Below, piece by piece: positions 1 through 64,000 of a DNA stretch of 64,000 bases; positions within the stretch are counted from its first letter, which is position 1, and every line of letters starts with the position of its first letter. Source of the stretch: Thermofilum sp. NZ13 (GTDB lineage: Archaea; Thermoproteota; Thermoprotei; Thermofilales; Thermofilaceae); contig NDWX01000006.1 in the NCBI GenBank assembly GCA_002855745.1, forward strand, positions 1 through 64,000, written 5' to 3'. A model generated the notes under the pieces. That model was not told where the DNA came from. It saw only the letters and a program-made list of their open reading frames with translations, and made no database searches. A program made the position numbers and the translations under genes.

Positions 1-156
1 GAGGCAGTAGTGGGCAACGTGCGCTACGTCTACTTGACGGAGCGTGCCTGCGGCCTCCTCGCGTTGCTCGGCTACAGCCCGGAGGATGTGGTGTGCAGCG
101 ATGCCGCCATGAGGTTTATTCGGCGCGGAGCCTCAGCTGCCTCCTGTGGAGCATGA
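1..156 (+). pseudogene. C-terminal fragment of an unrecognised winged-helix-like protein (5' end outside window)
   Basis: Frame 1 is open from the window edge to TGA at 154-156. The peptide contains GNVRYVYLTERACG, and the same stretch is encoded at 38149-38304, where residues are conserved more than third codon positions, so the segment once coded for protein. The pattern (hydrophobic helix, then a basic beta-hairpin) would fit the wing of a winged-helix domain. The related pseudogene on the minus strand near 6.5 kb has a similar stretch (LAGHVKLHLRRSG). No function is known to me. With the start missing I cannot tell whether this copy is intact. Confidence 0.4.
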
Positions 157-270
157 CCGTCGCTACGTGGCTGCATATCCTCGCCCTGCGCACGTAGCCG
201 TAAGTCTTGAAGAGGCAGCCAGCCTTCGACAAAGCGCAACGATGTTATACTTTCAGGGTAATCATCGGAA
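1..270 (+). repeat. Segment A of a duplicated mobile-element region (partner 38149-38417)
   Basis: By eye the 270 bases align end to end with 38149-38417. They share the GNVRYVYLTERACG-coding part and the downstream non-coding part (GTGGCTGCATATCCTCGCC, then GATGTTATACTTTCAG, then ATCATCGGAA). Homology stops abruptly after base 270. In the partner, the next bases are the structured repeat found here only at 2474. The region 271-2473 is therefore absent from the partner. Confidence 0.8.
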
Positions 271-1284
271 TGAATATTAACCCCCTCTGTGCAGGGAAGA
301 ATGAGGCCCGTTGCCGCACGCGTGGCCGGTGAAGGGGTGAGCCGGCTTCAGCGGCGCGGGCTACAGGGTGCTTCCCCGAGAAAACTGGCGCCCGTAAAAG
401 GAGAGCTGTGGGCGCCTGCACTCTCGGGGAAAAGAGAGTGGGCGGGAGGGGCAAAGCGGCTCGAATCAGGCAGGCCAGCGGGCCCCGGGCACCTAGGCTA
501 CGCCGCTTTCAGCGCACTAGCGTTTAGGGGGGAGAGGTGGCAGGGGCCTGGACAGCCCGAGAGCGAGCCCCTTAAAAAGTATTTTTTCTCCCGCCAAGCC
601 CACCCTCTCACGCTCCTCCGGGACGTGGTGGGACTGGGCTTGGAGGGAGGGCCGGGCCCCCGCGAGGGGGTGGTGGGCTACGCCGGTGAGGCGCCGCGCC
701 CCTAGGGATCCCCGCGAGGGCTCCCAGCGCGGCCGCTGAGGCGTGAAAGTGCCGGTCTGCGGGGCCACGCCCACGCGGCCTGGCCCTGGGCCGGTAGTGC
801 CCGCCCGCAAGCCGGCTGCCCGAGGCCCGCTTCCACGCCCACGCGGCCTGGAGCGGGCTAGGGCGAGGGGCTTGGCTCTCGGGCTGCCCTACCCCGCCGC
901 CCCCTGGCAGCCGGCCCCCTGCCCCTGGGGGTGGACGGGCCGCAACCGCAACGAAAGCGGCGCCCTCCCCAGGTCTCGCGTTGGGGGTGCGCGGGGCTTT
1001 GGGGTGTGGCGCGGGGGCCGCTTGTTGCATTGAACCCCCCACCACTGGCCCGCTGCTGGCCCCCTGGCGCCTCGGGGGTGTCCGGGGAGGAGCTGGGCCG
1101 GTCACAGGCTATGTGAGCGTTTGTGGCTTGTACGTGCCTGCGCGGCTGAGGGCGCTTGGAGTGTGCGCGGCAACGCTGCATGCTACAGCGTTGCATGCTA
1201 TCAGCGAGCGTTGCGGGGGTTGGCTGTGCTGCTCCTCCCCCGCACCCCGCCTCTCCGGGGGTGGGGGCGGATGGGGGGAGTGGC
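271..1284. other. GC-rich interior of the mobile-element remnant, no supported gene
   Basis: About 1 kb of very GC-rich DNA. Open frames on both strands are rich in Pro, Gly, Arg and Ala and look like composition artefacts. Visible structure: a 19-bp direct repeat (CCACGCCCACGCGGCCTGG) at 765-783 and 833-851; a perfect 9-bp inverted repeat GCAACGCTG/CAGCGTTGC at 1170-1178 and 1186-1194 with a 7-nt loop; and a short frame near 749 encoding VPVCGA, which also occurs in the zinc-ribbon part of the pseudogene at 5814-6760. It is probably decayed mobile-element DNA. Confidence 0.5.
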
Positions 1285-2424
1285 ATGGCTGACCCCCGTA
1301 ACGGCAAATTAGCCGTCGAAGGGTTCAGGGTGCTGAAATTCGAGGCGGAGCTGCCGGAGGAGCTCAAAGACTTCATAGAGCGTGTGTACCAGCCGAGGGC
1401 CTCGATGCGCTACTGGCAGAGGCTGCTCGGCCTCAACAGCGAGGAGCTCGAAAGCATGTGGAAGCAGGTTCCCTGGAGCTACAGGGACGCCTTCGACAAC
1501 ATAGTGCAGCCGAGCACTGCGCCGAAGAGGAGGAGCTACCTGCGGTTCCCGCTGCTCTCGTGGACGCTGAGGCAACAGGGAGCAGACCTTCGGGGAAAAG
1601 AGCTGATTATAAGGCTCTACAGGAGAACCTACAGGATCCCTCTGCCCGAGCGCGGCTTGGGGTGGCTTCAGAGGTAGGAGGAGGCTTGCAGGGAGTCTGG
1701 AGGGAGGCTGTCGAGGTACATCGCCATCAAGAGAGATAGAGAGATAAACGTCGTGCTCCACTGCTCTCACAGCCCGAGCGTGGAGGAGTTGCTCGAGAAC
1801 CTGGAAGTAATCGCAGTAGTCGACGTCAACAGCAGTCACGGCTTCTATTTCCTCGCCTACGACCTCAGAAGCGGGAGCTTCAGGGTCCACAGGCTCAAGG
1901 TCCCGAAAATCGACTGGAGGAGGATAAAGGAGCTACAGCGCAACGCAACTAAGTCCAGGAAGCCGGGCGCCTGGGCCACCGCTCGTTGCGCGCTGAGGAA
2001 AGCGCACAGGCGCCGCAGAGCCGCATTGCTGAGTGCTGTCGCGGAGGCGACTAAGGAGCTCAGGGGAAAGAGGGCTGTAGCGTTCATCGACGTCCCCTTC
2101 GACGAGTCTCTGAGGAACAGCGGCCTTCAGAGGACTCTGCGCAGCTTCGCAAAGAGGCTGGAGAACTCGCTGGGCTTCCACGGCATTCCAGTGATCGAGA
2201 GGACGCTGCCCTCGAAGCGGTGCCCGCTCTGCGGGGGCAAGCTCGAAGAGGCAGAGAGGAGGGGTGAGACGAGGGTGATGCGCTGCACGGGATGCGGCAT
2301 GGTCTTCGAGAGGGACAGCGTTCCAGCCCTGCACGCGCTAAAGCTGTTCCTCGAAGAAGCCGAGGTCGAGGAGCTAGCCGAAAACCTGGCGAGGCACTAC
2401 CGCCTGAGCGCCCAGCGACGCTAG
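1285..2424 (+). pseudogene. TnpB-like (IS605 OrfB-type) nuclease gene with one in-frame UAG
   Basis: Starting at ATG 1285 (GGGGGAG lies just upstream), one frame encodes 379 codons interrupted only by TAG at 1675-1677 (codon 131). The same frame continues without a shift. The N-terminal half is a beta-rich region as in TnpB. The C-terminal half has the RuvC-like layout: a first Asp in VVDVN, a second acidic site in FIDVP (Asp where TnpB usually has Glu), a zinc ribbon with two CxxCG knuckles (CPLCGG and CTGCGM), and RDSVPALHALK matching the final RDxNAAxN motif. TnpB proteins are RNA-guided nucleases carried by IS200/IS605 elements. The structured repeat starts right after the stop, where TnpB guide RNAs normally lie. 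It is either a recent nonsense mutant or read through. A downstream GTG (1753) could give a C-terminal product. Family call fairly sure, activity unknown. Confidence 0.7.
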
Positions 2425-2612
2425 GCCCCGGCCCGCGGTTGGCCGCCGCTGCCCGCAGTGGGCGCCGCGGCCGCCGGCTGCTCCTCCCCGGAAGCCCCCT
2501 CGAGGGGCAGGCCCGAAGAGGGCGATGCGCCGCCCCCGTGGGGCGACCCCGAGGCCGACCAAAGGATGACGACAAATTTAAGGGGGCCAGTGGGGGCAGA
2601 AAAGGAGGAGCG
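2425..2612 (+). repeat. Structured repeat copy 1, candidate right end/guide-RNA region of the TnpB-like element
   Basis: Directly follows the TnpB-like stop codon. Copies lie at 38418-38560 and 60217-60385. Strong self-pairing is visible: GCCCCTCGAGGGGC (palindrome), GCCC-GAAGA-GGGC, and CGCCCC-CGT-GGGGCG. The shared 3' boundary is GGGGGCAGAAAAG followed by GAGGAGC, after which the three copies diverge completely. The copy-1 and copy-3 5' boundary is CCCCGGCCCGC. Short frames through it are not conserved as coding sequence. In IS605-type elements a guide RNA overlaps the tnpB 3' end and the right end, so that role is inferred here. Confidence 0.75.
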
Positions 2613-2679
2613 AGTACGCTTAGTAGTTAAGTGATAACTTAATTATTAGGGTTTTTGCACGATATAGCGGTGCTCGGAA

Positions 2680-3423
2680 ATGGTCAGGTTCACGTTCCCT
2701 GACGCTAGGGAGTGGAGGTACATTATCGAGAGCCTCGCAACGATCGTGGATGAGGCGAACTTCGTCGCCACCCCTGAGGGCTTGACGCTGAGGGCGCTAG
2801 ACCCCGGGAGGATCGCCATGGTGGACCTCTACATGCCTGCAGGCCTCTTCGAGGAGTACTCCGTCGAGGCGGAGACGAAGATAGGCGTTGTGCTGGACGA
2901 TGTGAACAAGGTTCTGAAGAGGGCTAAGTCGGACGACAAGCTCGTCTTCGAGGTGGGTGGCGGGAGGCTGACGATAATCCTTCAAGGCAGGGCTGAGAGG
3001 AGGTTCAGGTTCCCGCTGCTCGACATCGCGGGCCAGGAGCTGCCGACTCCTAAGCTGAACTTCACGGTGGCGGCTAAGATGCTCAGCGACACCTTCCGCG
3101 ACGCCCTCAAGGACGCCTCCCTCGTGTCCGAGTCTGTGCGGCTGAAGGCCGAGGACGAGACGCTCTACGTCTCGGCCCGCAGCGATAAGGGCGAGATCGA
3201 GTCAAAGTTCACGATCGAGGCGGGAAGCCTGCTCGAGATCGACGTCAAGGAGCAGGCTGAGGCGAGCTACGGGATAGACTTCCTCGAGAAGATAGTCTCG
3301 AAGGCCTACAGGGTCAGCGACATCATGACCCTGAAGTTCGCGACGAACATGCCCCTCGAGATGACCTTCGATATAGCCGGCGGGGGGACGCTGAAGTACC
3401 TGCTAGCCCCGCGAATGGAGTAG
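2680..3423 (+). CDS. pcn: DNA polymerase sliding clamp (PCNA)
   Basis: 247 aa, the normal length for archaeal PCNA. It forms the ring that tethers replicative polymerases, FEN1, ligase and other factors to DNA. Recognisable features are the N-terminal ARxWRYIIESLATI-type helix, the LDPGRIAMVDLYMP stretch around residue 42, and the C-terminal strand ending LKYLLAPRME. ATG 2680 is the only sensible start. It is followed after 10 bp by priL and then priS, so the clamp and both primase subunits appear co-transcribed. The structured repeat of the upstream mobile element ends about 70 bp before the start codon, so the promoter must lie in that short AT-rich gap. Confidence 0.97.
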   Translation: MVRFTFPDAREWRYIIESLATIVDEANFVATPEGLTLRALDPGRIAMVDLYMPAGLFEEYSVEAETKIGVVLDDVNKVLKRAKSDDKLVFEVGGGRLTIILQGRAERRFRFPLLDIAGQELPTPKLNFTVAAKMLSDTFRDALKDASLVSESVRLKAEDETLYVSARSDKGEIESKFTIEAGSLLEIDVKEQAEASYGIDFLEKIVSKAYRVSDIMTLKFATNMPLEMTFDIAGGGTLKYLLAPRME

Positions 3424-3433
3424 GCTCGCGACA

Positions 3434-4483
3434 ATGCCGGAGGCGCTTCGCGTAGCGCTAAGCACAGACGACTACAGGTGGTATCCCTTTCTCCCGGAGG
3501 CCCTCAGGGTAGTCCAGGAGCTCGGCTTAACGCTCGAGGAGCTGGGCGAGACCCCGCTCGGGCTCGAGATCCTAGAGGCTGCCAAAAGCAGGGTCCTGAC
3601 GGTCATCGAGAGCGGCACCTACCCACCGCCCAGCGAGGACTACAGGCTGGAGGTCTCCGTGTTCACGACTGCCTTGCTCATCCTCTCTCAGGTCGGCGAC
3701 AGGGCTCTCACCGAGAAGTTCGCCGTGGCGTTCTCGAAGAGGGTCTTCGAGAGCATTGAACGCGACTCCTCCAAGAGGCCGGAGCTCCTGCTCTACCTGG
3801 CGACGGTGTTCGGCTGGAGCTTCAGGGTTGAGGGAGGAGGCGTGAGCGTGCACTTCAAGGACTACGTGTACGCGCAGCCCGAGTTCACGGGCCCCTGGAA
3901 GCTCGTCAACAGGCAGGTGTCGGGGGGCTACGTGTGGGTCACGTGGCGGGAGTTTGCAAGGCTTCTCCAAACCGGTGTGAAGAAGCATGTGGCGAAGCTC
4001 GTCGACTCGGCCAGCGTTGATCCCTCCGCTGTCCCCGAGAGGCTCTACGCAGCCGTCGAGGAGGTCTCGCGCAGGTGGGCTGAGGCGAGGAGCGAGGTTC
4101 TCGCGCACGCTAGGGCTGGGTACAGGAAGGGGGACGCGTCCGTGTTCCCGCCCTGCATAAGAGCACTCCTAGAGGAGATACAGAGCGGGAAGAACTTGAC
4201 GCACAGCGCGCGGTTCGCGCTCGCGTCCTTCCTCCTATCCATCGGCTTCTCGGTTGACGAGACGCTCGAGGTCTTCAAGGCGTCGCCCGACTACAGGGAG
4301 GACCTGGCCAGGTACCAGGTTGAGCACATAGCCGGCCTTAGGGGCTCCAGGACTAAGTACACGCCGTACAAGTGCGACAACATGCGGAGCCTGGGCCTCT
4401 GCAGGTGGAGCTGTCAGGGCGTTAAGCACCCCCTCCAGTTCTTCTACAGGGCGGTCAGGGGAAGGCCACCCAGGGTGACTTAG
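3434..4483 (+). CDS. priL: DNA primase large subunit PriL
   Basis: 349 aa. Regulatory, iron-sulfur-containing partner of the catalytic primase PriS, needed for primer initiation. Four cysteines expected to bind a 4Fe-4S cluster are visible at about residues 240 (FPPCIRALL), 313 (PYKCDNM), 322 (LGLC) and 326 (WSC), with the typical HPLQFF after the last. An N-terminal all-helical domain precedes the FeS domain. It lies 10 bp after pcn, and its stop TAG is followed immediately by the TTG start of priS, so translational coupling is likely. Confidence 0.93.
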   Translation: MPEALRVALSTDDYRWYPFLPEALRVVQELGLTLEELGETPLGLEILEAAKSRVLTVIESGTYPPPSEDYRLEVSVFTTALLILSQVGDRALTEKFAVAFSKRVFESIERDSSKRPELLLYLATVFGWSFRVEGGGVSVHFKDYVYAQPEFTGPWKLVNRQVSGGYVWVTWREFARLLQTGVKKHVAKLVDSASVDPSAVPERLYAAVEEVSRRWAEARSEVLAHARAGYRKGDASVFPPCIRALLEEIQSGKNLTHSARFALASFLLSIGFSVDETLEVFKASPDYREDLARYQVEHIAGLRGSRTKYTPYKCDNMRSLGLCRWSCQGVKHPLQFFYRAVRGRPPRVT

Positions 4484-5593
4484 TTGTCGCCCCTGGACGT
4501 TGTGAAGCTGTTCAGGTCATACTACGCCCGTAACACTGTCCCACCGCCCAGCAGTATAGAGAGGAGGGAGTTCGCCTTCAGCCTCTTCAACTCCCAGGGG
4601 ATGTTCAGGCACATAGCTTTCAGCAACGGGGAGGAGATGAACAGCTTCCTCAGGGAGAAGGTCCCCCAGCACGCGTACTACTCAACCGCCTATTACTCCG
4701 ACCCCGCTGCCCAGGACATGGACGAGAAAGGCTGGCTGGGCGCGGACCTCGTCTTCGACATCGACGTCGACCACATAAACACGCCCTGCAAGGTGCTGCA
4801 CGACACTTGGAGGTGCCGGGACTGCGGGGCGGAAGGGTGGGGTATGGTTGAGAAGTGCCCATCGTGCGGGAGCGAGCGATTAGACAGGCAGACCTGGGTC
4901 TGCGATCAGTGCATAAGTGTGGCCCGGGAGGAGATCCTTAAGCTCGTGGACATACTCGAGGAGGACTTCGGGATCTCTAGAGACGAGATGTACGTCGCCT
5001 TCTCGGGCCACAGAGGCTTCCACCTCCACGTCGAGAACAAGCTGCTGGCGGAGCTCGACCAGGAGGCTAGGCGCGAGCTGGCGGACTACGTCAGGGGGCT
5101 GGGCATTGACCCGGACCTCTACATCGTGAAGGCCAGGAGGGGCTACGTTTACAGGTTCAAGCCCGACGACCCCGGGTGGCGCGGGCGGATCGCGAAGCTT
5201 CTCATGCTCAGGGAGGAAGCCGGTGCCGAGCTCGCACGCGAGGAGCTCAGGAGGCTCATCCTGGAGTGCGTCGCCGAGGCTAGGGCGAACATCGACGAGA
5301 AGGTGACGATGGACGTGAAGCGCCTCATAAGGCTCCCCGGCACGCTTCACGGCAAGACAGGCCTTAGGGTTCTCAAGCTCACAGTGCAGCAGTTGGAGGC
5401 TATGGATGCCAGGAGTGTGCTCGAGAAGGCTGTAGCCCTCCCCGACGAGCCTGTCAGGGTTGAGATGGAGAAGTGGCCTAAGAGGGTGCTGACCTCGGTC
5501 TTCCCCGATGAAGCTGGCGAAAGAACGCTGCCCCTATACCTTGCAGTCTACCTCGCGCTAAACGGTAAAGCCAGGATACTGGGGCCGGCCTAG
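4484..5593 (+). CDS. priS: DNA primase catalytic subunit PriS
   Basis: 369 aa, small subunit of archaeal primase, which synthesises RNA/DNA primers. It starts with TTG directly after the priL stop. The catalytic carboxylates are in DIDVDH (D92, D94). A zinc-binding insert follows, with cysteines in CRDCG, CPSCG and CDQC between about residues 111 and 140. The conserved SGHRGFHLHV motif is near residue 173, and IRLPGTLHGKTGL near 290 is another family signature. It is the last gene of the pcn-priL-priS operon. The DNA downstream is a decayed mobile element that begins within a few bases of the stop. Confidence 0.95.
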   Translation: MSPLDVVKLFRSYYARNTVPPPSSIERREFAFSLFNSQGMFRHIAFSNGEEMNSFLREKVPQHAYYSTAYYSDPAAQDMDEKGWLGADLVFDIDVDHINTPCKVLHDTWRCRDCGAEGWGMVEKCPSCGSERLDRQTWVCDQCISVAREEILKLVDILEEDFGISRDEMYVAFSGHRGFHLHVENKLLAELDQEARRELADYVRGLGIDPDLYIVKARRGYVYRFKPDDPGWRGRIAKLLMLREEAGAELAREELRRLILECVAEARANIDEKVTMDVKRLIRLPGTLHGKTGLRVLKLTVQQLEAMDARSVLEKAVALPDEPVRVEMEKWPKRVLTSVFPDEAGERTLPLYLAVYLALNGKARILGPA

Positions 5594-5813
5594 GCCGCGC
5601 CTGGCACATTTACCACTTCACTTATCCGGGCCCCCTCTTCGGGGTACTCATGGGCTCCGAGCCTTCGGCCTGCTCCGCCAATATACGCCAGCTAGGGGCT
5701 GTGCGGCGGGGCTTGCCTCGGCGCCTCTTTGTCTCTTCGCGCCGCGCGCGGCACCCGGCGGGCGGCCCGTAGGCCGTGCCGGGAACTGGGGCCGAGGGCC
5801 TCACGTCGCTGGG
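5594..5813. other. GC-rich region with hairpins after priS, possible diverged element end
   Basis: No gene is supported. Read on the minus strand it shows short GC hairpins (GGCCGAAGGCTC; CCCCGAAGAGGGG) in the style of the structured repeat copies. It lies at the position expected for the right end of the decayed element whose possible left end is at 6806-6915. The sequence itself does not align convincingly with the three clear copies, so homology is unproven. Confidence 0.3.
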
Positions 5814-6760
5814 CTACTTCGCTGGCTTCGGCGCTCCGTGGACCAGTGCCCTGAAGGTGCGCGGCCAGCTACTCAGCGTCTCAAGGTGTTTCTCAGCATT
5901 GTAAGCCTCTAGGAAGCACTCGTGGCGTTGGCGCAGGTTGCCCAGTCCCAACCGTAGGTTACGTCGCACTTGGTGCATCAATAGTAGCGCTTCCCCAGCT
6001 CAACGCCCTAGGCTCCGCAGACCGGCACCGCCTGCCCGAGACGTTAGTGTCAGGCTCAGAGTACCTCGCTCCCTCGTAGAGAGCTAGGTTCTCCAGCCTC
6101 TCCGCTTTTCCGCTGGGGGCTCCGCTAGCTGCAGGGCACATGAGGGCAACGAGCCTGGAGAGCAGGAGCGAGTTAAGCAGGTTCAGCTGCGCGGGGTCGA
6201 GGGAGACGAGCTCCTCCAAGCCCACCTCCTCCCCGGGCAAGCCTCTCGGCGAGCTCCGCGACCCCCCTCACCTCCTCCTGGGAGGCCTTGCCTGCGCCAA
6301 GCCCCCTGGCGCCGCGCGGCATCACCCGGTATCTCTTGATTTAGCCTGATATCACTTGATATCAAGTGATTTCGCGTGATATCACCACGTGATATCGATT
6401 GATATCTGCCGGTATCGCCTGATATCGGCTGATCTTGCTTGATATCAACCTGTGATACCTCTTGATTTCTTCTGATATCAGGCGAAGCCGCCTGCTCCCG
6501 CGCGAAGTCAGGAGGCGCTGCCTGTCTCCCGGAGCGCCTTAGGTGTAGCTTGACATGGCCCGCGAGGCGCAACCTCTCCAGGGCGCTGGCGATATGCCTT
6601 GTGTTCCTCGTGCCGAATGCCCTGCTGAGAGGCTTGAGCTACCTGTGGTGCCACGGGGCCCTTGCGAGGCCGGTCAGCTCAAGCCACCTGGCGACGCTCT
6701 CTCAGACCTCCCTGTCTACCTCAACCGTCACGGCTGAGCGCGTGCGGGGGTCATAAGCGT
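5814..6760 (-). pseudogene. Composite decayed gene: wHTH-like N-terminus, decapeptide repeats, zinc ribbon
   Basis: Read from about 6760 down to TAG at 5816-5814. Blocks that look coding: DPRTRSAVTVEVDREV (ribbon-helix-helix-like strand and helix), a TGA at 6704-6702, ESVARWLELTGL, a TAG, then TRNTRHIASALERLRLAGHVKLHLRRS (winged-helix-like), then 10-residue repeats such as SGDTGRYQSIS and SDIRLNQEIP. After one frameshift come EEVGLEELVSLDPAQLNLL and SRLVALMCP, then a zinc ribbon (VPVCG, CTKCD) with a TnpB-like WDWATCANA, and in another frame EAYNAEKHLETLSSWP. At least two stops and several frameshifts mark it as dead. A paralogous fragment lies at 37970-38304 and shares the TGA position. Function not recognised; a DNA-binding protein of the mobile element is likely. 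Confidence 0.55.
6327..6482. repeat. 15-unit array of TGATATCnnn with 10-bp period
   Basis: Units (TGATATC or one- to three-base variants) start at 6327, 6337, 6347, 6357, 6367, 6377, 6390, 6400, 6410, 6420, 6430, 6440, 6453, 6463 and 6473. Spacing is 10 bp except for two 13-bp steps placed 63 bp apart, so a 63-bp higher-order unit is possible. Each unit contains the palindrome GATATC or a variant of it. On the minus strand three units make ten codons, giving repeats such as VDIKQDQPIS and SGDTGRYQSIS, and the extra 3 bp keep that frame. It may be coding repeats, iteron-like protein-binding sites on one DNA face, or both. Confidence 0.9.
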
Positions 6761-6805
6761 TTACACATGCTGTGGCTGGTAGGAGCCGAGGGGCGTACAG
6801 GTGTT

Positions 6806-6915
6806 GCTCGAACACCCTCCCGCAATATCCTCTCCAAACCCTCGGGGGCAAGGGAGAGTCCGATCGACACGGGAAGAAACTGGGGAAAAGCTAAAAATGG
6901 TATTGCTGCGCGGTG
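6806..6915 (+). repeat. Dispersed 110-bp element, copy a (candidate mobile-element left end)
   Basis: Aligns by eye with 37554-37662 (minus) at roughly 70% identity. Shared blocks: CTCGARCACC, AACCCTCGGG-like, AGGGARAG, CACGGGAAGAA, GGGAAAAGCTAAAAATGG, and TATTGCTGCG. Here the A-rich block (6891-6899) is also at TATA-box distance from the RNase Z start, so it may serve as that gene's promoter. The decayed mobile-element gene lies to its left on the minus strand, the same relative arrangement as at the other paired loci. Confidence 0.6.
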
Positions 6916-6921
6916 TAGTAA

Positions 6922-7860
6922 ATGATTGCCAGGATAATGTTCTGGGGTGTTAGCAGCACGCGGCCTTTCAAGGGGAGGCTGCCTCCCTGCACCGTGGTAA
7001 AGCTCGACGGGAGAATTGTACTCCTCGACTCTGGAGAAATGTGTCAGGGAGCATTTGAGTACTTCGGGTTAAGCTACAACTCCCCATTGATTATTCTGAT
7101 CTCGCATCTTCACGGCGATCATACATACGGGCTGGTGCCACTTTTGGAGTCATTGCAACTGGCTGGCAGGAAGGAACCGATCGAGATCATAGGACCGCTG
7201 GGCGTAGGTGAGATAATTCCGGCACAGCTTTTGCTGAAGCAGGAATACCCGGTAAGGGTATTGGAGATTTTAGGCGACGAAGGCAGAATCCCGCTGGGCG
7301 GCGAGGAGCGTCTATCGGTTAGGTACATCAGGGCCCCCCACTCATACATATCGTACTCCTATGTGCTAGAAACACGCGAGAGAATACGTTTAGATGGGAG
7401 GAAACTACAGGAAGAAGGCATACCGGGAAAGCTCAGGAGAAGGCTTCTGGACAGGGGACAAATACGCTACAGAGGGAAGGTATACTTCCTTGAGGACTTC
7501 ATTTTGGACAAAATCCCCGGTTTGAAAATCTCATACAGTGGCGATACGCTTCCCAACGCCCGATTTGGAGCAGCAAGCTGGGAAGCAGATGTCATGATAC
7601 ACGAAAGCACATTCCTCCATGCTGACTGGATCGGTAGAGAGAGTATCGCCCACTCAACCTCCCGAGAAGCAGCATACCTGGCGAAGAAAGCTAGAGTCAA
7701 GCTTTTAATCCTCACACACTTCAGCACTCGTTACACCGAACTTGAGCCCCTGCTTGAGGAAGCCAAAGCCGTTTTCCCTCGTGTTGTGTTGGCCGAGAAA
7801 GGCCTGGTAGTGGAGGTCAAAGCTGGGCGACCAAGGGTCATAACTATCATGAGGGCGTAG
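6922..7860 (+). CDS. rnz: Ribonuclease Z (tRNA 3' processing endonuclease)
   Basis: 312 aa metallo-beta-lactamase-fold enzyme that cleaves tRNA precursors at the 3' end to create the CCA-addition site. The zinc motif HLHGDH is at residues 62-67, with further ligands in RAPHSYISYSY, YSGDT and ILTHFSTRY near residues 140, 210 and 270. Length and layout fit tRNase Z short form. ATG 6922 is about 25-30 nt downstream of an A-rich TATA-like box (CTAAAAATGG), implying a nearly leaderless mRNA. That box lies in the right end of a dispersed repeat, so a repeat insertion may have supplied the promoter. Confidence 0.95.
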   Translation: MIARIMFWGVSSTRPFKGRLPPCTVVKLDGRIVLLDSGEMCQGAFEYFGLSYNSPLIILISHLHGDHTYGLVPLLESLQLAGRKEPIEIIGPLGVGEIIPAQLLLKQEYPVRVLEILGDEGRIPLGGEERLSVRYIRAPHSYISYSYVLETRERIRLDGRKLQEEGIPGKLRRRLLDRGQIRYRGKVYFLEDFILDKIPGLKISYSGDTLPNARFGAASWEADVMIHESTFLHADWIGRESIAHSTSREAAYLAKKARVKLLILTHFSTRYTELEPLLEEAKAVFPRVVLAEKGLVVEVKAGRPRVITIMRA

Positions 7861-7936
7861 TACTACCAGTGTTAGAACTAGTTACACGCTGCGCGAGCCG
7901 ACTTTTAGTGTTTATCGGCAAAAATCTTGGCACCCC

Positions 7937-8389
7937 TTAGCCGTGACACCTGAACTCGGCTTCTTCGTTTACTGGCCGCCCCTCACGTGTTTCGGGCACA
8001 AACCAGTTAAGAAACAGTTCTCGGTCACACTCACCTATGTCGACTAGTACTGTTATCGCTCCAAGAGGGCTTTCACCGAACTCGAAGGAGCAGAAGCTGA
8101 CACGTCCCTGGAAGGCGGCCTGTTTATTCAGATAGAATTTAAACGTCTTCTCAGTAGAGTCTCTCAAAACATAGCTTCGCGCAGCGTCGAGTATTCTCTG
8201 ACTTTTGATGAGATTGGATAGCTTCTCGAGAGGTTTGTAAGACTCAGACCGACAGGTTACTTCTCGATAATCCTCGAAATTCTGGATGGAGCACTCCTCT
8301 TTGCTGAACGACAGTACGTTTAGGATGGCTCTCAGGACCTTTTCCTCAGACTCGGTTGCATAGAGTGGAGCTCGAGCTACAACCATCAT
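7937..8389 (-). CDS. UPF0201-family RNA-binding protein
   Basis: 150 aa. Matches the archaeal UPF0201 pattern: TEsEEKVLRAILN at the N-terminus, RILDAARSYVLR near residue 70, FYLNKQAAFQGRVSF near residue 90, and ESPLGAITVLVDIG near residue 110. The family is uncharacterised, and related RNA-binding domains are linked to the archaeal exosome. In other archaea it is commonly next to the UPF0200 kinase-like gene, as here (33 bp gap). It has its own promoter: GCTTATAAGTAC about 26 nt before the ATG, in the gap, so the message would be leaderless. Confidence 0.8.
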   Translation of the reverse strand: MMVVARAPLYATESEEKVLRAILNVLSFSKEECSIQNFEDYREVTCRSESYKPLEKLSNLIKSQRILDAARSYVLRDSTEKTFKFYLNKQAAFQGRVSFCSFEFGESPLGAITVLVDIGECDRELFLNWFVPETREGRPVNEEAEFRCHG

Positions 8390-8421
8390 ACCGTGAGCGC
8401 AAGGAGAGGGTACTTATAAGC

Positions 8422-9021
8422 TTATACAGGAGATCTCTCTACTTCTACGCTAAGTAGCTTATTCAATATGTTTTCAACTTTTCTCTGAAGCTCATCGAGC
8501 TCCATATCTTCGTTGACAACCATGATGTCTGCTAATGCGATGACAGAACCTATTCCGAATCCCAGCTCGCGTCGGTCTCTTTCCACGAACTCCTCCCAAG
8601 TCGACGGGTCGTCCTTACGCGCCCTCCTCAGCAATCGGTTAAAACGAGTTTTGGGTGAGGAGTGAAAAGCAACCACGACAGCTTCTTTTGCATTCTGCCG
8701 AAGATAGTCAAGCTCCTCTAGGCTTCTCAATCCCTCGATAACAGCTACAGTACTCCCTGTTTTGCATGCTTTCTCATAAGCTAGCATCGCCACTGCCGCT
8801 CTGCCACTTTTGTCTCGCAACTCCTTGGCTATCTTCGCGAGGTTACTATCATTAACTTCTAATCCTTGCTCATGCGCTATTTCGCGCACAATGTCACCCA
8901 TATTTACAACGGGTAGACCCTTTCTCCTAGCAATTTCACCGAAGATGCTTTTTCCCGAACCGGGCATGCCTGTAACCAGTATTAGCTTCTCCACTCTACA
9001 TTCCGAGCTGTGCGCCGGCAT
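8422..9021 (-). CDS. UPF0200-family P-loop kinase-like protein
   Basis: 199 aa. A Walker A motif GMPGSGKS sits near residue 18 (VTGMPGSGKSIFGE), followed by VVNMGDIVRE, as in adenylate kinase or dephospho-CoA kinase-like enzymes. VIEGLRSLEELDYL and an arginine-rich lid (RLLRRARKDDP) follow. Archaeal UPF0200 proteins are predicted nucleotide or small-molecule kinases of unknown substrate. ATG 9021 lies about 28 nt from AATTTTAAGCC, consistent with a leaderless start. An internal GTG before EKLILVTG is an alternative. Downstream gene: UPF0201. Confidence 0.82.
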   Translation of the reverse strand: MPAHSSECRVEKLILVTGMPGSGKSIFGEIARRKGLPVVNMGDIVREIAHEQGLEVNDSNLAKIAKELRDKSGRAAVAMLAYEKACKTGSTVAVIEGLRSLEELDYLRQNAKEAVVVAFHSSPKTRFNRLLRRARKDDPSTWEEFVERDRRELGFGIGSVIALADIMVVNEDMELDELQRKVENILNKLLSVEVERSPV

Positions 9022-9140
9022 ACTCTTCCTAAGAGATACTCAAGGCTTAAAATTAGTTCTGTTTCAACCCTGAAGCAGAAATGTAAAGAAAAAGCAGAAG
9101 AAAAGAATGAAGGTAATTTGTCCCTATAATAACTGTGGTT

Positions 9141-10817
9141 TTAATCGAACTCGCTCTTCTCCTCTCCCTCCTCTTTCTTCTTCTCCTCCTTCTTCTCCTC
9201 GAGCTTTGAAGCGCTGATTATGTCGTCTATGCGGAGGATCATCGACGCAGCCTCGGTTGCGATTTTAATCGCGTGGTCTTTAACGCTCGCCGGCTCAAAT
9301 ATTCCTAGAGCCAACATGTCCGCGACTCCACCGTTATTTACGTCGACACCGTAACCCCACTTCGCGGGGTCTTCGTGGGCAGACCTTAAGTCAGCGATTA
9401 TGTCGATGGGGTCTAGCCCAGCGTTCTCAGCGAGGGTTCGCGGAATAGCTTCTATCGCGTTGGCAAAAGCCTCTATTGCGAGCTGCTCCTTCCCCCCGAC
9501 CTCGGTGGCGTACTTGCGGAGCTCCCTAGCGATTTCGGCCTCGATCGCGCCACCGCCCGGGACGATGTACGGGTGCTTGAGGACGTCCGCGACAGCGTAC
9601 AGTGCGTCTTTGAGCGACCTCTCAGCCTCGTCCACGGCTCTCTCGAATCCGCCTCTGACGAGGATTGTGACGCTCTTGGGGTTGGGGCAGCCCTCGACGA
9701 AGACCATCTTCTCGTCCGCCACCTTCCTCTCCTCCACGAGCTTCGCGGTGCCCAGAGCCTCGGGCGTGATGTCCTCAACCCTAGTCAGGATCCTCGCGCC
9801 AGTAGCCCTAGCAAGCTTCTCCATGTCACTCTTCTTCACACGCCTAACAGCCAGAACTCCAGCCTTAGCCAAGTAGTACTGCGCAACATCATCAATACCC
9901 TTCTGGCAGAAAACCACATTAGCACCACTCTCCTTGATCTTGTCGACCATCTCTTTCAGTATTCTCTCCTCCTCCTCGAGGAACTGCTGCATCTGCTCGG
10001 GAGAGGAGATCCTGATTTCGGCGTCTATCTCCGTCTTCTCGACCTCGAGCGGCGCGTCGAGCAGGGCGATCTTCGCGTTCTCAACCCTCTTAGGCATAGC
10101 AGGGTGGACAACCTCCTTGTCGACTATGATGCCGTAGACCAGCTGTGTGTCAAGGAAGGCGCCCCCCTTCTTTTTGATGATCTGTATGTTGTCGATATCC
10201 ACGCGTATCTGACCGTTAACCTCCTCTGCGACTTGCTTCACAGCTCTTACAGCTAGGTCTGCGAAGTAGTCCCTTAGGGCGGCAACGGCTTTGCTCCTCA
10301 TGGATGTTGCCGCAACCTTCTTTAGAGTTTCCACGTCATCCAGGCTTACCTTGATTGCCTTCTGCTTTATGACCTCACGAGCTTTCTCCATCGCCTTCTT
10401 GTACCCGCCCACTATTATCGTCGGGTGAATGTTCCTCTCTAGGAGTTTTTCAGCCTCCTTTAGGAGCTCGCCGGTTATGACCACTGCAGTCGTTGTCCCA
10501 TCGCCAACCTCCTTGTCCTGAGCCTTAGCCACCTCTACCATCAGCTTCGCGACAGGGTGCTGCACGTCCATTTCGTCCAGAATTGTTGCTCCATCATTGG
10601 ATATTGTTATATCACCGAGCGTGTCAATGAGCATTTTGTCCATGCCTTTAGGGCCAAGAGTCGTCTTAATGGTCTCAGCGATAGCTCTCGCAACCATTAT
10701 GTTAAGATGAAGCGCCTCACGGCCAGTCTGCCTCGAGGTCCCCTCCTTCAGTATTAATACAGGAACCCCACCAAGTTGCGCCACCGACGCCATACCCTCA
10801 CCACCGGGTGATGCCAT
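9141..10817 (-). CDS. ths: Thermosome subunit (group II chaperonin)
   Basis: About 558 aa. Subunit of the double-ring ATP-driven archaeal chaperonin that folds proteins in the cytoplasm. Hallmarks: NDGATIL and [14 protein letters not shown] in the ATP site, [11 protein letters not shown] near the start, [14 protein letters not shown] in the apical region, and the C-terminal VDNNG-like/GIFEPA region followed by a Lys/Glu-rich tail ending KSEFD. I prefer ATG 10817 (MASPGGEG), preceded by GCGAGG. A GTG at 10832 is also in frame and lies near leaderless distance from TTTTATAG (about 10855). Only one subunit gene is in the window. Confidence 0.96.
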
Positions 10818-10945
10818 TTTCCTCGCCTGCACCTCATGAAAATTATCGCTTCTATAAAAACTTTTCTCAACTCACCGCTAAGTTCATACCCATTAAGATC
10901 ATGCGGCGTCCAGTAGCAGTAACTAAGCCTGAAAGCTTGAGGAGG

Positions 10946-11030
10946 TGCGGGGGCCGGGATTCGAACCCGGGCAGGCCGACGCCAGCGGATCTTAAGTCCG
11001 CCCCCTTTGTCCAGGCTCGGGCACCCCCGC
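10946..11030 (-). tRNA. tRNA-Leu (anticodon UAA)
   Basis: 85-nt cloverleaf on the minus strand with acceptor stem GCGGGGG/CCCCCGC and discriminator A. It has U8, a long class II variable arm (GCTGGCGTCGGC region), and an anticodon loop CTTAAGA giving UAA. The T arm is CCGGGTTCGAATCCCGG. No intron and no encoded CCA. It lies about 100 bp from tRNA-Pro on the same strand. Confidence 0.96.
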
Positions 11031-11130
11031 ACTATTGAAAGAATTCTACACGCTGTTAAAACTTTTTTCTAGTATTGCAAGACAAGGGCGGTGATTCAGG
11101 GGTCAGAAGGAGAGTGGTTCTGTGCAAAAG

Positions 11131-11224
11131 TGGGGCCGCCGGGATTCGAACCCGGGACCACCTGGGCCCAAGCCAGGCATCAGGAACCGCTACGGGTTAT
11201 CCTACCAGGCTGGACTACGGCCCC
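11131..11224 (-). tRNA. tRNA-Pro (anticodon UGG) with a small intron before the anticodon arm
   Basis: 94 nt instead of about 74. The acceptor is GGGGCCG/CGGCCCC with discriminator A, and the anticodon loop is CTTGGGC on stem CCTGG/CCAGG. Between the D arm (ends GGAT) and the anticodon stem lie about 20 extra bases that form an AACC-CGTAGC-GGTT hairpin. This fits a bulge-helix-bulge intron at the 25/26 region, a non-canonical site. Such introns are known in Thermoproteales. Exact splice points are inferred. Confidence 0.88.
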
Positions 11225-11281
11225 AGAGATTCCAGATGAACTTTTATCGCCAACCAATGTTTATTTTTTTCGGGCGAGAGT

Positions 11282-12022
11282 GTGGAGGTTGTTGTAGGAA
11301 CGTGCGGTTTCTCCGGAAAGGGAGGACGTAGAAACTACTACAACTCTTTTAGGGGTGTTGAGGTGCAGGAAACCTTCTACAGGCCAGTGCCGCTCGAAAC
11401 CCTGCGCCGCTGGAGGAGTGAAGCACCAGAAGGTTTCGAGTTCACGCTTAAAGCCTTCCAGGGAATCACGCATCCAGCCAGCTCGCCGACCTGGAGAAGG
11501 GCGAAGGGCGTCAAGCCGACGGAAAACCACGGCTTCTTTAGACCAACTAGGGAGGTTTTCGAAGGGTGGGAGTATACGAGAAGCGCGGCTCAAGCCCTGG
11601 ACGCGAGCGTCGTTGTCTTCCAAACGCCCCCCAGCTTTGGTCCCACAGAGGAGAACGTGTCTAACGTGGACACATTTTTCTCGAAGATAGATAGAGGGTC
11701 ATTGACTCTAGGATGGGAACCGCGCGGAGAATGGCTTAATCGTCCAGAGCTACTTGAGAGGATTTTCAAAAAACATGATATGATTCACGTTGTAGACCCG
11801 TTCAGGCGCATGCCCTTAGTCGAGTCTAAGGTGCAGTATTTCAGGTTGCACGGCATAGGAAGAGGAGAGGTAAACTACTCCTATAAGTACACCGAGGAAG
11901 ACCTGCTCCGCCTGCTCTCCATTATAGAAAGCCTCAGCGCCTTAAAAGTGTACGTCTTCTTCAACAATATTCAAATGTTCCAAGATGCGTTGCGTTTTAA
12001 AGAACTGCTTGAGAGGCGCTAA
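11282..12022 (+). CDS. DUF72 family protein
   Basis: 246 aa, TIM-barrel-like DUF72 (YecE) family. Visible signatures: VGTCGFSG at the N-terminus, FRGVEVQETFYRP near residue 25, ALDASVVVFQTPPSF near residue 105, and the C-terminal YVFFNN motif. Its biochemical role is unknown. GTG 11282 is the only in-frame start near the promoter-like T-rich box (TTTATTTTTTT). Its TAA stop is directly adjacent to the stop of the convergent PGI/PMI gene (TAATCA), leaving no spacer between the two 3' ends. Confidence 0.85.
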   Translation: MEVVVGTCGFSGKGGRRNYYNSFRGVEVQETFYRPVPLETLRRWRSEAPEGFEFTLKAFQGITHPASSPTWRRAKGVKPTENHGFFRPTREVFEGWEYTRSAAQALDASVVVFQTPPSFGPTEENVSNVDTFFSKIDRGSLTLGWEPRGEWLNRPELLERIFKKHDMIHVVDPFRRMPLVESKVQYFRLHGIGRGEVNYSYKYTEEDLLRLLSIIESLSALKVYVFFNNIQMFQDALRFKELLERR

Positions 12023-13120
12023 TCACCTCTCGGCTTCTCGTAGAAAAGTCAAGCCGACTTTGGACTCTAGGTGTGTCTTAAGCCGTGAGATGATGTCAAC
12101 AGGTGTCGGGTCAACTCCCCGTAGGAGAGCGAGAGCTATAGACGCTACATCGGCTTTGAAAACCAGCGCGAGAAGCTCGCCGGCTCTGCCTCCACCCTCC
12201 CCATAGAGGTTGTAGTAGGGAACGCCTTTGCTGCTTAGAAGCTCCTCCAAGAACTCAATCCTAGCCCGCATGTACTCCGGCTCCTCCCGCCCCCTCAAGA
12301 AAATTACCGAAAAGTTGGCCAGAGGGCCGCTCCAGCCCATTATCTCGTTATGGTTACCCTCAGGGAGCTCGCCGAAGAATGCGTGAACCTTTGAGTTCTC
12401 ATTTAACTGTGTCTTAAACCTGTAGGCTGGGGAAGTGTAGGGAGAGTACCCGTACACGAGTGGAACCAGACCCTTCGCGACGTCCTCATGGAGTAGCCTG
12501 GCTAATGCGGCCCCCTCACTGAAAGCCCCCTCAAGCCTGCTCTGGAGCTCTCGAGCCGCTTCTTCAAGCCAGCTAACTGCGTCGATACCGGTTACAAGGG
12601 ATAAAACTGAGGTAAGGGCGGAGGTTATATGCGGGAAGGCGGCTCTGGGCGGGATGCCAGGAGGTAAGCGAAGAAGAGGTACTCCCTTCTTCTCCGAGAT
12701 CTCGGCCATTTTGCCTCCGGACGTGACAGCTACAATCGGGATCCCCCTTTTGAGCCCCTCGGAATAGACTCTCAGGGTTTCCTCGGTGTTGCCAGAATAG
12801 CTGACCGTCACAAGAAGGTAGTTCTTGTCTATAAACTTCGGTAGCTTTGCGTCCCTATTCAAGACGAGAGGCTTATCAGTTTTATCTGCGATTAAGTCGT
12901 AGAGGAAAAGTCCGCTAATAAAGGAGCCACCCATGCCGCTGACAACCACCCCGCTAAGGTGTGAGAGATCAAACCTGAGTAAACTCTCAGCTTCCTCCCT
13001 GTACCTACTTGTGCTCTCCAGGATGCTGTGAGGTGTATGGATAACGTGTGGGAGCATTCCCGAAGGATCATGCTTTCTGGCTTCCGCAGAGATCAACGCA
13101 TACGCCTTGTCTTCCAGCAT
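12023..13120 (-). CDS. Bifunctional phosphoglucose/phosphomannose isomerase
   Basis: 365 aa, SIS-domain isomerase that interconverts fructose 6-phosphate with glucose 6-phosphate and mannose 6-phosphate. It belongs to the archaeal PGI/PMI family. Signatures: VSGMGGSFISGLF near residue 60 (phosphate-binding SIS start), VTVSYSGNTEETL near residue 105, VTSGGKMAEI near 135, and LPEGNHNEIMGW near 250 (catalytic Glu/His region). It feeds gluconeogenesis and sugar-nucleotide supply. ATG 13120 follows a TATA-like ATTTTAATCAC/ACTATAAAC region by about 20-28 nt. Confidence 0.93.
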   Translation of the reverse strand: MLEDKAYALISAEARKHDPSGMLPHVIHTPHSILESTSRYREEAESLLRFDLSHLSGVVVSGMGGSFISGLFLYDLIADKTDKPLVLNRDAKLPKFIDKNYLLVTVSYSGNTEETLRVYSEGLKRGIPIVAVTSGGKMAEISEKKGVPLLRLPPGIPPRAAFPHITSALTSVLSLVTGIDAVSWLEEAARELQSRLEGAFSEGAALARLLHEDVAKGLVPLVYGYSPYTSPAYRFKTQLNENSKVHAFFGELPEGNHNEIMGWSGPLANFSVIFLRGREEPEYMRARIEFLEELLSSKGVPYYNLYGEGGGRAGELLALVFKADVASIALALLRGVDPTPVDIISRLKTHLESKVGLTFLREAER

Positions 13121-13144
13121 CGTGATTACGAGTGTTTATAGTGA

Positions 13145-14443
13145 TTAAAATCCTTTTGAATAACCAAGAAGCTTAACGGCTTCATCAATGGTCAATTTCT
13201 GCTCCGTCCAGTTCTTAAGATCCCGGAGGGTCAGACTTCCCTCAGAGACTTCTCGTGCGCCGATGATCACGGCGTACTTAGCTCCCTTTTTACCAGCTTT
13301 CTCGAGTGTTTTCGAAAGGGATCTACCAGCATACTCAACAGTCACACGTAGAGCCGTCCTCCAGCGCAGTGTCTCTGCTACCTTAATGGCGTATTTTAGC
13401 AATTCTTCGTCGCTACCTACCGGCACCACCACGGCGTCAAACTCACTGAATGTGACATCAATCCTGCCTAGGGTTCGTAGAACTTCTATAAGCCTATCAA
13501 CACCTATAGCCATACCCGTTGCTGGCAGACGAGGGCCGCCCAGAGAGCTTATCAGGTCATCGTACCGCCCGCCACCAGCAACGCTGCCAACTTCTCCTCC
13601 CAGAGGCGTCTTGACCTCAAAAACAAGGCCCGTATAGTATCCCAAACCTCTGACTATTCCGAAGTCGACCCTTGCTCTCAGGTCGTAAGCGCTTTCAAGT
13701 AAATCCAAGGTTCGGGATAAGAATTTCAGTCCCTCGACCGCCTTTTGGGATCTAACCTCTATGTTGAGATCAGCACTTGACAGTTGCTCGAGCATTTTCT
13801 CGGCACTTGACCTCTCTGCTCCTAGCCTCGAAAGCTCATCTACAACATATTCTTTTCCTTTTTTATCAAGTTTATCAAGCGCACGTAAAGCCTCGTTGAC
13901 TCGGTCTTCAGGCAATCCCGTTGACAGGATTAAATCCTCCACGACGCTTCGGTGGCTGATATGGATTTCAAATTCCTGAAGCCCCGCGCTCCTCAAAGCT
14001 CTGTGAGCGATTGCTATGACCTCCGCGTCGCCCATTGGGTCATCTATCCCTATCAGCTCAACGCCGGCCTGCCAAAACTCCCTGAGCCTCCCCTTCTGAG
14101 GTTCCTCATACCTCCAAACGGGCTGTATGTAGTAGAAGCGTATTGGTTTAGGCATGTCAAGGCGCGAGGCCACGATTCGAGCTATAGGTGTTGTCAGCTC
14201 AAATCTTAAACCTAAGTCTCTGCCAGCCTTGTCCTTAAAAGCGTATATCTGATCTACGACTTCCTCACCGGCCTTAGCTATGAGAACCTCGAGGTGCTCG
14301 AAGGCTGGGGTCTCGATCTCTCCGTAGCCGTAGAGCTCGAAAACTTTCCTGATGGACTCGCATACCTTCCTTTTAATGTATGACTCCTCGGGCAGCCTGT
14401 CCTTCGTGCCCCGCGGTGGCCTTAGAAGCGCCTCTCCGGTCAT
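13145..14443 (-). CDS. hisS: Histidyl-tRNA synthetase
   Basis: About 432 aa class II aminoacyl-tRNA synthetase. Motifs: PPRGTKDRLPEE at the N-terminus; motif 2 region RFYYIQPVWRYEEPQKGRLREFWQ near residue 115 (the WRYE and REFWQ parts are diagnostic); histidine signature LGYYTGLVFEV near 265; motif 3 ATGMAIGVDRLI near 310; C-terminal anticodon-binding domain from about 340. ATG 14443 sits about 30 nt from CAATATATATATTG. An upstream TTG at 14467 would fall too close to the TATA box and would overlap the previous gene by 20 nt. Confidence 0.96.
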   Translation of the reverse strand: MTGEALLRPPRGTKDRLPEESYIKRKVCESIRKVFELYGYGEIETPAFEHLEVLIAKAGEEVVDQIYAFKDKAGRDLGLRFELTTPIARIVASRLDMPKPIRFYYIQPVWRYEEPQKGRLREFWQAGVELIGIDDPMGDAEVIAIAHRALRSAGLQEFEIHISHRSVVEDLILSTGLPEDRVNEALRALDKLDKKGKEYVVDELSRLGAERSSAEKMLEQLSSADLNIEVRSQKAVEGLKFLSRTLDLLESAYDLRARVDFGIVRGLGYYTGLVFEVKTPLGGEVGSVAGGGRYDDLISSLGGPRLPATGMAIGVDRLIEVLRTLGRIDVTFSEFDAVVVPVGSDEELLKYAIKVAETLRWRTALRVTVEYAGRSLSKTLEKAGKKGAKYAVIIGAREVSEGSLTLRDLKNWTEQKLTIDEAVKLLGYSKGF

Positions 14444-14447
14444 TTCA

Positions 14448-15455
14448 CTATTCGAAGATTCTCGCAATATATATATTGTCTTTATTCCGGACTACCCTCG
14501 CTTGAACGCGGGCCCCCGTTGAGAGACCTCTGCCCCCGCCAACCAGCGTGACCACCCTTCCCTTAGAGACTCCAAGTAGCTGACCGCTGAGCCAACCGGG
14601 CCCAACAACCTTGACCGTAATCCTCTCCCCTACCTCGAAAGCATAGGGCACTCTCTCAGCCTTTGTGATCCCAAAGTCCCGCGGACTCAGCACGAGTTTT
14701 ACACTATACTCATCCTCCCACTTGCGTAGGGCATGGTAAAACTCCTTCCAAGTTAGAGGTTTAACCCCAGGCACCTTTCTTCCGTATTTGTGCGCCTCGT
14801 ACTTCTGGATTCCTAGAGGAGGCCACTTTTTACCCGCCCCTATTTTAAGTGCCCACTCAATGATCCTCGGAATCTCGGAGTCGTTGTATCCAGGAACCCA
14901 GACAGGGGCTACGAGTAAGTCCATCCGCAGGCTCGACGCTATGTATTCCGCAACCCTCATCACGCGTGTAACATCGAACCAGGGCGTGCCGGAAAGTAGC
15001 TTAGCTCTCGTAGCATCAATGGCATCTACCGAGAGGTTAATCCGGTCTAGACCAGCCTCGTCCAACTCGTCGGCTAGCCTCTCAGAGAGCAGAGCTCCGT
15101 GGGTCTCGAGGGCAACGGTGAGTGCTAAGCCTGAGTTTTTCAAAAGCCGTACAAGCTCAACTATTTGGGGATGAGTAAGGGGATCTCCCACGGCGTCTAT
15201 GTAGGCGTGAGCGGAGTCGAGACCTTTTACGCGAACACTCCAAGCATACCACTCGACTAGGTACCTGGGGGAAACAACAAACTCGGCCGTCCGCATGCGA
15301 GACCGAGGTCCAGCATCAACGGAGCAGAAGATACAGGAGAGCGGACAAAAAGAGGTAGGCCTAAGTTGCAGGAGGTTTGTTCCCCTGTCGATCACTCCGA
15401 AGGCTATATGCCCGATGAGGGGAAGTTCCCCGTCGATTCTGTAGAGGGCTCTCAT
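14448..15455 (-). CDS. Radical SAM protein with C-terminal TRAM-like domain
   Basis: 335 aa. The radical SAM motif CPLSCIFC is near residue 38, with GDPLTHPQI as the glycine-rich SAM segment near 100. The last 60 residues (VKVVGPGWLSGQLLGVSKGR and on) look like a small beta-barrel TRAM domain, as in RNA-modifying enzymes. It fits the archaeal COG2100-like group with unassigned substrate, and an RNA-modification role is inferred from TRAM. It starts 9 bp after the large surface-protein gene and ends just before hisS, so a three-gene operon is possible. Confidence 0.8.
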   Translation of the reverse strand: MRALYRIDGELPLIGHIAFGVIDRGTNLLQLRPTSFCPLSCIFCSVDAGPRSRMRTAEFVVSPRYLVEWYAWSVRVKGLDSAHAYIDAVGDPLTHPQIVELVRLLKNSGLALTVALETHGALLSERLADELDEAGLDRINLSVDAIDATRAKLLSGTPWFDVTRVMRVAEYIASSLRMDLLVAPVWVPGYNDSEIPRIIEWALKIGAGKKWPPLGIQKYEAHKYGRKVPGVKPLTWKEFYHALRKWEDEYSVKLVLSPRDFGITKAERVPYAFEVGERITVKVVGPGWLSGQLLGVSKGRVVTLVGGGRGLSTGARVQARVVRNKDNIYIARIFE

Positions 15456-15464
15456 CCCAATCCC

Positions 15465-17576
15465 TTAAAAGAACAAGCCCTCCTCCTCCCTCTCCTCCTT
15501 TTTCCTCCGTCTGAATATATTGCGTAGCTTCTCTGTGAAGCTCTCGCTCTCCTCTTCCTCCTCCCCGGCTCCAGTTTCGAACATGTGCCTGAACGTGGAG
15601 ATGGCAGAGTACTTCTTGTAGGCTATAAGCCCAGCTACGCTGACTATTGTTGCAACGCCTATAACGGTGGCGGTCTGCAAGAGGGTAAGCTTGAGTAGTG
15701 GGGTATCCACTAGGATATCGAAGAAGACGGTGACCTCCCTCTCCTCTCCGCTGAGTCGCTGAGTATACGAGGATGAACCGTACACGACTTTTACTCTAAG
15801 GGTCGCCCATGGAGGGGCAGGGACGCTTGAGAACAGCGCGTTTCCACCCTGGTCTGTAACATCGTGTGCTGTGAACAGCGTTGTGTTTCCAGAGAGAACC
15901 TCCACCTGCACTTCAGCTCCCGTGATCGGCCTGTTGAACCAGCTCTTAACACTCACTTTAAACGAGACGAGTGGAACCGGTATCGTTGTGTTCCGAGAAG
16001 CAGTGTTGATAACTTGGTCCGCTACAGGAACATTGCTGCATTGTACGATTACCCTAGCGTCAGCCTTCGGAAGGTTCTTGAAGAAGACCTGTCCGTCGCG
16101 CACAGTGCCCGATACTGAGAGCGCGCCCGCTGACACGTTTACAAGGCACCCCGTTACCGGAGCGTTGTTCTTGTCGATTACTCGCACGGCGAAGTCATAT
16201 ACGGGGATCGTGGACTCGATGATCCCTGATCCGCCTACGCTTGTGAGTGTTGAGGACTGAGCCCCCGCGTACGAGACTTCGACCCTTACGTTGCCGCCCA
16301 GCGGTAGGACACCTAGTAGCACAGTTTTATAGCCCTCGTTTCCCTCAGATAAGCTGGAAGTGGACCAGAGGAGTATTTCTTTCCCGCCTTGGATGTAAAA
16401 GGCTTTTGCTGAAACCCCTCTTGGTATTGTGCTTGATCCCTCAGGCTTGAATACCACGTAGGTGAAAACTAGGGGGAGCTGTATATCTGAAATTGAGTCT
16501 CTCACGTTTACTCGGTCGCTGTACAGCTGACCCGCCACGGAGCTAGTCACGGTCAGGCTGTAGCTTCCTGGGACTCCTTCCGCTATCTCTAGCGTGTTTG
16601 AGCCTGAAAGAGTGTAGCTCCTTGTCTCGCCGAGAGGGGTTACTAAGGTCACCGTTAAGTCTTGGGATACCAGAGGCTTGTTGTTGGCGTCGAAGAGCCT
16701 TAGCATTATGTTGCGCATGACACCGACTGTCACAGTGTAATTCCAGCTCCTATTGTCTACAGGGATAACAGTTTCAGCGATCTTCTTCCCATGAAGATAA
16801 ATGCGCAGCGTGTAATCCCCGGTAATAGCCCCCTGCAGTTTAAGCGCATCTTGGGATGAGAAGTCAACCCTGCTCACGAGAACACTGGAGTAGTACACCT
16901 CTGCGGAGCCGTTCAGCCCGAGAGCCGAGGAGCCATCGGTGAGCCTGAAGTTGAGCACAAGCTGGCTCCAAACTGGTAGGGGCACTACAACGGGAGGGGT
17001 ATCGCAGCTCACAATAACATTGCCGGACTTGGTGACGTTCCCGTAGTTTCCCCAACGATACGTTACAGAGTACTGGAGGTTGCCAAAGGGTAGCCAAACG
17101 TCCACCGTGTCGCCGGTTCGAGGCGACAGCTTGAGAGCTGAAACTGATAGTTCGTACCCCTGAATGCCCCTCATCATGAGGTCAATGGCCCTGAACTGCA
17201 CTTTCGAGATGTTAGCCCTTACGCTCACCTCAGTTGAGTTATAGACTGGGATTTCCCCTTTATACACGAGGAACCCAAGGTATTTCACGATCAGGGAGTA
17301 GTTCCCAGCTGGAACAGGAACGAAAAGCGTGTCCTGACCTTGAACGGGCCAGGTCTGATTACTACCCTTAAGCTCAATGGTGAGGTACTGCAGGTATTCT
17401 GCATCAATCTTCTCACCCTTGCAGGAAAAAATCCTCAAGGTGACGTTAAGGCTGGTTGCGTTTGCAAACTCTGTTTTCCCGGGGTTTGAGGAAGTGCTTG
17501 AATAACCGTGAATACACACTAGACTGACCAGCACGCTCAGTGCGATTGATGCCAGCAGGAGTCGGAGTGAGCTCAC
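15465..17576 (-). CDS. Large secreted surface protein with C-terminal membrane anchor
   Basis: 703 aa. The N-terminus is a clear signal peptide (hydrophobic run after MSSLRLLL). A long beta-rich ectodomain has repeated segments of Ig-like or carboxypeptidase-regulatory type (DANNKPLVSQDLTVTL, DKNNAPVTGCLVNVSAG, FNRPITGAEVQVEVL are alike) and many N-x-S/T glycosylation sites. One transmembrane helix near residue 645 (ATVIGVATIVSVAGLIAY) is followed by an acidic then basic cytoplasmic tail of about 45 residues. Function is unknown; adhesion, an S-layer-associated role or sensing are possible. GTG 17576 is about 35 nt from GTTTAATACC. Confidence 0.8.
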   Translation of the reverse strand: MSSLRLLLASIALSVLVSLVCIHGYSSTSSNPGKTEFANATSLNVTLRIFSCKGEKIDAEYLQYLTIELKGSNQTWPVQGQDTLFVPVPAGNYSLIVKYLGFLVYKGEIPVYNSTEVSVRANISKVQFRAIDLMMRGIQGYELSVSALKLSPRTGDTVDVWLPFGNLQYSVTYRWGNYGNVTKSGNVIVSCDTPPVVVPLPVWSQLVLNFRLTDGSSALGLNGSAEVYYSSVLVSRVDFSSQDALKLQGAITGDYTLRIYLHGKKIAETVIPVDNRSWNYTVTVGVMRNIMLRLFDANNKPLVSQDLTVTLVTPLGETRSYTLSGSNTLEIAEGVPGSYSLTVTSSVAGQLYSDRVNVRDSISDIQLPLVFTYVVFKPEGSSTIPRGVSAKAFYIQGGKEILLWSTSSLSEGNEGYKTVLLGVLPLGGNVRVEVSYAGAQSSTLTSVGGSGIIESTIPVYDFAVRVIDKNNAPVTGCLVNVSAGALSVSGTVRDGQVFFKNLPKADARVIVQCSNVPVADQVINTASRNTTIPVPLVSFKVSVKSWFNRPITGAEVQVEVLSGNTTLFTAHDVTDQGGNALFSSVPAPPWATLRVKVVYGSSSYTQRLSGEEREVTVFFDILVDTPLLKLTLLQTATVIGVATIVSVAGLIAYKKYSAISTFRHMFETGAGEEEEESESFTEKLRNIFRRRKKEEREEEGLFF

Positions 17577-17748
17577 GTTCAGTGCATAGAATAGAGGTTA
17601 GGGTATTAAACGGTTGTTGTTCAAGCCCCTGTAACCGACGGCGCCGTTACACGGGGAAGCTGCAGACCCCATGAGCAATTGTGCGGCGATAGTTTGTGCG
17701 CGAAGAGCACCAAAAGCATTAAAACTCCTACGCGGAATTAAGGCAGGT

Positions 17749-18093
17749 ATGTCCGTCGACCAGAGTCTAGTCGCGAAGTACCAGCAGGCTATTGATGAGC
17801 TTCGAGCAGTTGTGCTAAACCTTCAGCAATATAAGGCGAGGTTACTAGAGGTTGAGAAGACGCTGAGAGAGCTCGAGAAGACGCCAGACCAGTTTGTCTA
17901 TAAAGCAATGGGGGGAATACTCATGAAAGTTCCCAAGGAGGAAGTTTCCCGTGACCTTGCATCCGAAAAAGAACTGCTTCAGGTGAGGATCGAAGAGTTC
18001 TCCAAGAGGGAGAAGCTTTTACGCGAGCGGGTCAGCTCGCTTGAAAAGCAGCTCAGAGCGTCGCTTCCATCGCCTAGTGGGACTGCGGAGTGA
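17749..18093 (+). CDS. pfdB: Prefoldin beta subunit
   Basis: 114 aa. Two long coiled-coil helices flank a short beta-hairpin (FVYKAMGGILMKVPKEE) in the middle, the prefoldin beta design. The hexamer hands unfolded proteins to the thermosome encoded at 9141-10817. I chose ATG 17749 because CATTAAAACT lies about 27 nt upstream; the longer frame to 17671 would begin before that promoter. The TGA stop overlaps the GTG of the next gene, so the two are coupled. Confidence 0.9.
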   Translation: MSVDQSLVAKYQQAIDELRAVVLNLQQYKARLLEVEKTLRELEKTPDQFVYKAMGGILMKVPKEEVSRDLASEKELLQVRIEEFSKREKLLRERVSSLEKQLRASLPSPSGTAE

Positions 18094-18380
18094 AGAGTAG
18101 CACAGTTTCCGGGCCTGATGCTCACGATATTGTTGATGAGGTAATACTCTTTGCTCTCAGGCGGATAGAGGAGAAGCTCCCCCACGATCCAAGTCTCCAG
18201 GTGACAGTCTCTGTGTTCCTGGGCGAAGACTGGCCTTATGACTTTTCGGTGGAAATACGCATTTACTCTAGGGTGCTAGACAGGGAGAGGCTTGCAAAAG
18301 TAGCAGAAGAGGTCGCGGAGGAGGCGATAAGCCTGGCTGAGAAGAAGTTGCGCGAAAAGGGCTTGAAACCCTTACCTTAG
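18090..18380 (+). CDS. DUF3194-like small protein
   Basis: 96 aa, overlapping the prefoldin beta stop (GTGA). It has an alpha/beta pattern: N-terminal helix DIVDEVILFALRRIEEKL, strands around TVSVFLGEDWPYDFSVEIRI, and a long amphipathic helix rich in Glu/Lys. This matches the small archaeal DUF3194 proteins that often follow prefoldin beta. Role unknown; the fixed neighbourhood suggests a link to protein folding or translation. The next gene starts 2 bp after its stop. Confidence 0.7.
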   Translation: MKSSTVSGPDAHDIVDEVILFALRRIEEKLPHDPSLQVTVSVFLGEDWPYDFSVEIRIYSRVLDRERLAKVAEEVAEEAISLAEKKLREKGLKPLP

Positions 18381-18382
18381 GT

Positions 18383-19390
18383 GTGTGCTCGGTGGATTTA
18401 GACCGTGCTGAGGAATTCCTCAGGAGTTTTACAGGCAAAAAGCTCATCATAGTAACCCACAAGAACGCGGATCCCGATGCTATCGGTTGCGCCTTTGTAA
18501 TCAAAAAAGTGTGCTCTAGCTTAGGCATTGAGGCTGAAGTGTGCTTACCAGAGGGGCCGAGCAGCGTTTCGAAGAAGATTATGGATACTCTCGGGGCCCA
18601 GTGGCGTGAGAGGTGCCAGGAGGCCGACGGGGTAGTTGTCTGCGACACATCAAACGTCGTGATGCTGGGGGATATCCGACCCCTGCTCGAGGCAGAAACG
18701 GACATACTCGTGATAGACCACCACTTCCCGCCCGGCGTACTTGCGGAGAGGGCTAAAGCGTCCGTTATAGCGCGGGAACCCGCCTCGACGGTGATTGCTG
18801 TCCTGCTGGCCGACAGGCTGAGGGTGGAGATCGATAGCAGGACAGCTCTAATTGCCTTAATAGGCATATTATACGACACTAGGAGATACCTTTACACGTC
18901 TCCAAGCACATTCCTCGCCAGCAAGATTCTGCTCGAGAGCGGAGCCGACTACGCTCAGGCTTTAAAGTTAATAGAGGAAAAGGAGGACCGCTCCGAGCTA
19001 ATCGCGAGGCTTAAGGGTGTTCAAAGGGCAAGTGTAATCGACGTTTGCGGTTACGTAATTGCCGTTACTGAGTCCAGCGCGCACGAAGCATCTGTAGCAA
19101 GGACGCTCGTCTCACTGGGAGTAGACCTGGCGATAGTTCTAGGGGGCCATGATACGACGAGAGTCAGCGTAAGAGCCTCCGAGAGGCTACTGGAGAGAGG
19201 CTTTGACAGCTCCAAGCTCGTATCCAGCGTTGCAAAGATGCTTGGAGGAGAGGGGGGAGGGCACCCCGGCGCCTCGGGGTATACAAACCTCGCCTCAAAG
19301 AAGCTTAGAGGGATCCGGAACAGGACGCTGAGACAGTTCTTGTTAAACGCAATCGCCGAAGTAATGGCGTTCTGCGAGCAAACGGTTTAA
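18383..19390 (+). CDS. DHH-family phosphoesterase
   Basis: 335 aa. DHH hydrolase with a first metal motif THKNADPDAIG near residue 26, VVCDTSN near 90, the DHH triad in VIDHHFPPG near 115, and the GGGHPGASG motif of the DHHA1 domain near 295. Related archaeal proteins act as nanoRNases, RecJ-like nucleases or cyclic dinucleotide phosphodiesterases; I cannot choose between them. It starts 2 bp after the DUF3194-like gene, completing a three-gene unit with prefoldin beta. GTG 18383 or GTG 18392 could be the start. Confidence 0.87.
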   Translation: MCSVDLDRAEEFLRSFTGKKLIIVTHKNADPDAIGCAFVIKKVCSSLGIEAEVCLPEGPSSVSKKIMDTLGAQWRERCQEADGVVVCDTSNVVMLGDIRPLLEAETDILVIDHHFPPGVLAERAKASVIAREPASTVIAVLLADRLRVEIDSRTALIALIGILYDTRRYLYTSPSTFLASKILLESGADYAQALKLIEEKEDRSELIARLKGVQRASVIDVCGYVIAVTESSAHEASVARTLVSLGVDLAIVLGGHDTTRVSVRASERLLERGFDSSKLVSSVAKMLGGEGGGHPGASGYTNLASKKLRGIRNRTLRQFLLNAIAEVMAFCEQTV

Positions 19391-19478
19391 AACCCCAAAC
19401 AAAAAATATGCAGGTAACTCCCAGTGCCTTGTCTATGCAATGGTGTTCCTTGAGGTGAGATTGTAGCACTTCTGAGGT

Positions 19479-19593
19479 CTAGGAGCACTAGCTTCGCAAC
19501 CCTTGCACCTTTCATTGTCCACTGGAATTGAGGGAGAATAGGGTCGAGCACTAGAGGTGGCAAGGGAAAACTTAAAAAGCAGCATTGCTCCGG
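19479..19593 (+). repeat. Dispersed 110-bp element, copy b
   Basis: Shares GGAGCAC, GAGGGAGA, GGGTCGAGCAC and, at its end, GGGAAAACTTAAAAAGC followed by AGCATTGCTCCGG with the other copies. The CTTAAAAAG block (19570-19578) is also at TATA distance from the start of the SWIM protein. No decayed gene is seen beside it, so this is a solitary copy. Confidence 0.45.
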
Positions 19594-19611
19594 AGTCAGC
19601 GGGCTGCTCAT

Positions 19612-19938
19612 TTGTCTCGGAGGCTTTCTATTCAGGCAAGGAAAGCCCTAGCAGAGGGGAGAGTGAAAAGGATTGAAATTGAGGGTTTTGGAGCAGGGGA
19701 AAGAACCGTTGAACTGTATGCTGTAGAGAGCAAAGACAGGAAGAGGCTTCACATCGTTGTTCCCGGCGTTTTCTGCTCCTGCGAAGACTTCTTATTCTCG
19801 GTTTTCTATAGAGGTAGGTCGAAAGCCTGCTACCACATGATTGCAGTAGAGCTTGCCATAAAGGAGGGTGTTCAGCTGAAGAAAGAGCGCATCAGCTTCA
19901 ACGAATTATACGTAAAGCTTCTCTCAAGCCTATCCTAA
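19612..19938 (+). CDS. SWIM zinc-finger protein
   Basis: About 108 aa. The metal motif CSCEDFLFS...ACYHMI (CxC, about 15 residues, CxH) near residues 55-75 is the SWIM pattern, found in DNA- or protein-binding proteins. Archaeal SWIM proteins are often linked to recombination and repair (for example with RadA paralogues), but here no such partner is adjacent. I chose TTG 19612 because the TATA-like CTTAAAAAG at 19570 is only about 10 nt before the alternative TTG at 19585. Confidence 0.78.
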   Translation: MSRRLSIQARKALAEGRVKRIEIEGFGAGERTVELYAVESKDRKRLHIVVPGVFCSCEDFLFSVFYRGRSKACYHMIAVELAIKEGVQLKKERISFNELYVKLLSSLS

Positions 19939-20420
19939 CGAGGCTACTCAGCAACAGCCCGCGACTGTAGCATCCCGATCACCGGTAGTGAGAACACCCT
20001 TACCAGACTACTTATGTCCATGTTTAAGCCACGCCTGGCGTGTCTGCCATTTCACTGGTCTGAAAAACACTTTCTCGGGTGGACACAGGGAGCTCGTGAT
20101 GAACGGCTCTCCAGGCTGTATACCTGGCGCTTCTGGTGACGAGAGCGGTACTCGGCACCTTCCTCCTCTAACCTGCGATGGCAGGCAGGCCGCACGTCGT
20201 ACCGGGAAGAGAGTAGGGATAAGGCTAATAAATGCTGATAAATAAGGTAGTATTGCTGCGTGTAGCCGCTTGAGTGATAAGACCGATCCATACTCCGAAA
20301 AGAACCCTCTAGGCATGGTGAAATTATGAGTGTGCCACGTATGACCCGCGTTCGCATCTAAGGATTTTTAAAGGTAAATAACGTTTTTAGTAAGATGTCC
20401 GCAGGATTCAGGTTAGCGCA
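19939..20420. other. Intergenic region of about 480 bp
   Basis: No supported gene. It contains a weak copy of the dispersed element at 20151-20260 and, just before the RPA-like gene, a TATA-like box GATTTTTAAAGG near 20365. Several short frames exist but none is conserved with anything else in the window. Confidence 0.5.
20151..20260 (+). repeat. Dispersed 110-bp element, copy c (weak)
   Basis: CTCGGCACCTTCC at its start, ACCGGGAAGAGAG in the middle, and AAATAAGGTAG plus TATTGCTGCG at its end follow the family order, with an insertion in the A-rich part. Support is moderate because spacing is less regular than in copies a, d and f. Confidence 0.35.
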
Positions 20421-21848
20421 ATGGAGAGAGCACCAAGCGAAGACAACGATGTTCAGCGCGTAGTCGAGGAAGTTTTGAGGAGTCGGCCGAACCTCACTCG
20501 AGAGCAGATTGAGAGGATGATCGACGAGAAAGTCAAGGAGTTCGGAGGGATAATAAGGAGAGACGCCGCCGCCCTCATCGTTGCGAAAGAGCTGGGAGTA
20601 GTTCTTTCACGCGAGTCCGCCCCCTCATCCCTCACAGTTTTGAAGATCAAGGACCTCGCCTCAGGCTTCCGTGGCGTTGACGTCGAGGGCCTAGTGGTGT
20701 TCAATTCAGGTCTGAAGCTATCGCCTACAGGTAAGAAGTACCTGCGTTTCGCTATAGCCGACGAGACGGGTATCATCTGGGGGGTTTTATGGGACGAGCA
20801 AGCAGAAAGCATCGGAAGGGCCTTAAGGGTGGGCACCAGGGTGAGGCTTATTAAAGTGTCCATTAGAAAGTACAGAGAGAGAAACGAAATATACTTCGAG
20901 AAATCCTCCTCGGTTAAACCTCTCGCTCAGAGCGAGCTGACAGAGCTTCTCCAGTATATCGAGAGGCATAAACCGGGAACCCGAGTGATAAAAGTTGTGA
21001 GGAGCGTCGCCAAAGCCGGGGGGCGCTGCATTTACGGTGTTAGTTTAGATGGGTGTGAGCCAGCAGTAGTGATCTTACCGGCTACGACGGCCCCAGAGGC
21101 GGACCTTGTTGCTACGAGCGGTTGTAGCGAGCTTTCCAAGAAGAGCATCCTCACCATCAGATGTGATGCCCCCTCGCAAGTATCTGCTGTTCCAAGCGGT
21201 GAAGGCGAGGTTTCGCTCTGCATGCGCACCCAGAGCAATGAGCTGTTTGGATTTAAGGCTGAAGTCTTGGGCTACATTCTTTTTAGAAGAGAGGGAGGGC
21301 GGGTTTACTTGGCCACCGAAAACAACAGAGATGGAATAGCCGTTCAGCACCTCGTAGTATTCCGGGATACCAGTCTTGCCATGCTCGCTGGGACCGTTGG
21401 AAAAGTGTGTGAAATTGTGGGGGCTTATTCGGTAGACGGTACTTTTAGAGAGAGTGAGTGCCTTAATGCCGTTGTCATAGAGAGCAAACACCCGTCGAGG
21501 TATGTATTCTCGAAGTTCGTGGGTCAGGTAGGGCACATTGTGAACAGGGCTGCAGTGGTATCTCTCAACTCTCGTATTCGTTGCCTAAACGGTAACCCCT
21601 TATTCCACATATCCATGGTTCTTGACGATGGAGTGGCGACGTTACGTGGTGTTAGTAACAGTTCAAGAGTTTTTGAGAAAATATACTCGATGCATGTAAA
21701 GGAGGCGTGCGATCACACCCCATCGGCCTTGGAGAAGATTCTGTCCTACGTCAACCAAGAGCTTTTAGGGAGAGATGTCCTGCTAAAAGCTAGGATGATC
21801 CCCGGTGACCAATACTCGTTGTTCGTCGACGACGTAGCTTTAGCGTAA
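20421..21848 (+). CDS. RPA-like single-stranded DNA-binding protein (OB folds)
   Basis: 475 aa. The N-terminal helical segment LTREQIERMIDEKVKEFGG plus IIRRDAAALIVAKELGV is the typical start of archaeal RPA/OB-fold proteins. The first OB fold follows at about residues 70-165 (VDVEGLVVFNSG, RFAIADETGIIWGVLWDE), and at least two further beta-rich units are likely toward the C-terminus. It probably coats ssDNA during replication and repair. Canonical SSB is reported missing from many Thermoproteales, so an RPA-like gene is informative for placing this organism. A cysteine-rich middle part (about 10 Cys) is unusual. ATG 20421 follows a TATA box by about 55 nt. Confidence 0.8.
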   Translation: MERAPSEDNDVQRVVEEVLRSRPNLTREQIERMIDEKVKEFGGIIRRDAAALIVAKELGVVLSRESAPSSLTVLKIKDLASGFRGVDVEGLVVFNSGLKLSPTGKKYLRFAIADETGIIWGVLWDEQAESIGRALRVGTRVRLIKVSIRKYRERNEIYFEKSSSVKPLAQSELTELLQYIERHKPGTRVIKVVRSVAKAGGRCIYGVSLDGCEPAVVILPATTAPEADLVATSGCSELSKKSILTIRCDAPSQVSAVPSGEGEVSLCMRTQSNELFGFKAEVLGYILFRREGGRVYLATENNRDGIAVQHLVVFRDTSLAMLAGTVGKVCEIVGAYSVDGTFRESECLNAVVIESKHPSRYVFSKFVGQVGHIVNRAAVVSLNSRIRCLNGNPLFHISMVLDDGVATLRGVSNSSRVFEKIYSMHVKEACDHTPSALEKILSYVNQELLGRDVLLKARMIPGDQYSLFVDDVALA

Positions 21849-21908
21849 AACACGGGCACATAAGTACTTATATCCTAGGCTGACATCTTCTTAAGGCAGG
21901 CTGATAGT

Positions 21909-22208
21909 ATGGGAAGGCGCAGGCGGAAGCGTGCACGTCCGCGTTTGGTTCCTAAGAGGAAGCTACCCACGGTGTTCCAATGCCCTTCATGCGGAGCGAC
22001 GGCTGTGAGCGTTTCGGTCACTAAGGGAAAGGAGAAGAAGGTCATAGTGACCTGTGCTAACTGCGGGCTAAGAGGCGAGTACGAGTACAATCCTTACCTG
22101 CACCCCGTGGATTATTTTAGCAAGTTCCTAGACGATTTCGAGGCGGGTAAGCTTGTGACTGTTGAAAAACCATCAAGTGGTGAGGATGATGAAGAAGAGG
22201 TGGGTTAA
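21909..22208 (+). CDS. Elf1-like transcription elongation factor (zinc ribbon)
   Basis: 99 aa. A basic N-terminus (GRRRRKRARPRLVPKRKLP) is followed by a zinc ribbon with CPSCG and CANCG about 25 residues apart, then an acidic tail. This is the archaeal Elf1 layout; Elf1 binds elongating RNA polymerase and helps passage through chromatin or obstacles. TATA-like CTTATATCC lies about 35 nt before ATG. Its 3' end overlaps the start of GGGP synthase by about 20 nt, so the two are co-expressed. Confidence 0.88.
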   Translation: MGRRRRKRARPRLVPKRKLPTVFQCPSCGATAVSVSVTKGKEKKVIVTCANCGLRGEYEYNPYLHPVDYFSKFLDDFEAGKLVTVEKPSSGEDDEEEVG

Positions 22209-22968
22209 GGAGTACATTTTAGAGCGAATAAGGGAGCGGGGCGCCATACACATGACTCTACTCGACCCGGACAAGACGCCGCCGGAGCAGGCCTCTAAGA
22301 TAGCCAGAGAGGCCTTCGAGGCTGGCACTTCAGCTATCATGGTGGGGGGTAGCACGGGCGTCTCTGAGGGTATGACAGACGAGCTGGTTCTCGCCGTCAA
22401 GAAAGCTGTGGAAATACCGGTGATCCTCTTCCCTGGGACTCCTACAGCGCTGAGCAAGTACGCAGATGCGGTTTGGTTCCTCTCCGTCCTAAACTCGCAG
22501 AACCCTTACTTCATAGTGGGGGCCCAGGTGCAGGGCGCGCCGATCGTTAAGAGGTACGGGCTCGAAGTTCTTTCACTTGGGTACATCCTCATGGGGTCCG
22601 GAGGGGCCGCGTCGCTTGTTAGCTACGCTAGACCACTACCCTTCGACGCAACCGAGGTTGTGGTGGCCTACGCGCTGGCGGCGGAGTACATGGGCTTTAA
22701 CTTCGTCTACTTAGAGGGCGGATCCGGCGGCCACCCCGTTCCCCCCGCTCTCGTAAGGATAGTTCGAGAGAACGTGACGATACCTATCATCGTTGGGGGT
22801 GGAATAAGGGAGCCGGAGACTGCCCGAGAGCTCGCCAAGGCAGGTGCCGATATCCTCGTCACCGGAACGATCGTCGAGGAGTCCGAGAATGTGCAGGAGA
22901 AAGTAAGAGAGATCGTGAAAGCTATGGAGGAAGGAGCTAGGGCCCGAAGACTCCGAGATGCGCCATAA
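22186..22968 (+). CDS. Geranylgeranylglyceryl phosphate synthase
   Basis: About 260 aa TIM-barrel enzyme that joins glycerol-1-phosphate to geranylgeranyl diphosphate, the first committed step of archaeal ether lipids. Signatures: HMTLLDPDKTPPEQA near residue 20, MVGGSTGVSEGM near 50, LFPGTPTALSKYADA near 80, YLEGGSGGHPVP near 180, VGGGIREPETA near 205, and ADILVTGTIVEE near 225. Start is ATG 22186 or 22189, preceded by GGTGAGG. The next lipid step, DGGGP synthase, is at 32293 and the reductase at 58554. The 3' end overlaps the convergent Sec61beta gene by 32 bp. Confidence 0.95.
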   Translation: MMKKRWVKEYILERIRERGAIHMTLLDPDKTPPEQASKIAREAFEAGTSAIMVGGSTGVSEGMTDELVLAVKKAVEIPVILFPGTPTALSKYADAVWFLSVLNSQNPYFIVGAQVQGAPIVKRYGLEVLSLGYILMGSGGAASLVSYARPLPFDATEVVVAYALAAEYMGFNFVYLEGGSGGHPVPPALVRIVRENVTIPIIVGGGIREPETARELAKAGADILVTGTIVEESENVQEKVREIVKAMEEGARARRLRDAP

Positions 22969-23140
22969 TCACGATCAAAGCTAGAAGGAAAGTTCCGGCT
23001 ACCACGACCTCGGGCCTGATCTTTATCCCTCCTATGTCCTCCTCGTAGAACGTCAGTAGACCTGCGGCTGGAAGCGCTGTAGGCTTCCGCTCCTTCTCGC
23101 CTTTGCCCCCTTTCTTGCTTTTAGTTCCACTCTTGCTCAT
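22937..23140 (-). CDS. Preprotein translocase Sec61beta subunit
   Basis: 67 aa. A polar Lys/Gly-rich N-terminus is followed by AAGLLTFYEEDIGGIKIRP, the archaeal Sec61beta signature, and one C-terminal transmembrane helix (VVVAGTFLLALIVIMAHLG). It is the small tail-anchored subunit of the SecYEbeta channel. Its end overlaps the GGGP synthase gene on the other strand, which is tolerated because both C-termini are short. Confidence 0.93.
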   Translation of the reverse strand: MSKSGTKSKKGGKGEKERKPTALPAAGLLTFYEEDIGGIKIRPEVVVAGTFLLALIVIMAHLGVFGP

Positions 23141-23196
23141 AAACGACTCAAGTAAAAGCTATCCTTACTTGCATGTATATACATTTCGCTTACTGG

Positions 23197-23784
23197 TCAG
23201 TTGGTGCTCGACCTTTTAATGCCGACTCTCTCGATCAAGAGTGGGACATTATAGTCCTCGGAGTAGAATGTGCTTAATCCACTTTCGTCATCGAGGACTA
23301 CCGTGAAACCGCATCGGCGTTGCTCGATTATGAGCTTCAGCTCGCTCTCGACTGCTGTTGTATCCACATCGGGGTCTAGTACACGAAGCCTATGAATGGC
23401 GTCTAGGAAAAGCTGTAATATACCCTCGACATTCGTTATAAACATCTCCGCGTCTATCCCGGGGTCGAGCTCTAGGCCGAGCTCCGGTATAATCACACGA
23501 GCAGTCGGGGACCTTACAACCTTCACCTCGAAGTCCTCTGGCTTCTCAACCCTAAAGTACACGCGGAGGTGCTCTCTTTGTTCAAGCGGGACGATATCGT
23601 TCTTCCTGTACCCGCACTTCTCGCACCGCTTGCTGGCTATTAGTACCTTCCCGAGGACAGGTATCTCGTACTCGGCCTCCGTGATGTGCAGTGGACCCCC
23701 ACAAAGGGGGCACTGCATCGTAAACTCTCCCAGTTTTTTACCGTATATGGAGGGATTGTCTTGAAAGTCCTCGACGTTTGGCAT
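23197..23784 (-). CDS. ZPR1 zinc-finger protein
   Basis: 195 aa with one ZPR1 unit: zinc finger CPLCGG...CEKCGYRKND between residues 25 and 62, then the beta-barrel half with ARVIIPELGLELDPG near 100 and FTVVLDDESG near 170. Eukaryotic ZPR1 binds EF-1alpha and helps its folding; archaeal members are presumed to do likewise (EF-1alpha is at 30347 here). It is divergently transcribed from the Sjogren autoantigen-like gene with only 37 bp between starts. Confidence 0.9.
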   Translation of the reverse strand: MPNVEDFQDNPSIYGKKLGEFTMQCPLCGGPLHITEAEYEIPVLGKVLIASKRCEKCGYRKNDIVPLEQREHLRVYFRVEKPEDFEVKVVRSPTARVIIPELGLELDPGIDAEMFITNVEGILQLFLDAIHRLRVLDPDVDTTAVESELKLIIEQRRCGFTVVLDDESGLSTFYSEDYNVPLLIERVGIKRSSTN

Positions 23785-23821
23785 TGACTAAGTTATATAT
23801 TGGGCTGATATTGTATTTTTT
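23785..23821. promoter_or_regulatory. Very short divergent promoter region
   Basis: Only 37 AT-rich bp separate the start codons of ZPR1 (minus) and the zinc-ribbon protein (plus). A TATATATTGGG-like core could serve either direction; the two TATA elements must overlap each other or the coding regions. Confidence 0.4.
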
Positions 23822-24205
23822 GTGTCTGAGGAGGAGAAGGCTGTTCTAGCTAAGATGGCTTCCTTGTTGAAGTCCGGGGCAACGATGCTCGACAAGCTTT
23901 GCCCCTACTGCTCAGTACCTCTATTCCGCCTGAAGTCCGGTGAGGTTGTGTGCCCCAAGTGCGGGCAAAGGTTCGTCATTGTATCAAGCGATGAGGAAGA
24001 GGTCCGTGCCCGCTCCGCGCTGGCTCTCAGGTCCTTAGAGCAGACTGTAGTTGAGCGCATGGAGCTTCTGCGAGGCGAGCTTGCTAGGGCTTCAAGCCCC
24101 GCTGACGTCTATGAGGTCGGGAAGGCCGTTATGATACTCCTCCAGATACTTGAGACGGCATACAGAGTGAAGACCCTTGCCGAGTCTCACTCCGGTAAGA
24201 GTTAG
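23822..24205 (+). CDS. Sjogren's autoantigen 1-like zinc ribbon protein
   Basis: 127 aa. N-terminal zinc ribbon CPYC...CPKCG (about residues 27-47) after the motif LLKSGATMLDKLCP, followed by a helical C-terminal half. This matches the archaeal members of the Sjogren's syndrome/scleroderma autoantigen 1 family, whose function is unknown. GTG 23822 is the only upstream start. Its end overlaps the next gene (nucleotidyltransferase) if that begins at 24177. Confidence 0.82.
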   Translation: MSEEEKAVLAKMASLLKSGATMLDKLCPYCSVPLFRLKSGEVVCPKCGQRFVIVSSDEEEVRARSALALRSLEQTVVERMELLRGELARASSPADVYEVGKAVMILLQILETAYRVKTLAESHSGKS

Positions 24206-24896
24206 GGATAAGACCCCTGTGGTTTATCCCGAGTGGAGGTGGAGGCTACTAGAAAACCTCAGGGAGAGGGCTCTGGAGCTACTTCGAGCCTTAGAGGGCG
24301 TGAGTGCATCCCCTGTCGTCATAGGTAGTGTTGCACGAGGTGATGTAACGCCTTCGAGCGACATCGATGTGCACTTCACGGCTTACGTGCCGTCGTGGCG
24401 CGTAGTGGTTGCCCTTGAGAGAGCTGGCATCTCGGTTAGGGGCTTTCGCGTGATTCAGGCATCACCCTCTACAGCGATCAGGATAATTGTCGTGGTGGAT
24501 GAGGGCATCGAGATCTCAATCCCAGTTTCGAGGCTGAGCAAAACCGAGGAAGAGTTCCCGAAATACGCGGGCGCCATCTCGCTGAGAGAGATCGAGTTGG
24601 GGGTACGAGTCCCGGGCGTGAATAAGCGTCTTCTCTTCGTCGAGCCCACAAGCTACGGTCACGATGAGTGGTCCATCATTGGCTTTGAGAGCGAGGCCGC
24701 GAGGTTGCTGGGGGTATCCTTGGCCACGGTTTTGGAGAGAAGGTTCATGCGGTTTAAGCGTGCGAGAGAGGGTAAAGCGGGGTTCTACGTACACCTCGAG
24801 ATCCCAGTGGGCGAGTGCCCTGAAGACAGGATATGCGAGGAAGCAAGGACGAACCCAGTAATACGACGAGCAGTAGCCACGGTTCTCGGGTGCTAA
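24177..24896 (+). CDS. Predicted nucleotidyltransferase (COG2413-like)
   Basis: 239 aa. The minimal nucleotidyltransferase motif GSVARGDVTPSSDIDVH is near residue 52 (Gly-Ser plus two Asp), with a third acidic strand EGIEISIPVS near residue 110. The remaining part is a helical substrate domain. It resembles archaeal COG2413 predicted nucleotidyltransferases, with unknown substrate. Its start region overlaps the upstream zinc-ribbon gene by up to 29 nt, and its stop overlaps the stop of the convergent helicase by 4 nt. Confidence 0.82.
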   Translation: MPSLTPVRVRDKTPVVYPEWRWRLLENLRERALELLRALEGVSASPVVIGSVARGDVTPSSDIDVHFTAYVPSWRVVVALERAGISVRGFRVIQASPSTAIRIIVVVDEGIEISIPVSRLSKTEEEFPKYAGAISLREIELGVRVPGVNKRLLFVEPTSYGHDEWSIIGFESEAARLLGVSLATVLERRFMRFKRAREGKAGFYVHLEIPVGECPEDRICEEARTNPVIRRAVATVLGC

Positions 24897-26776
24897 AAGG
24901 AGTCAATCCTCCTTTGGTAGGAGGGCTTTATCTCGTCGGTTTGACCCTTCTTTGTTGCCTCGACATACTTTTTCAACCCTTCGAAAACGTAGAGCTCACG
25001 AACCCACGACCTGCGCAGGTACGCGTACTTCTCCTTGGGGTTCGTGATGTTGATTATCTCAAACACTTTAGCTGTCTTACCCGGCTGGTAACCTAAAACC
25101 CTGCCTATCCTCTGTATCATCTGCCTGCCCTCACCGCTCCCCTCGTATATAACCGCGAGCTCGGCGTCCGGAACAGTTATGCCTTCATCCAGCACAGTCG
25201 TGGAAACGATGACGTTTGCTCTTCCCTCTAGGAAATCTCGGAACAGGAGCTCCCTTTTGGCGCTTGGTGTTTGGCCTGTTACCAGAACAGCCTTGATACC
25301 TTTCTCCTGCAGGAAGCTATAAACTGTTTCTGCCGTCTTTAAGTATTGGGTGAACACTATCGCCTTTGACCCTGGGTACTCACGCAGGATCTCGTAGAGT
25401 CTGTGAAGCTTCTCCTCCTCACTTTCAGCAAAGAAGGCTTGAAAGCGTTCAATAGGGGCGACAACCTTCAGCCTCACAAGGTCCTCGTATGACAGCGTGT
25501 ACAGCAACCCCCCGCAAAGCTCGTAGAGAAGGTTATGGTTGTTATCTCTCCGCGTGGGAGTCGCCGAGAGAGCCAGCCTGTACAGAGCGTCGAGCTGCAA
25601 AGCTACGTTTTTAAACGTGGTGGCTGGGACGTGATGGGCCTCGTCGAACACAACAAACTCAAACTTGTCCCTTATGAGCTCGATGTACTTCACAGCGCTC
25701 GAGTAAGTCGCGACGGTTATTTCCCGTATCTTTTGCTCGCCGGCTCCGAGGACCCCGATGAAGTGGCGCGGGAGGGAGAGGTACTTTTCCAGGTAGTCCA
25801 GCCAGGTGGCCATGAGCTCCTGGGTCGTGACGAGTATAAGCGTAGGTTTCCGGAGGTGCTGAATAGCCTCAAGAGCTATGAAGGATTTCCCTCCTCGCGT
25901 GAAAATAGCGATCGTGCCCCTCTTGCGCTTGGCCCAGAGGCTGAACGCCTCCTCCTGGTGAGGTAATAAGGTGAAGTTCTTGCGAAGAGGAGTTTTTATG
26001 TCGGTTTTCTCGGTTATCTGGATTTCGGGCTTCAGGCCTAGAGCGGCCAGCCTCGACAGATACTTTTCCAACAGTGCTACAGGTGCAATAAGCGTCTTGT
26101 CACCCCAGTGCATCCTCGCTACTTTCAGCGTGCGCTGGACTAGCTCTGAACCCTGGTACTCCCCGTCTGGACCTATAACAGGCTTCTCGACGTTGTAGGT
26201 CAAAACACCCTCGTTGAGTAAGAGCATAGCGAGGTCTTTGTCAATGTATTTGAACGAGAGCCTAAGAGACGCCTCCTCTCTGTACACCTTTACGCTGAAC
26301 AGGTCGACGCTGTAGTCCAGCTGAACGCCATACTTTTCGCGCAACCTCTCAGCGAACACCTTTAGACTGAGGAGGGAGGTGAGGTAAAGCCTTCCGTTCC
26401 TGCTCGTCACCATTCCGCTGAAGTCAGCATCTCGAAGTATTTTCTCGATGAGCTGTGCAGGACCTCGCACCTCCAGAAAACTCGTGACACTGAGCCTCTC
26501 ACCGCGGCTCCCTGTACTCGAGCCATAATTGGCGAGAATAACGTGAACTTGATCTTCCGTGAGGGTTGATAACTCCCTGAGAGAGTCGAGAGTCTTCACC
26601 AGCTCTTCCCTGTCAAGCCTGAGAAGCTTCTCCTCGGAGACCACCCAAACTTTTCTTGACTGATCGAAATACGCTATCTTCCTAGCGTTTACGAGAAACC
26701 TCTCGAACTCCTCCGCGCTAAGGCCTTTCCTACGTTCGAATTGCAGCCTCAGACCCCCGTAGTCATCGATCACCAT
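24893..26776 (-). CDS. XPB-like superfamily 2 DNA helicase
   Basis: 627 aa. The two RecA-like helicase domains follow an N-terminal region of about 260 residues. LLPHQEEAFSLW is the Q-like motif, motif I is FTRGGKSFIALEA near residue 290, DEAH is near 380, SATPTRRDNN is motif III, and IQRIGRVLGY is motif VI. Closest to archaeal XPB/SSL2-type helicases of transcription and repair. Motif I departs from the usual GxGKT (TRGGKS). ATG 26776 is followed by a good N-terminal fold, MVIDDYGGLRLQFERR. Confidence 0.85.
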   Translation of the reverse strand: MVIDDYGGLRLQFERRKGLSAEEFERFLVNARKIAYFDQSRKVWVVSEEKLLRLDREELVKTLDSLRELSTLTEDQVHVILANYGSSTGSRGERLSVTSFLEVRGPAQLIEKILRDADFSGMVTSRNGRLYLTSLLSLKVFAERLREKYGVQLDYSVDLFSVKVYREEASLRLSFKYIDKDLAMLLLNEGVLTYNVEKPVIGPDGEYQGSELVQRTLKVARMHWGDKTLIAPVALLEKYLSRLAALGLKPEIQITEKTDIKTPLRKNFTLLPHQEEAFSLWAKRKRGTIAIFTRGGKSFIALEAIQHLRKPTLILVTTQELMATWLDYLEKYLSLPRHFIGVLGAGEQKIREITVATYSSAVKYIELIRDKFEFVVFDEAHHVPATTFKNVALQLDALYRLALSATPTRRDNNHNLLYELCGGLLYTLSYEDLVRLKVVAPIERFQAFFAESEEEKLHRLYEILREYPGSKAIVFTQYLKTAETVYSFLQEKGIKAVLVTGQTPSAKRELLFRDFLEGRANVIVSTTVLDEGITVPDAELAVIYEGSGEGRQMIQRIGRVLGYQPGKTAKVFEIINITNPKEKYAYLRRSWVRELYVFEGLKKYVEATKKGQTDEIKPSYQRRIDSF

Positions 26777-26904
26777 GCAATATCACAGATCACCTCCTTC
26801 TTCATCGGCTGTTATGAAAATCTAACTTAGAGGGTATAAGCATATTGCTTGCCGGAAGAAAAAGTTTAAATGACGTTACACGTAGGCAAGCTGGGGTTTA
26901 CTCC

Positions 26905-27525
26905 GTGAGCACTAGGAAGGCCAAGGACAAGTGGGCGATGAAGAAGTGGATCAAGGTGCTAGCGCCCAGGGCATTCGGCTATGCTGAACTAGGTCTAATC
27001 CCGGCTAACGAGCCTGAGAACGTCATTGGCAGGACCGTCGAAGTAAGCTTTTACGACATCACGAAGGATATTTCTCAGCTACACATTAAGCTGAAGTTCC
27101 AGATAGTTAAAGTTGAGGGGACTACAGCTTACACGCAGCTCAAACAGATGGAGCTCACGCGAGACTACATACGAAGCCTCGTGAGGAGGGGGACATCCAG
27201 GATAGACGCGATAATAGACGTAGAAACGAAGGATGGGGTTAAGCTCAGAGTAATGGGAATGGCCGTCACCGTGAGCAGAGTTAAAACCTCGCAGAAAAAG
27301 GCTATCAGAAAGATTATGTTTCAAATAATAAGCGAAAAGGCTGGCCAGCTCGACTTCGACACCTTCATACAGCAGGCGGTTCTCGGTAACATAGCCTCGG
27401 AAATCGAGGCTAATGCCAGAAAGATATACCCAATTAAGAAGGCTGAAATCAGGAAGATAAAAGTCCTCACACCCACATTCCAGATCCCCTTGGCTAAACC
27501 CGAAAGCATAAGCGTCCAGGCCTAA
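26905..27525 (+). CDS. rps3ae: Small ribosomal subunit protein eS1 (S3Ae)
   Basis: 206 aa. Signatures: DKWAMKKWIKVLAP near the start, GRTVEVSFYDITKD, RRGTSRIDAIIDVETKDG in the middle, and IYPIKKAEIRKIKVL near the end. Component of the small subunit near the mRNA exit. I chose GTG 26905 because TTTAAATG at 26866 is about 35 nt upstream; the longer frame from 26845 would begin before that promoter. Confidence 0.95.
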   Translation: MSTRKAKDKWAMKKWIKVLAPRAFGYAELGLIPANEPENVIGRTVEVSFYDITKDISQLHIKLKFQIVKVEGTTAYTQLKQMELTRDYIRSLVRRGTSRIDAIIDVETKDGVKLRVMGMAVTVSRVKTSQKKAIRKIMFQIISEKAGQLDFDTFIQQAVLGNIASEIEANARKIYPIKKAEIRKIKVLTPTFQIPLAKPESISVQA

Positions 27526-27526
27526 G

Positions 27527-27624
27527 TAGCAACAGTACTTTTTAGTTTTCCCAAAAATTTTCCTGAATCCAATTCATATCTTTCCATGTTCCATCCAAGT
27601 TTGAAGGAGTTGTACGAGCACTCG
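27527..27624 (-). repeat. Dispersed 110-bp element, copy k
   Basis: On the minus strand it ends GGGAAAACTAAAAAGTAC followed by TGTTGCTACT, very close to the family consensus, and starts near GAGTGCTCGTACAAC. It begins directly after the eS1 stop codon, so on the plus strand the T-rich block could also act as a terminator for that gene. Confidence 0.45.
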
Positions 27625-27838
27625 ATAATGCCTACTTATCTCGGGCCGCATCAGTTACAGTACATGTGAAGGTTTATATCCAGCACCTCCAACCTCGCAG
27701 AAAGAGATAAGTAGCGAAGACATAATTTCTCGTTTCTCAGCATACGCACCGAAAAGGAGATGAATCCCGAATGGCTAGAAGTCGGCGTCGAGCAATAACC
27801 ATTTCCCGGTACGTCCACACGGTTGCCAGTCAGGTGCT

Positions 27839-27952
27839 TTGAACAACGCGAAAAGACAACTTGCCCGCAGCGACGTGGGCTGGAGTCCGCTGGAGCCACC
27901 CCTCGGAAAGGGGACCCGTGGTATCCCGAGGAGAGGCCCCCTTATTAGTTAA
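27839..27952 (+). pseudogene. Remnant of a TnpB-like C-terminus
   Basis: The frame reads GALNNAKRQLARSDVGWSPL (from about 27833), then EPPLGKGTRG and a stop TAA at 27950-27952. This fits the last part of a TnpB/OrfB gene, where an RDxxGALNIAxR motif is followed by a short WSPxEPP-type tail. The upstream zinc-ribbon part is not intact (YVHTVASQVL is in another frame). It is therefore a dead fragment. The call rests on pattern memory only. Confidence 0.45.
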
Positions 27953-28037
27953 GGGGTAAATGAGGCAGGCGCGACTTGAGATGAGCGTGGTCATGAACGC
28001 TTCTCGAAGCCACTTGAAGGTCGAGCCTCGGTGCCCA

Positions 28038-29309
28038 TCAGGGGATCAGCCTGAAGCGGTCTCTTGGGAATAGCACGACTTCTCGTATGTTCGAGAGCCC
28101 CAGCATAGTCATCAAGAGTCTATCCAGGCCTAGACCGAAGCCGCCGTGAGGAGGCATACCGTACTTAAATGCCTGTGTGTAAAAGCTGAACTCCTCTGGA
28201 TTCAGCCCTTTAGCTTTGAGGTTTTTGAGTAGCTCGGTGTACCTGTGTTCTCTCTGACCTCCTGAGGCCACTTCGATACCCCTTATGTCGAGGTCGAAAG
28301 ACCTGCTCAGCTTGTCGTTCTCCCTCATGATGTAGAAGGGTTTTGCGTCCCAGGGGTACTTCGTGATAAAGTAAATCGGGTAGCCTTGATTCTGCAAGTG
28401 CTCTCCCAGGGCTTTCTCCGCCTGTGTGTCTAGGTCGTCCCCCCACTGCAGGCTGAACCCGAGCTTCCCCAGCGTGTCTAAAGCCTCGCTGTACGTTACC
28501 TTTGGTATATTCGCCGGCTCCTCTAGGAGCTCGAATCCCACCTCCCTCAAGGTCTCACCCATTTGTGACCTAAGGTACCTTATTGCACCTCTGACGAAGT
28601 CCTCCAGTATCCTCATAACGTCCTCCTCGCTGTCGATGAACGCCATCTCGACGTCGAGCCCCCAGCTTTCGTTCAAGTGCCTAGGGGTGCTGAACTTCTC
28701 AGCCCTAAAGTACGGTGCAATTTCGAATACTCGCGGCACCCCGCACATGAGCATTTGCTTGTACAGCTGGGGGCTTTGAGAGAGGTAAGCTTTCCTTTCA
28801 AAATAATCCACTGTGAAGAGGGTGGCCCCTCCCTCGGCTCCAGCACCGACGATCTTCGGGGTGTTCACCTCCAAGAACCCCTGCTTTGCGAAGAACTCGC
28901 GAGTGAAACCCATGAGCTTGCTTCGCGCGATGAACACGGCTCGAAAGCGGGGCAGCCTAAGTGCAAGGTACCTGTAGTCGATGTACAGGTCAAAGCTCGC
29001 TGGGGTCTTGCCTGTCAAGTCGATCGGCGGTATTTCCAGTGTCTCGGATAGTACGGTTATCCTCGAGGCCTGGATTTCACGCCCTTTTCTACTCACGACC
29101 ACCTCTGGGAAAACCCCCTCCACGCGCACCGCTGAGCCTAGCTTGACCCTCGTAGCGGTTGTCCATGTCTCTGGATCGACTTGGTCTTTTTTAACGACGA
29201 CCGTTATTGGGGAGAGGTTGAGGTCATCGATGACCTCTAGGAAGGCCACCCTTCCTAGGCTCTTTGCGTTGCTCACCCAACCCTCCACGACTCCGGCCTT
29301 AGTGCCCAA
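28038..29309 (-). CDS. aspS: Aspartyl-tRNA synthetase
   Basis: 423 aa archaeal-type class II enzyme. The N-terminal OB fold (VEGWVSNAKSLGRVAFLEV) binds the anticodon. Catalytic motifs: motif 1 near FFAKQGFLEVNTPKI; QLYKQMLMCG and FRAEKFSTPRHLNE (motif 2) near residues 180-215; FDLDIRGIEVASGGQREHR near 340; motif 3 GGFGLGLDRLLM near 390; end FPRDRFRL. TTG 29309 is the start, about 30 nt from TATTTAAGAAA. I cannot tell whether it also charges tRNA-Asn. Confidence 0.95.
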   Translation of the reverse strand: MGTKAGVVEGWVSNAKSLGRVAFLEVIDDLNLSPITVVVKKDQVDPETWTTATRVKLGSAVRVEGVFPEVVVSRKGREIQASRITVLSETLEIPPIDLTGKTPASFDLYIDYRYLALRLPRFRAVFIARSKLMGFTREFFAKQGFLEVNTPKIVGAGAEGGATLFTVDYFERKAYLSQSPQLYKQMLMCGVPRVFEIAPYFRAEKFSTPRHLNESWGLDVEMAFIDSEEDVMRILEDFVRGAIRYLRSQMGETLREVGFELLEEPANIPKVTYSEALDTLGKLGFSLQWGDDLDTQAEKALGEHLQNQGYPIYFITKYPWDAKPFYIMRENDKLSRSFDLDIRGIEVASGGQREHRYTELLKNLKAKGLNPEEFSFYTQAFKYGMPPHGGFGLGLDRLLMTMLGLSNIREVVLFPRDRFRLIP

Positions 29310-29369
29310 CGCCGAACACCTTCGCGCGAAAATTTCTTAAATACTCGCACATAAACGCTTTGGTGTCCT
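29310..29369. promoter_or_regulatory. Divergent promoter of aspS and eL34
   Basis: 60 bp between the start codons. A nearly symmetric box TTTCTTAAATA (29332-29342) lies about 30 nt from both starts and could direct transcription both ways, with both messages almost leaderless. Confidence 0.5.
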
Positions 29370-29639
29370 ATGGTAAGGCCTGCGCTTAGGTCGCGCACCA
29401 GGAAGAGGAAAATCGTCAGAACCCCCGGTGGCAGGCACGTGCTCAGGATCCTGGACAAGAAGCATGACTACCCCAAGTGCGCGGTCTGCGGCGCGCCGAT
29501 ACGAGGTGTCCCGAAGCTCACCACTAGGGAGGAGAGAGGGGGCGTGAAGATGCCTACGAGGATTTACGGCGGCTACCTCTGTCATCGTTGCTTGAAGCTC
29601 GGCATAAAAGTAGCAGCACGTAAGCTCGCGGGAGCCTGA
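29370..29639 (+). CDS. rpl34e: Large ribosomal subunit protein eL34
   Basis: 89 aa. Begins MVRPALRSRTRKRK and has the zinc-type knuckles CAVCG and CHRC (about residues 38-41 and 71-74) with LDKKHDYPKCAVCGAPIRG, the eL34 signature. It starts an operon with CMP kinase 5 bp downstream, an arrangement known from other archaea (there often with eL14 and Cbf5, which are absent here). Confidence 0.94.
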   Translation: MVRPALRSRTRKRKIVRTPGGRHVLRILDKKHDYPKCAVCGAPIRGVPKLTTREERGGVKMPTRIYGGYLCHRCLKLGIKVAARKLAGA

Positions 29640-29644
29640 TCGCC

Positions 29645-30208
29645 TTGCCCTGCGTCGTCATAGCTGTGAGCGGAACCCCTGGTAGCGGTAAGACAACGTA
29701 CTCCCGCTTTATAGCAGAGCACTACGGCCTACGCTACGTTTCAAGCGGAGGCCTCTTCAGGGAGCTAGCCCGCGAAAGGGGCGTCAGCCTACTTGAGCTG
29801 CATAAGAAAGCCGAGGAGGATGAGAGCATAGACCTGCTGATAGACCAGAGGGCGATCGGCGAAGCGCTTAAAGGAGGCGTCGTAGTGGAGGGTCACCTGT
29901 CCGTCTGGGTGTTGAGCAAGATAGCCCACATAAAGATAATCTTCGACGCTCCGCGCGAGGTGAGGGCGGAGCGCATAGCGAGGCGTGATGGCATCTCGCT
30001 TGCGGAGGCCTTAAGGGAGATCGAAGAGAGGGAGAAGAGCAACTACGAGAGGGCGATGAAGTACTATGGCTTAAACATAAGGGATTACAGCGTAGCCGAC
30101 CTCGTAGTTTCCACACAACACCTAGACGCTGAGGACGTGAAGAACGTAGTGCTAGCATACATTGAGGGTTTCAGGCGAAGGCATCCGGAGCTGTTCACTG
30201 ATCCATGA
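29645..30208 (+). CDS. cmk: Cytidylate kinase
   Basis: 187 aa. P-loop SGTPGSGKTTYS at residues 9-20, substrate motif YVSSGGLFRELARERG near 32, VVVEGHLSVW near 80, and an Arg-rich lid (RAERIARRDG). It phosphorylates CMP/dCMP with ATP. It follows eL34 by 5 bp, so the two are co-transcribed. TTG or ATG choices at 29645 vary by few residues; the frame's start is TTG at 29645. Confidence 0.92.
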   Translation: MPCVVIAVSGTPGSGKTTYSRFIAEHYGLRYVSSGGLFRELARERGVSLLELHKKAEEDESIDLLIDQRAIGEALKGGVVVEGHLSVWVLSKIAHIKIIFDAPREVRAERIARRDGISLAEALREIEEREKSNYERAMKYYGLNIRDYSVADLVVSTQHLDAEDVKNVVLAYIEGFRRRHPELFTDP

Positions 30209-30346
30209 AACGAGCTGTTTTTCGAGAGCTTTTGCAGGGACCTAAGGAGGCGCTTCTTCGCGCTTAACATGTGGGTCGCTCTGGTATGCCTTCATTAAGT
30301 TAAGTTTTTATAATCAAAGAGTGTGTAAAGGGTGACAGGTGGGACA

Positions 30347-31648
30347 ATGTCTGAGAAGAAGCCGCACCTTAACCTAGTGGTCATAGGCCACATCGACCAC
30401 GGTAAGAGTACGACGATGGGTAGGCTACTCTACGAGGTCGGAGCCATTGATCCCAGAGTAATTCAGCAGTACGAAGAAGAGGCTAAGAAGCTGGGACGCG
30501 AGTCCTTCAAGTACGCTTGGGTGCTCGACCGGCTGAAGGAAGAGAGGGAGCGCGGTATCACCATCGACCTAGGCTTCTACAAGTTCGAAACCAAGAAGTA
30601 CTTCTTCACACTCATCGACGCGCCCGGACACAGGGACTTCGTGAAGAACATGATCACGGGAGCAAGCCAGGCCGACTGCGCAGTACTCGTGGTCTCCGCC
30701 AAGGAGGGCGAGTTCGAGGCCGGCATCAGCCCAGCTGGGCAGACACGTGAGCACGTGTTCCTAGCCAAGACGATGGGCGTAGACCAGCTCATCGTGGCCA
30801 TCAACAAGATGGACACTGTTAACTACAGCAAGGAGAGGTACGAGGAGATAAAGAACCAGCTATCAAGGCTCCTCAGGATGGTTGGCTACAAGGTGGAGGA
30901 GATACACTTCATACCTATATCGGCCTGGGAAGGGGTGAACATTGCAAAGAGGTCCCCAGACAAGACTCCGTGGTACAACGGCCCATCCCTCTACGAGGCA
31001 TTCGACGACTTCAAGGAGCCGCCGAGACCCGTCGACAAGCCCCTGAGGATACCGATCCAGGACGTTTACTCCATCAAGGGTGTAGGCACCGTTCCCGTGG
31101 GCAGGGTGGAGACAGGGGTGCTGAGGGTCGGCGACAAAGTCATAATCAACCCGCCGAAGGCGGTCGGCGAGGTCAAATCCATCGAGACGCACCACACACC
31201 AATCCCGGAGGCTATTCCGGGCGACAACATAGGTTTCAACGTGAAGGGCGTCGAGAAGAGCCAGATCAGGAGAGGGGACGTGGTGGGCCCCGTCAACAAC
31301 CCGCCAACAGTGGTGGACGAGTTCATCGGGCGCATATTCGTGCTATTCCACCCAACCGCAATAGCCGCCGGCTACACCCCAGTGCTACACATCCACACCG
31401 CTACAGTCCCGGTGACGTTCGAGGAGCTGCTGCAGAAGCTCGACCCTAGAACAGGCAGCGTCGCAGAGGAGAAACCGCAGTACATTAAGCAGGGTGACTC
31501 CGCTATCGTGAGGTTCAAGCCGAGGAAAACCGTAGTCGTAGAAAAGTACTCCGAGTTCCCGCCATTAGGCAGGTTCGCAGTGAGGGACTCCGGCAGGACC
31601 ATCGCCGCCGGCGTTGTAATAGACGTCAAGAAGGCTGAGGGCTACTAG
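30347..31648 (+). CDS. tuf: Elongation factor 1-alpha (EF-Tu orthologue)
   Basis: About 433 aa. GTPase delivering aminoacyl-tRNA to the ribosome. G1 GHIDHGKSTT near residue 15, switch I ERGITIDLG, G3 DAPGHRDFVKN near 92, G4 NKMD near 152; domains 2 and 3 follow (GTVPVGRVETG, FKPRKTVVVE). ATG 30347 is preceded by GGTGGG, and TTTTTATAATC lies about 37 nt upstream. The partner uS10 gene follows after 64 bp with its own TATA box. Confidence 0.97.
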   Translation: MSEKKPHLNLVVIGHIDHGKSTTMGRLLYEVGAIDPRVIQQYEEEAKKLGRESFKYAWVLDRLKEERERGITIDLGFYKFETKKYFFTLIDAPGHRDFVKNMITGASQADCAVLVVSAKEGEFEAGISPAGQTREHVFLAKTMGVDQLIVAINKMDTVNYSKERYEEIKNQLSRLLRMVGYKVEEIHFIPISAWEGVNIAKRSPDKTPWYNGPSLYEAFDDFKEPPRPVDKPLRIPIQDVYSIKGVGTVPVGRVETGVLRVGDKVIINPPKAVGEVKSIETHHTPIPEAIPGDNIGFNVKGVEKSQIRRGDVVGPVNNPPTVVDEFIGRIFVLFHPTAIAAGYTPVLHIHTATVPVTFEELLQKLDPRTGSVAEEKPQYIKQGDSAIVRFKPRKTVVVEKYSEFPPLGRFAVRDSGRTIAAGVVIDVKKAEGY

Positions 31649-31712
31649 AGCTTTCTCCCTGGGTAAAGTTTTTATAGTGTGGGGTGTTGACTCTTTCTGC
31701 TCGTGATGCTGT

Positions 31713-32021
31713 ATGCCCAGCAAGGTTCGTATCCGACTCTCAAGCACCTCCGTGGAAGACCTAGAGGCTGTGTGCAACGAAATCAGGGAGATAGCCAGGA
31801 AGACGGGCGTCAAGATACGCGGCCCGATACCGCTCCCCGTGCAGGTTATGAGGGTCGTCACAAGGCGCGCCCCCTCAGGACAGGGCTACGAGACCTTCGA
31901 CCGGTTCGAGATGAGGATACACAAGCGCCTCATCGACATGGACGCTGACGAGAGAGCCACTCGGCTGCTCCTGCGAACCAGGGTGCCCCCCTCGGTTAGA
32001 GTTGAAATAGAGGTCGTCTAA
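31713..32021 (+). CDS. rps10: Small ribosomal subunit protein uS10
   Basis: 102 aa. KVRIRLSSTSVEDLE at the start, GVKIRGPIPLPVQVMRVVTRRAPSGQG in the middle, FEMRIHKRLIDMDADE near the end: the archaeal uS10 pattern. It is downstream of EF-1alpha, the ancient tuf-S10 neighbourhood. A separate TATA-like TTTTTATAGTG about 40 nt upstream suggests it can be transcribed alone. Confidence 0.96.
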   Translation: MPSKVRIRLSSTSVEDLEAVCNEIREIARKTGVKIRGPIPLPVQVMRVVTRRAPSGQGYETFDRFEMRIHKRLIDMDADERATRLLLRTRVPPSVRVEIEVV

Positions 32022-32099
32022 GATACTTAGGTAGCTTGCGGCGACCTCTGCAAACTCCTGGAGAAAAATTTATCAAGCGCACTAGTTTTCGCTTATTCG

Positions 32100-32210
32100 G
32101 GGCCCGTAGCGCAGTCAGGAAGCGCGGCGGCCACGCCGAAAGGCGCCGCAGTCCTAAATTGCAAGAGTGGAGTAAGCCGCAGGTCCCGGGTTCGATTCCC
32201 GGCGGGCCCG
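32100..32210 (+). tRNA. tRNA-Arg, probably anticodon CCU, with one or two introns
   Basis: 111 nt instead of about 74. The acceptor is GGGCCCG/CGGGCCC with discriminator G, the D arm GCGC-AGTCAGGAA-GCGC, and the T arm CCGGGTTCGATTCCCGG. The anticodon stem GCGGC (32127-32131)/GCCGC (32176-32180) encloses 44 nt rather than 7. A loop reading TCCTAA at 32152-32157 gives CCU with U33 and A37. The rest would be an intron of about 19-20 nt before it (hairpin CGCC-GAAA-GGCG) and one of about 17-18 nt after it. Splice sites are inferred. Confidence 0.88.
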
Positions 32211-32292
32211 CCTCTTCGAAGTCTTCACGCAGGGCTACCCTTGCCGGGCGAAGAAATTTAATTACATTCAGAATGGATCTCTCTACGATACT

Positions 32293-33123
32293 ATGGGGAA
32301 ATTCAGAGCCTACCTGAAGCTGTCGCGCATCGAGCACGGTGTTATGACGGGTCTCGCAGTCGTGGCTGGCTACCTTGCGGTCAATGCTAGCTTCTCGTTG
32401 AGGCTCGTCCTGGCCTTTCTCAGCTCGCTTTTTGCGGAGATGTCTCTCTTCGCCTTTAACGACATCTTCAACATCGAGGAGGATAGGGTGAACAGCCCGG
32501 AGAGGCCTCTTGTGAGGGGCGATTTGAGCAGAAGGGAGGCTCTCGCCTTTGCTGCCGTCGCATCGACTTCCGCGCTGCTGCTCGCTTTACCACTCGGAGC
32601 ATACCCCGTGTTACTCCTCTTAGCCGCGCTGGCCATAGGCAACGCGTACAACTACTACCTGAAGAGACTCTCCATCATCGGGAACCTGGCCGTAGCCGGT
32701 CTAACGGCAAGCAGCTTCCTCTACGGGGCCCTTGCAACAGGCCTCGCGGTAGAGGAGAAAGTGTCACTCTTCTTCTTGATAGCCTTCCTGGCGAACATTG
32801 GACGGGAGATCGCCAAGGGGGTACGGGATCTGGAGGGCGACATACGCGTCGGCGTATGCACGCTCGCCTGCGAAATCGGGGTCAAGCAAGCGGGGCTGGT
32901 GTCAGCCATCTTCATGGCGCTAGCCGTTGCGCTAAGCCTCGCCTCCCCCCAGTACTTCGCTCTGAAGGAACCCTTTGTAGCTATGCTGGCTTTGACGGAC
33001 GCTATGTTCATCCACTCGATTTTCACGATTGCAAGAACCCCGACCCCTGAAGCCGCGGGGATCGTTAGGAGGAACACGCTTATAGGAATGCTGGTGGCCA
33101 TCCTGGCGTTCACACTCCCCTAA
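32293..33123 (+). CDS. Digeranylgeranylglyceryl phosphate synthase (UbiA family)
   Basis: 276 aa with about eight transmembrane helices. UbiA prenyltransferase motifs: NDIFNIEEDRVNSPERP near residue 57 (first Asp-rich site) and REIAKGVRDLEGD near 170 (second). Attaches the second geranylgeranyl chain to GGGP in the membrane. The first pathway enzyme is at 22186 and the reductase at 58554. ATG 32293 lies about 38 nt from AAATTTAATTAC. Confidence 0.92.
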   Translation: MGKFRAYLKLSRIEHGVMTGLAVVAGYLAVNASFSLRLVLAFLSSLFAEMSLFAFNDIFNIEEDRVNSPERPLVRGDLSRREALAFAAVASTSALLLALPLGAYPVLLLLAALAIGNAYNYYLKRLSIIGNLAVAGLTASSFLYGALATGLAVEEKVSLFFLIAFLANIGREIAKGVRDLEGDIRVGVCTLACEIGVKQAGLVSAIFMALAVALSLASPQYFALKEPFVAMLALTDAMFIHSIFTIARTPTPEAAGIVRRNTLIGMLVAILAFTLP

Positions 33124-33170
33124 CTCGAAGCCAAAAGTATATACATGAGCTGCGCGATTCTGAGCCCCGT

Positions 33171-33524
33171 ATGCGGCGCGGTGCGTCTGGTGTAGCTTCA
33201 GCTCTACTCTCTGAGAGCGCTCTCGCATGGCTACTGCTGGCTTTTTCCATCGCGATCGCGGCCGGCCTCGTCTACGTTCTGGCCGAGAGACCCCCATTCT
33301 CCCTTGGAACGTACATCATCTACCCGGGCACAGGCTCCCAGACCACGAGCGAGTTCCTGGTACTTCTCTTCCTGTACGCTCTCGCCGTAGCCGGGCTACT
33401 GCTGGTTTACGAGGCCCCGAGGTACAGGTCCAGGCCGAACCTAGCAACAATGTTTCTAGTGACGGGTATCGTCTTGGCGTTCATCTCCGTGACCCTGCTT
33501 TTGACGGTCTACGGCATGAAGTAA
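33171..33524 (+). CDS. Small three-helix membrane protein of unknown function
   Basis: 117 aa with three predicted transmembrane helices (LAWLLLAFSIAIAAGLVYVL, FLVLLFLYALAVAGLLLVY, TMFLVTGIVLAFISVTLLL). The loop between helices 1 and 2 (PPFSLGTYIIYPGTGSQT) is short. I do not recognise the family. A TATA box AAGTATATACA is 33 nt upstream. Its TAA overlaps the ATG of the P-loop ATPase (TAATG), so the two are translationally coupled and probably act together at the membrane. Confidence 0.75.
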   Translation: MRRGASGVASALLSESALAWLLLAFSIAIAAGLVYVLAERPPFSLGTYIIYPGTGSQTTSEFLVLLFLYALAVAGLLLVYEAPRYRSRPNLATMFLVTGIVLAFISVTLLLTVYGMK

Positions 33525-34111
33525 TGATCCCGAGGGTTTTTCTCAGAGCTTTGGGTAAGCCGGGCCTGCACGTAGTCTACGGTGGCCCGTCATCCTTCAA
33601 GACAGCTTTCTCGCTCTTCGCTGCGCTCCACCTAACAAAGTCCAAGGTGCTGTACGTCGGGCTGGCCAGGCACTCGCTCTTACACCCTGAGCCCAGCGAC
33701 CGCTTGGCCGTCACCGCGATTCCAAACCTTAAGCAGGAACTGCACTTCCTCCTCAGCTTAGACCTAATCCCGGATAACATAGACGTCGTGGTCTACGACG
33801 GCTTCTCGGCTTACTACCTGCCCCTCCGTTTCTACATGCGTGAAAGCGCTATCACAAGGCTGCAGTTGCTCGCCGCGTCGAAGCTCTACGCTCTATCCAT
33901 GACGAGGGCAGTGCCCGTGCTGGTGACGACGCAGGAGGTCTCAGGGAGGAGGCCTCTGGCGTACCGAGTTCTCAGATTTTACGCCCACGACTTCGTGAGG
34001 CTGGAGAGAACAGAGGCGGGGCTAAGGCTCGTCCTGACGGGAAAAGACCTTGATGAGAGGCTGTCTACCTCCTTGGAACCCGAGGAACTGGGTATTGAAA
34101 AGCAAAAATAA
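33524..34111 (+). CDS. RecA/KaiC-superfamily P-loop ATPase-like protein
   Basis: 195 aa. The Walker A-like motif GGPSSFKTAFSLF is near residue 20, in the FKT form seen in RadB- and KaiC-like proteins, and the Walker B-like VVVYDGFSAYY is near 88. VPVLVTTQEV follows, as in RecA-like folds. No DNA-binding extension is present. The start overlaps the stop of the three-helix membrane protein. Specific role unknown; RadB-like is possible but unproven. Confidence 0.72.
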   Translation: MIPRVFLRALGKPGLHVVYGGPSSFKTAFSLFAALHLTKSKVLYVGLARHSLLHPEPSDRLAVTAIPNLKQELHFLLSLDLIPDNIDVVVYDGFSAYYLPLRFYMRESAITRLQLLAASKLYALSMTRAVPVLVTTQEVSGRRPLAYRVLRFYAHDFVRLERTEAGLRLVLTGKDLDERLSTSLEPEELGIEKQK

Positions 34112-34206
34112 TCCTCCGGTCTTAAAACACTCGGGGTGCGACGCCTAGGCGCATCGCCTCGGAGTGCCGCGAGAAGGCGGGCTTACTCGCCCAGTTCATC
34201 AAGAGA

Positions 34207-34689
34207 ATGAAGGGCGACTTCGTACTGGATCAGCTAAGCCCCGAGCTCGTAGTCCCATGCGAACTGATCGACGAAACTATCGGTGAGCCGGTCCTAAGCG
34301 TCTACCTCACCTGGTCGCCTGAGAGGGCCAGCGAGGTCGTGGTAGCGGTGGACCCCGGGGAGTCGAAAGCCGGCCTCGTGATAGCAGTAGAGGACGACGT
34401 GCTGTTCGTCGGGCTCTCCACGCCTGAGGCGATCTCGAGAATCATAAGGGTGCTCTCGGCGCACTACAGGAAGGTGATCTTAATCGTGGGGCGAACACCC
34501 TCATCCGAGAGGCTACTAGCCGGCAACCCGCCAAACGTGAACGTAGTGTTCCTAGAGGAGGCGAATCTACCCACCTTAAAGCTAGGGGGCAAATTCAAAG
34601 ACGATGCCCTCGACGCGCTAAGGCTATACCTTAAAGGAAGAGCTCTGCTCGTGCAGAAGGCCGTGCAGGACGCTACCTCCTCCTCTTAA
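34207..34689 (+). CDS. RNase H-fold (RuvC/YqgF-like) protein
   Basis: 160 aa from ATG 34207. VVVAVDPGESKAGLVIA near residue 45 matches the first strand of RuvC/YqgF-type RNase H folds (Asp, then G/S/K). KVILIVGRTPSSERLL near 95 and DDALDALRLYL near 140 supply the remaining expected elements. In-frame codons upstream (RRIASECREKAGLLAQFIKR) look coding, but no ATG, GTG or TTG is found before them, so an unusual start or an error is possible. Possible nuclease; substrate unknown. Confidence 0.65.
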   Translation: MKGDFVLDQLSPELVVPCELIDETIGEPVLSVYLTWSPERASEVVVAVDPGESKAGLVIAVEDDVLFVGLSTPEAISRIIRVLSAHYRKVILIVGRTPSSERLLAGNPPNVNVVFLEEANLPTLKLGGKFKDDALDALRLYLKGRALLVQKAVQDATSSS

Positions 34690-34834
34690 CCTTAACCTCT
34701 ACAGGCCTCCAGTCGATCTCGCGACCGCACCTCGGGCAACGCCCACCCACAGAGGCGTAGATCTTGTAGAGGTTGGGTACCTTGCTACCCTTGTAGAACA
34801 CGTAACCGCACTTGCTGCACACAACGGTTATCAT
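34673..34834 (-). CDS. Small zinc-ribbon protein (53 aa)
   Basis: Begins MITVVCSKCGYVFYKGSKVP and later has GRCPRCGREIDWRPVEV, then a basic tail KVKRRR. Two CxxCG knuckles about 25 residues apart form a zinc ribbon. A TATA box (AAATATAT near 34863) is about 28 nt before the ATG, so the mRNA is leaderless. Its stop lies inside the end of the convergent RNase H-fold gene. Small archaeal zinc ribbons of this kind are often ribosome- or RNA-polymerase-associated, but I do not recognise this one. Confidence 0.78.
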   Translation of the reverse strand: MITVVCSKCGYVFYKGSKVPNLYKIYASVGGRCPRCGREIDWRPVEVKVKRRR

Positions 34835-35252
34835 TGACCTGAATATCGGCGCTCAGAGATATATTTGCTTGCCCAGAGTTTAGCCTCCCTGAAAAGCCCC
34901 CTGAGCTTACAGAGCGAAACGCCTTCACTCTCGATCCCGCGCCCTTGCCCCTGTGTCCGATTCAGGCGAATATGGATCCGCGCATGCTGCAGGAAAACCG
35001 TAGGCTAGCTCGCGGCTCGACTTAAGGATAGGATGATGCGCCTGGAGAACAGAGCTCGTGAGGAATGCACGCGGGTCCTGAAGCAAAAAATGGGGGTAAG
35101 CTAGACTCTATCCGCGTCCAGCGATGCAGAGAAAATCTCACTGGCGTTTCTCGGTTGCAGGAAGAGATAAGGATGGGAAGCGAAAAGCAGTAGTAGTACG
35201 TGCTGGAGGGGGATGCACAAAAATAAATACCCGGGGTAAGAGCACCTATTCT
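34835..35252. other. Intergenic region before aglB
   Basis: No supported gene. A broken frame near 34971-35104 (MDPRMLQENRRLARGST, then RMMRLENRAREE in another frame) may be the residue of a small helical protein. The aglB TATA box AAAATAAATAC is at about 35218-35228. Confidence 0.4.
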
Positions 35253-37460
35253 GTGTCTGACAGGAGCGACACGCCATCGAAGAAGGTTGCGTCAGGACTC
35301 CTCAGGTTTCTAGAAGCACTTGGAGATACTAGGGCCGTGGTTGCAGTCATCCTAATCCTGGCATTCACTGTGACGCTGCTTGCGCGACTAGCCCCCCTCC
35401 ACTGGGGCACGTACTTGAACGAGTTCGACCCATACTACGAGTACTACCTCTCCGTCAAGATGTTAGAAAACGGCAACGGTAGTTTCCTCGGGGGCTTAGC
35501 CTGGTGGTACCACTGGTGGCTCGAGAACCCTAAGCCCAGGGACACCCTGTTCTGGGCGCCGAGCGGTAGAGACCTCAGGGGCACGAGCCAGCCCGGAGCA
35601 GCGTTCTTCACGGTAGCCACGTACGAGCTTCTCAGAGACCTCGGCCTCCAAGTCGACCTCTACTTCATCCACGGCATCATCGTCCCCGTCGGAGCCGCCT
35701 TCGCGGTCTTCACCGCTTACCTGCTGGGAAGGGAGCTCAAGGACGAGCGGGTGGGCGCGTTATCCGCGGTTATGATAGCGCTGAGCTGGGCGTACATGTA
35801 CAGGACCAACTACGGGGCCAAGCACGAGGGCCTAGCTATCCCCTTCATGCTTCTCGGCTTCTACCTATTCCTCTTAGCGTACCGCAGGAACTCCGTCCCG
35901 CTTGCCATCCTGGCAGGCCTCTCGCAGGGCATCGTTGTCCTGTCTTGGGGCGGATACCTCTACCCCTGGAACTTCCTCGCGCTACTCGCACTCTTATGGC
36001 TGCTCATCCACCCGGATGACAGGACGCTAGCCAAGGTCTATGTTGCCTCGAACGCCGTAATCACCCTCTTCGTCGCCACGACGCCGAGGTTCGGCCCTAA
36101 AACCGCCTTTCTCTCACTGGTAGGCTTCCTCCCGCTCGCCACCACCGTCTACGCCGTATTCCTGCTCACAGGCTTTTCCAGAATCAGAACCTTGAGCCCC
36201 TCCCAGATTAAGAAGGCCGGCCTCGCGGCCCTTGGAGTGCTGGCGGCCCTGCTCGCTGTGGCGACGATCACGGGTCTGACGTCACTGATCTCGGGCAGGA
36301 TCCTGGCCGTTGTCCTGCCTACGATAAGAGAGCCCGGAGTGACCACGGTGGCGGAGCACGCGGTTCCATCGTGGAACCAGCTATTCGACGACTTCCAATC
36401 GTCCATCGTTTTCGGCATATTTGCGGTGTTCATTTTAGCGAGGAGGATGAGGAGCGACCTCAAGGCTGCCTTCGCATCACTGTACCTTGCCACGTCCCTG
36501 TACTTCTCCTCATCGATAGTCAGGCTCATCCTGCTGCTCTCACCCGCAATATCGGTCGTTGCCTCGATGGGCCTCGTAGAGCTCTTCGATAGGGTGCTCG
36601 ACACTACCCGCACAGCGGCCTACAGGAGGCGTGGTGGCGGCAACGTTTCCGGCGCCGTGGTGGCCTTAGTCCTCGTGGTGCTGTTGCTGCTGTTTTCCCC
36701 GTCGATCCTGGGCTCCAAGGTACCGCTCTACTCGCATCAGCCTGCACTTATACTCACTTCCTCTATACCCATGGTCGACTACAACTACCAGTACATGGAC
36801 TGGATCTCCGCTCTGGAGTGGATCAAGCTGAACGTGCCGCGCGACGCGACGATAGCGACGTGGTGGGACTACGGCTACTGGATCAGCGTGAACACGGGGC
36901 GAAAGACCACCTGCGACAACGCGACCATAGACACCAGGCAGATCCAGAAAATAGCCAGGGCCTTCATGTCCGACGAGGACACGGCCCTCAGCATATTCAG
37001 AGAGCTGAACGTGACGTACGTGGTCGTCTTCGAGCCCCTACAGTCCCTCACCCTGTCCACAGGCGTTAACGTGTACTTCTCCATGATCCACCCCGCGCTC
37101 GGCGGAGACATGGCAAAGAGCCCGCAGATGCTGAAGTGGATAGGGCTCGACGCGGGAGACTACATCTACGGCTACAGAAACGGCTCGTACGCGTACCTCG
37201 ACCTCGGCAACAACCAGAGGATATACCTCCTGGTGCCAGCCGCAACGCCCCAAGCCCTAAACTCGACCCTCTACAGGATGATCTACACGAGAAACTACAA
37301 GCAGCAGGTGTTCATCTTCGACGCCTTCCTAGGGCAGCTCCAGGGCTACAACGGTCCCCACTACCTTCTCCAGCCACTGAAGAACTTCGAGCTAGTCTAC
37401 GTGTCCGAACCGAACGGCTGGGTGAAGGTATTCAAGGTTAAGGCAGCAGCATCACCATAA
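35253..37460 (+). CDS. aglB: Oligosaccharyltransferase AglB (STT3 family)
   Basis: About 735 aa. Transfers the lipid-linked glycan to Asn in N-x-S/T of surface proteins. N-terminal half: about 13 transmembrane helices with the first catalytic Asp in NEFDPYYEYY near residue 62. The signature WWDYGYW is near residue 537 in the soluble C-terminal domain. I chose GTG 35253 (SDRSDTPSKK) because AAAATAAATAC is about 28 nt upstream; the longer frame from 35124 would start before the promoter. A likely target is the N-x-S/T-rich surface protein at 15465. Confidence 0.95.
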   Translation: MSDRSDTPSKKVASGLLRFLEALGDTRAVVAVILILAFTVTLLARLAPLHWGTYLNEFDPYYEYYLSVKMLENGNGSFLGGLAWWYHWWLENPKPRDTLFWAPSGRDLRGTSQPGAAFFTVATYELLRDLGLQVDLYFIHGIIVPVGAAFAVFTAYLLGRELKDERVGALSAVMIALSWAYMYRTNYGAKHEGLAIPFMLLGFYLFLLAYRRNSVPLAILAGLSQGIVVLSWGGYLYPWNFLALLALLWLLIHPDDRTLAKVYVASNAVITLFVATTPRFGPKTAFLSLVGFLPLATTVYAVFLLTGFSRIRTLSPSQIKKAGLAALGVLAALLAVATITGLTSLISGRILAVVLPTIREPGVTTVAEHAVPSWNQLFDDFQSSIVFGIFAVFILARRMRSDLKAAFASLYLATSLYFSSSIVRLILLLSPAISVVASMGLVELFDRVLDTTRTAAYRRRGGGNVSGAVVALVLVVLLLLFSPSILGSKVPLYSHQPALILTSSIPMVDYNYQYMDWISALEWIKLNVPRDATIATWWDYGYWISVNTGRKTTCDNATIDTRQIQKIARAFMSDEDTALSIFRELNVTYVVVFEPLQSLTLSTGVNVYFSMIHPALGGDMAKSPQMLKWIGLDAGDYIYGYRNGSYAYLDLGNNQRIYLLVPAATPQALNSTLYRMIYTRNYKQQVFIFDAFLGQLQGYNGPHYLLQPLKNFELVYVSEPNGWVKVFKVKAAASP

Positions 37461-37767
37461 ATCCCGTTTTCTGGAACACAACACCCTTTTCTGAAGCAAG
37501 TTTCGCGTGAACGTCACATTTGTTCTGTTTGAACGAACCCTCCCATCTTTCTACGCCGAGGCAATGCTACTTTTTATCTCTTCCCTGAATTCTTCCCGTG
37601 TTAGACCTACGCTTTCCCTCGCCCGAGGGCTTTGTGGGGGGTTGTTGGTTGGTGCTCGAGCGTAGGCTAGAGCTGTGTAGTCACGGAGGCTGTGAAGGCT
37701 CCAGCGGCCTACCGCGGAGCCATGCGCTCGGGGGGCTGCAGGGAAAAGAGAGAGGGAAAAGCGGTTC
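37461..37767. other. Left part of the second mobile-element relic
   Basis: About 90 bp of AT-rich spacer after aglB, then element copy d (37554-37662), then about 100 bp of GC-rich DNA with no gene. The spacer has no conserved frame. Confidence 0.5.
37554..37662 (-). repeat. Dispersed 110-bp element, copy d
   Basis: Best match to copy a. On the minus strand: CTCGAGCACC, CCCTCGGGCGAGGGAAAG, GGTCTAACACGGGAAGAA, CAGGGAAGAGATAAAAAG, then TAGCATTGCCTCGG. It lies left of, and in the same relative orientation to, the structured repeat copy 2, as element f does to copy 3. Confidence 0.65.
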
Positions 37768-37929
37768 TCAGCCGAGGAGCTTGAGCCGTATGTACTTCGA
37801 GAGGCTCAGGCCCCTCTTCCCCGCCCCCCTCAGCCTCTCCCTCTCGGCCGGCGTCACGCGCACACGGACTATCTCAGAGCACTCAGCTTGCTCGAGCGCG
37901 GCATGGTAGTCCGAAGCGTAGGCGAACAC
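37768..37929 (-). CDS. Small ribbon-helix-helix (CopG/Arc-like) protein
   Basis: 53 aa from GTG 37929. The C-terminal two thirds read SEIVRVRVTPAERERLRG, then GKRGLSLSKYIRLKLLG, the classical beta-strand, helix, helix of RHH DNA-binding proteins (antitoxins, plasmid copy-number regulators). A TATA box TTATAAACG is about 25 nt before the start, so the mRNA is leaderless and the gene may be alive. It is divergent from the decayed gene at 37970-38304. A homologous promoter region (CATAAGCGTTTACACA) is seen near 6770 next to the related pseudogene. Too short to appear in routine gene calling. Confidence 0.72.
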   Translation of the reverse strand: MFAYASDYHAALEQAECSEIVRVRVTPAERERLRGAGKRGLSLSKYIRLKLLG

Positions 37930-37969
37930 AGCTTGTGTGAGCGTTTATAACCCCCCTCACGCGCTTAGC

Positions 37970-38304
37970 CTCGACCATCGAGGCTAAGCGCCGAGATTTG
38001 AGAGAGCGTTGCGAGGCCAGTCAGCCCGAGCCACCTCGTAACGCTCTGGGGCCTACGCGAGCCGAAGCCGCTAAGCAAAGCGTTCGCTACGAGGAACACC
38101 AGGCACACTGCTCCGGCTGGAGAGGCTCCGCTCACCAGCTTCATCAGGGAGGCCGTCGCCGGCAACGTGAGGTACGTCTACCTCACTGAGAGGGCCTGCG
38201 GACCGCTTGTGCTACTTGGCTACAGCCTCGAGGAGCTGATGTGCGGCGGTGCCGCCTTTAGGCTCATCAGTCGCTTAGCTTCATCTGCCTCCAGTACAGC
38301 ATGA
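37970..38304 (+). pseudogene. Fragment of the wHTH-like mobile-element gene
   Basis: The frame ending in TGA at 38302-38304 contains ESVARPVSPSHLVTL, KPLSKAFATRNTRHTAPAG, SFIREAVAGNVRYVYLTERA and LLGYSLEELMCGG. It shares TRNTRH with the minus-strand pseudogene near 6.6 kb and GNVRYVYLTERACG with 1-156. A TGA at 37999-38001 sits at the same place as the TGA at 6704-6702 of the homologue. No start codon lies in frame between that stop and residue 60, so the gene is not functional as it stands. Confidence 0.6.
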
Positions 38305-38417
38305 CCGTTATTATGTGGCTGCATATCCTCGCCTGTGCACGTAGCCGTAAGCCATGGAGAAGCAGCCAGCCTTTAACAGAGTGTAACGATGTTATACTTT
38401 CAGTGTAATCATCGGAA
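38149..38417 (+). repeat. Segment B, partner of 1-270
   Basis: Aligns with bases 1-270 throughout, ending at ATCATCGGAA in both. It is joined directly to the structured repeat (38418 onward), whereas at locus 1 about 2.2 kb including the TnpB-like gene lie between. This is the pattern of an internally deleted, non-autonomous copy. Confidence 0.8.
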
Positions 38418-38560
38418 CAGCCGGCTGCTCCTCCCCGGAAGCCCCCTCGAGGGGCAGGCCCGAAGAGGGCGATGCAACGCCCCCGTGGGGCGACCCCGAG
38501 GCCGACCAAAGGATGACGACAAATTTAAGGGGGGCCAGCGGGGGCAGAAAAGCAGGAGCG
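38418..38560 (+). repeat. Structured repeat copy 2
   Basis: Nearly identical to 2474-2612 over about 140 bp: CCGGCTGCTCCTCCCCGG, CCCCTCGAGGGG, GACCCCGAGGCCGACC, GGATGACGACAAATTTAAGG, GGGGGCAGAAAAG and GAGCG end. It lacks the first 50 bp of copy 1. Its 3' end runs into the minus-strand methyltransferase gene and supplies that gene's last codons and stop. Confidence 0.85.
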
Positions 38561-39589
38561 CCAAACTGACCTCGTGAGGCTTGAGTGCTCGCGAATCCAG
38601 CAGATCTCCTCGCACCCCAAATCCCTCAACTCTGCATTGGCGCCTTCATATGGATAAAGGAAAACGCACGACCCTCTCTTCTTTAGAGCCTCCTTTACAC
38701 GCCGAAGTGCGAGTTTGAGTGTTTCATCGGGGCTTCGCCCCTTTGCGGAGGCGAGCCGGCCGTACGGCGGATCAAATGCTATCGAGTCCACAGCATTCGC
38801 CCTTAAAGGGAGCATTGAAGCGTCTGAAAGTATGAGGTCTACTCTTTCGTAGAGGCCGTGGAAAATCGCGTTCCTCCGAGTCCCCCGAACCGGTCTGTAG
38901 TGTATTTCAACCCCCACCGCGTAAAACCCTAAAAGAGCCGCTTCTATGAGCGTGCTACCCGAGCCGCAGAACGGGTCCAGAAACGTCCTGGTCTCGTTAC
39001 TTGAACCGGGTCCCTGAGTGGATAAGTTTACTAGGAAGAGAGCCAACTTCGGTGAAAGAGCTGAGAACTGCAAGTACGGTCTCTTCTCGGGTGAGCGATA
39101 CGTGAATCTATCTCTCCTGAAGCTGTGAAATATCTCACCCCAGTAAGCTTTCTCTCTTGCGAAGTCTACTAGAAGGAAAAATCTTTGACCATGCTCGGGA
39201 TAAATTTCACCAAGAGAGAGGTTGCTCTTCTGGATAAATTTTCCCAAAAGGCAGTTCACTACCCGGACTTTATTTGGTTTTTCACCAATGATGACTATCT
39301 TGACTGAGCGAAACCACTCCTTGCTTCCTGGTTCCGCCTCCAGGGTGCAATCCCCAATCTCCACCTCTTCTCTAACAACAATGACGTCGCTCAATGTTAC
39401 AGACCGGTATGCGTGCTCCATCAGCTCTCCTAGGTCGACGCTTCCCTCCACCTCGTAGAGGTTCCTGCTCAACTCCCTTACAACTCCACTTCCCGATAAT
39501 AAACGAAGCATATTGGAGATGTCTACTTGGCTACATTCTCCGAGATTCCATTTGAATACTAGGAGTAGCTTACTTACGTTGCGATCCAA
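38525..39589 (-). CDS. tRNA (guanine-N2) methyltransferase, Trm11/TrmG10-like
   Basis: 354 aa. An N-terminal THUMP-like region is followed by a Rossmann methyltransferase: FLDPFCGSGSTLIEAAL near residue 200 (SAM site) and AFDPPYGR near 273 (catalytic NPPY-type motif for exocyclic amine methylation). Likely modifies G10 or nearby in tRNA. The last about 12 residues (RSCFSAPAGPP) and the stop TAA are encoded inside the structured repeat copy 2, so an insertion at the 3' end has replaced the original C-terminus. Confidence 0.85.
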   Translation of the reverse strand: MDRNVSKLLLVFKWNLGECSQVDISNMLRLLSGSGVVRELSRNLYEVEGSVDLGELMEHAYRSVTLSDVIVVREEVEIGDCTLEAEPGSKEWFRSVKIVIIGEKPNKVRVVNCLLGKFIQKSNLSLGEIYPEHGQRFFLLVDFAREKAYWGEIFHSFRRDRFTYRSPEKRPYLQFSALSPKLALFLVNLSTQGPGSSNETRTFLDPFCGSGSTLIEAALLGFYAVGVEIHYRPVRGTRRNAIFHGLYERVDLILSDASMLPLRANAVDSIAFDPPYGRLASAKGRSPDETLKLALRRVKEALKKRGSCVFLYPYEGANAELRDLGCEEICWIREHSSLTRSVWRSCFSAPAGPP

Positions 39590-39592
39590 GTA

Positions 39593-40663
39593 TTACCTCC
39601 CGCTTTTCCTCTCAAGAGGCATTATTGCTACCGAGAAAACCACGAACCCTAGAACTATGAAAGACCATGTTAGAATCGCTCTTATGTCACCTCCTCCGGA
39701 GAGGTATTTGGCAACCTCTACCAGCAACTGCCGAGATATGAGGATCGTAGTAATCGCGAAGGCATCTGAGTACAGCAGCGGCTTACGCGATAAGATGGCG
39801 TCTACTAACTTACCGAAGATTAGCAGGGCAACCGACAGAACGAGTAGATCTACAACTATTAGCTGGGCTCCCACCGGAGCTATAAGCATATCTCCGAGAG
39901 CGTTCCAGACCCCCTTGGAGAGGCTTTGGACGAAGACCGATAGACCCTGTATAACGCCCAAGAGCAGTAGCAGCGAAGAAAGTAGCAGGGTGGCGAACGT
40001 TATCGGCCTCGAAGCGTAGATTTCTCGTAGTGCCACGTCGAGCTCATACCCTTTTACGAAAAGAGCGGCCCCTGTGAGAAGTAGTATGATGGGCCATACA
40101 AACTGCGGAACCAGCGTCGAGAGGACGACGTAAGCTACTAGGACGGCTCCAGTTAAACCTAGGGAGTATCTACGGTACTTTTCCTCCGTCACGAGCTTCT
40201 TTAGGTAGTTGACCATTAGGACGAATGTCTCCTCTACTCCGCGAGACTGCTGAACGATCACACGCCTAATTGAGATGAGTGGAAGCCTGGATTGTATAAG
40301 CGGTGCGACCGCCTCATCTGTAGGTCCGTCTGACACGAGTATTGCTCCCGTGTACTTATCTTTGGATAGGATAGAGTCGAGCTCGCGTAGTATTTTCATG
40401 TCAGCTTCAACTCCCTCCTCCTCCACGCCTGCCAGCAGGGCAACCTCGACTTTGCCTTCATACCCTTTTGCCTTGAGCTCCCTGTACGTTTGGATAGCCG
40501 CGAAGAGGGCGTTAGAGTCTGAGTCCTCTGGACGCCTCAGAATGTAGTCGAGCGCGATCTTCAGAATGCTTTCTTCTCCTACGACCGGTGTGGATACGCC
40601 TAGAGTATCACCCACATCGTTGTCCCTATCCACGCATAGGACAAGTACCTTGCCTTCCTCCAT
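39593..40663 (-). CDS. DUF373-family membrane protein
   Basis: 356 aa. The N-terminal soluble domain of about 150 residues begins VLVLCVDRDNDVG and contains LVSDGPTDEAVAP near residue 110. It is followed by about seven transmembrane helices. This is the archaeal DUF373 layout, conserved but without known function. Its ATG is preceded by AT-rich DNA shared with the convergent-side spacer; the downstream methyltransferase gene starts 3 bp after its stop, so the two may be co-transcribed. Confidence 0.85.
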   Translation of the reverse strand: MEEGKVLVLCVDRDNDVGDTLGVSTPVVGEESILKIALDYILRRPEDSDSNALFAAIQTYRELKAKGYEGKVEVALLAGVEEEGVEADMKILRELDSILSKDKYTGAILVSDGPTDEAVAPLIQSRLPLISIRRVIVQQSRGVEETFVLMVNYLKKLVTEEKYRRYSLGLTGAVLVAYVVLSTLVPQFVWPIILLLTGAALFVKGYELDVALREIYASRPITFATLLLSSLLLLLGVIQGLSVFVQSLSKGVWNALGDMLIAPVGAQLIVVDLLVLSVALLIFGKLVDAILSRKPLLYSDAFAITTILISRQLLVEVAKYLSGGGDIRAILTWSFIVLGFVVFSVAIMPLERKSGR

Positions 40664-40750
40664 ACCGACTGAGAGTATATCTACTCTCGAAGGATTATAT
40701 TATTATCTACCAGGAGGCCTCGAGTAAACACCGTCCAGAAAGATCTATCT

Positions 40751-42130
40751 TCACTGAGATTTTACCTTCTTCGTGATAAAGTCAGATAGTATCTCTAATA
40801 GCCCAGGGTTGCTTACATCGCGAGCTTCGTAAAACACCCTCACAGCCGGCTTATTTAACCTGAGGTAGCGACGTAGGTCTGATGGGGTGCCGAGAACGAC
40901 TGTATCTGCAGGCACTTTGTTAAGCGTCTCCTCGAGTTCTCTGATCTGGGTTTCAGAGTACCCTAGTGCCGGAACAACGGGCCCGATGTGAGCATACTTC
41001 CTGTACGCCTCAGCGATCGTGCCGACTGCGTAAGGACGTGGGTCTACAATCTCTCTAGCACCGTAAAGCTTCGCAGCAAAGTACCCTGCTGCATGGCTCA
41101 GCGACCCATGGGTTACTGTAGGTCCATCCTCGACTACCACTACACGTTTACCCTTAACAAGCTCAGGAACATCCACATTAACCTCCGAGACCGTATGAAC
41201 AATAATTGCCTTTTTATTCACCTCACGAACGCTTTTTTCAACCTGCTCAATTGCGGACTTATCGACCACGTTGACCTTATTGACGACTATAACGTCAGCT
41301 AACTTCACGTTAACGTAACCCGGGTAAGAGCCCAAAACGTCATCCGGCCTTGTAGGGTCAACCACCGTTATATAGAGATCAGGCTTGAAAAATGGCCAGT
41401 CGTTGTTCCCGCCGTCCCACAACATGAGCTCCGACTCTTTTTCGGCTTCTCTAAGAATTTTCTCATAGTCAACTCCCGCGTACACGATGCTACCCATGGC
41501 GAGGTGAGGCTCGTACTCTTCGCGCTCCTCTATTGTACACTTGTACTTATCTAGGTCTTCGAAGGACGCAAACCTCTGAACCACGCTGGATTTAAGGTCA
41601 CCGTATGGCATCGGGTGCCTGACAACGACGAACTTTACTCCGTGCTGTTTCAGGCCCCTGGCTATGAGGCGTGTGATGGTGCTCTTCCCAGCCCCCGTTC
41701 GCGAGGCAGTCACTGCTATGACTGGCCTAGTTGACTTCAGCATCGTTTTTTCAGCTCCAAGCAGAACAAAGTTCGCCCCGGCAGCTATAACACGGCTTGC
41801 CTTATCCATCACATCGTTAAAACGCAGGTCGCTGTACGAAAGGTAGACCTCATCAACGTTGTACTTCCTTATAAGGTCTTCCAGGAGATCCTCGGGGTAA
41901 ATCGGTATCCCGTTAGGATACAATGGACCGGCCAGTTCCGGCGGGAACACGCGATTTTCAATAAATGGGATTTGCGTAGCAGTGAAAGCTACGACCTCGT
42001 AGTTGGGGTTGTTCTTAAAGAGAACGTTAAAATTGTGAAAATCGCGACCTGCAGCACCCATTATAATGACTCTTTTCCTCGAAAGTGACGCTTGCGAAGG
42101 CATCAAAGCCCTTGTTGAAAGCTTCATCAT
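40751..42130 (-). CDS. Cyclic 2,3-diphosphoglycerate synthetase-like GTPase (COG2403)
   Basis: 459 aa. An N-terminal Rossmann-like part (VIIMGAAGRDFHNFN) is followed by a P-loop VTASRTGAGKSTITRL near residue 145, MLWDGGNNDWPFFKPD near 245, and VVVNKVNVVD near 285. The family includes cyclic 2,3-diphosphoglycerate synthetase of methanogens, which makes a thermoprotectant solute; crenarchaeal members are mostly annotated as predicted GTPases, so the product here is unsure. ATG 42130 lies in AT-rich promoter DNA with TTTATTTAATTC. Confidence 0.82.
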   Translation of the reverse strand: MMKLSTRALMPSQASLSRKRVIIMGAAGRDFHNFNVLFKNNPNYEVVAFTATQIPFIENRVFPPELAGPLYPNGIPIYPEDLLEDLIRKYNVDEVYLSYSDLRFNDVMDKASRVIAAGANFVLLGAEKTMLKSTRPVIAVTASRTGAGKSTITRLIARGLKQHGVKFVVVRHPMPYGDLKSSVVQRFASFEDLDKYKCTIEEREEYEPHLAMGSIVYAGVDYEKILREAEKESELMLWDGGNNDWPFFKPDLYITVVDPTRPDDVLGSYPGYVNVKLADVIVVNKVNVVDKSAIEQVEKSVREVNKKAIIVHTVSEVNVDVPELVKGKRVVVVEDGPTVTHGSLSHAAGYFAAKLYGAREIVDPRPYAVGTIAEAYRKYAHIGPVVPALGYSETQIRELEETLNKVPADTVVLGTPSDLRRYLRLNKPAVRVFYEARDVSNPGLLEILSDFITKKVKSQ

Positions 42131-42284
42131 GAATTAAATAAATTTTTGTAAAAGTTTTTGATATTTTTTCTGATAATAGAGTAATACTTTTACTTCTTAA
42201 GGGGAATCTTCATGAAATGCATTCAATAGACCAAGAAGATTTTTATTACGATGTTAGTAGTGGTATGAGAGTCGAGGCAACACA

Positions 42285-42692
42285 ATGTGCATGTCACTGC
42301 TAGTTGATACAAGTGTTCTCTTGTTCGTTTCTGAGCGGAGGTTGAATCTCTTAGATGTGCTTTTTGACTGTGAAATCACAGTCTGCCGCATCTTAATCGC
42401 CGATGCTGTTGTGGATGAGTTAGAGAGGCTTGCTCTATCTAAGGCTTCCAAAAGAGGTAGAAATGCATCGATTGCACTAGCTATGTTAAAGGATGTACTT
42501 TCTAAGCATAGTAACTTGTTCTCAGTTATTGAGGTGAAGACCAAAGAGGAGGAAGTAGATTCAACGCTAATATCCCTAGCCAAGAAAGAGGGGCTTATTC
42601 TCGCTACGGCAGATAGGAGAATGAAGACAAGAGCTGAGAAGAACGGTGTTACGGTATTATTCCTGAGGGAAGCTAGCGGAAAACTCGTGTAG
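42285..42692 (+). CDS. PIN-domain protein
   Basis: 135 aa. PIN-fold acidic residues: LVDTSVLLF (first Asp), [10 protein letters not shown] (Glu), and [15 protein letters not shown] (Asp) near residue 108. It resembles stand-alone archaeal PIN proteins of the Fcf1/COG1412 kind rather than toxin PINs, because no antitoxin-like gene is next to it. Predicted ribonuclease. It precedes tfb by 80 bp, the TFB promoter lying in the gap. Confidence 0.82.
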
Positions 42693-42771
42693 GCAAATGT
42701 GCGCGTCTTCTTTGACAAAAAACTTTATAAGTAAACTTGAGAAATCCTTAAATAGGTTTCGGGTGAGTCGC

Positions 42772-43722
42772 ATGGCTAAAAGGGAGAATGTAAAAGAAGA
42801 ATTTGAATCTGAAGAAGAGCTTAAGTGCCCACAGTGCGGCAGCACGAAGTTAATCTATGATGCCACTCGCGGTGAAATAATCTGTGCAAACTGCGGCTAC
42901 GTGATGAGCGAAAGGGAAATTGACAGGGGAGCAGAGTGGAGGGCGTTTACGCCAGAGGAGAGGGAGAGAAGGAGCAGGGTCGGAGCACCTATCTCGAGAT
43001 TTGGGATCGAAAGCCTCGTCACAGACATCGACTGGGCTGGGCGTGACGCAGCAGGCCGTGAGATTAGCCTTAGGAAGAAGATAGAGATGCTTAGGCTTAG
43101 GAAGTGGCAGGTGAGAGCCAGAGCTCAAAGCTCCATCGAAAGGAACCTGGCTCAGGCAGTTGTGGAGCTTGAGAGACTTGGAGCTCAGCTTGGTCTGCCC
43201 AAGTCTGTCCTGGACAGAGCTATTGAGATATACCGAAAAGCGCTAGACAGTAATCTTGTCAGAGGCAGAAGCATTGAGTCCGTGATGGCAGCCGCTGTTT
43301 ATGCAGCCTGCAGAGAAATGAGGTTGCCGAGAACATTGGATGAGATAGCTCTCTACACTAGGGCCGGGAGAAAGGACGTGGCAAGATGCTATAGGCTACT
43401 ATTGAGGGAGGCTGCAATAAAGGTTCCGCTACCGAACGCCTCTGACTTTGTACCTCGCATCGGGTCGTTGCTGAGACTGTCAGGCTCCACGATCAAAAGG
43501 GCTATGGAGATCATCGAGCAAGCTAGAAACGCGGGGCTCACTGCAGGTAAGGATCCCGCAGGATTAGCCGCAGCAGCAATATACATTGCTGCAATTCAGA
43601 ATGGAGAAATGCGAACCCAGAAAGAGGTCGCTCGGGCTGCGAAGGTTACTGAAGTTACTGTGCGTAATCGCTATAAGGAGCTCGTTAAAAAACTCGGGAT
43701 AAAGCTTCCGGTAAAAAAATAG
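42772..43722 (+). CDS. tfb: Transcription initiation factor TFB
   Basis: 316 aa. N-terminal zinc ribbon CPQCGS...CANCGYVM (residues 20-40), B-reader/linker [17 protein letters not shown], then two cyclin-like repeats ([53 protein letters not shown]). It recruits RNA polymerase to TATA/BRE promoters, of which many are visible here. I chose ATG 42772 because GGGTGAG precedes it and TTTATAAG (42724) or CCTTAAATAG (42748) are upstream; the longer frame would start before the promoter. Confidence 0.96.
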
Positions 43723-44087
43723 CGCTCTCAGGGGGCTCAAAGCCTAAATTAAGACAGTCACTCGGTTAGAAAAAAGTCATAAGCTCTAGCATTAATTTCT
43801 ACGGAATGCTTCTAGTATACTGTATTTATGAGAGTGCTTGGTGGTGCTCGGTCGCGCCCATCACTCCCATTCACTAGTCCGGGGAGGTCCTCTTCCAAGT
43901 GACCTTCGATTTTTCCCTCTCGAAGCGAGGTGGTGCGCTAGGCGACACTTATCCCCCGATTCAACATATGCATAAGCGATACCCGGTACAAGTGTGACGG
44001 TCTCTCCAGTTAATGGTTATAAGCGCAAGGTGAAGTACTCACGCGGGTAGCGACGGTCAACATCAGAGGTAGTTGTAAGGCGTTAAT
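43723..44087. other. Intergenic region, no supported gene
   Basis: About 365 bp after tfb. Contains several TATA-like boxes (GTATTTATGAG near 43820) and an inverted repeat around TCTCGAAGCGAGG, but no conserved frame. Possibly part of a decayed element, since a weak copy of the dispersed element follows at 44088. Confidence 0.35.
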
Positions 44088-44181
44088 AGAATCCTCCCAC
44101 AACTCTTCCCAGTCCGTAGTAAGTGGGGGGTTGCGAGTTGATCGCGGGAAGAAACTCGGGAAATCTAAAAAGGCGCTGCTA
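44088..44181 (+). repeat. Dispersed 110-bp element, copy e (weak 5' half)
   Basis: The 3' half matches copy a well: CGCGGGAAGAAACTCGGG, then AAATCTAAAAAGGCGCTGCT. The 5' half (CCTCCCACAACTCTTCC) is loosely similar. The A-rich block is upstream of the diphthine synthase start. Confidence 0.4.
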
Positions 44182-44205
44182 GTACACTATAAATGCATCG
44201 GTAGT

Positions 44206-45039
44206 ATGCTGATAGTCGGAGGAGTAGGTATCTGGGGTCTTCGAGACATCTCGCTTGGACTCGTTGAAGCATTGAAGACAGCTGAACTGGTGTTCCTAGA
44301 GGAGTACACGAGCATCACGCCTGGCTTCTCGAAAAGGGTTCTGGAAGATGTTATTGGGAAGAAAGTGGAGAGCCTGACTCGCCGCGACTTAGAGAATGGT
44401 AGGCTCCGCGAAATACTCGAACTGGCACAGACTAATAAGGTTGCTATTCTGACCTACGGAAACCCCTTCTTCGCCACAACGCATACATACATAGTCTCCG
44501 AGGCTTACAGGCTCGGAGTCCCCGTAGAAATATACCCTGCACCTTCTGTTTTCGACGCTATCCTCTGCTCTACAGGCTTGCACGTCTACAAGTTTGGCAG
44601 AATAGCCACTCTCGTCTTTCCGGACGAGGGGGTTGGGTACTTTCCATACACAACATACAAGGTTCTGGGTGACAATCTCTCTCGGGGTTTGCACACATTG
44701 CTCCTCTTGGAAATGAGGGCTGAGGATGGTGTGTTCATGAGTATACCTGATGCCGCTTCTGTGCTCCTGGGGCTCGAGGAGAGGTTCCGCGAGAGAGTAG
44801 TCGAGCCCAGCATGCTAGTGATAGGAGTTTCCAGGGCACTGTCACCAGATGAGGAAATCTTTATCGGTAGCCTAGAGGAGGCGGCAAAGCTAGAAAAATC
44901 CCCACCGCCTCACTCTTTAATCATTCCAGGCGTCCTACACGATACAGAAATAGATTTCTTGCATTACAGGCTTGGAGTTAAACGCGAGGTGCTTACCGGT
45001 TGGAGCGAGTCTGTAAAGAGAAGGCTTCAAAGTACATAG
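44206..45039 (+). CDS. dphB: Diphthine synthase
   Basis: About 277 aa SAM-dependent methyltransferase of diphthamide synthesis on EF-2. Signatures: VGGVGIWGLRDISLG at the start, VFLEEYTSITPGF near 30, LTYGNPFFATTHTY near 90, YPAPSVFDAILCSTGLHVYKFG near 115, HSLIIPGVLHDTE near 240. I chose ATG 44206 because the in-frame sequence upstream overlaps the element copy e and TATA-like boxes (CTAAAAAGG 44165; CTATAAATG 44188). Its 3' end overlaps the next gene by 40 nt. Confidence 0.93.
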   Translation: MLIVGGVGIWGLRDISLGLVEALKTAELVFLEEYTSITPGFSKRVLEDVIGKKVESLTRRDLENGRLREILELAQTNKVAILTYGNPFFATTHTYIVSEAYRLGVPVEIYPAPSVFDAILCSTGLHVYKFGRIATLVFPDEGVGYFPYTTYKVLGDNLSRGLHTLLLLEMRAEDGVFMSIPDAASVLLGLEERFRERVVEPSMLVIGVSRALSPDEEIFIGSLEEAAKLEKSPPPHSLIIPGVLHDTEIDFLHYRLGVKREVLTGWSESVKRRLQST

Positions 45040-45707
45040 TGAACTTAGAGGAGGCCCTGAGGCAACTAAATCATTCCAATGTTGCGTCGGGGCTTCAAGC
45101 AGTGATAGAGCAGGCCAAGCTATACTTGAAGGACGCGCAATTTTACCTTAATCGAGGTGATTGTATTACATCAATCGCGTGTTCGAGCTACGCCGAGGGG
45201 CTCCTCGATGCCTTAAGATTCTTAGGCCTTGCAGAATTTCAGTGGAAGAGCGGTCCCGCCGCTGGCTCTGCGAAAAAAGTCCTAGTTGGCGGTGTGTTTG
45301 ACATACTGCATCCAGGACACATATTCTTTCTGCGGAAAGCCGGCGAGTACGGGAGAGTGTACGTCGTCGTTGCTAGAGATCAAACCGTATTGGAAGCCAA
45401 GGGTCACCTGCCTATCTTCAGCGAAGGCGATCGGGTCGAAATCCTAAACAGCCTGAAAATCGTAGAGGAAGCGTTCCTCGGTGACTACCCACCGAACTTC
45501 GAGAACGCTATTAGGAGAGTGAACCCTGACTACGTTGTGCTCGGAAGTGACCAAGAAAGGCTCGTTCAGGCTGTCGAGAAAGCGATTGACTCCCTAGGAG
45601 TAGACTCAAAGGTGGTAGTGCTCAAAGAGCGTATCGAGGGTTACTCCTCGACGCTCTACAGGGACAGACTTAGGAGCTATTACGCGAACGTAAAAACTCC
45701 AACCTAG
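45000..45707 (+). CDS. DUF357-cytidylyltransferase fusion (possible FAD synthetase-like)
   Basis: 235 aa. The N-terminal about 85 residues form a helical DUF357 domain (DAQFYLNRGDCITSIACSSYAEGLLDALRFLG). The C-terminal about 145 residues are a HIGH-type nucleotidyltransferase: GGVFDILHPGH near residue 98 and EGYSSTLYRDR near 220. Relatives include archaeal FAD synthetase RibL and other cytidylyl- or adenylyltransferases; substrate not assigned. TTG 45000 overlaps dphB by 40 nt. The 3' end overlaps the convergent nfi by 38 bp. Confidence 0.8.
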   Translation: MERVCKEKASKYIVNLEEALRQLNHSNVASGLQAVIEQAKLYLKDAQFYLNRGDCITSIACSSYAEGLLDALRFLGLAEFQWKSGPAAGSAKKVLVGGVFDILHPGHIFFLRKAGEYGRVYVVVARDQTVLEAKGHLPIFSEGDRVEILNSLKIVEEAFLGDYPPNFENAIRRVNPDYVVLGSDQERLVQAVEKAIDSLGVDSKVVVLKERIEGYSSTLYRDRLRSYYANVKTPT

Positions 45708-46347
45708 ACCTGGTCGCTATTCTGTGAGCTTGAATTAATGGTTCGGGAATCGAGGAGTTCTTTTTGGTAAAGCTTAAAGTCAGTTTTAGGGCGGTTTCAA
45801 GAGTTACTTTATGCCCTACACTCACGTAGATAGCTCTACTCCGCTCTCCAAGCTTTATGGCATAGGCCAAAACCTCACCTCTATAAACAACTACCCCTAA
45901 GTTCTCCCGCTTTTGAAAAACCTCACCTACTAGCAGTTTTTTGGCAACTCCAATGGTGGGTTTATCGAGAATTACTCCAAGATGACACGCAAATCCGGCT
46001 TTAAACGGGTGCAGTCTCCCGTTTCCGTCAACAAACAGCACTTGATAGGGTGTGCTCAGAGATTTCACGGCCTTATAAGCCGGCCAAACCTCTCTAAAGG
46101 CGAGTACAGTGGGTATATAGGGGAACTGTACGTCAACAACCACGGTTTTGCTTTCAATAACTCTCAAACCGGGGTAGTCCACAACTACAGCTGACGCAAC
46201 GGCTTCATCATCAACATAAGCTACGTCGACCCCCGCAGCGTACTTTAAAGGAAAATCTATCTCGTCTACCTCTTTCACTTTTTCAGCTATCTTCTTTTGG
46301 GCTATCCTTGCTTTCTCGATAGAGAAGCCTCTAATCACCTGTTCCAC
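45670..46347 (-). CDS. nfi: Endonuclease V
   Basis: 225 aa. Cleaves next to deaminated bases (inosine). AGVDVAYVDDEAV near residue 38 (catalytic Asp), FPYIPTVLAFREVWP near 75 (YIPT and Glu), LFVDGNGRLHPFKAGFACHLGV near 103 (Asp, His), GVAKKLLVG near 133. It overlaps translin by 17 nt upstream, so the pair are co-transcribed. Deamination repair is expected to be important at high temperature. Confidence 0.94.
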   Translation of the reverse strand: MEQVIRGFSIEKARIAQKKIAEKVKEVDEIDFPLKYAAGVDVAYVDDEAVASAVVVDYPGLRVIESKTVVVDVQFPYIPTVLAFREVWPAYKAVKSLSTPYQVLFVDGNGRLHPFKAGFACHLGVILDKPTIGVAKKLLVGEVFQKRENLGVVVYRGEVLAYAIKLGERSRAIYVSVGHKVTLETALKLTLSFTKKNSSIPEPLIQAHRIATRSRLEFLRSRNSS

Positions 46348-46966
46348 CAGAGAGGAGATGATCTATTTTCCTTGATAGCCTAATGGATTTCTCAGAAACT
46401 AGGATGTCTTTTCTAGTGCTGTCGATGAGCGCTCTCGCAACGTCTACTTTGTGCCTTAACCCAGGTGTCAACGCCTCGGGAAGAGAGAACTTGCTTAACT
46501 CGTAGAATATTCTTTCCATGAGGTCTACTAGCTCCCACGCTCTGGTAAAGTTATCCCGCCTTAGCTCGTCCAATGCGCTTCTCCTCAGCTCGCCTATAAG
46601 GTCGCCCAAACCTTGAAGGTAGGCTTGGGGCTCAACGCCCAGATCCTCAAACGAGGGTGGTGCAGTGCCGCTTAAGATAGAGTAGAGCATTTCCGCCTCA
46701 ACGTATTCAGCTTGAGCCGATATCACACACCCGGCGTAGTAGATGTTGGGGAAGCCCTCGCGGAAGGAGAGGATCCTCCTAAGGAGACGGCGAGCTTCTT
46801 CAAGGCTTTGAATACCTCTTTCCCGATCGCCTCTGTGTAGGCTGAAAATGGCTTCTCTCGCTTTTCTCGTTAGCTCACGTGTTAGTGTCAGAATTTCTTC
46901 TCTTTTCTCATCAAGCTGGGTTAACAATTTATTGATCTTTTCAAGGTCTTTACTTAACACCTCCAC
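46331..46966 (-). CDS. Translin/TRAX family RNA-binding protein
   Basis: 211 aa, all helical. RREEILTLTRELTRKAREAI-type N-terminus, EYVEAEMLYSILSG near residue 95, GLGDLIGELRRSALDELR near 120 and GLRHKVDVARALIDSTRKD near 175 are translin/TRAX signatures. Forms an octameric RNA-binding or RNase complex in relatives. ATG 46966 follows AGTATTTAAACC by about 28 nt (leaderless). First gene of the translin-nfi pair. Confidence 0.88.
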   Translation of the reverse strand: MEVLSKDLEKINKLLTQLDEKREEILTLTRELTRKAREAIFSLHRGDRERGIQSLEEARRLLRRILSFREGFPNIYYAGCVISAQAEYVEAEMLYSILSGTAPPSFEDLGVEPQAYLQGLGDLIGELRRSALDELRRDNFTRAWELVDLMERIFYELSKFSLPEALTPGLRHKVDVARALIDSTRKDILVSEKSIRLSRKIDHLLSGGTGD

Positions 46967-47383
46967 GGTTTACTCGGTGTAAACCAACTGGTACGGTTTA
47001 AATACTTACCATTGTTCCGTGCTCCGCTCGTCGCTTCGCAAGCTGTGCACACCGCTTGTCCTTTAAGGGTACCCAACCCCACTAACGCTTCGGCTTTCAT
47101 AGCTTCAAAGAGCCATCTCTTGCACTCTAGTTTTTGCTCGTCACAAGGCTAGAGGCTATTCCGAGTCTATTAAAGCATTAATGATGGCTAGGCACAGGGG
47201 GTTGGTTTAAGGATGGTCAGAGTTTGGGGTAGAGGTGCATCCCATAGATGAGCTACGGTAGAAGTGAGGCGGCGCTGCTTCCGGGAGAATTACTACTTGA
47301 TGTGTGAGGTAAGAGCGCGCGATCGCAGGGGTCTGATAGTTACGAATTTATGCTGAAGGCTTTAAGACTCTTGAACACGCAGT
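46967..47383. other. Intergenic region of about 420 bp
   Basis: Divergent promoters at both ends: GTATTTAAACC for translin (46992-47002) and GGCTTTAAGAC (about 47360) for methionine aminopeptidase. Between them I see no conserved frame and no RNA gene I can recognise. A short frame starts near 47213, without support. Confidence 0.45.
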
Positions 47384-48298
47384 ATGGAGGAGAAGTACGC
47401 TCGCGCAGGCCAGATAGCCTCCTCGGCTCTTAAACTCGCGATAGATATAGTTGATGAGGGCGTGCCTTTAATAGAGATAGCCGAGCGACTTGAGGGGTTC
47501 ATAGTTTCTAGAGGGGGTAAGCCGGCCTTCCCGGTTAACATCGCTATTAACGAAGTCGCTGCTCACTACTCGCCAAGTATCGAAGATTCGAGCATAGTTC
47601 CTCGAGGAGCCCTTGTTAAGGTGGATCTCGGCGTGCACGTCGAGGGTTATATCGCCGATACGGCGATTACTATTCCATTAAGTAGCAGGTTTAACAATAT
47701 CGTAAAGGCCAGCCTAGAGGCACTCGAAGAAGCTTTAGCCATCATTAAAGCTGGTGTAAGCATGAACGAGATCGGAGCTACAATCACGAGGAAGATATCC
47801 TCTTACGGATTACGACCCATCAGAAATCTAACCGGGCATAAAGTAGAGCGTTTCGAGCTTCATGCGGGCAAGAGTGTGCCGAACGTGCCAGGCTTCGAGT
47901 ACTTTGCCACTAAAATGCTTGAGGGTGAAGTTTTCGCCATAGAGCCTTTTGCGACTGATGGAGCCGGTTTTGTCGTGGAAAAGGGTTGGAGCAACATTTA
48001 CCGAGTTGTCTCGGTGAAGAAAATCCCCCGGGAAGGTGAACTGAACGAGGTGCTGGAAACACTGTGGAGGGAATTTAGAGGGCTACCTTTCTCTGAGCGC
48101 TGGGTTTTAAATAGGATAGTAAGCAAGGAGCAGCTCGAAGAGCTGGTGAAGCTGAGGCGCGTGTATCACTATCCAATGCTAGTTGAGCAGGGGCTTGGCT
48201 TCGTAAGCCAATTCGAAGACACAGTCATTGTCTCGCGAGACAGAGCTTTGCCACTGGCCTCTACGACGAAACTCTTCAGAGAGTTTTTTGCACTTTAA
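47384..48298 (+). CDS. map: Methionine aminopeptidase (type II)
   Basis: 304 aa. Removes N-terminal Met. Metal ligands: VKVDLGVHVEGYIADTA near residue 87 (two Asp), TGHKVERFELHAG near 155 (His), AIEPFATDG near 190 (Glu) and SQFEDTVIVS near 280 (Glu). A type II insertion of about 60 residues follows the third ligand. ATG 47384 is about 20-25 nt after a TATA-like GGCTTTAAGAC. Its stop overlaps that of the convergent helicase by 4 bp. Confidence 0.95.
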   Translation: MEEKYARAGQIASSALKLAIDIVDEGVPLIEIAERLEGFIVSRGGKPAFPVNIAINEVAAHYSPSIEDSSIVPRGALVKVDLGVHVEGYIADTAITIPLSSRFNNIVKASLEALEEALAIIKAGVSMNEIGATITRKISSYGLRPIRNLTGHKVERFELHAGKSVPNVPGFEYFATKMLEGEVFAIEPFATDGAGFVVEKGWSNIYRVVSVKKIPREGELNEVLETLWREFRGLPFSERWVLNRIVSKEQLEELVKLRRVYHYPMLVEQGLGFVSQFEDTVIVSRDRALPLASTTKLFREFFAL

Positions 48299-49737
48299 CG
48301 CGATGCTAGAACTTTCTCTAAACTTCTCAAGTCCACTTCCTCGAGCACCAGCGTCGGGCTGAAGTCGAAGCGCCTGAAGCGGTAGTCCGCCAGGACTATG
48401 AGCGGGCTGTCCTCCGGTCTTCTCGCGGCTCTCCCGATGCACTGCAGGGTTGTGGTCACCATCGGCACCCACCTCGCAGCCTCACCGCCGATGCCTAAGC
48501 GGTTGTAGTAGCGCTCGTACCTCTCTTCGACCTCCGGTGGCAAGAAGGGCGCCCCCAGGAGGGCTACGGCGTCCGCGGAGAGGTCTACTCCCTCGCTGAA
48601 CCTGCCGTAGACGGTGTAGAGCGCCACCCCCCTCCACTCCGCTGGGAGGCGCTCCTCGTAGAAGTCCACCCCGGCGATGATTTGCCTCGCAACCCTCTCG
48701 GTGGCGAAGGCCAGCACCCTCGAGTAGCGCCGCCTCAGCGCCGTGAGCAGCTTGACGTAGCCCCAAATCGTCTCCGAGCCGTACTTGCTCGTAAGGTCCG
48801 TCAACACGAGGGCCTTTCTTGGCTGCTGGGGCACCCTGACGACCTGAGCCCCGAAGAGCCTTTCGAGGGGCTCAGGCACCGTACCACTAAGATATATGCG
48901 GGGGTTAATGTTGGGCTTCCAGGGAGGCATGTAAACCTCGATTGCTCCTGCTTCTCGGTAGACTACCCCGCCCCTCACTACCGCCTTTAGCAGCCTTATA
49001 AGCGGCGCTAAAGCAGTATGCACCTTACCAAGCAACTCCCTGTAAAGCTGGAGTACGCTCTCAAGCGCCTCCTCAGCAGCACCCCGTTTTGAAAAAGCCT
49101 CCTCTACAACTGGCACTAGGCTCGGCTCCCTAGTTTTCAGCTCGTCCAGTGCTAGCTCCAGCTTGGCGAGATCGTACTTTAAAACCCTCGGTGCGAGGAG
49201 GTTGTGCGCTTCGTCTATGACGGCCGCCGCGTAGTAGCCGCTGACCCTGCGGTGGTAGTTCTGTACAACGATGTCGGCCCTGCTGATCACGGCGTCCTGG
49301 GCGTAGTAGTGGCACACTCCCGGTAGCAGTTTAGGTAGCTCCTCCCAGCTCTCCGCCCATATGTCGCCCACCCCCTCACTGACCAGCGAGAGGAAGTGGG
49401 GGCACTGCGCCCTGAAAGCCCTGCAGAACTCCGCCACGTCCTCGACGCTCCTCGCGTAGGGGCACAGCTTTTCCCTCCCCGCCGCCACAAAGGCCCTTAA
49501 GCCCAGCCTCGAAGCGTCGGCAACGACGCGCCTGCCGACCTCTAACGCTCTGGTGAGCCATAGTGCCGGTAGGCGCTGGGAGGCCTTCAGCCCTGCGAGG
49601 ACAGCCAGAGTCTTGCCCCAGCCTGTGGGGGCCGCCAGTAGCACGTCACCTTTAAGCTCGGCTATCAGTTGCGCGACTTCAAGTTGCCCAGACCTCGGCT
49701 GTAGGCCCGCTTTCTCGAAGAGTTCCGCCTTTTTCAA
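48295..49737 (-). CDS. XPD/Rad3-like iron-sulfur helicase
   Basis: 480 aa. Walker A APTGWGKT near residue 38, DEAH near 172, and motif VI MVTTTLQCIGRAARRPED near 425. Four cysteines at about residues 92, 104, 111 and 141 (KLCPYA, EFCRAF, AQCPHF, GVCHYY) form the 4Fe-4S site of XPD/FANCJ/DinG helicases. Shorter than typical XPD (about 550), so a divergent Rad3-like helicase. GC content and codon use are higher than in the next operon. Probably repair or recombination. Confidence 0.85.
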   Translation of the reverse strand: MKKAELFEKAGLQPRSGQLEVAQLIAELKGDVLLAAPTGWGKTLAVLAGLKASQRLPALWLTRALEVGRRVVADASRLGLRAFVAAGREKLCPYARSVEDVAEFCRAFRAQCPHFLSLVSEGVGDIWAESWEELPKLLPGVCHYYAQDAVISRADIVVQNYHRRVSGYYAAAVIDEAHNLLAPRVLKYDLAKLELALDELKTREPSLVPVVEEAFSKRGAAEEALESVLQLYRELLGKVHTALAPLIRLLKAVVRGGVVYREAGAIEVYMPPWKPNINPRIYLSGTVPEPLERLFGAQVVRVPQQPRKALVLTDLTSKYGSETIWGYVKLLTALRRRYSRVLAFATERVARQIIAGVDFYEERLPAEWRGVALYTVYGRFSEGVDLSADAVALLGAPFLPPEVEERYERYYNRLGIGGEAARWVPMVTTTLQCIGRAARRPEDSPLIVLADYRFRRFDFSPTLVLEEVDLRSLEKVLASR

Positions 49738-49742
49738 GGTTT

Positions 49743-50897
49743 TTACCGCTTGAGGCTCAAGCCAAAACCACTGTAGACCTCAGCTAAGGCTTGGTCTGCG
49801 GCACCCACGTACAGCTGATCTGGCACTGCTTTCAGGAAATCTTCTTCTGAGGCAAAGTCTCCGTCGGAGTATACCGGGAAGAGCCGTTGTCCGTCGCTCA
49901 CGTAAATGCCTTCAACCTGCCTCTCCACACCGCTGGGAGTGACTTTCTTGCGTGTTTGAACAAAAACGTCGATGTATTGGAGCGCGCTGTTCTCGTCGCC
50001 GTACCCAAGGTGAGCTCTGAGAGCATCTGAAAGCACTTTTACAGCTTTCCTTATAGACGGGCTGTGAAAAGTTGTTATTGTCGGAAGGCCTGCGCGTCCT
50101 GGCTCGACGATGCTCCACACGTCCTCCGCCATTATTTCTCCAACCACCAGAACGTCGGGTCGATAGTATCTCATTGCAAACCTTACACCCTCTGCCAAGT
50201 TATCGTTAATTACCCACGTGAACCATCCGTCCCTAAACACTAGCTCCCTGTACTTCTCGACAACTGCGATATGAAGAAACGGGTACCTAAGTGCCACTTC
50301 CCTCACTAGCGAGTTGAGCAGCGTGGACTTTCCTGAGCCAAGTGGTCCGAGAATAAGTACGACCGATGGTCTCATCAGCAAAAGAAGAAGCCTGGCAGCT
50401 GCAAGCGGAGGCAGGATCTCTGTGATCGCCGGCACTCTCGCGAAGCGAGTTGCAACCAGTTGCAACTGACCGCCCGAGGAAAGCTGAAGGGAGACTCTCC
50501 AGTCGTCGACGTCCACGACGCCTCTAGGGCGCCTCATGTCAACTTTTACTCCCGTTGCGGCAATTATCTTTACAATGATGTTTTCTAGCTCCTCCCTTGT
50601 GGGTGCTCCAACAATGCTCACCCTCCCAACGTTCTTTATTGTGACGATTGTTTTTCCCTCGAAAAGCCACACCTCTTCGGCCTCCTGGGATAGAAAGATT
50701 GGTGATAGCCTGCCCCATATGTCGTGCTCCCTCAAGGTAATTACGTCTACGCGCCCATCGTAACTGACAACGAAACCGCTCGGGTTTTTAACCAGTAATT
50801 TAGAACCCCTAGGTATAAGATCCTCAACACTCACAATTTCCTGGCTACTCTGCTTTCCCGTCTTGGATGTTCGAAGGATTCTCAGAGGGTTCATCAA
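49743..50897 (-). CDS. VirB11/GspE-like secretion ATPase
   Basis: 384 aa. An N-terminal sensor-like region (about 150 residues) precedes a hexameric traffic ATPase domain: VVLILGPLGSGKSTLLNSL near residue 180 (Walker A), VLVVGEIMAEDVWSIVEPGRAGL near 245 (Walker B plus His/Asp-type boxes), FHSPSIRKAV near 280. It assembles or drives type IV pili and secretion machines. Its start overlaps the upstream coiled-coil gene by 4 nt (ATGA), forming an operon with that gene and the ParA-like gene, divergent from the HerA/VirB4 operon. Confidence 0.85.
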   Translation of the reverse strand: MMNPLRILRTSKTGKQSSQEIVSVEDLIPRGSKLLVKNPSGFVVSYDGRVDVITLREHDIWGRLSPIFLSQEAEEVWLFEGKTIVTIKNVGRVSIVGAPTREELENIIVKIIAATGVKVDMRRPRGVVDVDDWRVSLQLSSGGQLQLVATRFARVPAITEILPPLAAARLLLLLMRPSVVLILGPLGSGKSTLLNSLVREVALRYPFLHIAVVEKYRELVFRDGWFTWVINDNLAEGVRFAMRYYRPDVLVVGEIMAEDVWSIVEPGRAGLPTITTFHSPSIRKAVKVLSDALRAHLGYGDENSALQYIDVFVQTRKKVTPSGVERQVEGIYVSDGQRLFPVYSDGDFASEEDFLKAVPDQLYVGAADQALAEVYSGFGLSLKR

Positions 50898-51238
50898 GCA
50901 ACACCAGAAAATGCTTTGATAACCGAAGATATTCTCTCTTTCTCCTTTAACAGGCGATTTCTCTCACCCTCAAGCTTCGCGATTTCAGCCTCTATTCTGC
51001 TAATATCCCTATCAATTTCCGCCAACCTTTGGCGAACTTTGTCGGCTAAGGCTCCCTCAAATCCCAGACTCCTTAGAAGCTCCTCGAGAGTCCTCAACCC
51101 ATGCTCAAGCATATCCTTATCCTCCACGACTCCTGAAGTTGTCTCCATCCTCATAGGCGGTGACGGAATTGGTAAAGACTGTTTCTCAGCGCGTTCAGCA
51201 ACCCTCGACCCGTTCGCGAAAGGTCTCCTTAACGACAT
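50894..51238 (-). CDS. Coiled-coil protein of the secretion-like operon
   Basis: 114 aa. The N-terminus is polar with Pro-rich IPSPPMRME; the C-terminal 60 residues form a strong coiled coil (IDRDISRIEAEIAKLEGERN, then RLLKEKERIS). I do not recognise a family. Its start overlaps the ParA-like stop by 1 nt and its stop overlaps the VirB11-like start by 4 nt, so production is coupled to both; it may connect the two ATPases. Confidence 0.72.
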   Translation of the reverse strand: MSLRRPFANGSRVAERAEKQSLPIPSPPMRMETTSGVVEDKDMLEHGLRTLEELLRSLGFEGALADKVRQRLAEIDRDISRIEAEIAKLEGERNRLLKEKERISSVIKAFSGVA

Positions 51239-51951
51239 CAGCCTGTCACCTTCAGCAACGGCTTCTCAATGCGGTAAGCTAGGAGCCTCAGCTCATCTTT
51301 AACACGGCGATTTGATAGGGAGTAAGCGTCTTCAATATTGCTCGTAAGCGAAAACAGGAGAGCAGAGTCGAACGGAAGCGTAAACACCGATCCGAATTCA
51401 TCCTCTGCTTTCTCTTTCCACTCACCCATCATCGTAAAGTACTTATTGAGAAGCGGTAACACAAGCTTTCTGCTGCGAAAAGCTCTCCGCTTTAACCACT
51501 CTTTAACCGCCTGGAAAGACAGAGAATCAGGATTAAATACCGGGACAATTATTTCGGCTAAGCCCACTATGGGGTCATATAGCGAGCCGGGGTAAGCGGG
51601 CAGATCTATAAACACGTGCGAAACGCGGCTGCTCACGCGGTCTAGCAAGTACTCAAGCGTTTCGGCGTCCACGGGACCTATCTCGCCACGGCTTGGGGCG
51701 ACATGCAGGTTGTCGCTAAATGGACTTGTCACGATAACATCGCTCCAGGAGGCGTTTCCCAGGAAATAGTCGTTGAGGTACGGTGGGCCGGGGTCCCTAT
51801 CCAGGGTTAGCCGGGTGCTACTGCCGTATTCGCCTAAATCAATGAGGAGTACTTGTCTACCGCTCTTCGCGAGGTGATAGCTTAAGAGGCTGGCGGTTAC
51901 TGTTTTCCCAGTCCCTCCTTTGTTACCAGAGGCAAACGCCACGATAACCAT
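51238..51951 (-). CDS. ParA/MinD-like ATPase
   Basis: 237 aa. The deviant Walker A KGGTGKT is at residues 11-17, then VLLIDLGEYGSSTRLTL (Walker A'-like) near 35 and HVFIDLPAYPGSLYDP (Walker B) near 112. Such ATPases place DNA segments, septa or secretion machines at membranes. First gene of the minus-strand operon; ATG 51951 is about 30 nt from TCTTATTAATG (leaderless). Positioning the DNA-transfer apparatus is a plausible role. Confidence 0.85.
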   Translation of the reverse strand: MVIVAFASGNKGGTGKTVTASLLSYHLAKSGRQVLLIDLGEYGSSTRLTLDRDPGPPYLNDYFLGNASWSDVIVTSPFSDNLHVAPSRGEIGPVDAETLEYLLDRVSSRVSHVFIDLPAYPGSLYDPIVGLAEIIVPVFNPDSLSFQAVKEWLKRRAFRSRKLVLPLLNKYFTMMGEWKEKAEDEFGSVFTLPFDSALLFSLTSNIEDAYSLSNRRVKDELRLLAYRIEKPLLKVTG

Positions 51952-52047
51952 AGTATTCCTGCTTGCTTACATGTGCGCATTAATAAGACAGATAAGCGCG
52001 GTTCCTTCTCTCACTTTTCAATATAAACTTGCGGCTGAGTTTCAACG
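51952..52047. promoter_or_regulatory. Divergent promoter between the two secretion-like operons
   Basis: 96 bp. Plus strand: TCAATATAAACTT (52017-52029) about 25 nt before ATG 52048. Minus strand: TCTTATTAATG (about 51988-51980) about 30 nt before ATG 51951. Both operons can thus start leaderless transcription from one short region and may be co-regulated. Confidence 0.6.
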
Positions 52048-52542
52048 ATGAACTTTAAGGATAAAATTAAGCTGAAAATCCTCCAGGTTAGGTTCGAAGC
52101 ATCGCTTAGAAGAACAAGAAGGAAAGAAGTGGTGGAGTGGCGCAACGTCGATGAGAAGCTCGCCGCCATTGTCCCCCTTGCGCTAAACGCACCTTCGCTT
52201 CTGCAGCCTGAGGAGATTGTATTGAAGATTTTTCAGCCTTTCATTGATGTCCTAGCCCTTCTGTCTGCGATAACCTTCGGTATCGGCGTTCTCGGCTTTA
52301 TTATACTTATTTTGGACGCCGTCCTTTCATGGGTAACCGGAGGGAGCTTTGGGAGAAGCCTTGCCGTGTCTAAATTTATACGCGCCGCTGAAACGCTCGC
52401 GATCATACCGTTAACTTTCTTCGTCGTCTACGTGCTTAACTCGCTAGGCATCCCGGAGATCTCCAGCATTGCTCAGATCATGGATAGTCTTCTGAGGCGT
52501 GGCTGGGCCATAATTGTAGGCACGCTATCGAAGGGAGTGTAG
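52048..52542 (+). CDS. Small two-helix membrane protein, candidate pilin (VirB2/TedC-like)
   Basis: 164 aa. A basic N-terminus of about 35 residues (LKILQVRFEASLRRTRRK), then two hydrophobic segments near residues 68-98 (FIDVLALLSAITFGIGVLG) and 113-150 (LAIIPLTFFVVYVLNSLG). Small two-helix proteins encoded beside HerA/VirB4-type ATPases form the pili of archaeal Ced/Ted DNA-import systems and of bacterial conjugation. Here this is inferred from size, topology and position only. Stop codon adjoins the next ATG. Confidence 0.6.
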   Translation: MNFKDKIKLKILQVRFEASLRRTRRKEVVEWRNVDEKLAAIVPLALNAPSLLQPEEIVLKIFQPFIDVLALLSAITFGIGVLGFIILILDAVLSWVTGGSFGRSLAVSKFIRAAETLAIIPLTFFVVYVLNSLGIPEISSIAQIMDSLLRRGWAIIVGTLSKGV

Positions 52543-53322
52543 ATGCTGGTTGTTGATCTCGTCGCCGCGAGTGGGGCACTACTGTACCTCGCGCTCGGAA
52601 CGCTCAAGTGGACATTAGGTAGACGCGGTGAAGCTGTCTATGATTTCGAGGCAGCCGTGAATGTATTGCTCTACACCGTTATCCTTCAGGTGATCTTCTC
52701 AGCCGCTGACAGCATAGCCGGCTCGATCGGAATACCTATAAGCCTCAACTCCGCGGGCTTCGTCAGCGAGAGACTCAACGAGAGCAGTTTGACATTTGCT
52801 AATGCCAGCAGACTAGCCGTCGAAACGATCCTTTACGTCCAGAGCGAGCGAGCGGTTCTGGCGTCCGCGCCTCTTACATCGCCATTCGCTAGCGTACTTG
52901 GTGCAGCAACGGGCTGGTCTGTAACCGAGTTATCTATAGCTGCGATATTTTTTCTGCACTTAAGCTTCGCCTCGAGGGTTGTAGCTGCAGCCTCACCATA
53001 TCTCGCCCTAGTTGGTTCTGCTCTGCTACCAGTCCCTAAGTTTCGAAGGTGGGGCAGTAGTTTTCTGGCAATCTATCTCGCAACGAGTTTAGGCTTGTTG
53101 TACAGCAACTCTGTGACGGCGAAAGCTATAGGCAGGGTCCATAGACCCTCGCCTTTTTCTCCGGCAGACTGGGTCAACGTAGCGAGCATTGCAGGTGATA
53201 CCGCCGTAGCTTTAGGTGAGGCGATGACCCTGAGCGCGGTAGCTCTATCGCTAGCAACGGCGGCTGGAGTGGGTTTCGCCGGAATCTTCGAGGGGATCTA
53301 CGTCAACTTTGTGAGAGTATGA
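52543..53322 (+). CDS. Polytopic membrane protein, CedA/VirB6-like (paralogue 1)
   Basis: 259 aa with about six or seven transmembrane helices. A GRRGEAVYDFEAAV stretch near residue 28 parallels GRRSEAVSWLSREL in the next gene; the order of helices after it is similar as well, so the two look like tandem paralogues, this one without the long C-terminal extension. In Ced/Ted-type systems a polytopic protein of this kind forms the inner-membrane channel. Begins directly after the pilin-like gene; overlaps the next by 4 nt. Confidence 0.6.
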   Translation: MLVVDLVAASGALLYLALGTLKWTLGRRGEAVYDFEAAVNVLLYTVILQVIFSAADSIAGSIGIPISLNSAGFVSERLNESSLTFANASRLAVETILYVQSERAVLASAPLTSPFASVLGAATGWSVTELSIAAIFFLHLSFASRVVAAASPYLALVGSALLPVPKFRRWGSSFLAIYLATSLGLLYSNSVTAKAIGRVHRPSPFSPADWVNVASIAGDTAVALGEAMTLSAVALSLATAAGVGFAGIFEGIYVNFVRV

Positions 53323-55736
53323 TCGCGTGGTCGGTCGGCCCTTTGGTAGTGCTGCTCGTTTTCCTGGGTAAATGGTTCACGGGGCGGAGGAGCGAGGCGG
53401 TGAGTTGGCTCTCCAGAGAACTGGCTGAAGTGCTACTGGCGGTGTCTATAGTGATGGCATTAGAGCCACTCCTCTCTATGGCCGGGCCAGGGCTTTTCGA
53501 TTCTGCTAAGAGCACTATCGATAGGAGTATAGCCTCGCTAAGCGCATTCCTTGACCGGCTTCTGGATCTTTCGAAAGCAGTGGCTGTTTTGGATGTTGTA
53601 CTAGGCATTGTTTTCGCGGAGGCAGGGAGCTCGACGGCTCCGACGGTCGTCGTGGGTTATCAAACATCTATGCACGCTGCTCTGGGACCCCTGGAACTGC
53701 TAGCCACCTCTACTGGACTCGCCCTCGCATTGCTTCGAGGCTTGCTAACCGTTTTAAACTTCTCCCCGAGCTTTCAAGGCCTGCTTGTTTCGCTGACACC
53801 TACATTGCTTGTACCGAGGGTGCGAAGGCTCACTTTACCCGTGTGGTTTGTCGCATTCATCCTCGCCGTTTTGATACCCACCGCCGTTCAAACGTACACT
53901 TTGAGCCTTCAGCCTCTAAGTGTTAGGATTCCCGTTGAGAGCAACATTGGGGTTGTGAAGTTTCACGTAGAGGACGTTTCCGCTACTCCTATTTTCAAGC
54001 CAGATGTGTTGGTAGCTCTCCGAGATGATGAGGGCCACGTGTACGTGACCCGGATCCGCGAGGGCTCGGCGGTGTTGCTCCCGATTGGAAACTACACTGC
54101 CCTCTGGTTGGTTCACTACTGGACCAACTTTACGCTCCATGCGTGCTGCTACTCCCCGCGCGAGTACTCGAGCTGCAACTGCTACGTCTGGCCAGCCGTC
54201 TTTCAAGTTAAAGAAGGCTATACCACTGACGTCCAGGTATGGTTACCGGTAGAGCCTATCGAAGAGGGTAACGGGCACTCAGGCCACGTGTTGGCCTATG
54301 TGGGAGACTCTATTGTGCGGTCGAATAAGGGAGAGGGGTACGTCACCTACTCATTTTCACTTCACGAACTAAGGCGCGGTGTAACGGTTCTTGTACGAGG
54401 GGGGCCGTACCGCGTGCAGTACAGCCCGAATCTTGGAGGGTGTAAGCCTAACATAACAGTGAGCGGCGGGAAGCCTCCAGGCAAACTCATAGATCCCAGC
54501 TGGCTCCGACAAGCCAGAGAAGCTTACAAGAAGTGGCTACAACGTGTTGCCAGAGGAATCTCCGTAAACGGGGATGTGCCACTCAATCTGACCGAGACGC
54601 CCATCCCGGGTTTCAGCGAGTACGCGCTCCACATTAGCATTGCTCACTGCGACTTCACGGAGGGGAACGCAACAGTTAATCTGAACTTAACAATATGGGG
54701 TATCGCTCAGTGGAACGCGACAACAGCCCCGACTTATATTAGCTCATGGGATCCTGTCACCCGCTTTACGGCGTGGATAACCGAGAATGTCGTCGAGGTT
54801 CTAAACCCCATCGCACAGCTATTTGGGATTGTGATGACTTTATTGATCACTGCTTCGGCACTTTTAAGCTTCGCTGGAGTAAGCGCATTTTACTTGAGCG
54901 ATTGGGCTAAGGCTCTCCTACCACATCCTCGCAGCCTCATAAAACCACCGTTACTCAGCTGGGCCAAGAAAGTCCTAGACAGAGAGAGGAGGGAGGATGA
55001 GGAGCGTTGGATTGAAAATCATCTGGACGATCCAACCCGAGTAAACGAGGTGGAGAATTTATTCAAGAAAAAACGCGGTTCCACATTCTCTAAGAGAACC
55101 GACAGGGGGTTATTCGAGGTGACGGTAAGCGAACGGGAGGCGCGTAGAAAGAGCAGCAGGGTCAAAAAACTCCTGAACATGTACCTTCGTTCCCGAAAGG
55201 GCTTGAGAGCTCTTGAGGGGCCTGTAAGGCTAGTAGTGAAGGAAAAACTCCCCCAGCTACCCCTGAAATTACATATAATGTACCACGCGATTCGCGGCTA
55301 CAGGAGATTCTCCTATAGGCAACTTAACTTCGAAGCTGCTGACAATTATATAATGACGCTAGATAGGGATCTCTACACGCGGATCTTAACGACTTACAAG
55401 CAACTGGCTTTGAACGACCTGAGATCCTCCTCGAGAAACCAAGAGGATGTTTCAAGGCTAATCAAGCTCATAGAAAATGCAGAAACCCTTAGTGAGGTCG
55501 ACACTGGGGTTATCTACGCGACAGGGTTTGATCATGAGTTGTACCTCTCGCTCCTCAAGAGGTACAAGATCTACGAAGAGCCTATCTTCTCGAGAAAAGC
55601 GCTTCTGCTGAACTATCGACTCCAGGCGCTTAAACGGCTAGGTAGCGGAGAAAATGTAAAGTGGGCTCGCGAACTGTACCTGAATTTCAGGCGAGCTAGT
55701 GAAAAGGACTCTCCAGGGCTGGAAGGAAGCCGATAG
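53319..55736 (+). CDS. Large polytopic membrane protein, TedA/VirB6-like (paralogue 2)
   Basis: 805 aa. N-terminal about 200 residues: helices homologous in layout to the previous gene (GKWFTGRRSEAVSWL). Then an extracellular beta-rich part of about 300 residues with cysteine-rich HACCYSPREYSSCNCYVW and many N-x-S/T sites, one or two further helices near residue 500 (FGIVMTLLITASALLSFAG), and a basic cytoplasmic tail of about 280 residues. Probably the channel or scaffold of the transfer machine. Overlaps the upstream gene by 4 nt. Confidence 0.62.
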   Translation: MIAWSVGPLVVLLVFLGKWFTGRRSEAVSWLSRELAEVLLAVSIVMALEPLLSMAGPGLFDSAKSTIDRSIASLSAFLDRLLDLSKAVAVLDVVLGIVFAEAGSSTAPTVVVGYQTSMHAALGPLELLATSTGLALALLRGLLTVLNFSPSFQGLLVSLTPTLLVPRVRRLTLPVWFVAFILAVLIPTAVQTYTLSLQPLSVRIPVESNIGVVKFHVEDVSATPIFKPDVLVALRDDEGHVYVTRIREGSAVLLPIGNYTALWLVHYWTNFTLHACCYSPREYSSCNCYVWPAVFQVKEGYTTDVQVWLPVEPIEEGNGHSGHVLAYVGDSIVRSNKGEGYVTYSFSLHELRRGVTVLVRGGPYRVQYSPNLGGCKPNITVSGGKPPGKLIDPSWLRQAREAYKKWLQRVARGISVNGDVPLNLTETPIPGFSEYALHISIAHCDFTEGNATVNLNLTIWGIAQWNATTAPTYISSWDPVTRFTAWITENVVEVLNPIAQLFGIVMTLLITASALLSFAGVSAFYLSDWAKALLPHPRSLIKPPLLSWAKKVLDRERREDEERWIENHLDDPTRVNEVENLFKKKRGSTFSKRTDRGLFEVTVSEREARRKSSRVKKLLNMYLRSRKGLRALEGPVRLVVKEKLPQLPLKLHIMYHAIRGYRRFSYRQLNFEAADNYIMTLDRDLYTRILTTYKQLALNDLRSSSRNQEDVSRLIKLIENAETLSEVDTGVIYATGFDHELYLSLLKRYKIYEEPIFSRKALLLNYRLQALKRLGSGENVKWARELYLNFRRASEKDSPGLEGSR

Positions 55737-55756
55737 TACTCGAGGAGGGGCGGGCA

Positions 55757-56827
55757 TTGAACAGAAGTTTAGTCTCCCTTCTTCTGTTCCTCTCAGGTCT
55801 TTCGCTGACAACTTACTCGCTTCCACTAGCCTACATTTTAATCTCGCTCTCGTTCACCGTGTCAGCTAAAGAGATATTCAAGCTGTTTGTGAGCTTTACG
55901 CTGAGCGGATGCCCGTTACAGAGACTCGAGTGCCTCGAGAACGCGTGCTACAGTAGGATGGGTAACCTGTATTGCGGATACATAGGCTTCGAGGTACTTG
56001 ACTGCCGGCACGGTTGCTACGACCTCGACGAAAGAGGATTCTGGGCACGCTCTATGACGCTTTTCAACGCGGCATTCACCTCAGGTGGGCAGTACTTCTT
56101 CGTAGTGCAAAGTGGGAGAGTGTTCCTGCTAGCAAAGAGATGCGTGACTAGGCTTTGCGATCTCGCGAACAACCTACTAGAGGCTAAAGAGACCATTGAG
56201 CTGGGAAACGAGCTTACCGGGTGTGCCCTCAGGAGGCTGAGGGCAGACGAGGTTAGGGAAATCCTCAGGCCAGCCTGGTTGAAACAGGTGAGAGGTAGTC
56301 CTATAAGGCTTCTGGGAGTGCTTATTCTGACTGCAATCCTCACCCCTTATTTCCCTCCATCCCTCGTCCTCCTAGTGCTTCAGGTAATGGTTATACCCCT
56401 AATCAAAGGTGATATTTACTCCGTAAACCTGAGTCGCGAGACCCAAGTTTACAGCTTACGAGAGTCCACAGTAACATACACTTACCCAAGCCTCCGCGAG
56501 GTGTTCTCCAGGGCGCGGATCAACTACAGACTTGCACAGTCGATAGAGTACCTTGCCTTCAGGCTTGAGCCGGCTTCATGGGAGCATTCAAGCAAGATAG
56601 ACGCAAAGGCATACCGGAGCTATGAGTTTGGAACCGCCCTGGATAAGCTGAGCACAATCCACCAGAGCCAGAAGTACTTCCTTGCGAGCAGGAGAAGGTG
56701 GGAAAGACGGGAACCCGTTTACCTGGCATCGGCCATCCTGATAGCAACTCCCCACGTGCGCGAAGTATATGACCGGATGGGTCTCCACTTTTCCCATGAC
56801 GTATTCGCGTTAAAAGTACTAGAGTAG
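55757..56827 (+). CDS. Membrane protein resembling a VirB3/VirB4 N-terminal part
   Basis: 356 aa. Two hydrophobic segments at the N-terminus (SLVSLLLFLSGLSLTTYSLP; LAYILISLSFTVSAKEIF), a Cys-rich stretch (GCPLQRLECLENACYSR), and another helical pair near residue 185-215 (LLGVLILTAILTPYFPP). The remainder is soluble, ending next to a separate HerA-like ATPase. Bacterial VirB3 is often fused to VirB4, whose N-terminal domain is non-catalytic; here the N-terminal and ATPase portions would be two proteins. This reading is inference; I do not recognise the family from sequence. Confidence 0.5.
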   Translation: MNRSLVSLLLFLSGLSLTTYSLPLAYILISLSFTVSAKEIFKLFVSFTLSGCPLQRLECLENACYSRMGNLYCGYIGFEVLDCRHGCYDLDERGFWARSMTLFNAAFTSGGQYFFVVQSGRVFLLAKRCVTRLCDLANNLLEAKETIELGNELTGCALRRLRADEVREILRPAWLKQVRGSPIRLLGVLILTAILTPYFPPSLVLLVLQVMVIPLIKGDIYSVNLSRETQVYSLRESTVTYTYPSLREVFSRARINYRLAQSIEYLAFRLEPASWEHSSKIDAKAYRSYEFGTALDKLSTIHQSQKYFLASRRRWERREPVYLASAILIATPHVREVYDRMGLHFSHDVFALKVLE

Positions 56828-56836
56828 CGTATAGCG

Positions 56837-57883
56837 ATGGTGTACAGGATCATACGCTCACTCATGGATAGAAAAGTGCTCCTCCTCGCAGGAGACGTAG
56901 TTCCCGTCATATCCCCGCTATCGGTCCTAGCCCCGAGAGAAGAGAGCACCGGCTTTCGCCTAGGCATCGACGAGAGAGGCAGGGACATCTTTCTCAACCC
57001 CGAAAACCTTCCTAACATGCATGGAGTAATCCTGGGAACTAGCGGCAGCGGCAAGTCTACGCTAGCAAGGCACCTTATACTCGAAGCGCGGGAAAGTGGA
57101 GTGAAGACCTGGGTTATAGATCCGCATGGCGAAGAGGCGTACGCGAGATTGTTCACCAGACGCCTGATAATTACAAGAGACAGGATAGATCTTCTTACGG
57201 CTACAGGCTGGGATCTGCTAGAGTACGCGGGAGAGTTGGGTAGATATGTCGAGCTGATATATGGTTTGAGGGGGGCTAGAAACGTTATCCGCGAGATTAT
57301 GGCCGAGTGCCTAAGAGAACAGAGCCTCGAGCCCTTTAAGAAATTAGCTGCTGGAGACCCTGACCTTGAAAGGTTGTTCGATGATCTATCGCGTCTCCAC
57401 GGGAATGATTACATAATAACCGAGCTGGCAGAGCAGGACATCTACTTCACTCTACCTTTGATGGCGTCCCGGGAGCTTGTGGCGTTTTCGACGCAAGTCC
57501 TGCTACTGTTGCTACATGGCTACATGAGGGCGAGAGGTGCAAGGCAGAGGCTCGAGATGGTCGTAGTCTTAGAGGAAGCGCACGTCCACTCCCCCTACCT
57601 ACTTTCGCTGTTTAAAGAAGTGAGAAAGTGGGGTTATGGCGTCATAGCAATTAGTCAGCTCCCCAGGGAGTTCGACCCCCGGGTTTTCCAACTTGCTGGA
57701 TTTGTGATCGTACTCGCTGGTCCCGAAAGCTACGTACGGGATGTTGAGTCGCTGTTTTCCCTCACAGCAGAGGAGCGCGACCACGTTCTTTTCTCTACCC
57801 GAGGGGCAGCCCTGTTTTACCGGCAGGGCGATCCCCGGCCGCGCAAGGTTTTCTTGAAGTTAAGACAAGCAGCTCTAGCTTAG
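56837..57883 (+). CDS. HerA/VirB4-like ATPase (CedB/TedB-type)
   Basis: 348 aa. Walker A ILGTSGSGKSTLARHL near residue 66, TWVIDPHGEEA near 94, VVVLEEAHVHSPYLL near 235 (Walker B with Glu), AISQLPREFDPRVF near 268 (Arg/Gln region typical of HerA/FtsK-type motors). HerA-type motors pair with NurA in repair, but no nurA is here, and the membrane-protein neighbours point to DNA or pilus transport, as in CedB. Last gene of the plus-strand operon (10 bp after the previous gene). Confidence 0.82.
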   Translation: MVYRIIRSLMDRKVLLLAGDVVPVISPLSVLAPREESTGFRLGIDERGRDIFLNPENLPNMHGVILGTSGSGKSTLARHLILEARESGVKTWVIDPHGEEAYARLFTRRLIITRDRIDLLTATGWDLLEYAGELGRYVELIYGLRGARNVIREIMAECLREQSLEPFKKLAAGDPDLERLFDDLSRLHGNDYIITELAEQDIYFTLPLMASRELVAFSTQVLLLLLHGYMRARGARQRLEMVVVLEEAHVHSPYLLSLFKEVRKWGYGVIAISQLPREFDPRVFQLAGFVIVLAGPESYVRDVESLFSLTAEERDHVLFSTRGAALFYRQGDPRPRKVFLKLRQAALA

Positions 57884-57910
57884 AAATCCGCAGGTCTAGA
57901 GGGTTAAGCT

Positions 57911-58025
57911 GATGCAACAATATCTTTAGTTTCCCTGTATCTTACGTGTTTGACCTGCACTTTCCCTTACTCCCCATGATTGGAGGTAGATTGAGGGGGA
58001 CCGCAATTACCCAGCAAGAACGAGT
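57911..58025 (-). repeat. Dispersed 110-bp element, copy g
   Basis: On the minus strand GGGAAAGTGCAGGTCAAACACG aligns (as two blocks, AGGGAAAG and GGTCAAACACG) with copy d, followed by CAGGGAAACTAAAGATATTG and TTGCATC. It lies 27 bp after the HerA-like stop. No gene remnant follows, so it is a solitary copy. Confidence 0.45.
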
Positions 58026-58059
58026 CTCCGACCAGTAAATGAGCACAGGAAGCAACCTG

Positions 58060-58494
58060 TTAAGATTGAAGGTTAGGATGTGTCTGTCTGGAAAGGTAGT
58101 AGATGAGAGGCACCATGAGAAGCGCGGTGTCACGGCCCGCTTCAGTTAACCTGTAGAGAATTGTTGTTGGAGGTCCGGGTTTGACCTCCCGTGCGATCAA
58201 ACCGTGAACCTCCAACTCCTTGAGGCGCAAAGCAAGGCTTCTTTTGCTAATCCCTGTAACCGTGCGTAGTTGATTGAAGGATGAGGGCCCTGCCAGTAGA
58301 AGAGCATACAGTAGAGTTAGAGCCCACTTTTTCGAGAGGATCCGGAAGCTAGGTTCTAGAGAGCTTATTATCATCTTGACTTCAACCAAAGACAATTTTC
58401 CCTCCTCCACGAATTTTTCAAGAGTTTCAGAGACGCCGTTTAGTACGTGGCGAACTTTCTCTTCCACTTCCTGCTCGAGATTCCCTCTCCTCAT
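58060..58494 (-). CDS. HxlR-like winged-helix transcriptional regulator
   Basis: 144 aa. SKKWALTLLYALLLAGPSSF, then NQLRTVTGISKRSLALRLKE and LIAREVKPGPPTTILYRLTEAG form an HxlR/MarR-like winged helix at residues 52-125. An N-terminal helical extension of 50 residues is unusual. ATG 58494 lies about 28 nt from GGTATAAAAATTG (leaderless) and the gene is divergent from geranylgeranyl reductase with 59 bp between, so it could control that lipid gene. Confidence 0.83.
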   Translation of the reverse strand: MRRGNLEQEVEEKVRHVLNGVSETLEKFVEEGKLSLVEVKMIISSLEPSFRILSKKWALTLLYALLLAGPSSFNQLRTVTGISKRSLALRLKELEVHGLIAREVKPGPPTTILYRLTEAGRDTALLMVPLIYYLSRQTHPNLQS

Positions 58495-58553
58495 TCGTAA
58501 TCTTCAATGGTACAATTTTTATACCTGGTATATAACTTATACCCCTGATAAAA
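58495..58553. promoter_or_regulatory. Divergent promoter of HxlR-like regulator and geranylgeranyl reductase
   Basis: 59 bp. Minus strand: GGTATAAAAATTG about 28 nt from the regulator ATG. Plus strand: TATATAACTTATACC 15-25 nt before ATG 58554. An imperfect palindrome (GGTATATAACTTATACC) lies at about 58530-58546 and is a candidate operator. Confidence 0.5.
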
Positions 58554-59717
58554 ATGAGTTACGACGCTATAGTCGTAGGTGCTGGCCCCGCAGGACTGAT
58601 GTTTTCCAGAAAGCTGGCCGAGAAAGGCTTCAGAGTTGCTGTCATCGAAAAAAACGAGACCCTTGCCGTTAAGCCGTGCGGAGAGGGTATTAGTGCTCGT
58701 GTGCTCCAAACAGCGGAAGTTTCGAAGAGCGATGTCCCCCGCTTTGTCTCAAGGCCCATAAAGGGGGCAGCAGTTGTAGCCCCAAACGGCAAAGAAGTGC
58801 TCATAACGGAGAAGGGGGAAATGGGTTATGTTATAGACAAGAGAAATTTCCTTAGGGTAATGGCCGAGTATGCGGCATCGAAAGGCTCGGATATCTTCAT
58901 GCGAGAACCCGCGAGAGAAGTTACTCTAAAGGATGGAAAGGTTAGAGTGAACACTAGAACACTGAGTCTCGAAGCCCCTCTTCTCGTCGGAGCTGACGGG
59001 TACCTTTCATTCGTGGCGAAAACATTCAACTTAGAGAAAGCTGGCGAGAGAAAAGTCATACCAGCGATACAGTACGTTATGACGGATGTTAGGGTACCGG
59101 ACCCTGAACTCACATACTTTTACCTAGGTAATAGCATAGCGCCTAAAGGGTACGTCTGGATTTTTCCAAAGGACGGCACTCTCGCAAATGTCGGAATAGG
59201 AGTCCAAGGCGCTGCCCCGAAGAGCTACCTAGATAAGTTCATCAAAGCTCACCCAGAGATGTTCAGCCGCTCTAAGATCATCGAGTTTAGAGGGGCCGCT
59301 GTAACAATCGGGGGAATGCTAGGGCAAATAGTGCAAGACCATGTTGTGCTGATCGGTGAGGCAGCAGGACAAGTAATACCGCTAACCGGAGGGGGTATAC
59401 ACACATCGATAGCCGGTGGTAAAATAGCGGCTGAAGTTTCCGCTGAGGCTTTAGAGAGTGGCGATTTGTCTTCTAAAATGCTACGCAGGTATGTTGACAA
59501 GTACAATGAATACTGGGGTAAGAGAATAAGAGACAGCCTAAAGGCGTTGAACGTAATCGAGAAGCTGAGCGATGACGAGCTCAACCAGCTCGCGGACATC
59601 CTTTCCCCAGAAGACGTCGTGAACCTAGCGAACGGAGAAAACATTACGAGTGTCGCCGCAAAGCTCCTAAAGCACCCGATTTTCAGTATAAAACTTGCGA
59701 AGGCCCTCCTGTCCTAG
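58554..59717 (+). CDS. Geranylgeranyl reductase family protein
   Basis: 387 aa flavoprotein. FAD-binding GAGPAGLMFSRKLAEKGF at residues 9-26, then AVKPCGEGIS near 40 and GEAAGQVIPLTGGGIHTS near 265 (the GD-type FAD motif in modified form), LVGADG near 142. It saturates the geranylgeranyl chains of archaeal membrane lipids; the enzymes making the substrate are at 22186 and 32293. ATG 58554 follows TATA boxes at 58515-58545. The divergent HxlR-like gene may regulate it. Confidence 0.92.
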   Translation: MSYDAIVVGAGPAGLMFSRKLAEKGFRVAVIEKNETLAVKPCGEGISARVLQTAEVSKSDVPRFVSRPIKGAAVVAPNGKEVLITEKGEMGYVIDKRNFLRVMAEYAASKGSDIFMREPAREVTLKDGKVRVNTRTLSLEAPLLVGADGYLSFVAKTFNLEKAGERKVIPAIQYVMTDVRVPDPELTYFYLGNSIAPKGYVWIFPKDGTLANVGIGVQGAAPKSYLDKFIKAHPEMFSRSKIIEFRGAAVTIGGMLGQIVQDHVVLIGEAAGQVIPLTGGGIHTSIAGGKIAAEVSAEALESGDLSSKMLRRYVDKYNEYWGKRIRDSLKALNVIEKLSDDELNQLADILSPEDVVNLANGENITSVAAKLLKHPIFSIKLAKALLS

Positions 59718-59727
59718 TGCTTCAACG

Positions 59728-59740
59728 CAATTTTTTTATA
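59728..59740 (+). promoter_or_regulatory. TATA box of the 5S rRNA gene
   Basis: TTTTTTATACCCC about 28 nt before the first base of the 5S rRNA gene, showing that 5S is transcribed alone here, without 16S or 23S in the window. Confidence 0.7.
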
Positions 59741-59763
59741 CCCCTGTAAATACCTGTCATTCT

Positions 59764-59882
59764 GGCCCCGGCCATAGCACCCCTGCAACGCCCGGTCTCA
59801 TTCCGAACCCGGAAGCTAAGGGGGGTGCGCCGTCCTGAGTACTGGGGTCTGCGTGCCCCGGGAAAGGGCGGTGCTGGGGCCA
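59764..59882 (+). rRNA. 5S ribosomal RNA
   Basis: 119 nt. Terminal stem GGCCCCGGC/GCTGGGGCC, loop A to helix III with CCCGGTCTCATTCCGAACCC (the invariant CCGAAC), GGAAGCTAAG and TACTGGGGT. All key conserved 5S elements are in order. Free-standing 5S genes away from the 16S-23S operon are normal in Crenarchaeota. Confidence 0.97.
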
Positions 59883-59987
59883 TTTTATACTGCACATGTG
59901 TCTTGCATCGTTCGTTTAAGCCAGGTCGATTTTATTGATACGGTTGCTTCGGAGGAGGTTGAGGACAGGAGAAGTTATCTGCTGGTT

Positions 59988-60096
59988 TGCGAAGCAATGC
60001 TACTTTTTAGTTTTTCCTTTGTTTCCTCCCTTGTTCTACTCGTGTCTTCCCTCCCTTCCAGCTGGGTAGTGAGGGGGTTGCGGAGGGTGTTCGGCG
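59988..60096 (-). repeat. Dispersed 110-bp element, copy f
   Basis: On the minus strand: CCGAACACCCTCCGCAACCC, GGAAGGGAGGGAAGACACG, AAGGAAAAACTAAAAAGTAG and CATTGCTTCGC, close to copies a and d. Structured repeat copy 3 lies 120 bp to its right. The arrangement equals that of copy d and structured copy 2 but with a much shorter interior. Confidence 0.6.
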
Positions 60097-60216
60097 ACAT
60101 CGGTTCAGGCTCTTAGCCAGCACAGCATGTTGAAGGTTTAATCCCCGCCCCGCTACTTTAGTCCGTAGTTGAGGTATGTGACAAGGTATGGGAGAGCGCG
60201 GCATGGTGACTAGAGA

Positions 60217-60385
60217 CCCCGGCCCGCAGTTGGCCGCAACCAGTGGCCGCCGGCTATCCCTCTCCCGGAAGCCCCTCGAGGAGCAGGCCCGCAACGGGTG
60301 ATGCTTAGCCCCCGTAGCGTGAGCCCAAGACCGACCAAAGATAACGGGGAGTTAAGGGGCCAATGGGGGCAGAAAGGGAGGAGCA
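60217..60385 (+). repeat. Structured repeat copy 3 (diverged)
   Basis: CCCCGGCCCGCAGTTGGCCG, CCCGGAAGCCCCTCGAGG, GCAGGCCCGCAACGGGTG, ACCGACCAAAG, AAGGGGCCAATGGGGGCAG, AAAGGGAGGAGC: same order as copy 1 including its first 50 bp, which copy 2 lacks. Some stems are no longer perfect. Its 3' end lies about 15 bp from the TFE stop codon on the opposite strand. Confidence 0.8.
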
Positions 60386-60399
60386 GGTATTCCACCAAA

Positions 60400-60897
60400 T
60401 TAAGGAGTGAAGTCACTTAGTTTTTTGATAGCGTTTTCGAGCTTAAGAATAATTTTAGAGTTGTCAAAAGGCTCCAATACTTCCCCGCAAGTGTCGCATA
60501 CATAGCCGTTGTTATCGGCCTCGCTAGAAGAGAATCTCTTACCGCAGCGTGGGCATACAAAAAAATCATCGCTTCTTTCGTAACTCAGGGCTTTTTCTAG
60601 AAGGGCCAGTGCTAGGCGTTTTCTGTCCTCTAGAATTCTAGCAACGGGTTCATCCGTTATCCGCCAGAAATACTTATACCATCCTATGACTTCGTCTCTA
60701 GCCCTACGATATTTTACCAGCCTCGATTCAAACAATTCATTAAGAATTCTCCTGACCTCAGCCGGGTCGAGATTAAGCTCCTTAGCTATATCCTCGTCTG
60801 AAACCTCAACTCTTTCAGATAAAAGATGCATAATTTTCTCCGCTTTCTCACCGTGGATTTTCCTCGCGAGTAAAACAATCGTATCCTCATCGGGCAT
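60400..60897 (-). CDS. tfe: Transcription factor TFE (alpha subunit)
   Basis: 165 aa. N-terminal extended winged helix (KIMHLLSERVEVSDEDIAKE, LNLDPAEVRRILNELFESRL, then KYRRARDEVIGWYKYFW) and a C-terminal zinc ribbon with FVCPRCGKRF near residue 113 and YVCDTCGEVL near 132. Stimulates promoter opening with TFB (42772). ATG 60897 has GGGGTGG upstream and a TATA box AATTTATATGG about 50 nt away, so this mRNA has a short leader. Confidence 0.95.
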   Translation of the reverse strand: MPDEDTIVLLARKIHGEKAEKIMHLLSERVEVSDEDIAKELNLDPAEVRRILNELFESRLVKYRRARDEVIGWYKYFWRITDEPVARILEDRKRLALALLEKALSYERSDDFFVCPRCGKRFSSSEADNNGYVCDTCGEVLEPFDNSKIILKLENAIKKLSDFTP

Positions 60898-61254
60898 TGA
60901 ACCACCCCTTGCATCAAACTACTATTCTGTACTACTCCTCACCATATAAATTAGTACCCTTGTCCCGGCTTCTGCAGACCTCCTTTACTTTCGTATAAGG
61001 AAAACTGTTATGTTACTCTCACTCCTTCTAAGTTACACTGCATCAGCTTCGGTTTCACGCATTAGTAGTACTCTTTGGTTTTCCCACGTTTCTCTCGCGT
61101 GTCTGGCCCCTGCCTTCGCGAGTCCCTGAGAGTTAAAGAGAATGTTGAAATATGCGTCGAGTAACGCTTGTAGGGCTTGGATTCATAGCGACTTCAGTTT
61201 ATCACTTTTAAGAGGCCGCTCCGCATATTATGTTAATATGTTTTTGGAAAATCT
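60898..61254. other. Intergenic region of about 360 bp
   Basis: Holds the TFE promoter (TATA near 60948), a weak minus-strand match to the dispersed element at about 61063-61150 (GACACGCGAGAGAAACG, GGGAAAACCAAAGAGTAC), and AT-rich DNA near 61225. No supported gene. Confidence 0.4.
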
Positions 61255-61845
61255 CTAGAGAGAGTTTCTACAGCTATTTTTTAGCTTGACTACTCTTTTA
61301 CCTTTTGGAGAAGGTATGATTTTAATTTTAGCCCCGGGAAAGTCTCTGATCAGCTCCTTACCGTCAAAAAGCCTATCAAGAAAAACGGCTAAAGCTGCAA
61401 CCTCGCTGTGCGGTTGATTACCTATAGCTAGGTTAAAGTCGGCGAGGTCGTAGACCTCCCAAGGAACTTTTTCACCGCCGACGACTACCAGCAACTTATC
61501 TTTAGACTGCCTGAGTAAATCTATAGTATTTCCTTCAGCAATATTCAAGCCATACATTGTGAGGTGGACAACTTTTCCAGCACGTTTCCACTCCCTTATA
61601 AATCGCAAAGGGTCACTTACGATCTCAACTTTGAACTCACCGCCCCACGTTTCACAGACGCGTACAAGAGTCTCTATCACTGATTTCTCAACCCTTTCTT
61701 CTAAAAACAAGCCACGAGCCCCGAAAGCACGCGCAACAAGACCCACATGGGTGGTCACGCGGTGATCACGCACTGGCCGATGCCCAATTCTCAGCACGTA
61801 GACTTCGAGGTTCAAGTCTTGCGTGCTCACGATCCCTGACACCAT
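61255..61845 (-). CDS. trm56: tRNA cytidine-56 2'-O-methyltransferase aTrm56
   Basis: 196 aa SPOUT-class enzyme. LEVYVLRIGHRPVRDHRVTTHVGLVARAFGA at the N-terminus (given here in part; key residues R and H of IGHRPVRDHRVTTH), VVHLTMYGLNI near 92, VVVGGEKVPWEVYDLADFN near 121, AIGNQPHSEVAALAVFLDRL near 142: aTrm56 signatures. Methylates C56 in the T loop of archaeal tRNAs. Its start overlaps hflX by 19 nt. Confidence 0.9.
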   Translation of the reverse strand: MVSGIVSTQDLNLEVYVLRIGHRPVRDHRVTTHVGLVARAFGARGLFLEERVEKSVIETLVRVCETWGGEFKVEIVSDPLRFIREWKRAGKVVHLTMYGLNIAEGNTIDLLRQSKDKLLVVVGGEKVPWEVYDLADFNLAIGNQPHSEVAALAVFLDRLFDGKELIRDFPGAKIKIIPSPKGKRVVKLKNSCRNSL

Positions 61846-63071
61846 GCCTTAATCCTCTCAACAACGTTGGCTCTGCCCTCAATCACAATCTTTACCCCGC
61901 CATCATGAGCCCCGCTAATTTCAATAACCCTGCATTTCGTCAGAGCTTCCTCAAGGACTTTAGTTTCCCCGGGTTTGACGAAGATAGTTTCGAGAACTTT
62001 TTCAGGTAGTTTAGATGCCACTAAACCTTTGAGCTCCTCTAAACCCATGCCCTGCTTCGCGGACACGGGAACTACTGGTAAACCGCTCGCCTTGAGCACA
62101 GACAGTTTTTTCTCGACATCCGCAGGGCTTGTTGCATCGGTCTTGTTAGCTGCGACTACCACTTTCTTAAGCGGCACTCCGAGACCGGACAGAATCTCAA
62201 TACTAGCGTTGAACTTTCGCTTTACCTCCTCTAAGCTTTCAGCGATATCTACCACTAGGACTACTACATCGGCAAAGAGCGTTTCGCCGAGCGTCGTGTA
62301 GAACGCATCGAGCAACTGCTCCGGCAGGCTGTCTATAAAGCCAATCGTGTCTGTCAGTATGACAGGGTAACCGCAGACTTTGATCCGCCTTGAGGTCGTA
62401 GACAGTGTAGCAAAGGGCCTGCCGTCAATGTATACATTCTCTCCCGTCAACCTCGCGAATAAAGTCGATTTTCCCGCACCAGTGTAACCGGCCAAAGAGA
62501 CGCTGTAAAAACCCGCTTCCCCCCTTCTGACCCATCTCGCGCTCTTCTGAGCCCGTACTTTTTCGAGGAGCTTCTCGATTAATGCCGCGCGGCTAGAAAC
62601 GTAAGTATAGTAGGCGTCTACAGCGTACTTACCACCTCCAAGAAAGCCATGAAGCTCACCGCGCTTAGAGAGGTTGATGTACTCCCTAGCAAAGCTAAGC
62701 TCTCTTTTTAGCCTCGCTAGCTCGATTTGAAGCTTCGCCTCCCTGCTACCCGCCCTCTTAGCGAATATCTCAAGTATTAGCTCGTAACGATCAATAACGT
62801 CTACTCCCAGCTCTTTCCTTAGGTTGTAGGCTTGGCTCGGCTTCAACATGTTAAAGAAAATCACTTTATCGGCCTTCCCATTCCTCACCTTCTCATGCAA
62901 CTCCGGTAGCTTGCCTCTACCAATGTTATATTTGGGGTCCTCTGGCCTCGTTTGAGTAAGAGACCCGACAACCTCGTACCCTGCTGCGGCGGCGAGCTCT
63001 TCCATTTCACGGACACTAGAGGGATTAACCTTCTGGTCAAAGCGGAAGACTAAAACAGCCCTTTTAGTCAT
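61827..63071 (-). CDS. hflX: Ribosome-associated GTPase HflX
   Basis: 414 aa. The N-terminal HflX domain has YNIGRGKLPEL and VIFFNMLKPSQAYNL, then VDVIDRYELILEIFAKRAGS near residue 95. G domain: SLAGYTGAGKSTLFARL near 190, FATLSTTSRRI, LTDTIGFIDSLPEQL (G3) near 240 and ANKTD near 310; C-terminal domain of about 60 residues. Splits or rescues ribosomes in relatives. Middle gene of MBF1-hflX-trm56. Confidence 0.93.
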   Translation of the reverse strand: MTKRAVLVFRFDQKVNPSSVREMEELAAAAGYEVVGSLTQTRPEDPKYNIGRGKLPELHEKVRNGKADKVIFFNMLKPSQAYNLRKELGVDVIDRYELILEIFAKRAGSREAKLQIELARLKRELSFAREYINLSKRGELHGFLGGGKYAVDAYYTYVSSRAALIEKLLEKVRAQKSARWVRRGEAGFYSVSLAGYTGAGKSTLFARLTGENVYIDGRPFATLSTTSRRIKVCGYPVILTDTIGFIDSLPEQLLDAFYTTLGETLFADVVVLVVDIAESLEEVKRKFNASIEILSGLGVPLKKVVVAANKTDATSPADVEKKLSVLKASGLPVVPVSAKQGMGLEELKGLVASKLPEKVLETIFVKPGETKVLEEALTKCRVIEISGAHDGGVKIVIEGRANVVERIKAWCQGS

Positions 63072-63073
63072 AA

Positions 63074-63556
63074 CTACTCTTTGAACTCAGCTATATCCCC
63101 AAGGGTAACGTCGTAGCCGCCTATATCTCGGTCGGAGTAATAGGCGCCTTCACTAACTGAGTATCTTTCGATGAGTTTTACTTTCAACACTTTCTCCAGC
63201 TTTCGAGCAAGGTCTATGGTTGGTTCAAGCTGGCCCGCCTCGATTCTCCTTAGCGTAGACTCCTTCTCACCAACCATGACTGCCAACAGTTCACGTGTAA
63301 GCCCCATTTTCTCGCGTGCCTGCCTTATTATGTCGCCGTACCCATCTACAATCACCTCTTCAACGTCTTCCCGCGTGGTTCGCATTGCTTGTTTCTGCCT
63401 TGAGACCTGCTTCGGTTGGGAAAGCCCCAGTCTGACGGTGCCTAATACGGTTTTCCCGTGAGCGCAACGTGGGCATACTAGCATCTCTGCACCATCGAGA
63501 ACTATCCGGTAGGCTATCTCTCTTATCTCGGCTCCACACAGCTCACACTTAACCAT
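63074..63556 (-). CDS. mbf1: Multiprotein bridging factor 1 (MBF1)
   Basis: 160 aa. N-terminal zinc ribbon CELCGAEI...CPRCAHG (residues 4-30), a flexible linker, and a C-terminal Cro-like helix-turn-helix (IIRQAREKMGLTRELLAVMV, then GEKESTLRRIEAGQLEP). Archaeal MBF1 is linked to ribosomes and translation. ATG 63556 is about 30 nt from TTTTAAAAGT, the operon promoter; hflX follows after 2 bp. Confidence 0.93.
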   Translation of the reverse strand: MVKCELCGAEIREIAYRIVLDGAEMLVCPRCAHGKTVLGTVRLGLSQPKQVSRQKQAMRTTREDVEEVIVDGYGDIIRQAREKMGLTRELLAVMVGEKESTLRRIEAGQLEPTIDLARKLEKVLKVKLIERYSVSEGAYYSDRDIGGYDVTLGDIAEFKE

Positions 63557-63682
63557 GCGAGAATATAATGGGCTGTACTTTTAAAACATTTGTCTGAGGT
63601 GGCTGTATTTCTTCCTCTCCGCAAAAGTGACGTGCCGGGACAAAAGATAAAGGGAGAGGCATTCTTACGAGTGTTGAATCGA

Positions 63683-64000
63683 ATGTCGCTCAACATAGCT
63701 GTAATCGGCGTAGGGAGGTGGGGTCGAAACCACGTTAGGGTACTCTCCTCTCTTCAAGGAGATGCTGTGAACAGGCTTATCGTCGTCGACGTTGATCCCT
63801 CTCGAGCTAAGGAAATAGCCAGCTTATACAGCGCAGATACGTATTACGACAACGTGGAGGATCTGGTTTCCCGCGAGAAGGATCTGGACGCGGCGATCGT
63901 GACAGTGCCCACGGTGTATCATTACAGCGTAGTGAAATCGCTGATAGAGAGGTGCGATGTATTTGTGGAAAAACCCTTAGCTGAAACACCCGAGCAGGGC
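63683..64000 (+). CDS. Gfo/Idh/MocA-family oxidoreductase (3' end outside window)
   Basis: First 106 residues. NIAVIGVGRWGRNHVRVL at the N-terminus is the NAD(P)-binding Rossmann motif, VDVDPSRAKEIASLY follows, and VFVEKPLAETPEQG near residue 95 contains the EKP motif of Gfo/Idh/MocA dehydrogenases, often acting on sugars or UDP-sugars. ATG 63683 chosen; a TTG nine bases upstream is also possible. Truncated by the window edge. Confidence 0.85.
   Translation, partial: MSLNIAVIGVGRWGRNHVRVLSSLQGDAVNRLIVVDVDPSRAKEIASLYSADTYYDNVEDLVSREKDLDAAIVTVPTVYHYSVVKSLIERCDVFVEKPLAETPEQG

Follow-up and report, generated by a model that had tools for sequence, protein, structure and literature searches.

The array of ten-base units at positions 6327-6480 of the window (the whole 64,000-nucleotide stretch analysed) lies, with high confidence, in a dead gene fragment, and its parent array elsewhere in the same genome is best read as a cis-acting, helically phased protein array, a centromere or an origin, situated inside a reading frame. 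To this reading we assign a probability of about 0.57. The window genome (G000) is archaeal, is assembled in 33 contigs and is 99% complete. In the mechanism proposed, the window array would be a partial gene copy derived from an integrated archaeal element of conjugative type. The living element would carry a stretch of 150-400 bp in which short quasi-palindromic motifs recur with roughly each helical turn; this stretch would lie at or inside a zinc-finger (ZnF) gene and adjoin the genes for an AspA-like winged-helix protein, ParB and an Orc1/Cdc6-like AAA+ protein, with ParA in one relative. Dimers bound along one DNA face would then seed the assembly of a segregation complex, making the array a centromere; assembly of an initiation complex, with the array as an origin, is less likely. 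In the G000 elements, where the array is inside the ZnF frame, it would also be translated, and the protein would carry a decapeptide repeat after the zinc finger and before the helical domain. We infer binding itself, the identity of the binder and the preference of segregation over replication.

The array in the window and its surroundings

By dynamic programming, 15 units with the consensus TGATATCAnn were placed on the minus strand from 6480 down to 6327, the successive steps being 10, 10, 13, 10, 10, 10, 10, 10, 13, 10, 10, 10, 10 and 10 bp. The fifteen units of the first-pass annotation, and its twelve steps of 10 bp and two of 13 bp, were thereby reproduced. Exact GATATC is present in only 8 of the 15 units and the full palindrome TGATATCA in 5 of the 15. 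The remaining units are degenerate, chiefly in the codon phase that makes TGA an in-frame stop. With up to two mismatches allowed, TGATATCA was found at 11 sites between 6300 and 6500, whereas 300 dinucleotide shuffles yielded 2.2 on average and never more than 7. Self-similarity at lags of 10, 20 and 30 was 0.60, 0.55 and 0.51, compared with 0.23 in the background; no other 10-bp periodicity in the 64-kb window was as strong, and the array was also detected by Tandem Repeats Finder. A 129-amino-acid open frame on the minus strand (6183-6572) runs through the array, which encodes a degenerate decapeptide repeat, DIRxxQxISx; its translation includes PDIRRNQEVSQVDIKQDQPISGD.

This residual frame belongs to an incomplete gene. 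Positions 6135-6566 on the minus strand (about 430 bp) are 87-88% identical to part of an intact open reading frame on contig C17 of the same genome (L009:5666-6355), and cover the last zinc-finger residues (GHVKLHLR), the array and the start of the helical region; an intact ZnF, the C-terminal NPWL motif and the downstream AAA+ gene are all lacking from the frame at 6183-6572. The fragment is lodged within a broken insertion sequence (5593-6907) of different gene origin, made up of a winged-helix gene and a TnpB-like gene. On one side lies the C-terminal remnant of the TnpB-like gene (5593-6105, minus strand; Pfam PF07282 on a full paralogue), and on the other the opposite end of the insertion sequence, the 5' part of the winged-helix gene (6567-6907, minus strand), which matches L224:2648-2995 of G151, a genome of the same species where L224 holds an intact copy. 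Dozens of full or partial copies of this winged-helix and TnpB-like insertion sequence are present in G000 and G151. The earlier suggestion that the array had been coding in a now dead gene is thus borne out by the identity to the C17 gene and by the location inside a TnpB-type wreck.

Two chromosomal genes on the plus strand flank the wreck, one reading as the small subunit of DNA primase (4484-5593) and the other as a metallo-beta-lactamase-fold protein (6922-7860). They stand about 31 kb apart in G151, indicating that the wreck marks a rearrangement junction between the two genomes of one species. The window copy could be imagined to function still in the chromosome, for instance by working against the element as a decoy or as an incompatibility site, and the copies at C29:90003 and C6:1 do retain the array although their ZnF and AAA+ genes have decayed. 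Such a role is nevertheless highly improbable for a copy that is embedded in an insertion-sequence wreck marking a rearrangement junction, that has neither a ParB nor a winged-helix element gene beside it, that is missing from G151 and whose core is conserved no better than its flank. We regard the window copy as probably inert.

Other copies, the C30 paralogue and the reading frame

The same array was detected at three further sites in G000, C17:5971-6163, C29:90003-90190 and C6:1-122. On C17 it lies within an intact frame of 229 amino acids, whose product is ordered as a zinc ribbon and a C2H2-like finger, the decapeptide repeat DIRxxQxISx, a helical region and the C-terminal LPSFARDNPWLRVLAERG. 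The stop codon of this gene overlaps the start of a 203-amino-acid AAA+ gene with an Orc1/Cdc6-like lid. A convergent gene for the AspA-like winged-helix protein and a ParB_N gene are located nearby, and a radA paralogue and a gene that reads as a Cas4-like nuclease, for which no NCBIfam family match was obtained, are on the opposite side, so that the C17 module comprises RadA, the putative Cas4-like nuclease, ZnF, AAA+, the winged helix and ParB. On C29 and C6 the copies have degenerated: the array is kept, a deletion fuses it to the last part of the AAA+ gene, and the winged-helix and ParB genes follow downstream. This one internal deletion is common to the two degenerate copies (L010:5980-6480 and L011:1-430), indicating that the deletion derivative was itself duplicated.

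A syntenic module on contig C30 carries a different 10-bp array at the equivalent place in its ZnF gene, consisting of 17 ten-base units of roughly GNTRAATNYC that encode the repeat SRKIQLNxDE, with a G recurring every tenth base in each of the three codon phases. The proteins of C17 and C30 share 41% identity for ZnF, 74% for AAA+ and 88% for ParB. The period on C30 is exactly 10.0 bp rather than 10.5, and self-similarity there peaks at a lag of 30 bp (0.71), which is what a decapeptide would produce. No clear co-variation was found between the type of winged helix and the type of array among C17, C29, C6 and C30. These points weigh against the phased-site reading.

The main rival to the phased-site reading is that each array is a coding minisatellite, grown by slippage from a 10-bp seed in a disordered linker region of the ZnF protein, its AT-rich wobble positions and periodicity being leftovers with no role at the DNA level. 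Several observations fit such an origin. Both the C17 and C30 arrays are in frame, the length changes between copies are of 3 or 30 bp, and the ZnF protein of another genome, G018, has no repeats. In the stop-codon avoidance test on the window array, all five units in the TGA stop phase are without the T (5/5), although this is not significant (P=0.10). Comparison of the four C17-type copies gave no significant difference between core and flank divergence in any of the six pairs. Between C17 and the window, differences were found at 10 of 120 core positions (core8), 8 of 82 flank positions and 10 of 36 spacer positions, the spacers alone being more variable in most copy pairs. Because the core-flank difference is not significant, we do not claim conservation of the core.

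Codon usage points in the other direction. GC at third codon positions is 0.88 in the module genes and 0.90 and 0.82 in the ZnF flanks, and falls to 0.41 in the C17 array and 0.22 in that of C30. Each array peptide was recoded 20,000 times with the codon usage of the module. The lag-10 similarity of the recoded sequences averaged 0.34 (C17) and 0.30 (C30), and the observed values of 0.57 and 0.48 were never reached; the observed similarity at lags 10 and 20 was reached by 0 of 20,000 recodings for both peptides. Recoded C17 contained GATATC 0.4 times on average, and never the 8 times observed. The DNA of the array is therefore not dictated by the peptide. Recent origin by slippage could be the source of both the codon pattern and the periodicity. 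Against coding alone, however, two diverged paralogues independently hold the 10-bp period with different sequences and with codons that run against the module bias, and phased arrays are located outside the ZnF frame in two relatives, one of which has the same 10- and 13-bp steps. On balance we consider a purely coding origin somewhat unlikely. Two outcomes that the first-pass annotation had named as adverse to a DNA-level role were not encountered: in place of a peptide kept without GATATC, C30 keeps neither and retains the 10-bp period, and in place of unique slippage there are four copies and the C30 paralogue.

Phased arrays in related genomes

Among 60 relatives, the array itself was found in G000 only. 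Six other genomes in the phylum sample have clear relatives of the AAA+ gene, and in three of them (G004, G011 and G018) a ZnF gene accompanies it. In the other three (G001, G002 and G014), the AAA+, winged-helix and ParB genes form a chromosomal cluster beside the topoisomerase VI genes, in which no ZnF gene and no visible array were found; ParA was recognized by motif in the G002 cluster. These clusters (L086, L087 and L088 for G001, G014 and G002, respectively) look like a chromosomal partition cassette.

In G004, 12 sites of the form CGNAWTNCG (10 of them exact) lie between the Cas4-like and ZnF genes as three quartets, each with steps of 10, 13 and 10 bp. The first of these shares sequence with the end of the Cas4-like frame, the second and third lie between genes, and the rest of the 7-kb locus contains no exact site. 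In G011, 21 such sites (11 exact) occupy about 400 bp upstream of the ZnF gene and are partly covered by a chance open reading frame, with no exact site outside the array in that locus. Their spacings fit a period of 10.56 bp (R 0.93), a fit found in 0 of 2000 random sets. The double CGNAWTNCG motif is present at the module loci of G004 and G011 and at only two other places in 101 genomes. Both arrays are outside the ZnF reading frame. G018 has the ZnF module with no array.

Thus three of the four genomes with a ZnF module, and both intact modules of G000, have a phased array at the 5' part of the ZnF gene or close to it. The missing array of G018 and the differences in array sequence from genome to genome count against the phased-site reading. 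The repeats are clustered at one locus, and their periods range from 10.0 to 10.56 bp. Mixed steps of 10 and 13 bp average near the 10.5-bp helical turn, which may be why they exist. The 3-bp slips, taken earlier as a sign of coding, carry little weight as such, since the largely non-coding G004 array also has 10-13-10 steps. The proposal that proteins are bound on one DNA face gains indirect support through the parent element, namely from the C30 array, from wobble bases that ignore codon bias and from the arrays of G004 and G011.

Searches were extended beyond these genomes. Viral contigs contained 59 scattered pairs of TGATATCA, which we did not take as relatives, and no G004-type quartet pattern; no AAA+ relative was found in phage records, plasmid records or viral contigs. 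The ZnF protein gave no match in genome contigs, and the AAA+ profile found a single convincing record there, an archaeal one whose match is that of G018.

Neighbouring proteins and the choice between segregation, replication and repression

The AlphaFold model of the winged-helix protein (pLDDT 89) matches AspA of the Sulfolobus plasmid pNOB8 (4rs8) with a target-normalised TM score of 0.80, and the AspA-DNA complex 5k5q is also among the matches; MarR-type proteins match the model too, so the AspA fold is not exclusive. A profile match to TubR is weak (E 0.001). The adjoining gene codes for a ParB protein (Pfam ParB_N 3.7e-9; Spo0J 2.2e-23) with a Noc/Spo0J-like clamp fold and a weak match to pNOB8-like ParB-N. 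Its C-terminal helices are modelled at low confidence; a ribbon-helix-helix at that end was suggested by a weak Pfam hint only (E 0.007) and is absent from the model. A ParB gene is located nearby in each of the closely examined modules, C17, C30, C29, C6, G004 and G018. The G004 element codes in addition for a ParA-like ATPase (weak NCBIfam ParA match, with a GSKGGVGKTT motif); ParA was not found in the examined pieces of the G000 elements, and no ParM was noticed among the module genes read. VirB4/CedB-like and VirB11/TadA-like ATPases, together with further proteins that read as pilins, indicate that the G004 element is an integrated element of conjugative type.

The presence of ParB and the AspA-like protein in the closely examined modules, and of ParA in one element, leads us to favour a centromere over an origin. 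As an origin, the array would be bound by the ZnF protein, and the Orc1/Cdc6-like AAA+ protein would load a helicase. The lid of the latter (NCBIfam E 1.8e-13; PDB Cdc6 E 3.8e-10) and the overlap of its gene with the ZnF gene agree with such a role, for which the origin of phage lambda is a precedent (PMC3985674). We consider it unlikely, however, because the AAA+ protein is only about 200 amino acids long and is without a winged-helix DNA-binding domain, because a DNA-unwinding element was not identified, and because the chromosomal clusters retain AAA+ with the winged helix and ParB in the absence of ZnF and any visible array.

Repression of the ZnF-AAA+ operon, through phased sites bound by the ZnF or the winged-helix protein and with no role in segregation or replication, appears distinctly improbable. 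Usual archaeal operators are far smaller than 150-400 bp with 12-21 sites; the G000 array sits about 200 bp inside the gene, and a ParB gene is near in all the closely examined modules. On the other hand, the arrays do lie just upstream of the ZnF gene or early within it, and many centromere arrays also act as operators (PMC5016525).

The preferred reading, a centromere-type array, was compared with known systems. The module resembles the AspA-ParB-ParA system of pNOB8 in having a small AspA-fold winged helix beside a ParB with a Spo0J-like N domain and, in G004, a ParA-like ATPase in the same conjugative-type element (PMC5120986). AspA binds a single 23-bp palindrome, upstream of aspA, and then spreads (PMC5120986), whereas here 12-21 short sites recur every 10-10.5 bp at the ZnF gene. 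Furthermore, the present ParB is closer to Noc/Spo0J than to pNOB8 ParB-N, the winged-helix and ParB genes do not overlap but are divergently oriented, and AAA+, ZnF, RadA and Cas4-like genes are added. In the type II parC/ParR systems of R1 and pB171, ParR binds direct repeats of 10 or 11 bp (PMC9426499) with the sites on one helical face, as proposed here (PMC9426499, PMC5016525), but neither ParM nor ParR was found among the module genes read; the arrays look like a ParR-type site beside an AspA-type protein. The tubC/TubR system likewise combines a winged-helix protein with short direct repeats upstream of an operon (PMC5016525), but no TubZ was noticed here, and the sequence and spacing of the unit differ. 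In the phage lambda origin, a cis-acting iteron array lies within the protein-coding sequence of the O gene, the DNA being read twice (PMC3985674), as in G000; lambda, however, has four 19-bp iterons and the known initiator O, in contrast to 15-17 ten-base units and a putative ZnF/AAA+ pair.

We suggest tentatively, at less than even odds, that the coding sequence of one of the element's DNA-binding proteins now contains a phased array of centromere or origin type, so that the same 150 bp would dock proteins and encode a decapeptide. The complete divergence of the array between the two G000 elements would fit incompatibility groups. If right, this would be a second type of archaeal centromere-like site, with phased short motifs in place of one palindrome, and a clear example of how a cis-acting array of DNA sites can enter a reading frame and shape a protein; four testable array sequences with their neighbouring proteins would be at hand. 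Segregation of archaeal plasmids and conjugative elements is largely unknown, and the mechanism of AspA-ParBA is listed as an outstanding question (PMC5120986).

Some minor features of the modules were also recorded. At the end of the C17 contig, L009:8864-9274 repeats nearby sequence in inverted orientation, which is probably an artefact of assembly. G000 has three RadA paralogues (L009:6403-7377, L050:1752-2720 and L051:3028-4005), two of which are element genes, each overlapping a Cas4-like nuclease gene. The C-terminal motif of the ZnF protein, LPSF(x)3NPWL(x)2L(x)R, is common to otherwise unrelated proteins across the phylum (L009:5666-6355, L051:2113-2511, L054:2675-3085, L056:2335-3096 and L053:2783-3457). 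Several of its bearers adjoin radA-like or Rad50-like genes, and the tail may be a docking site for a common DNA-repair or replication partner.
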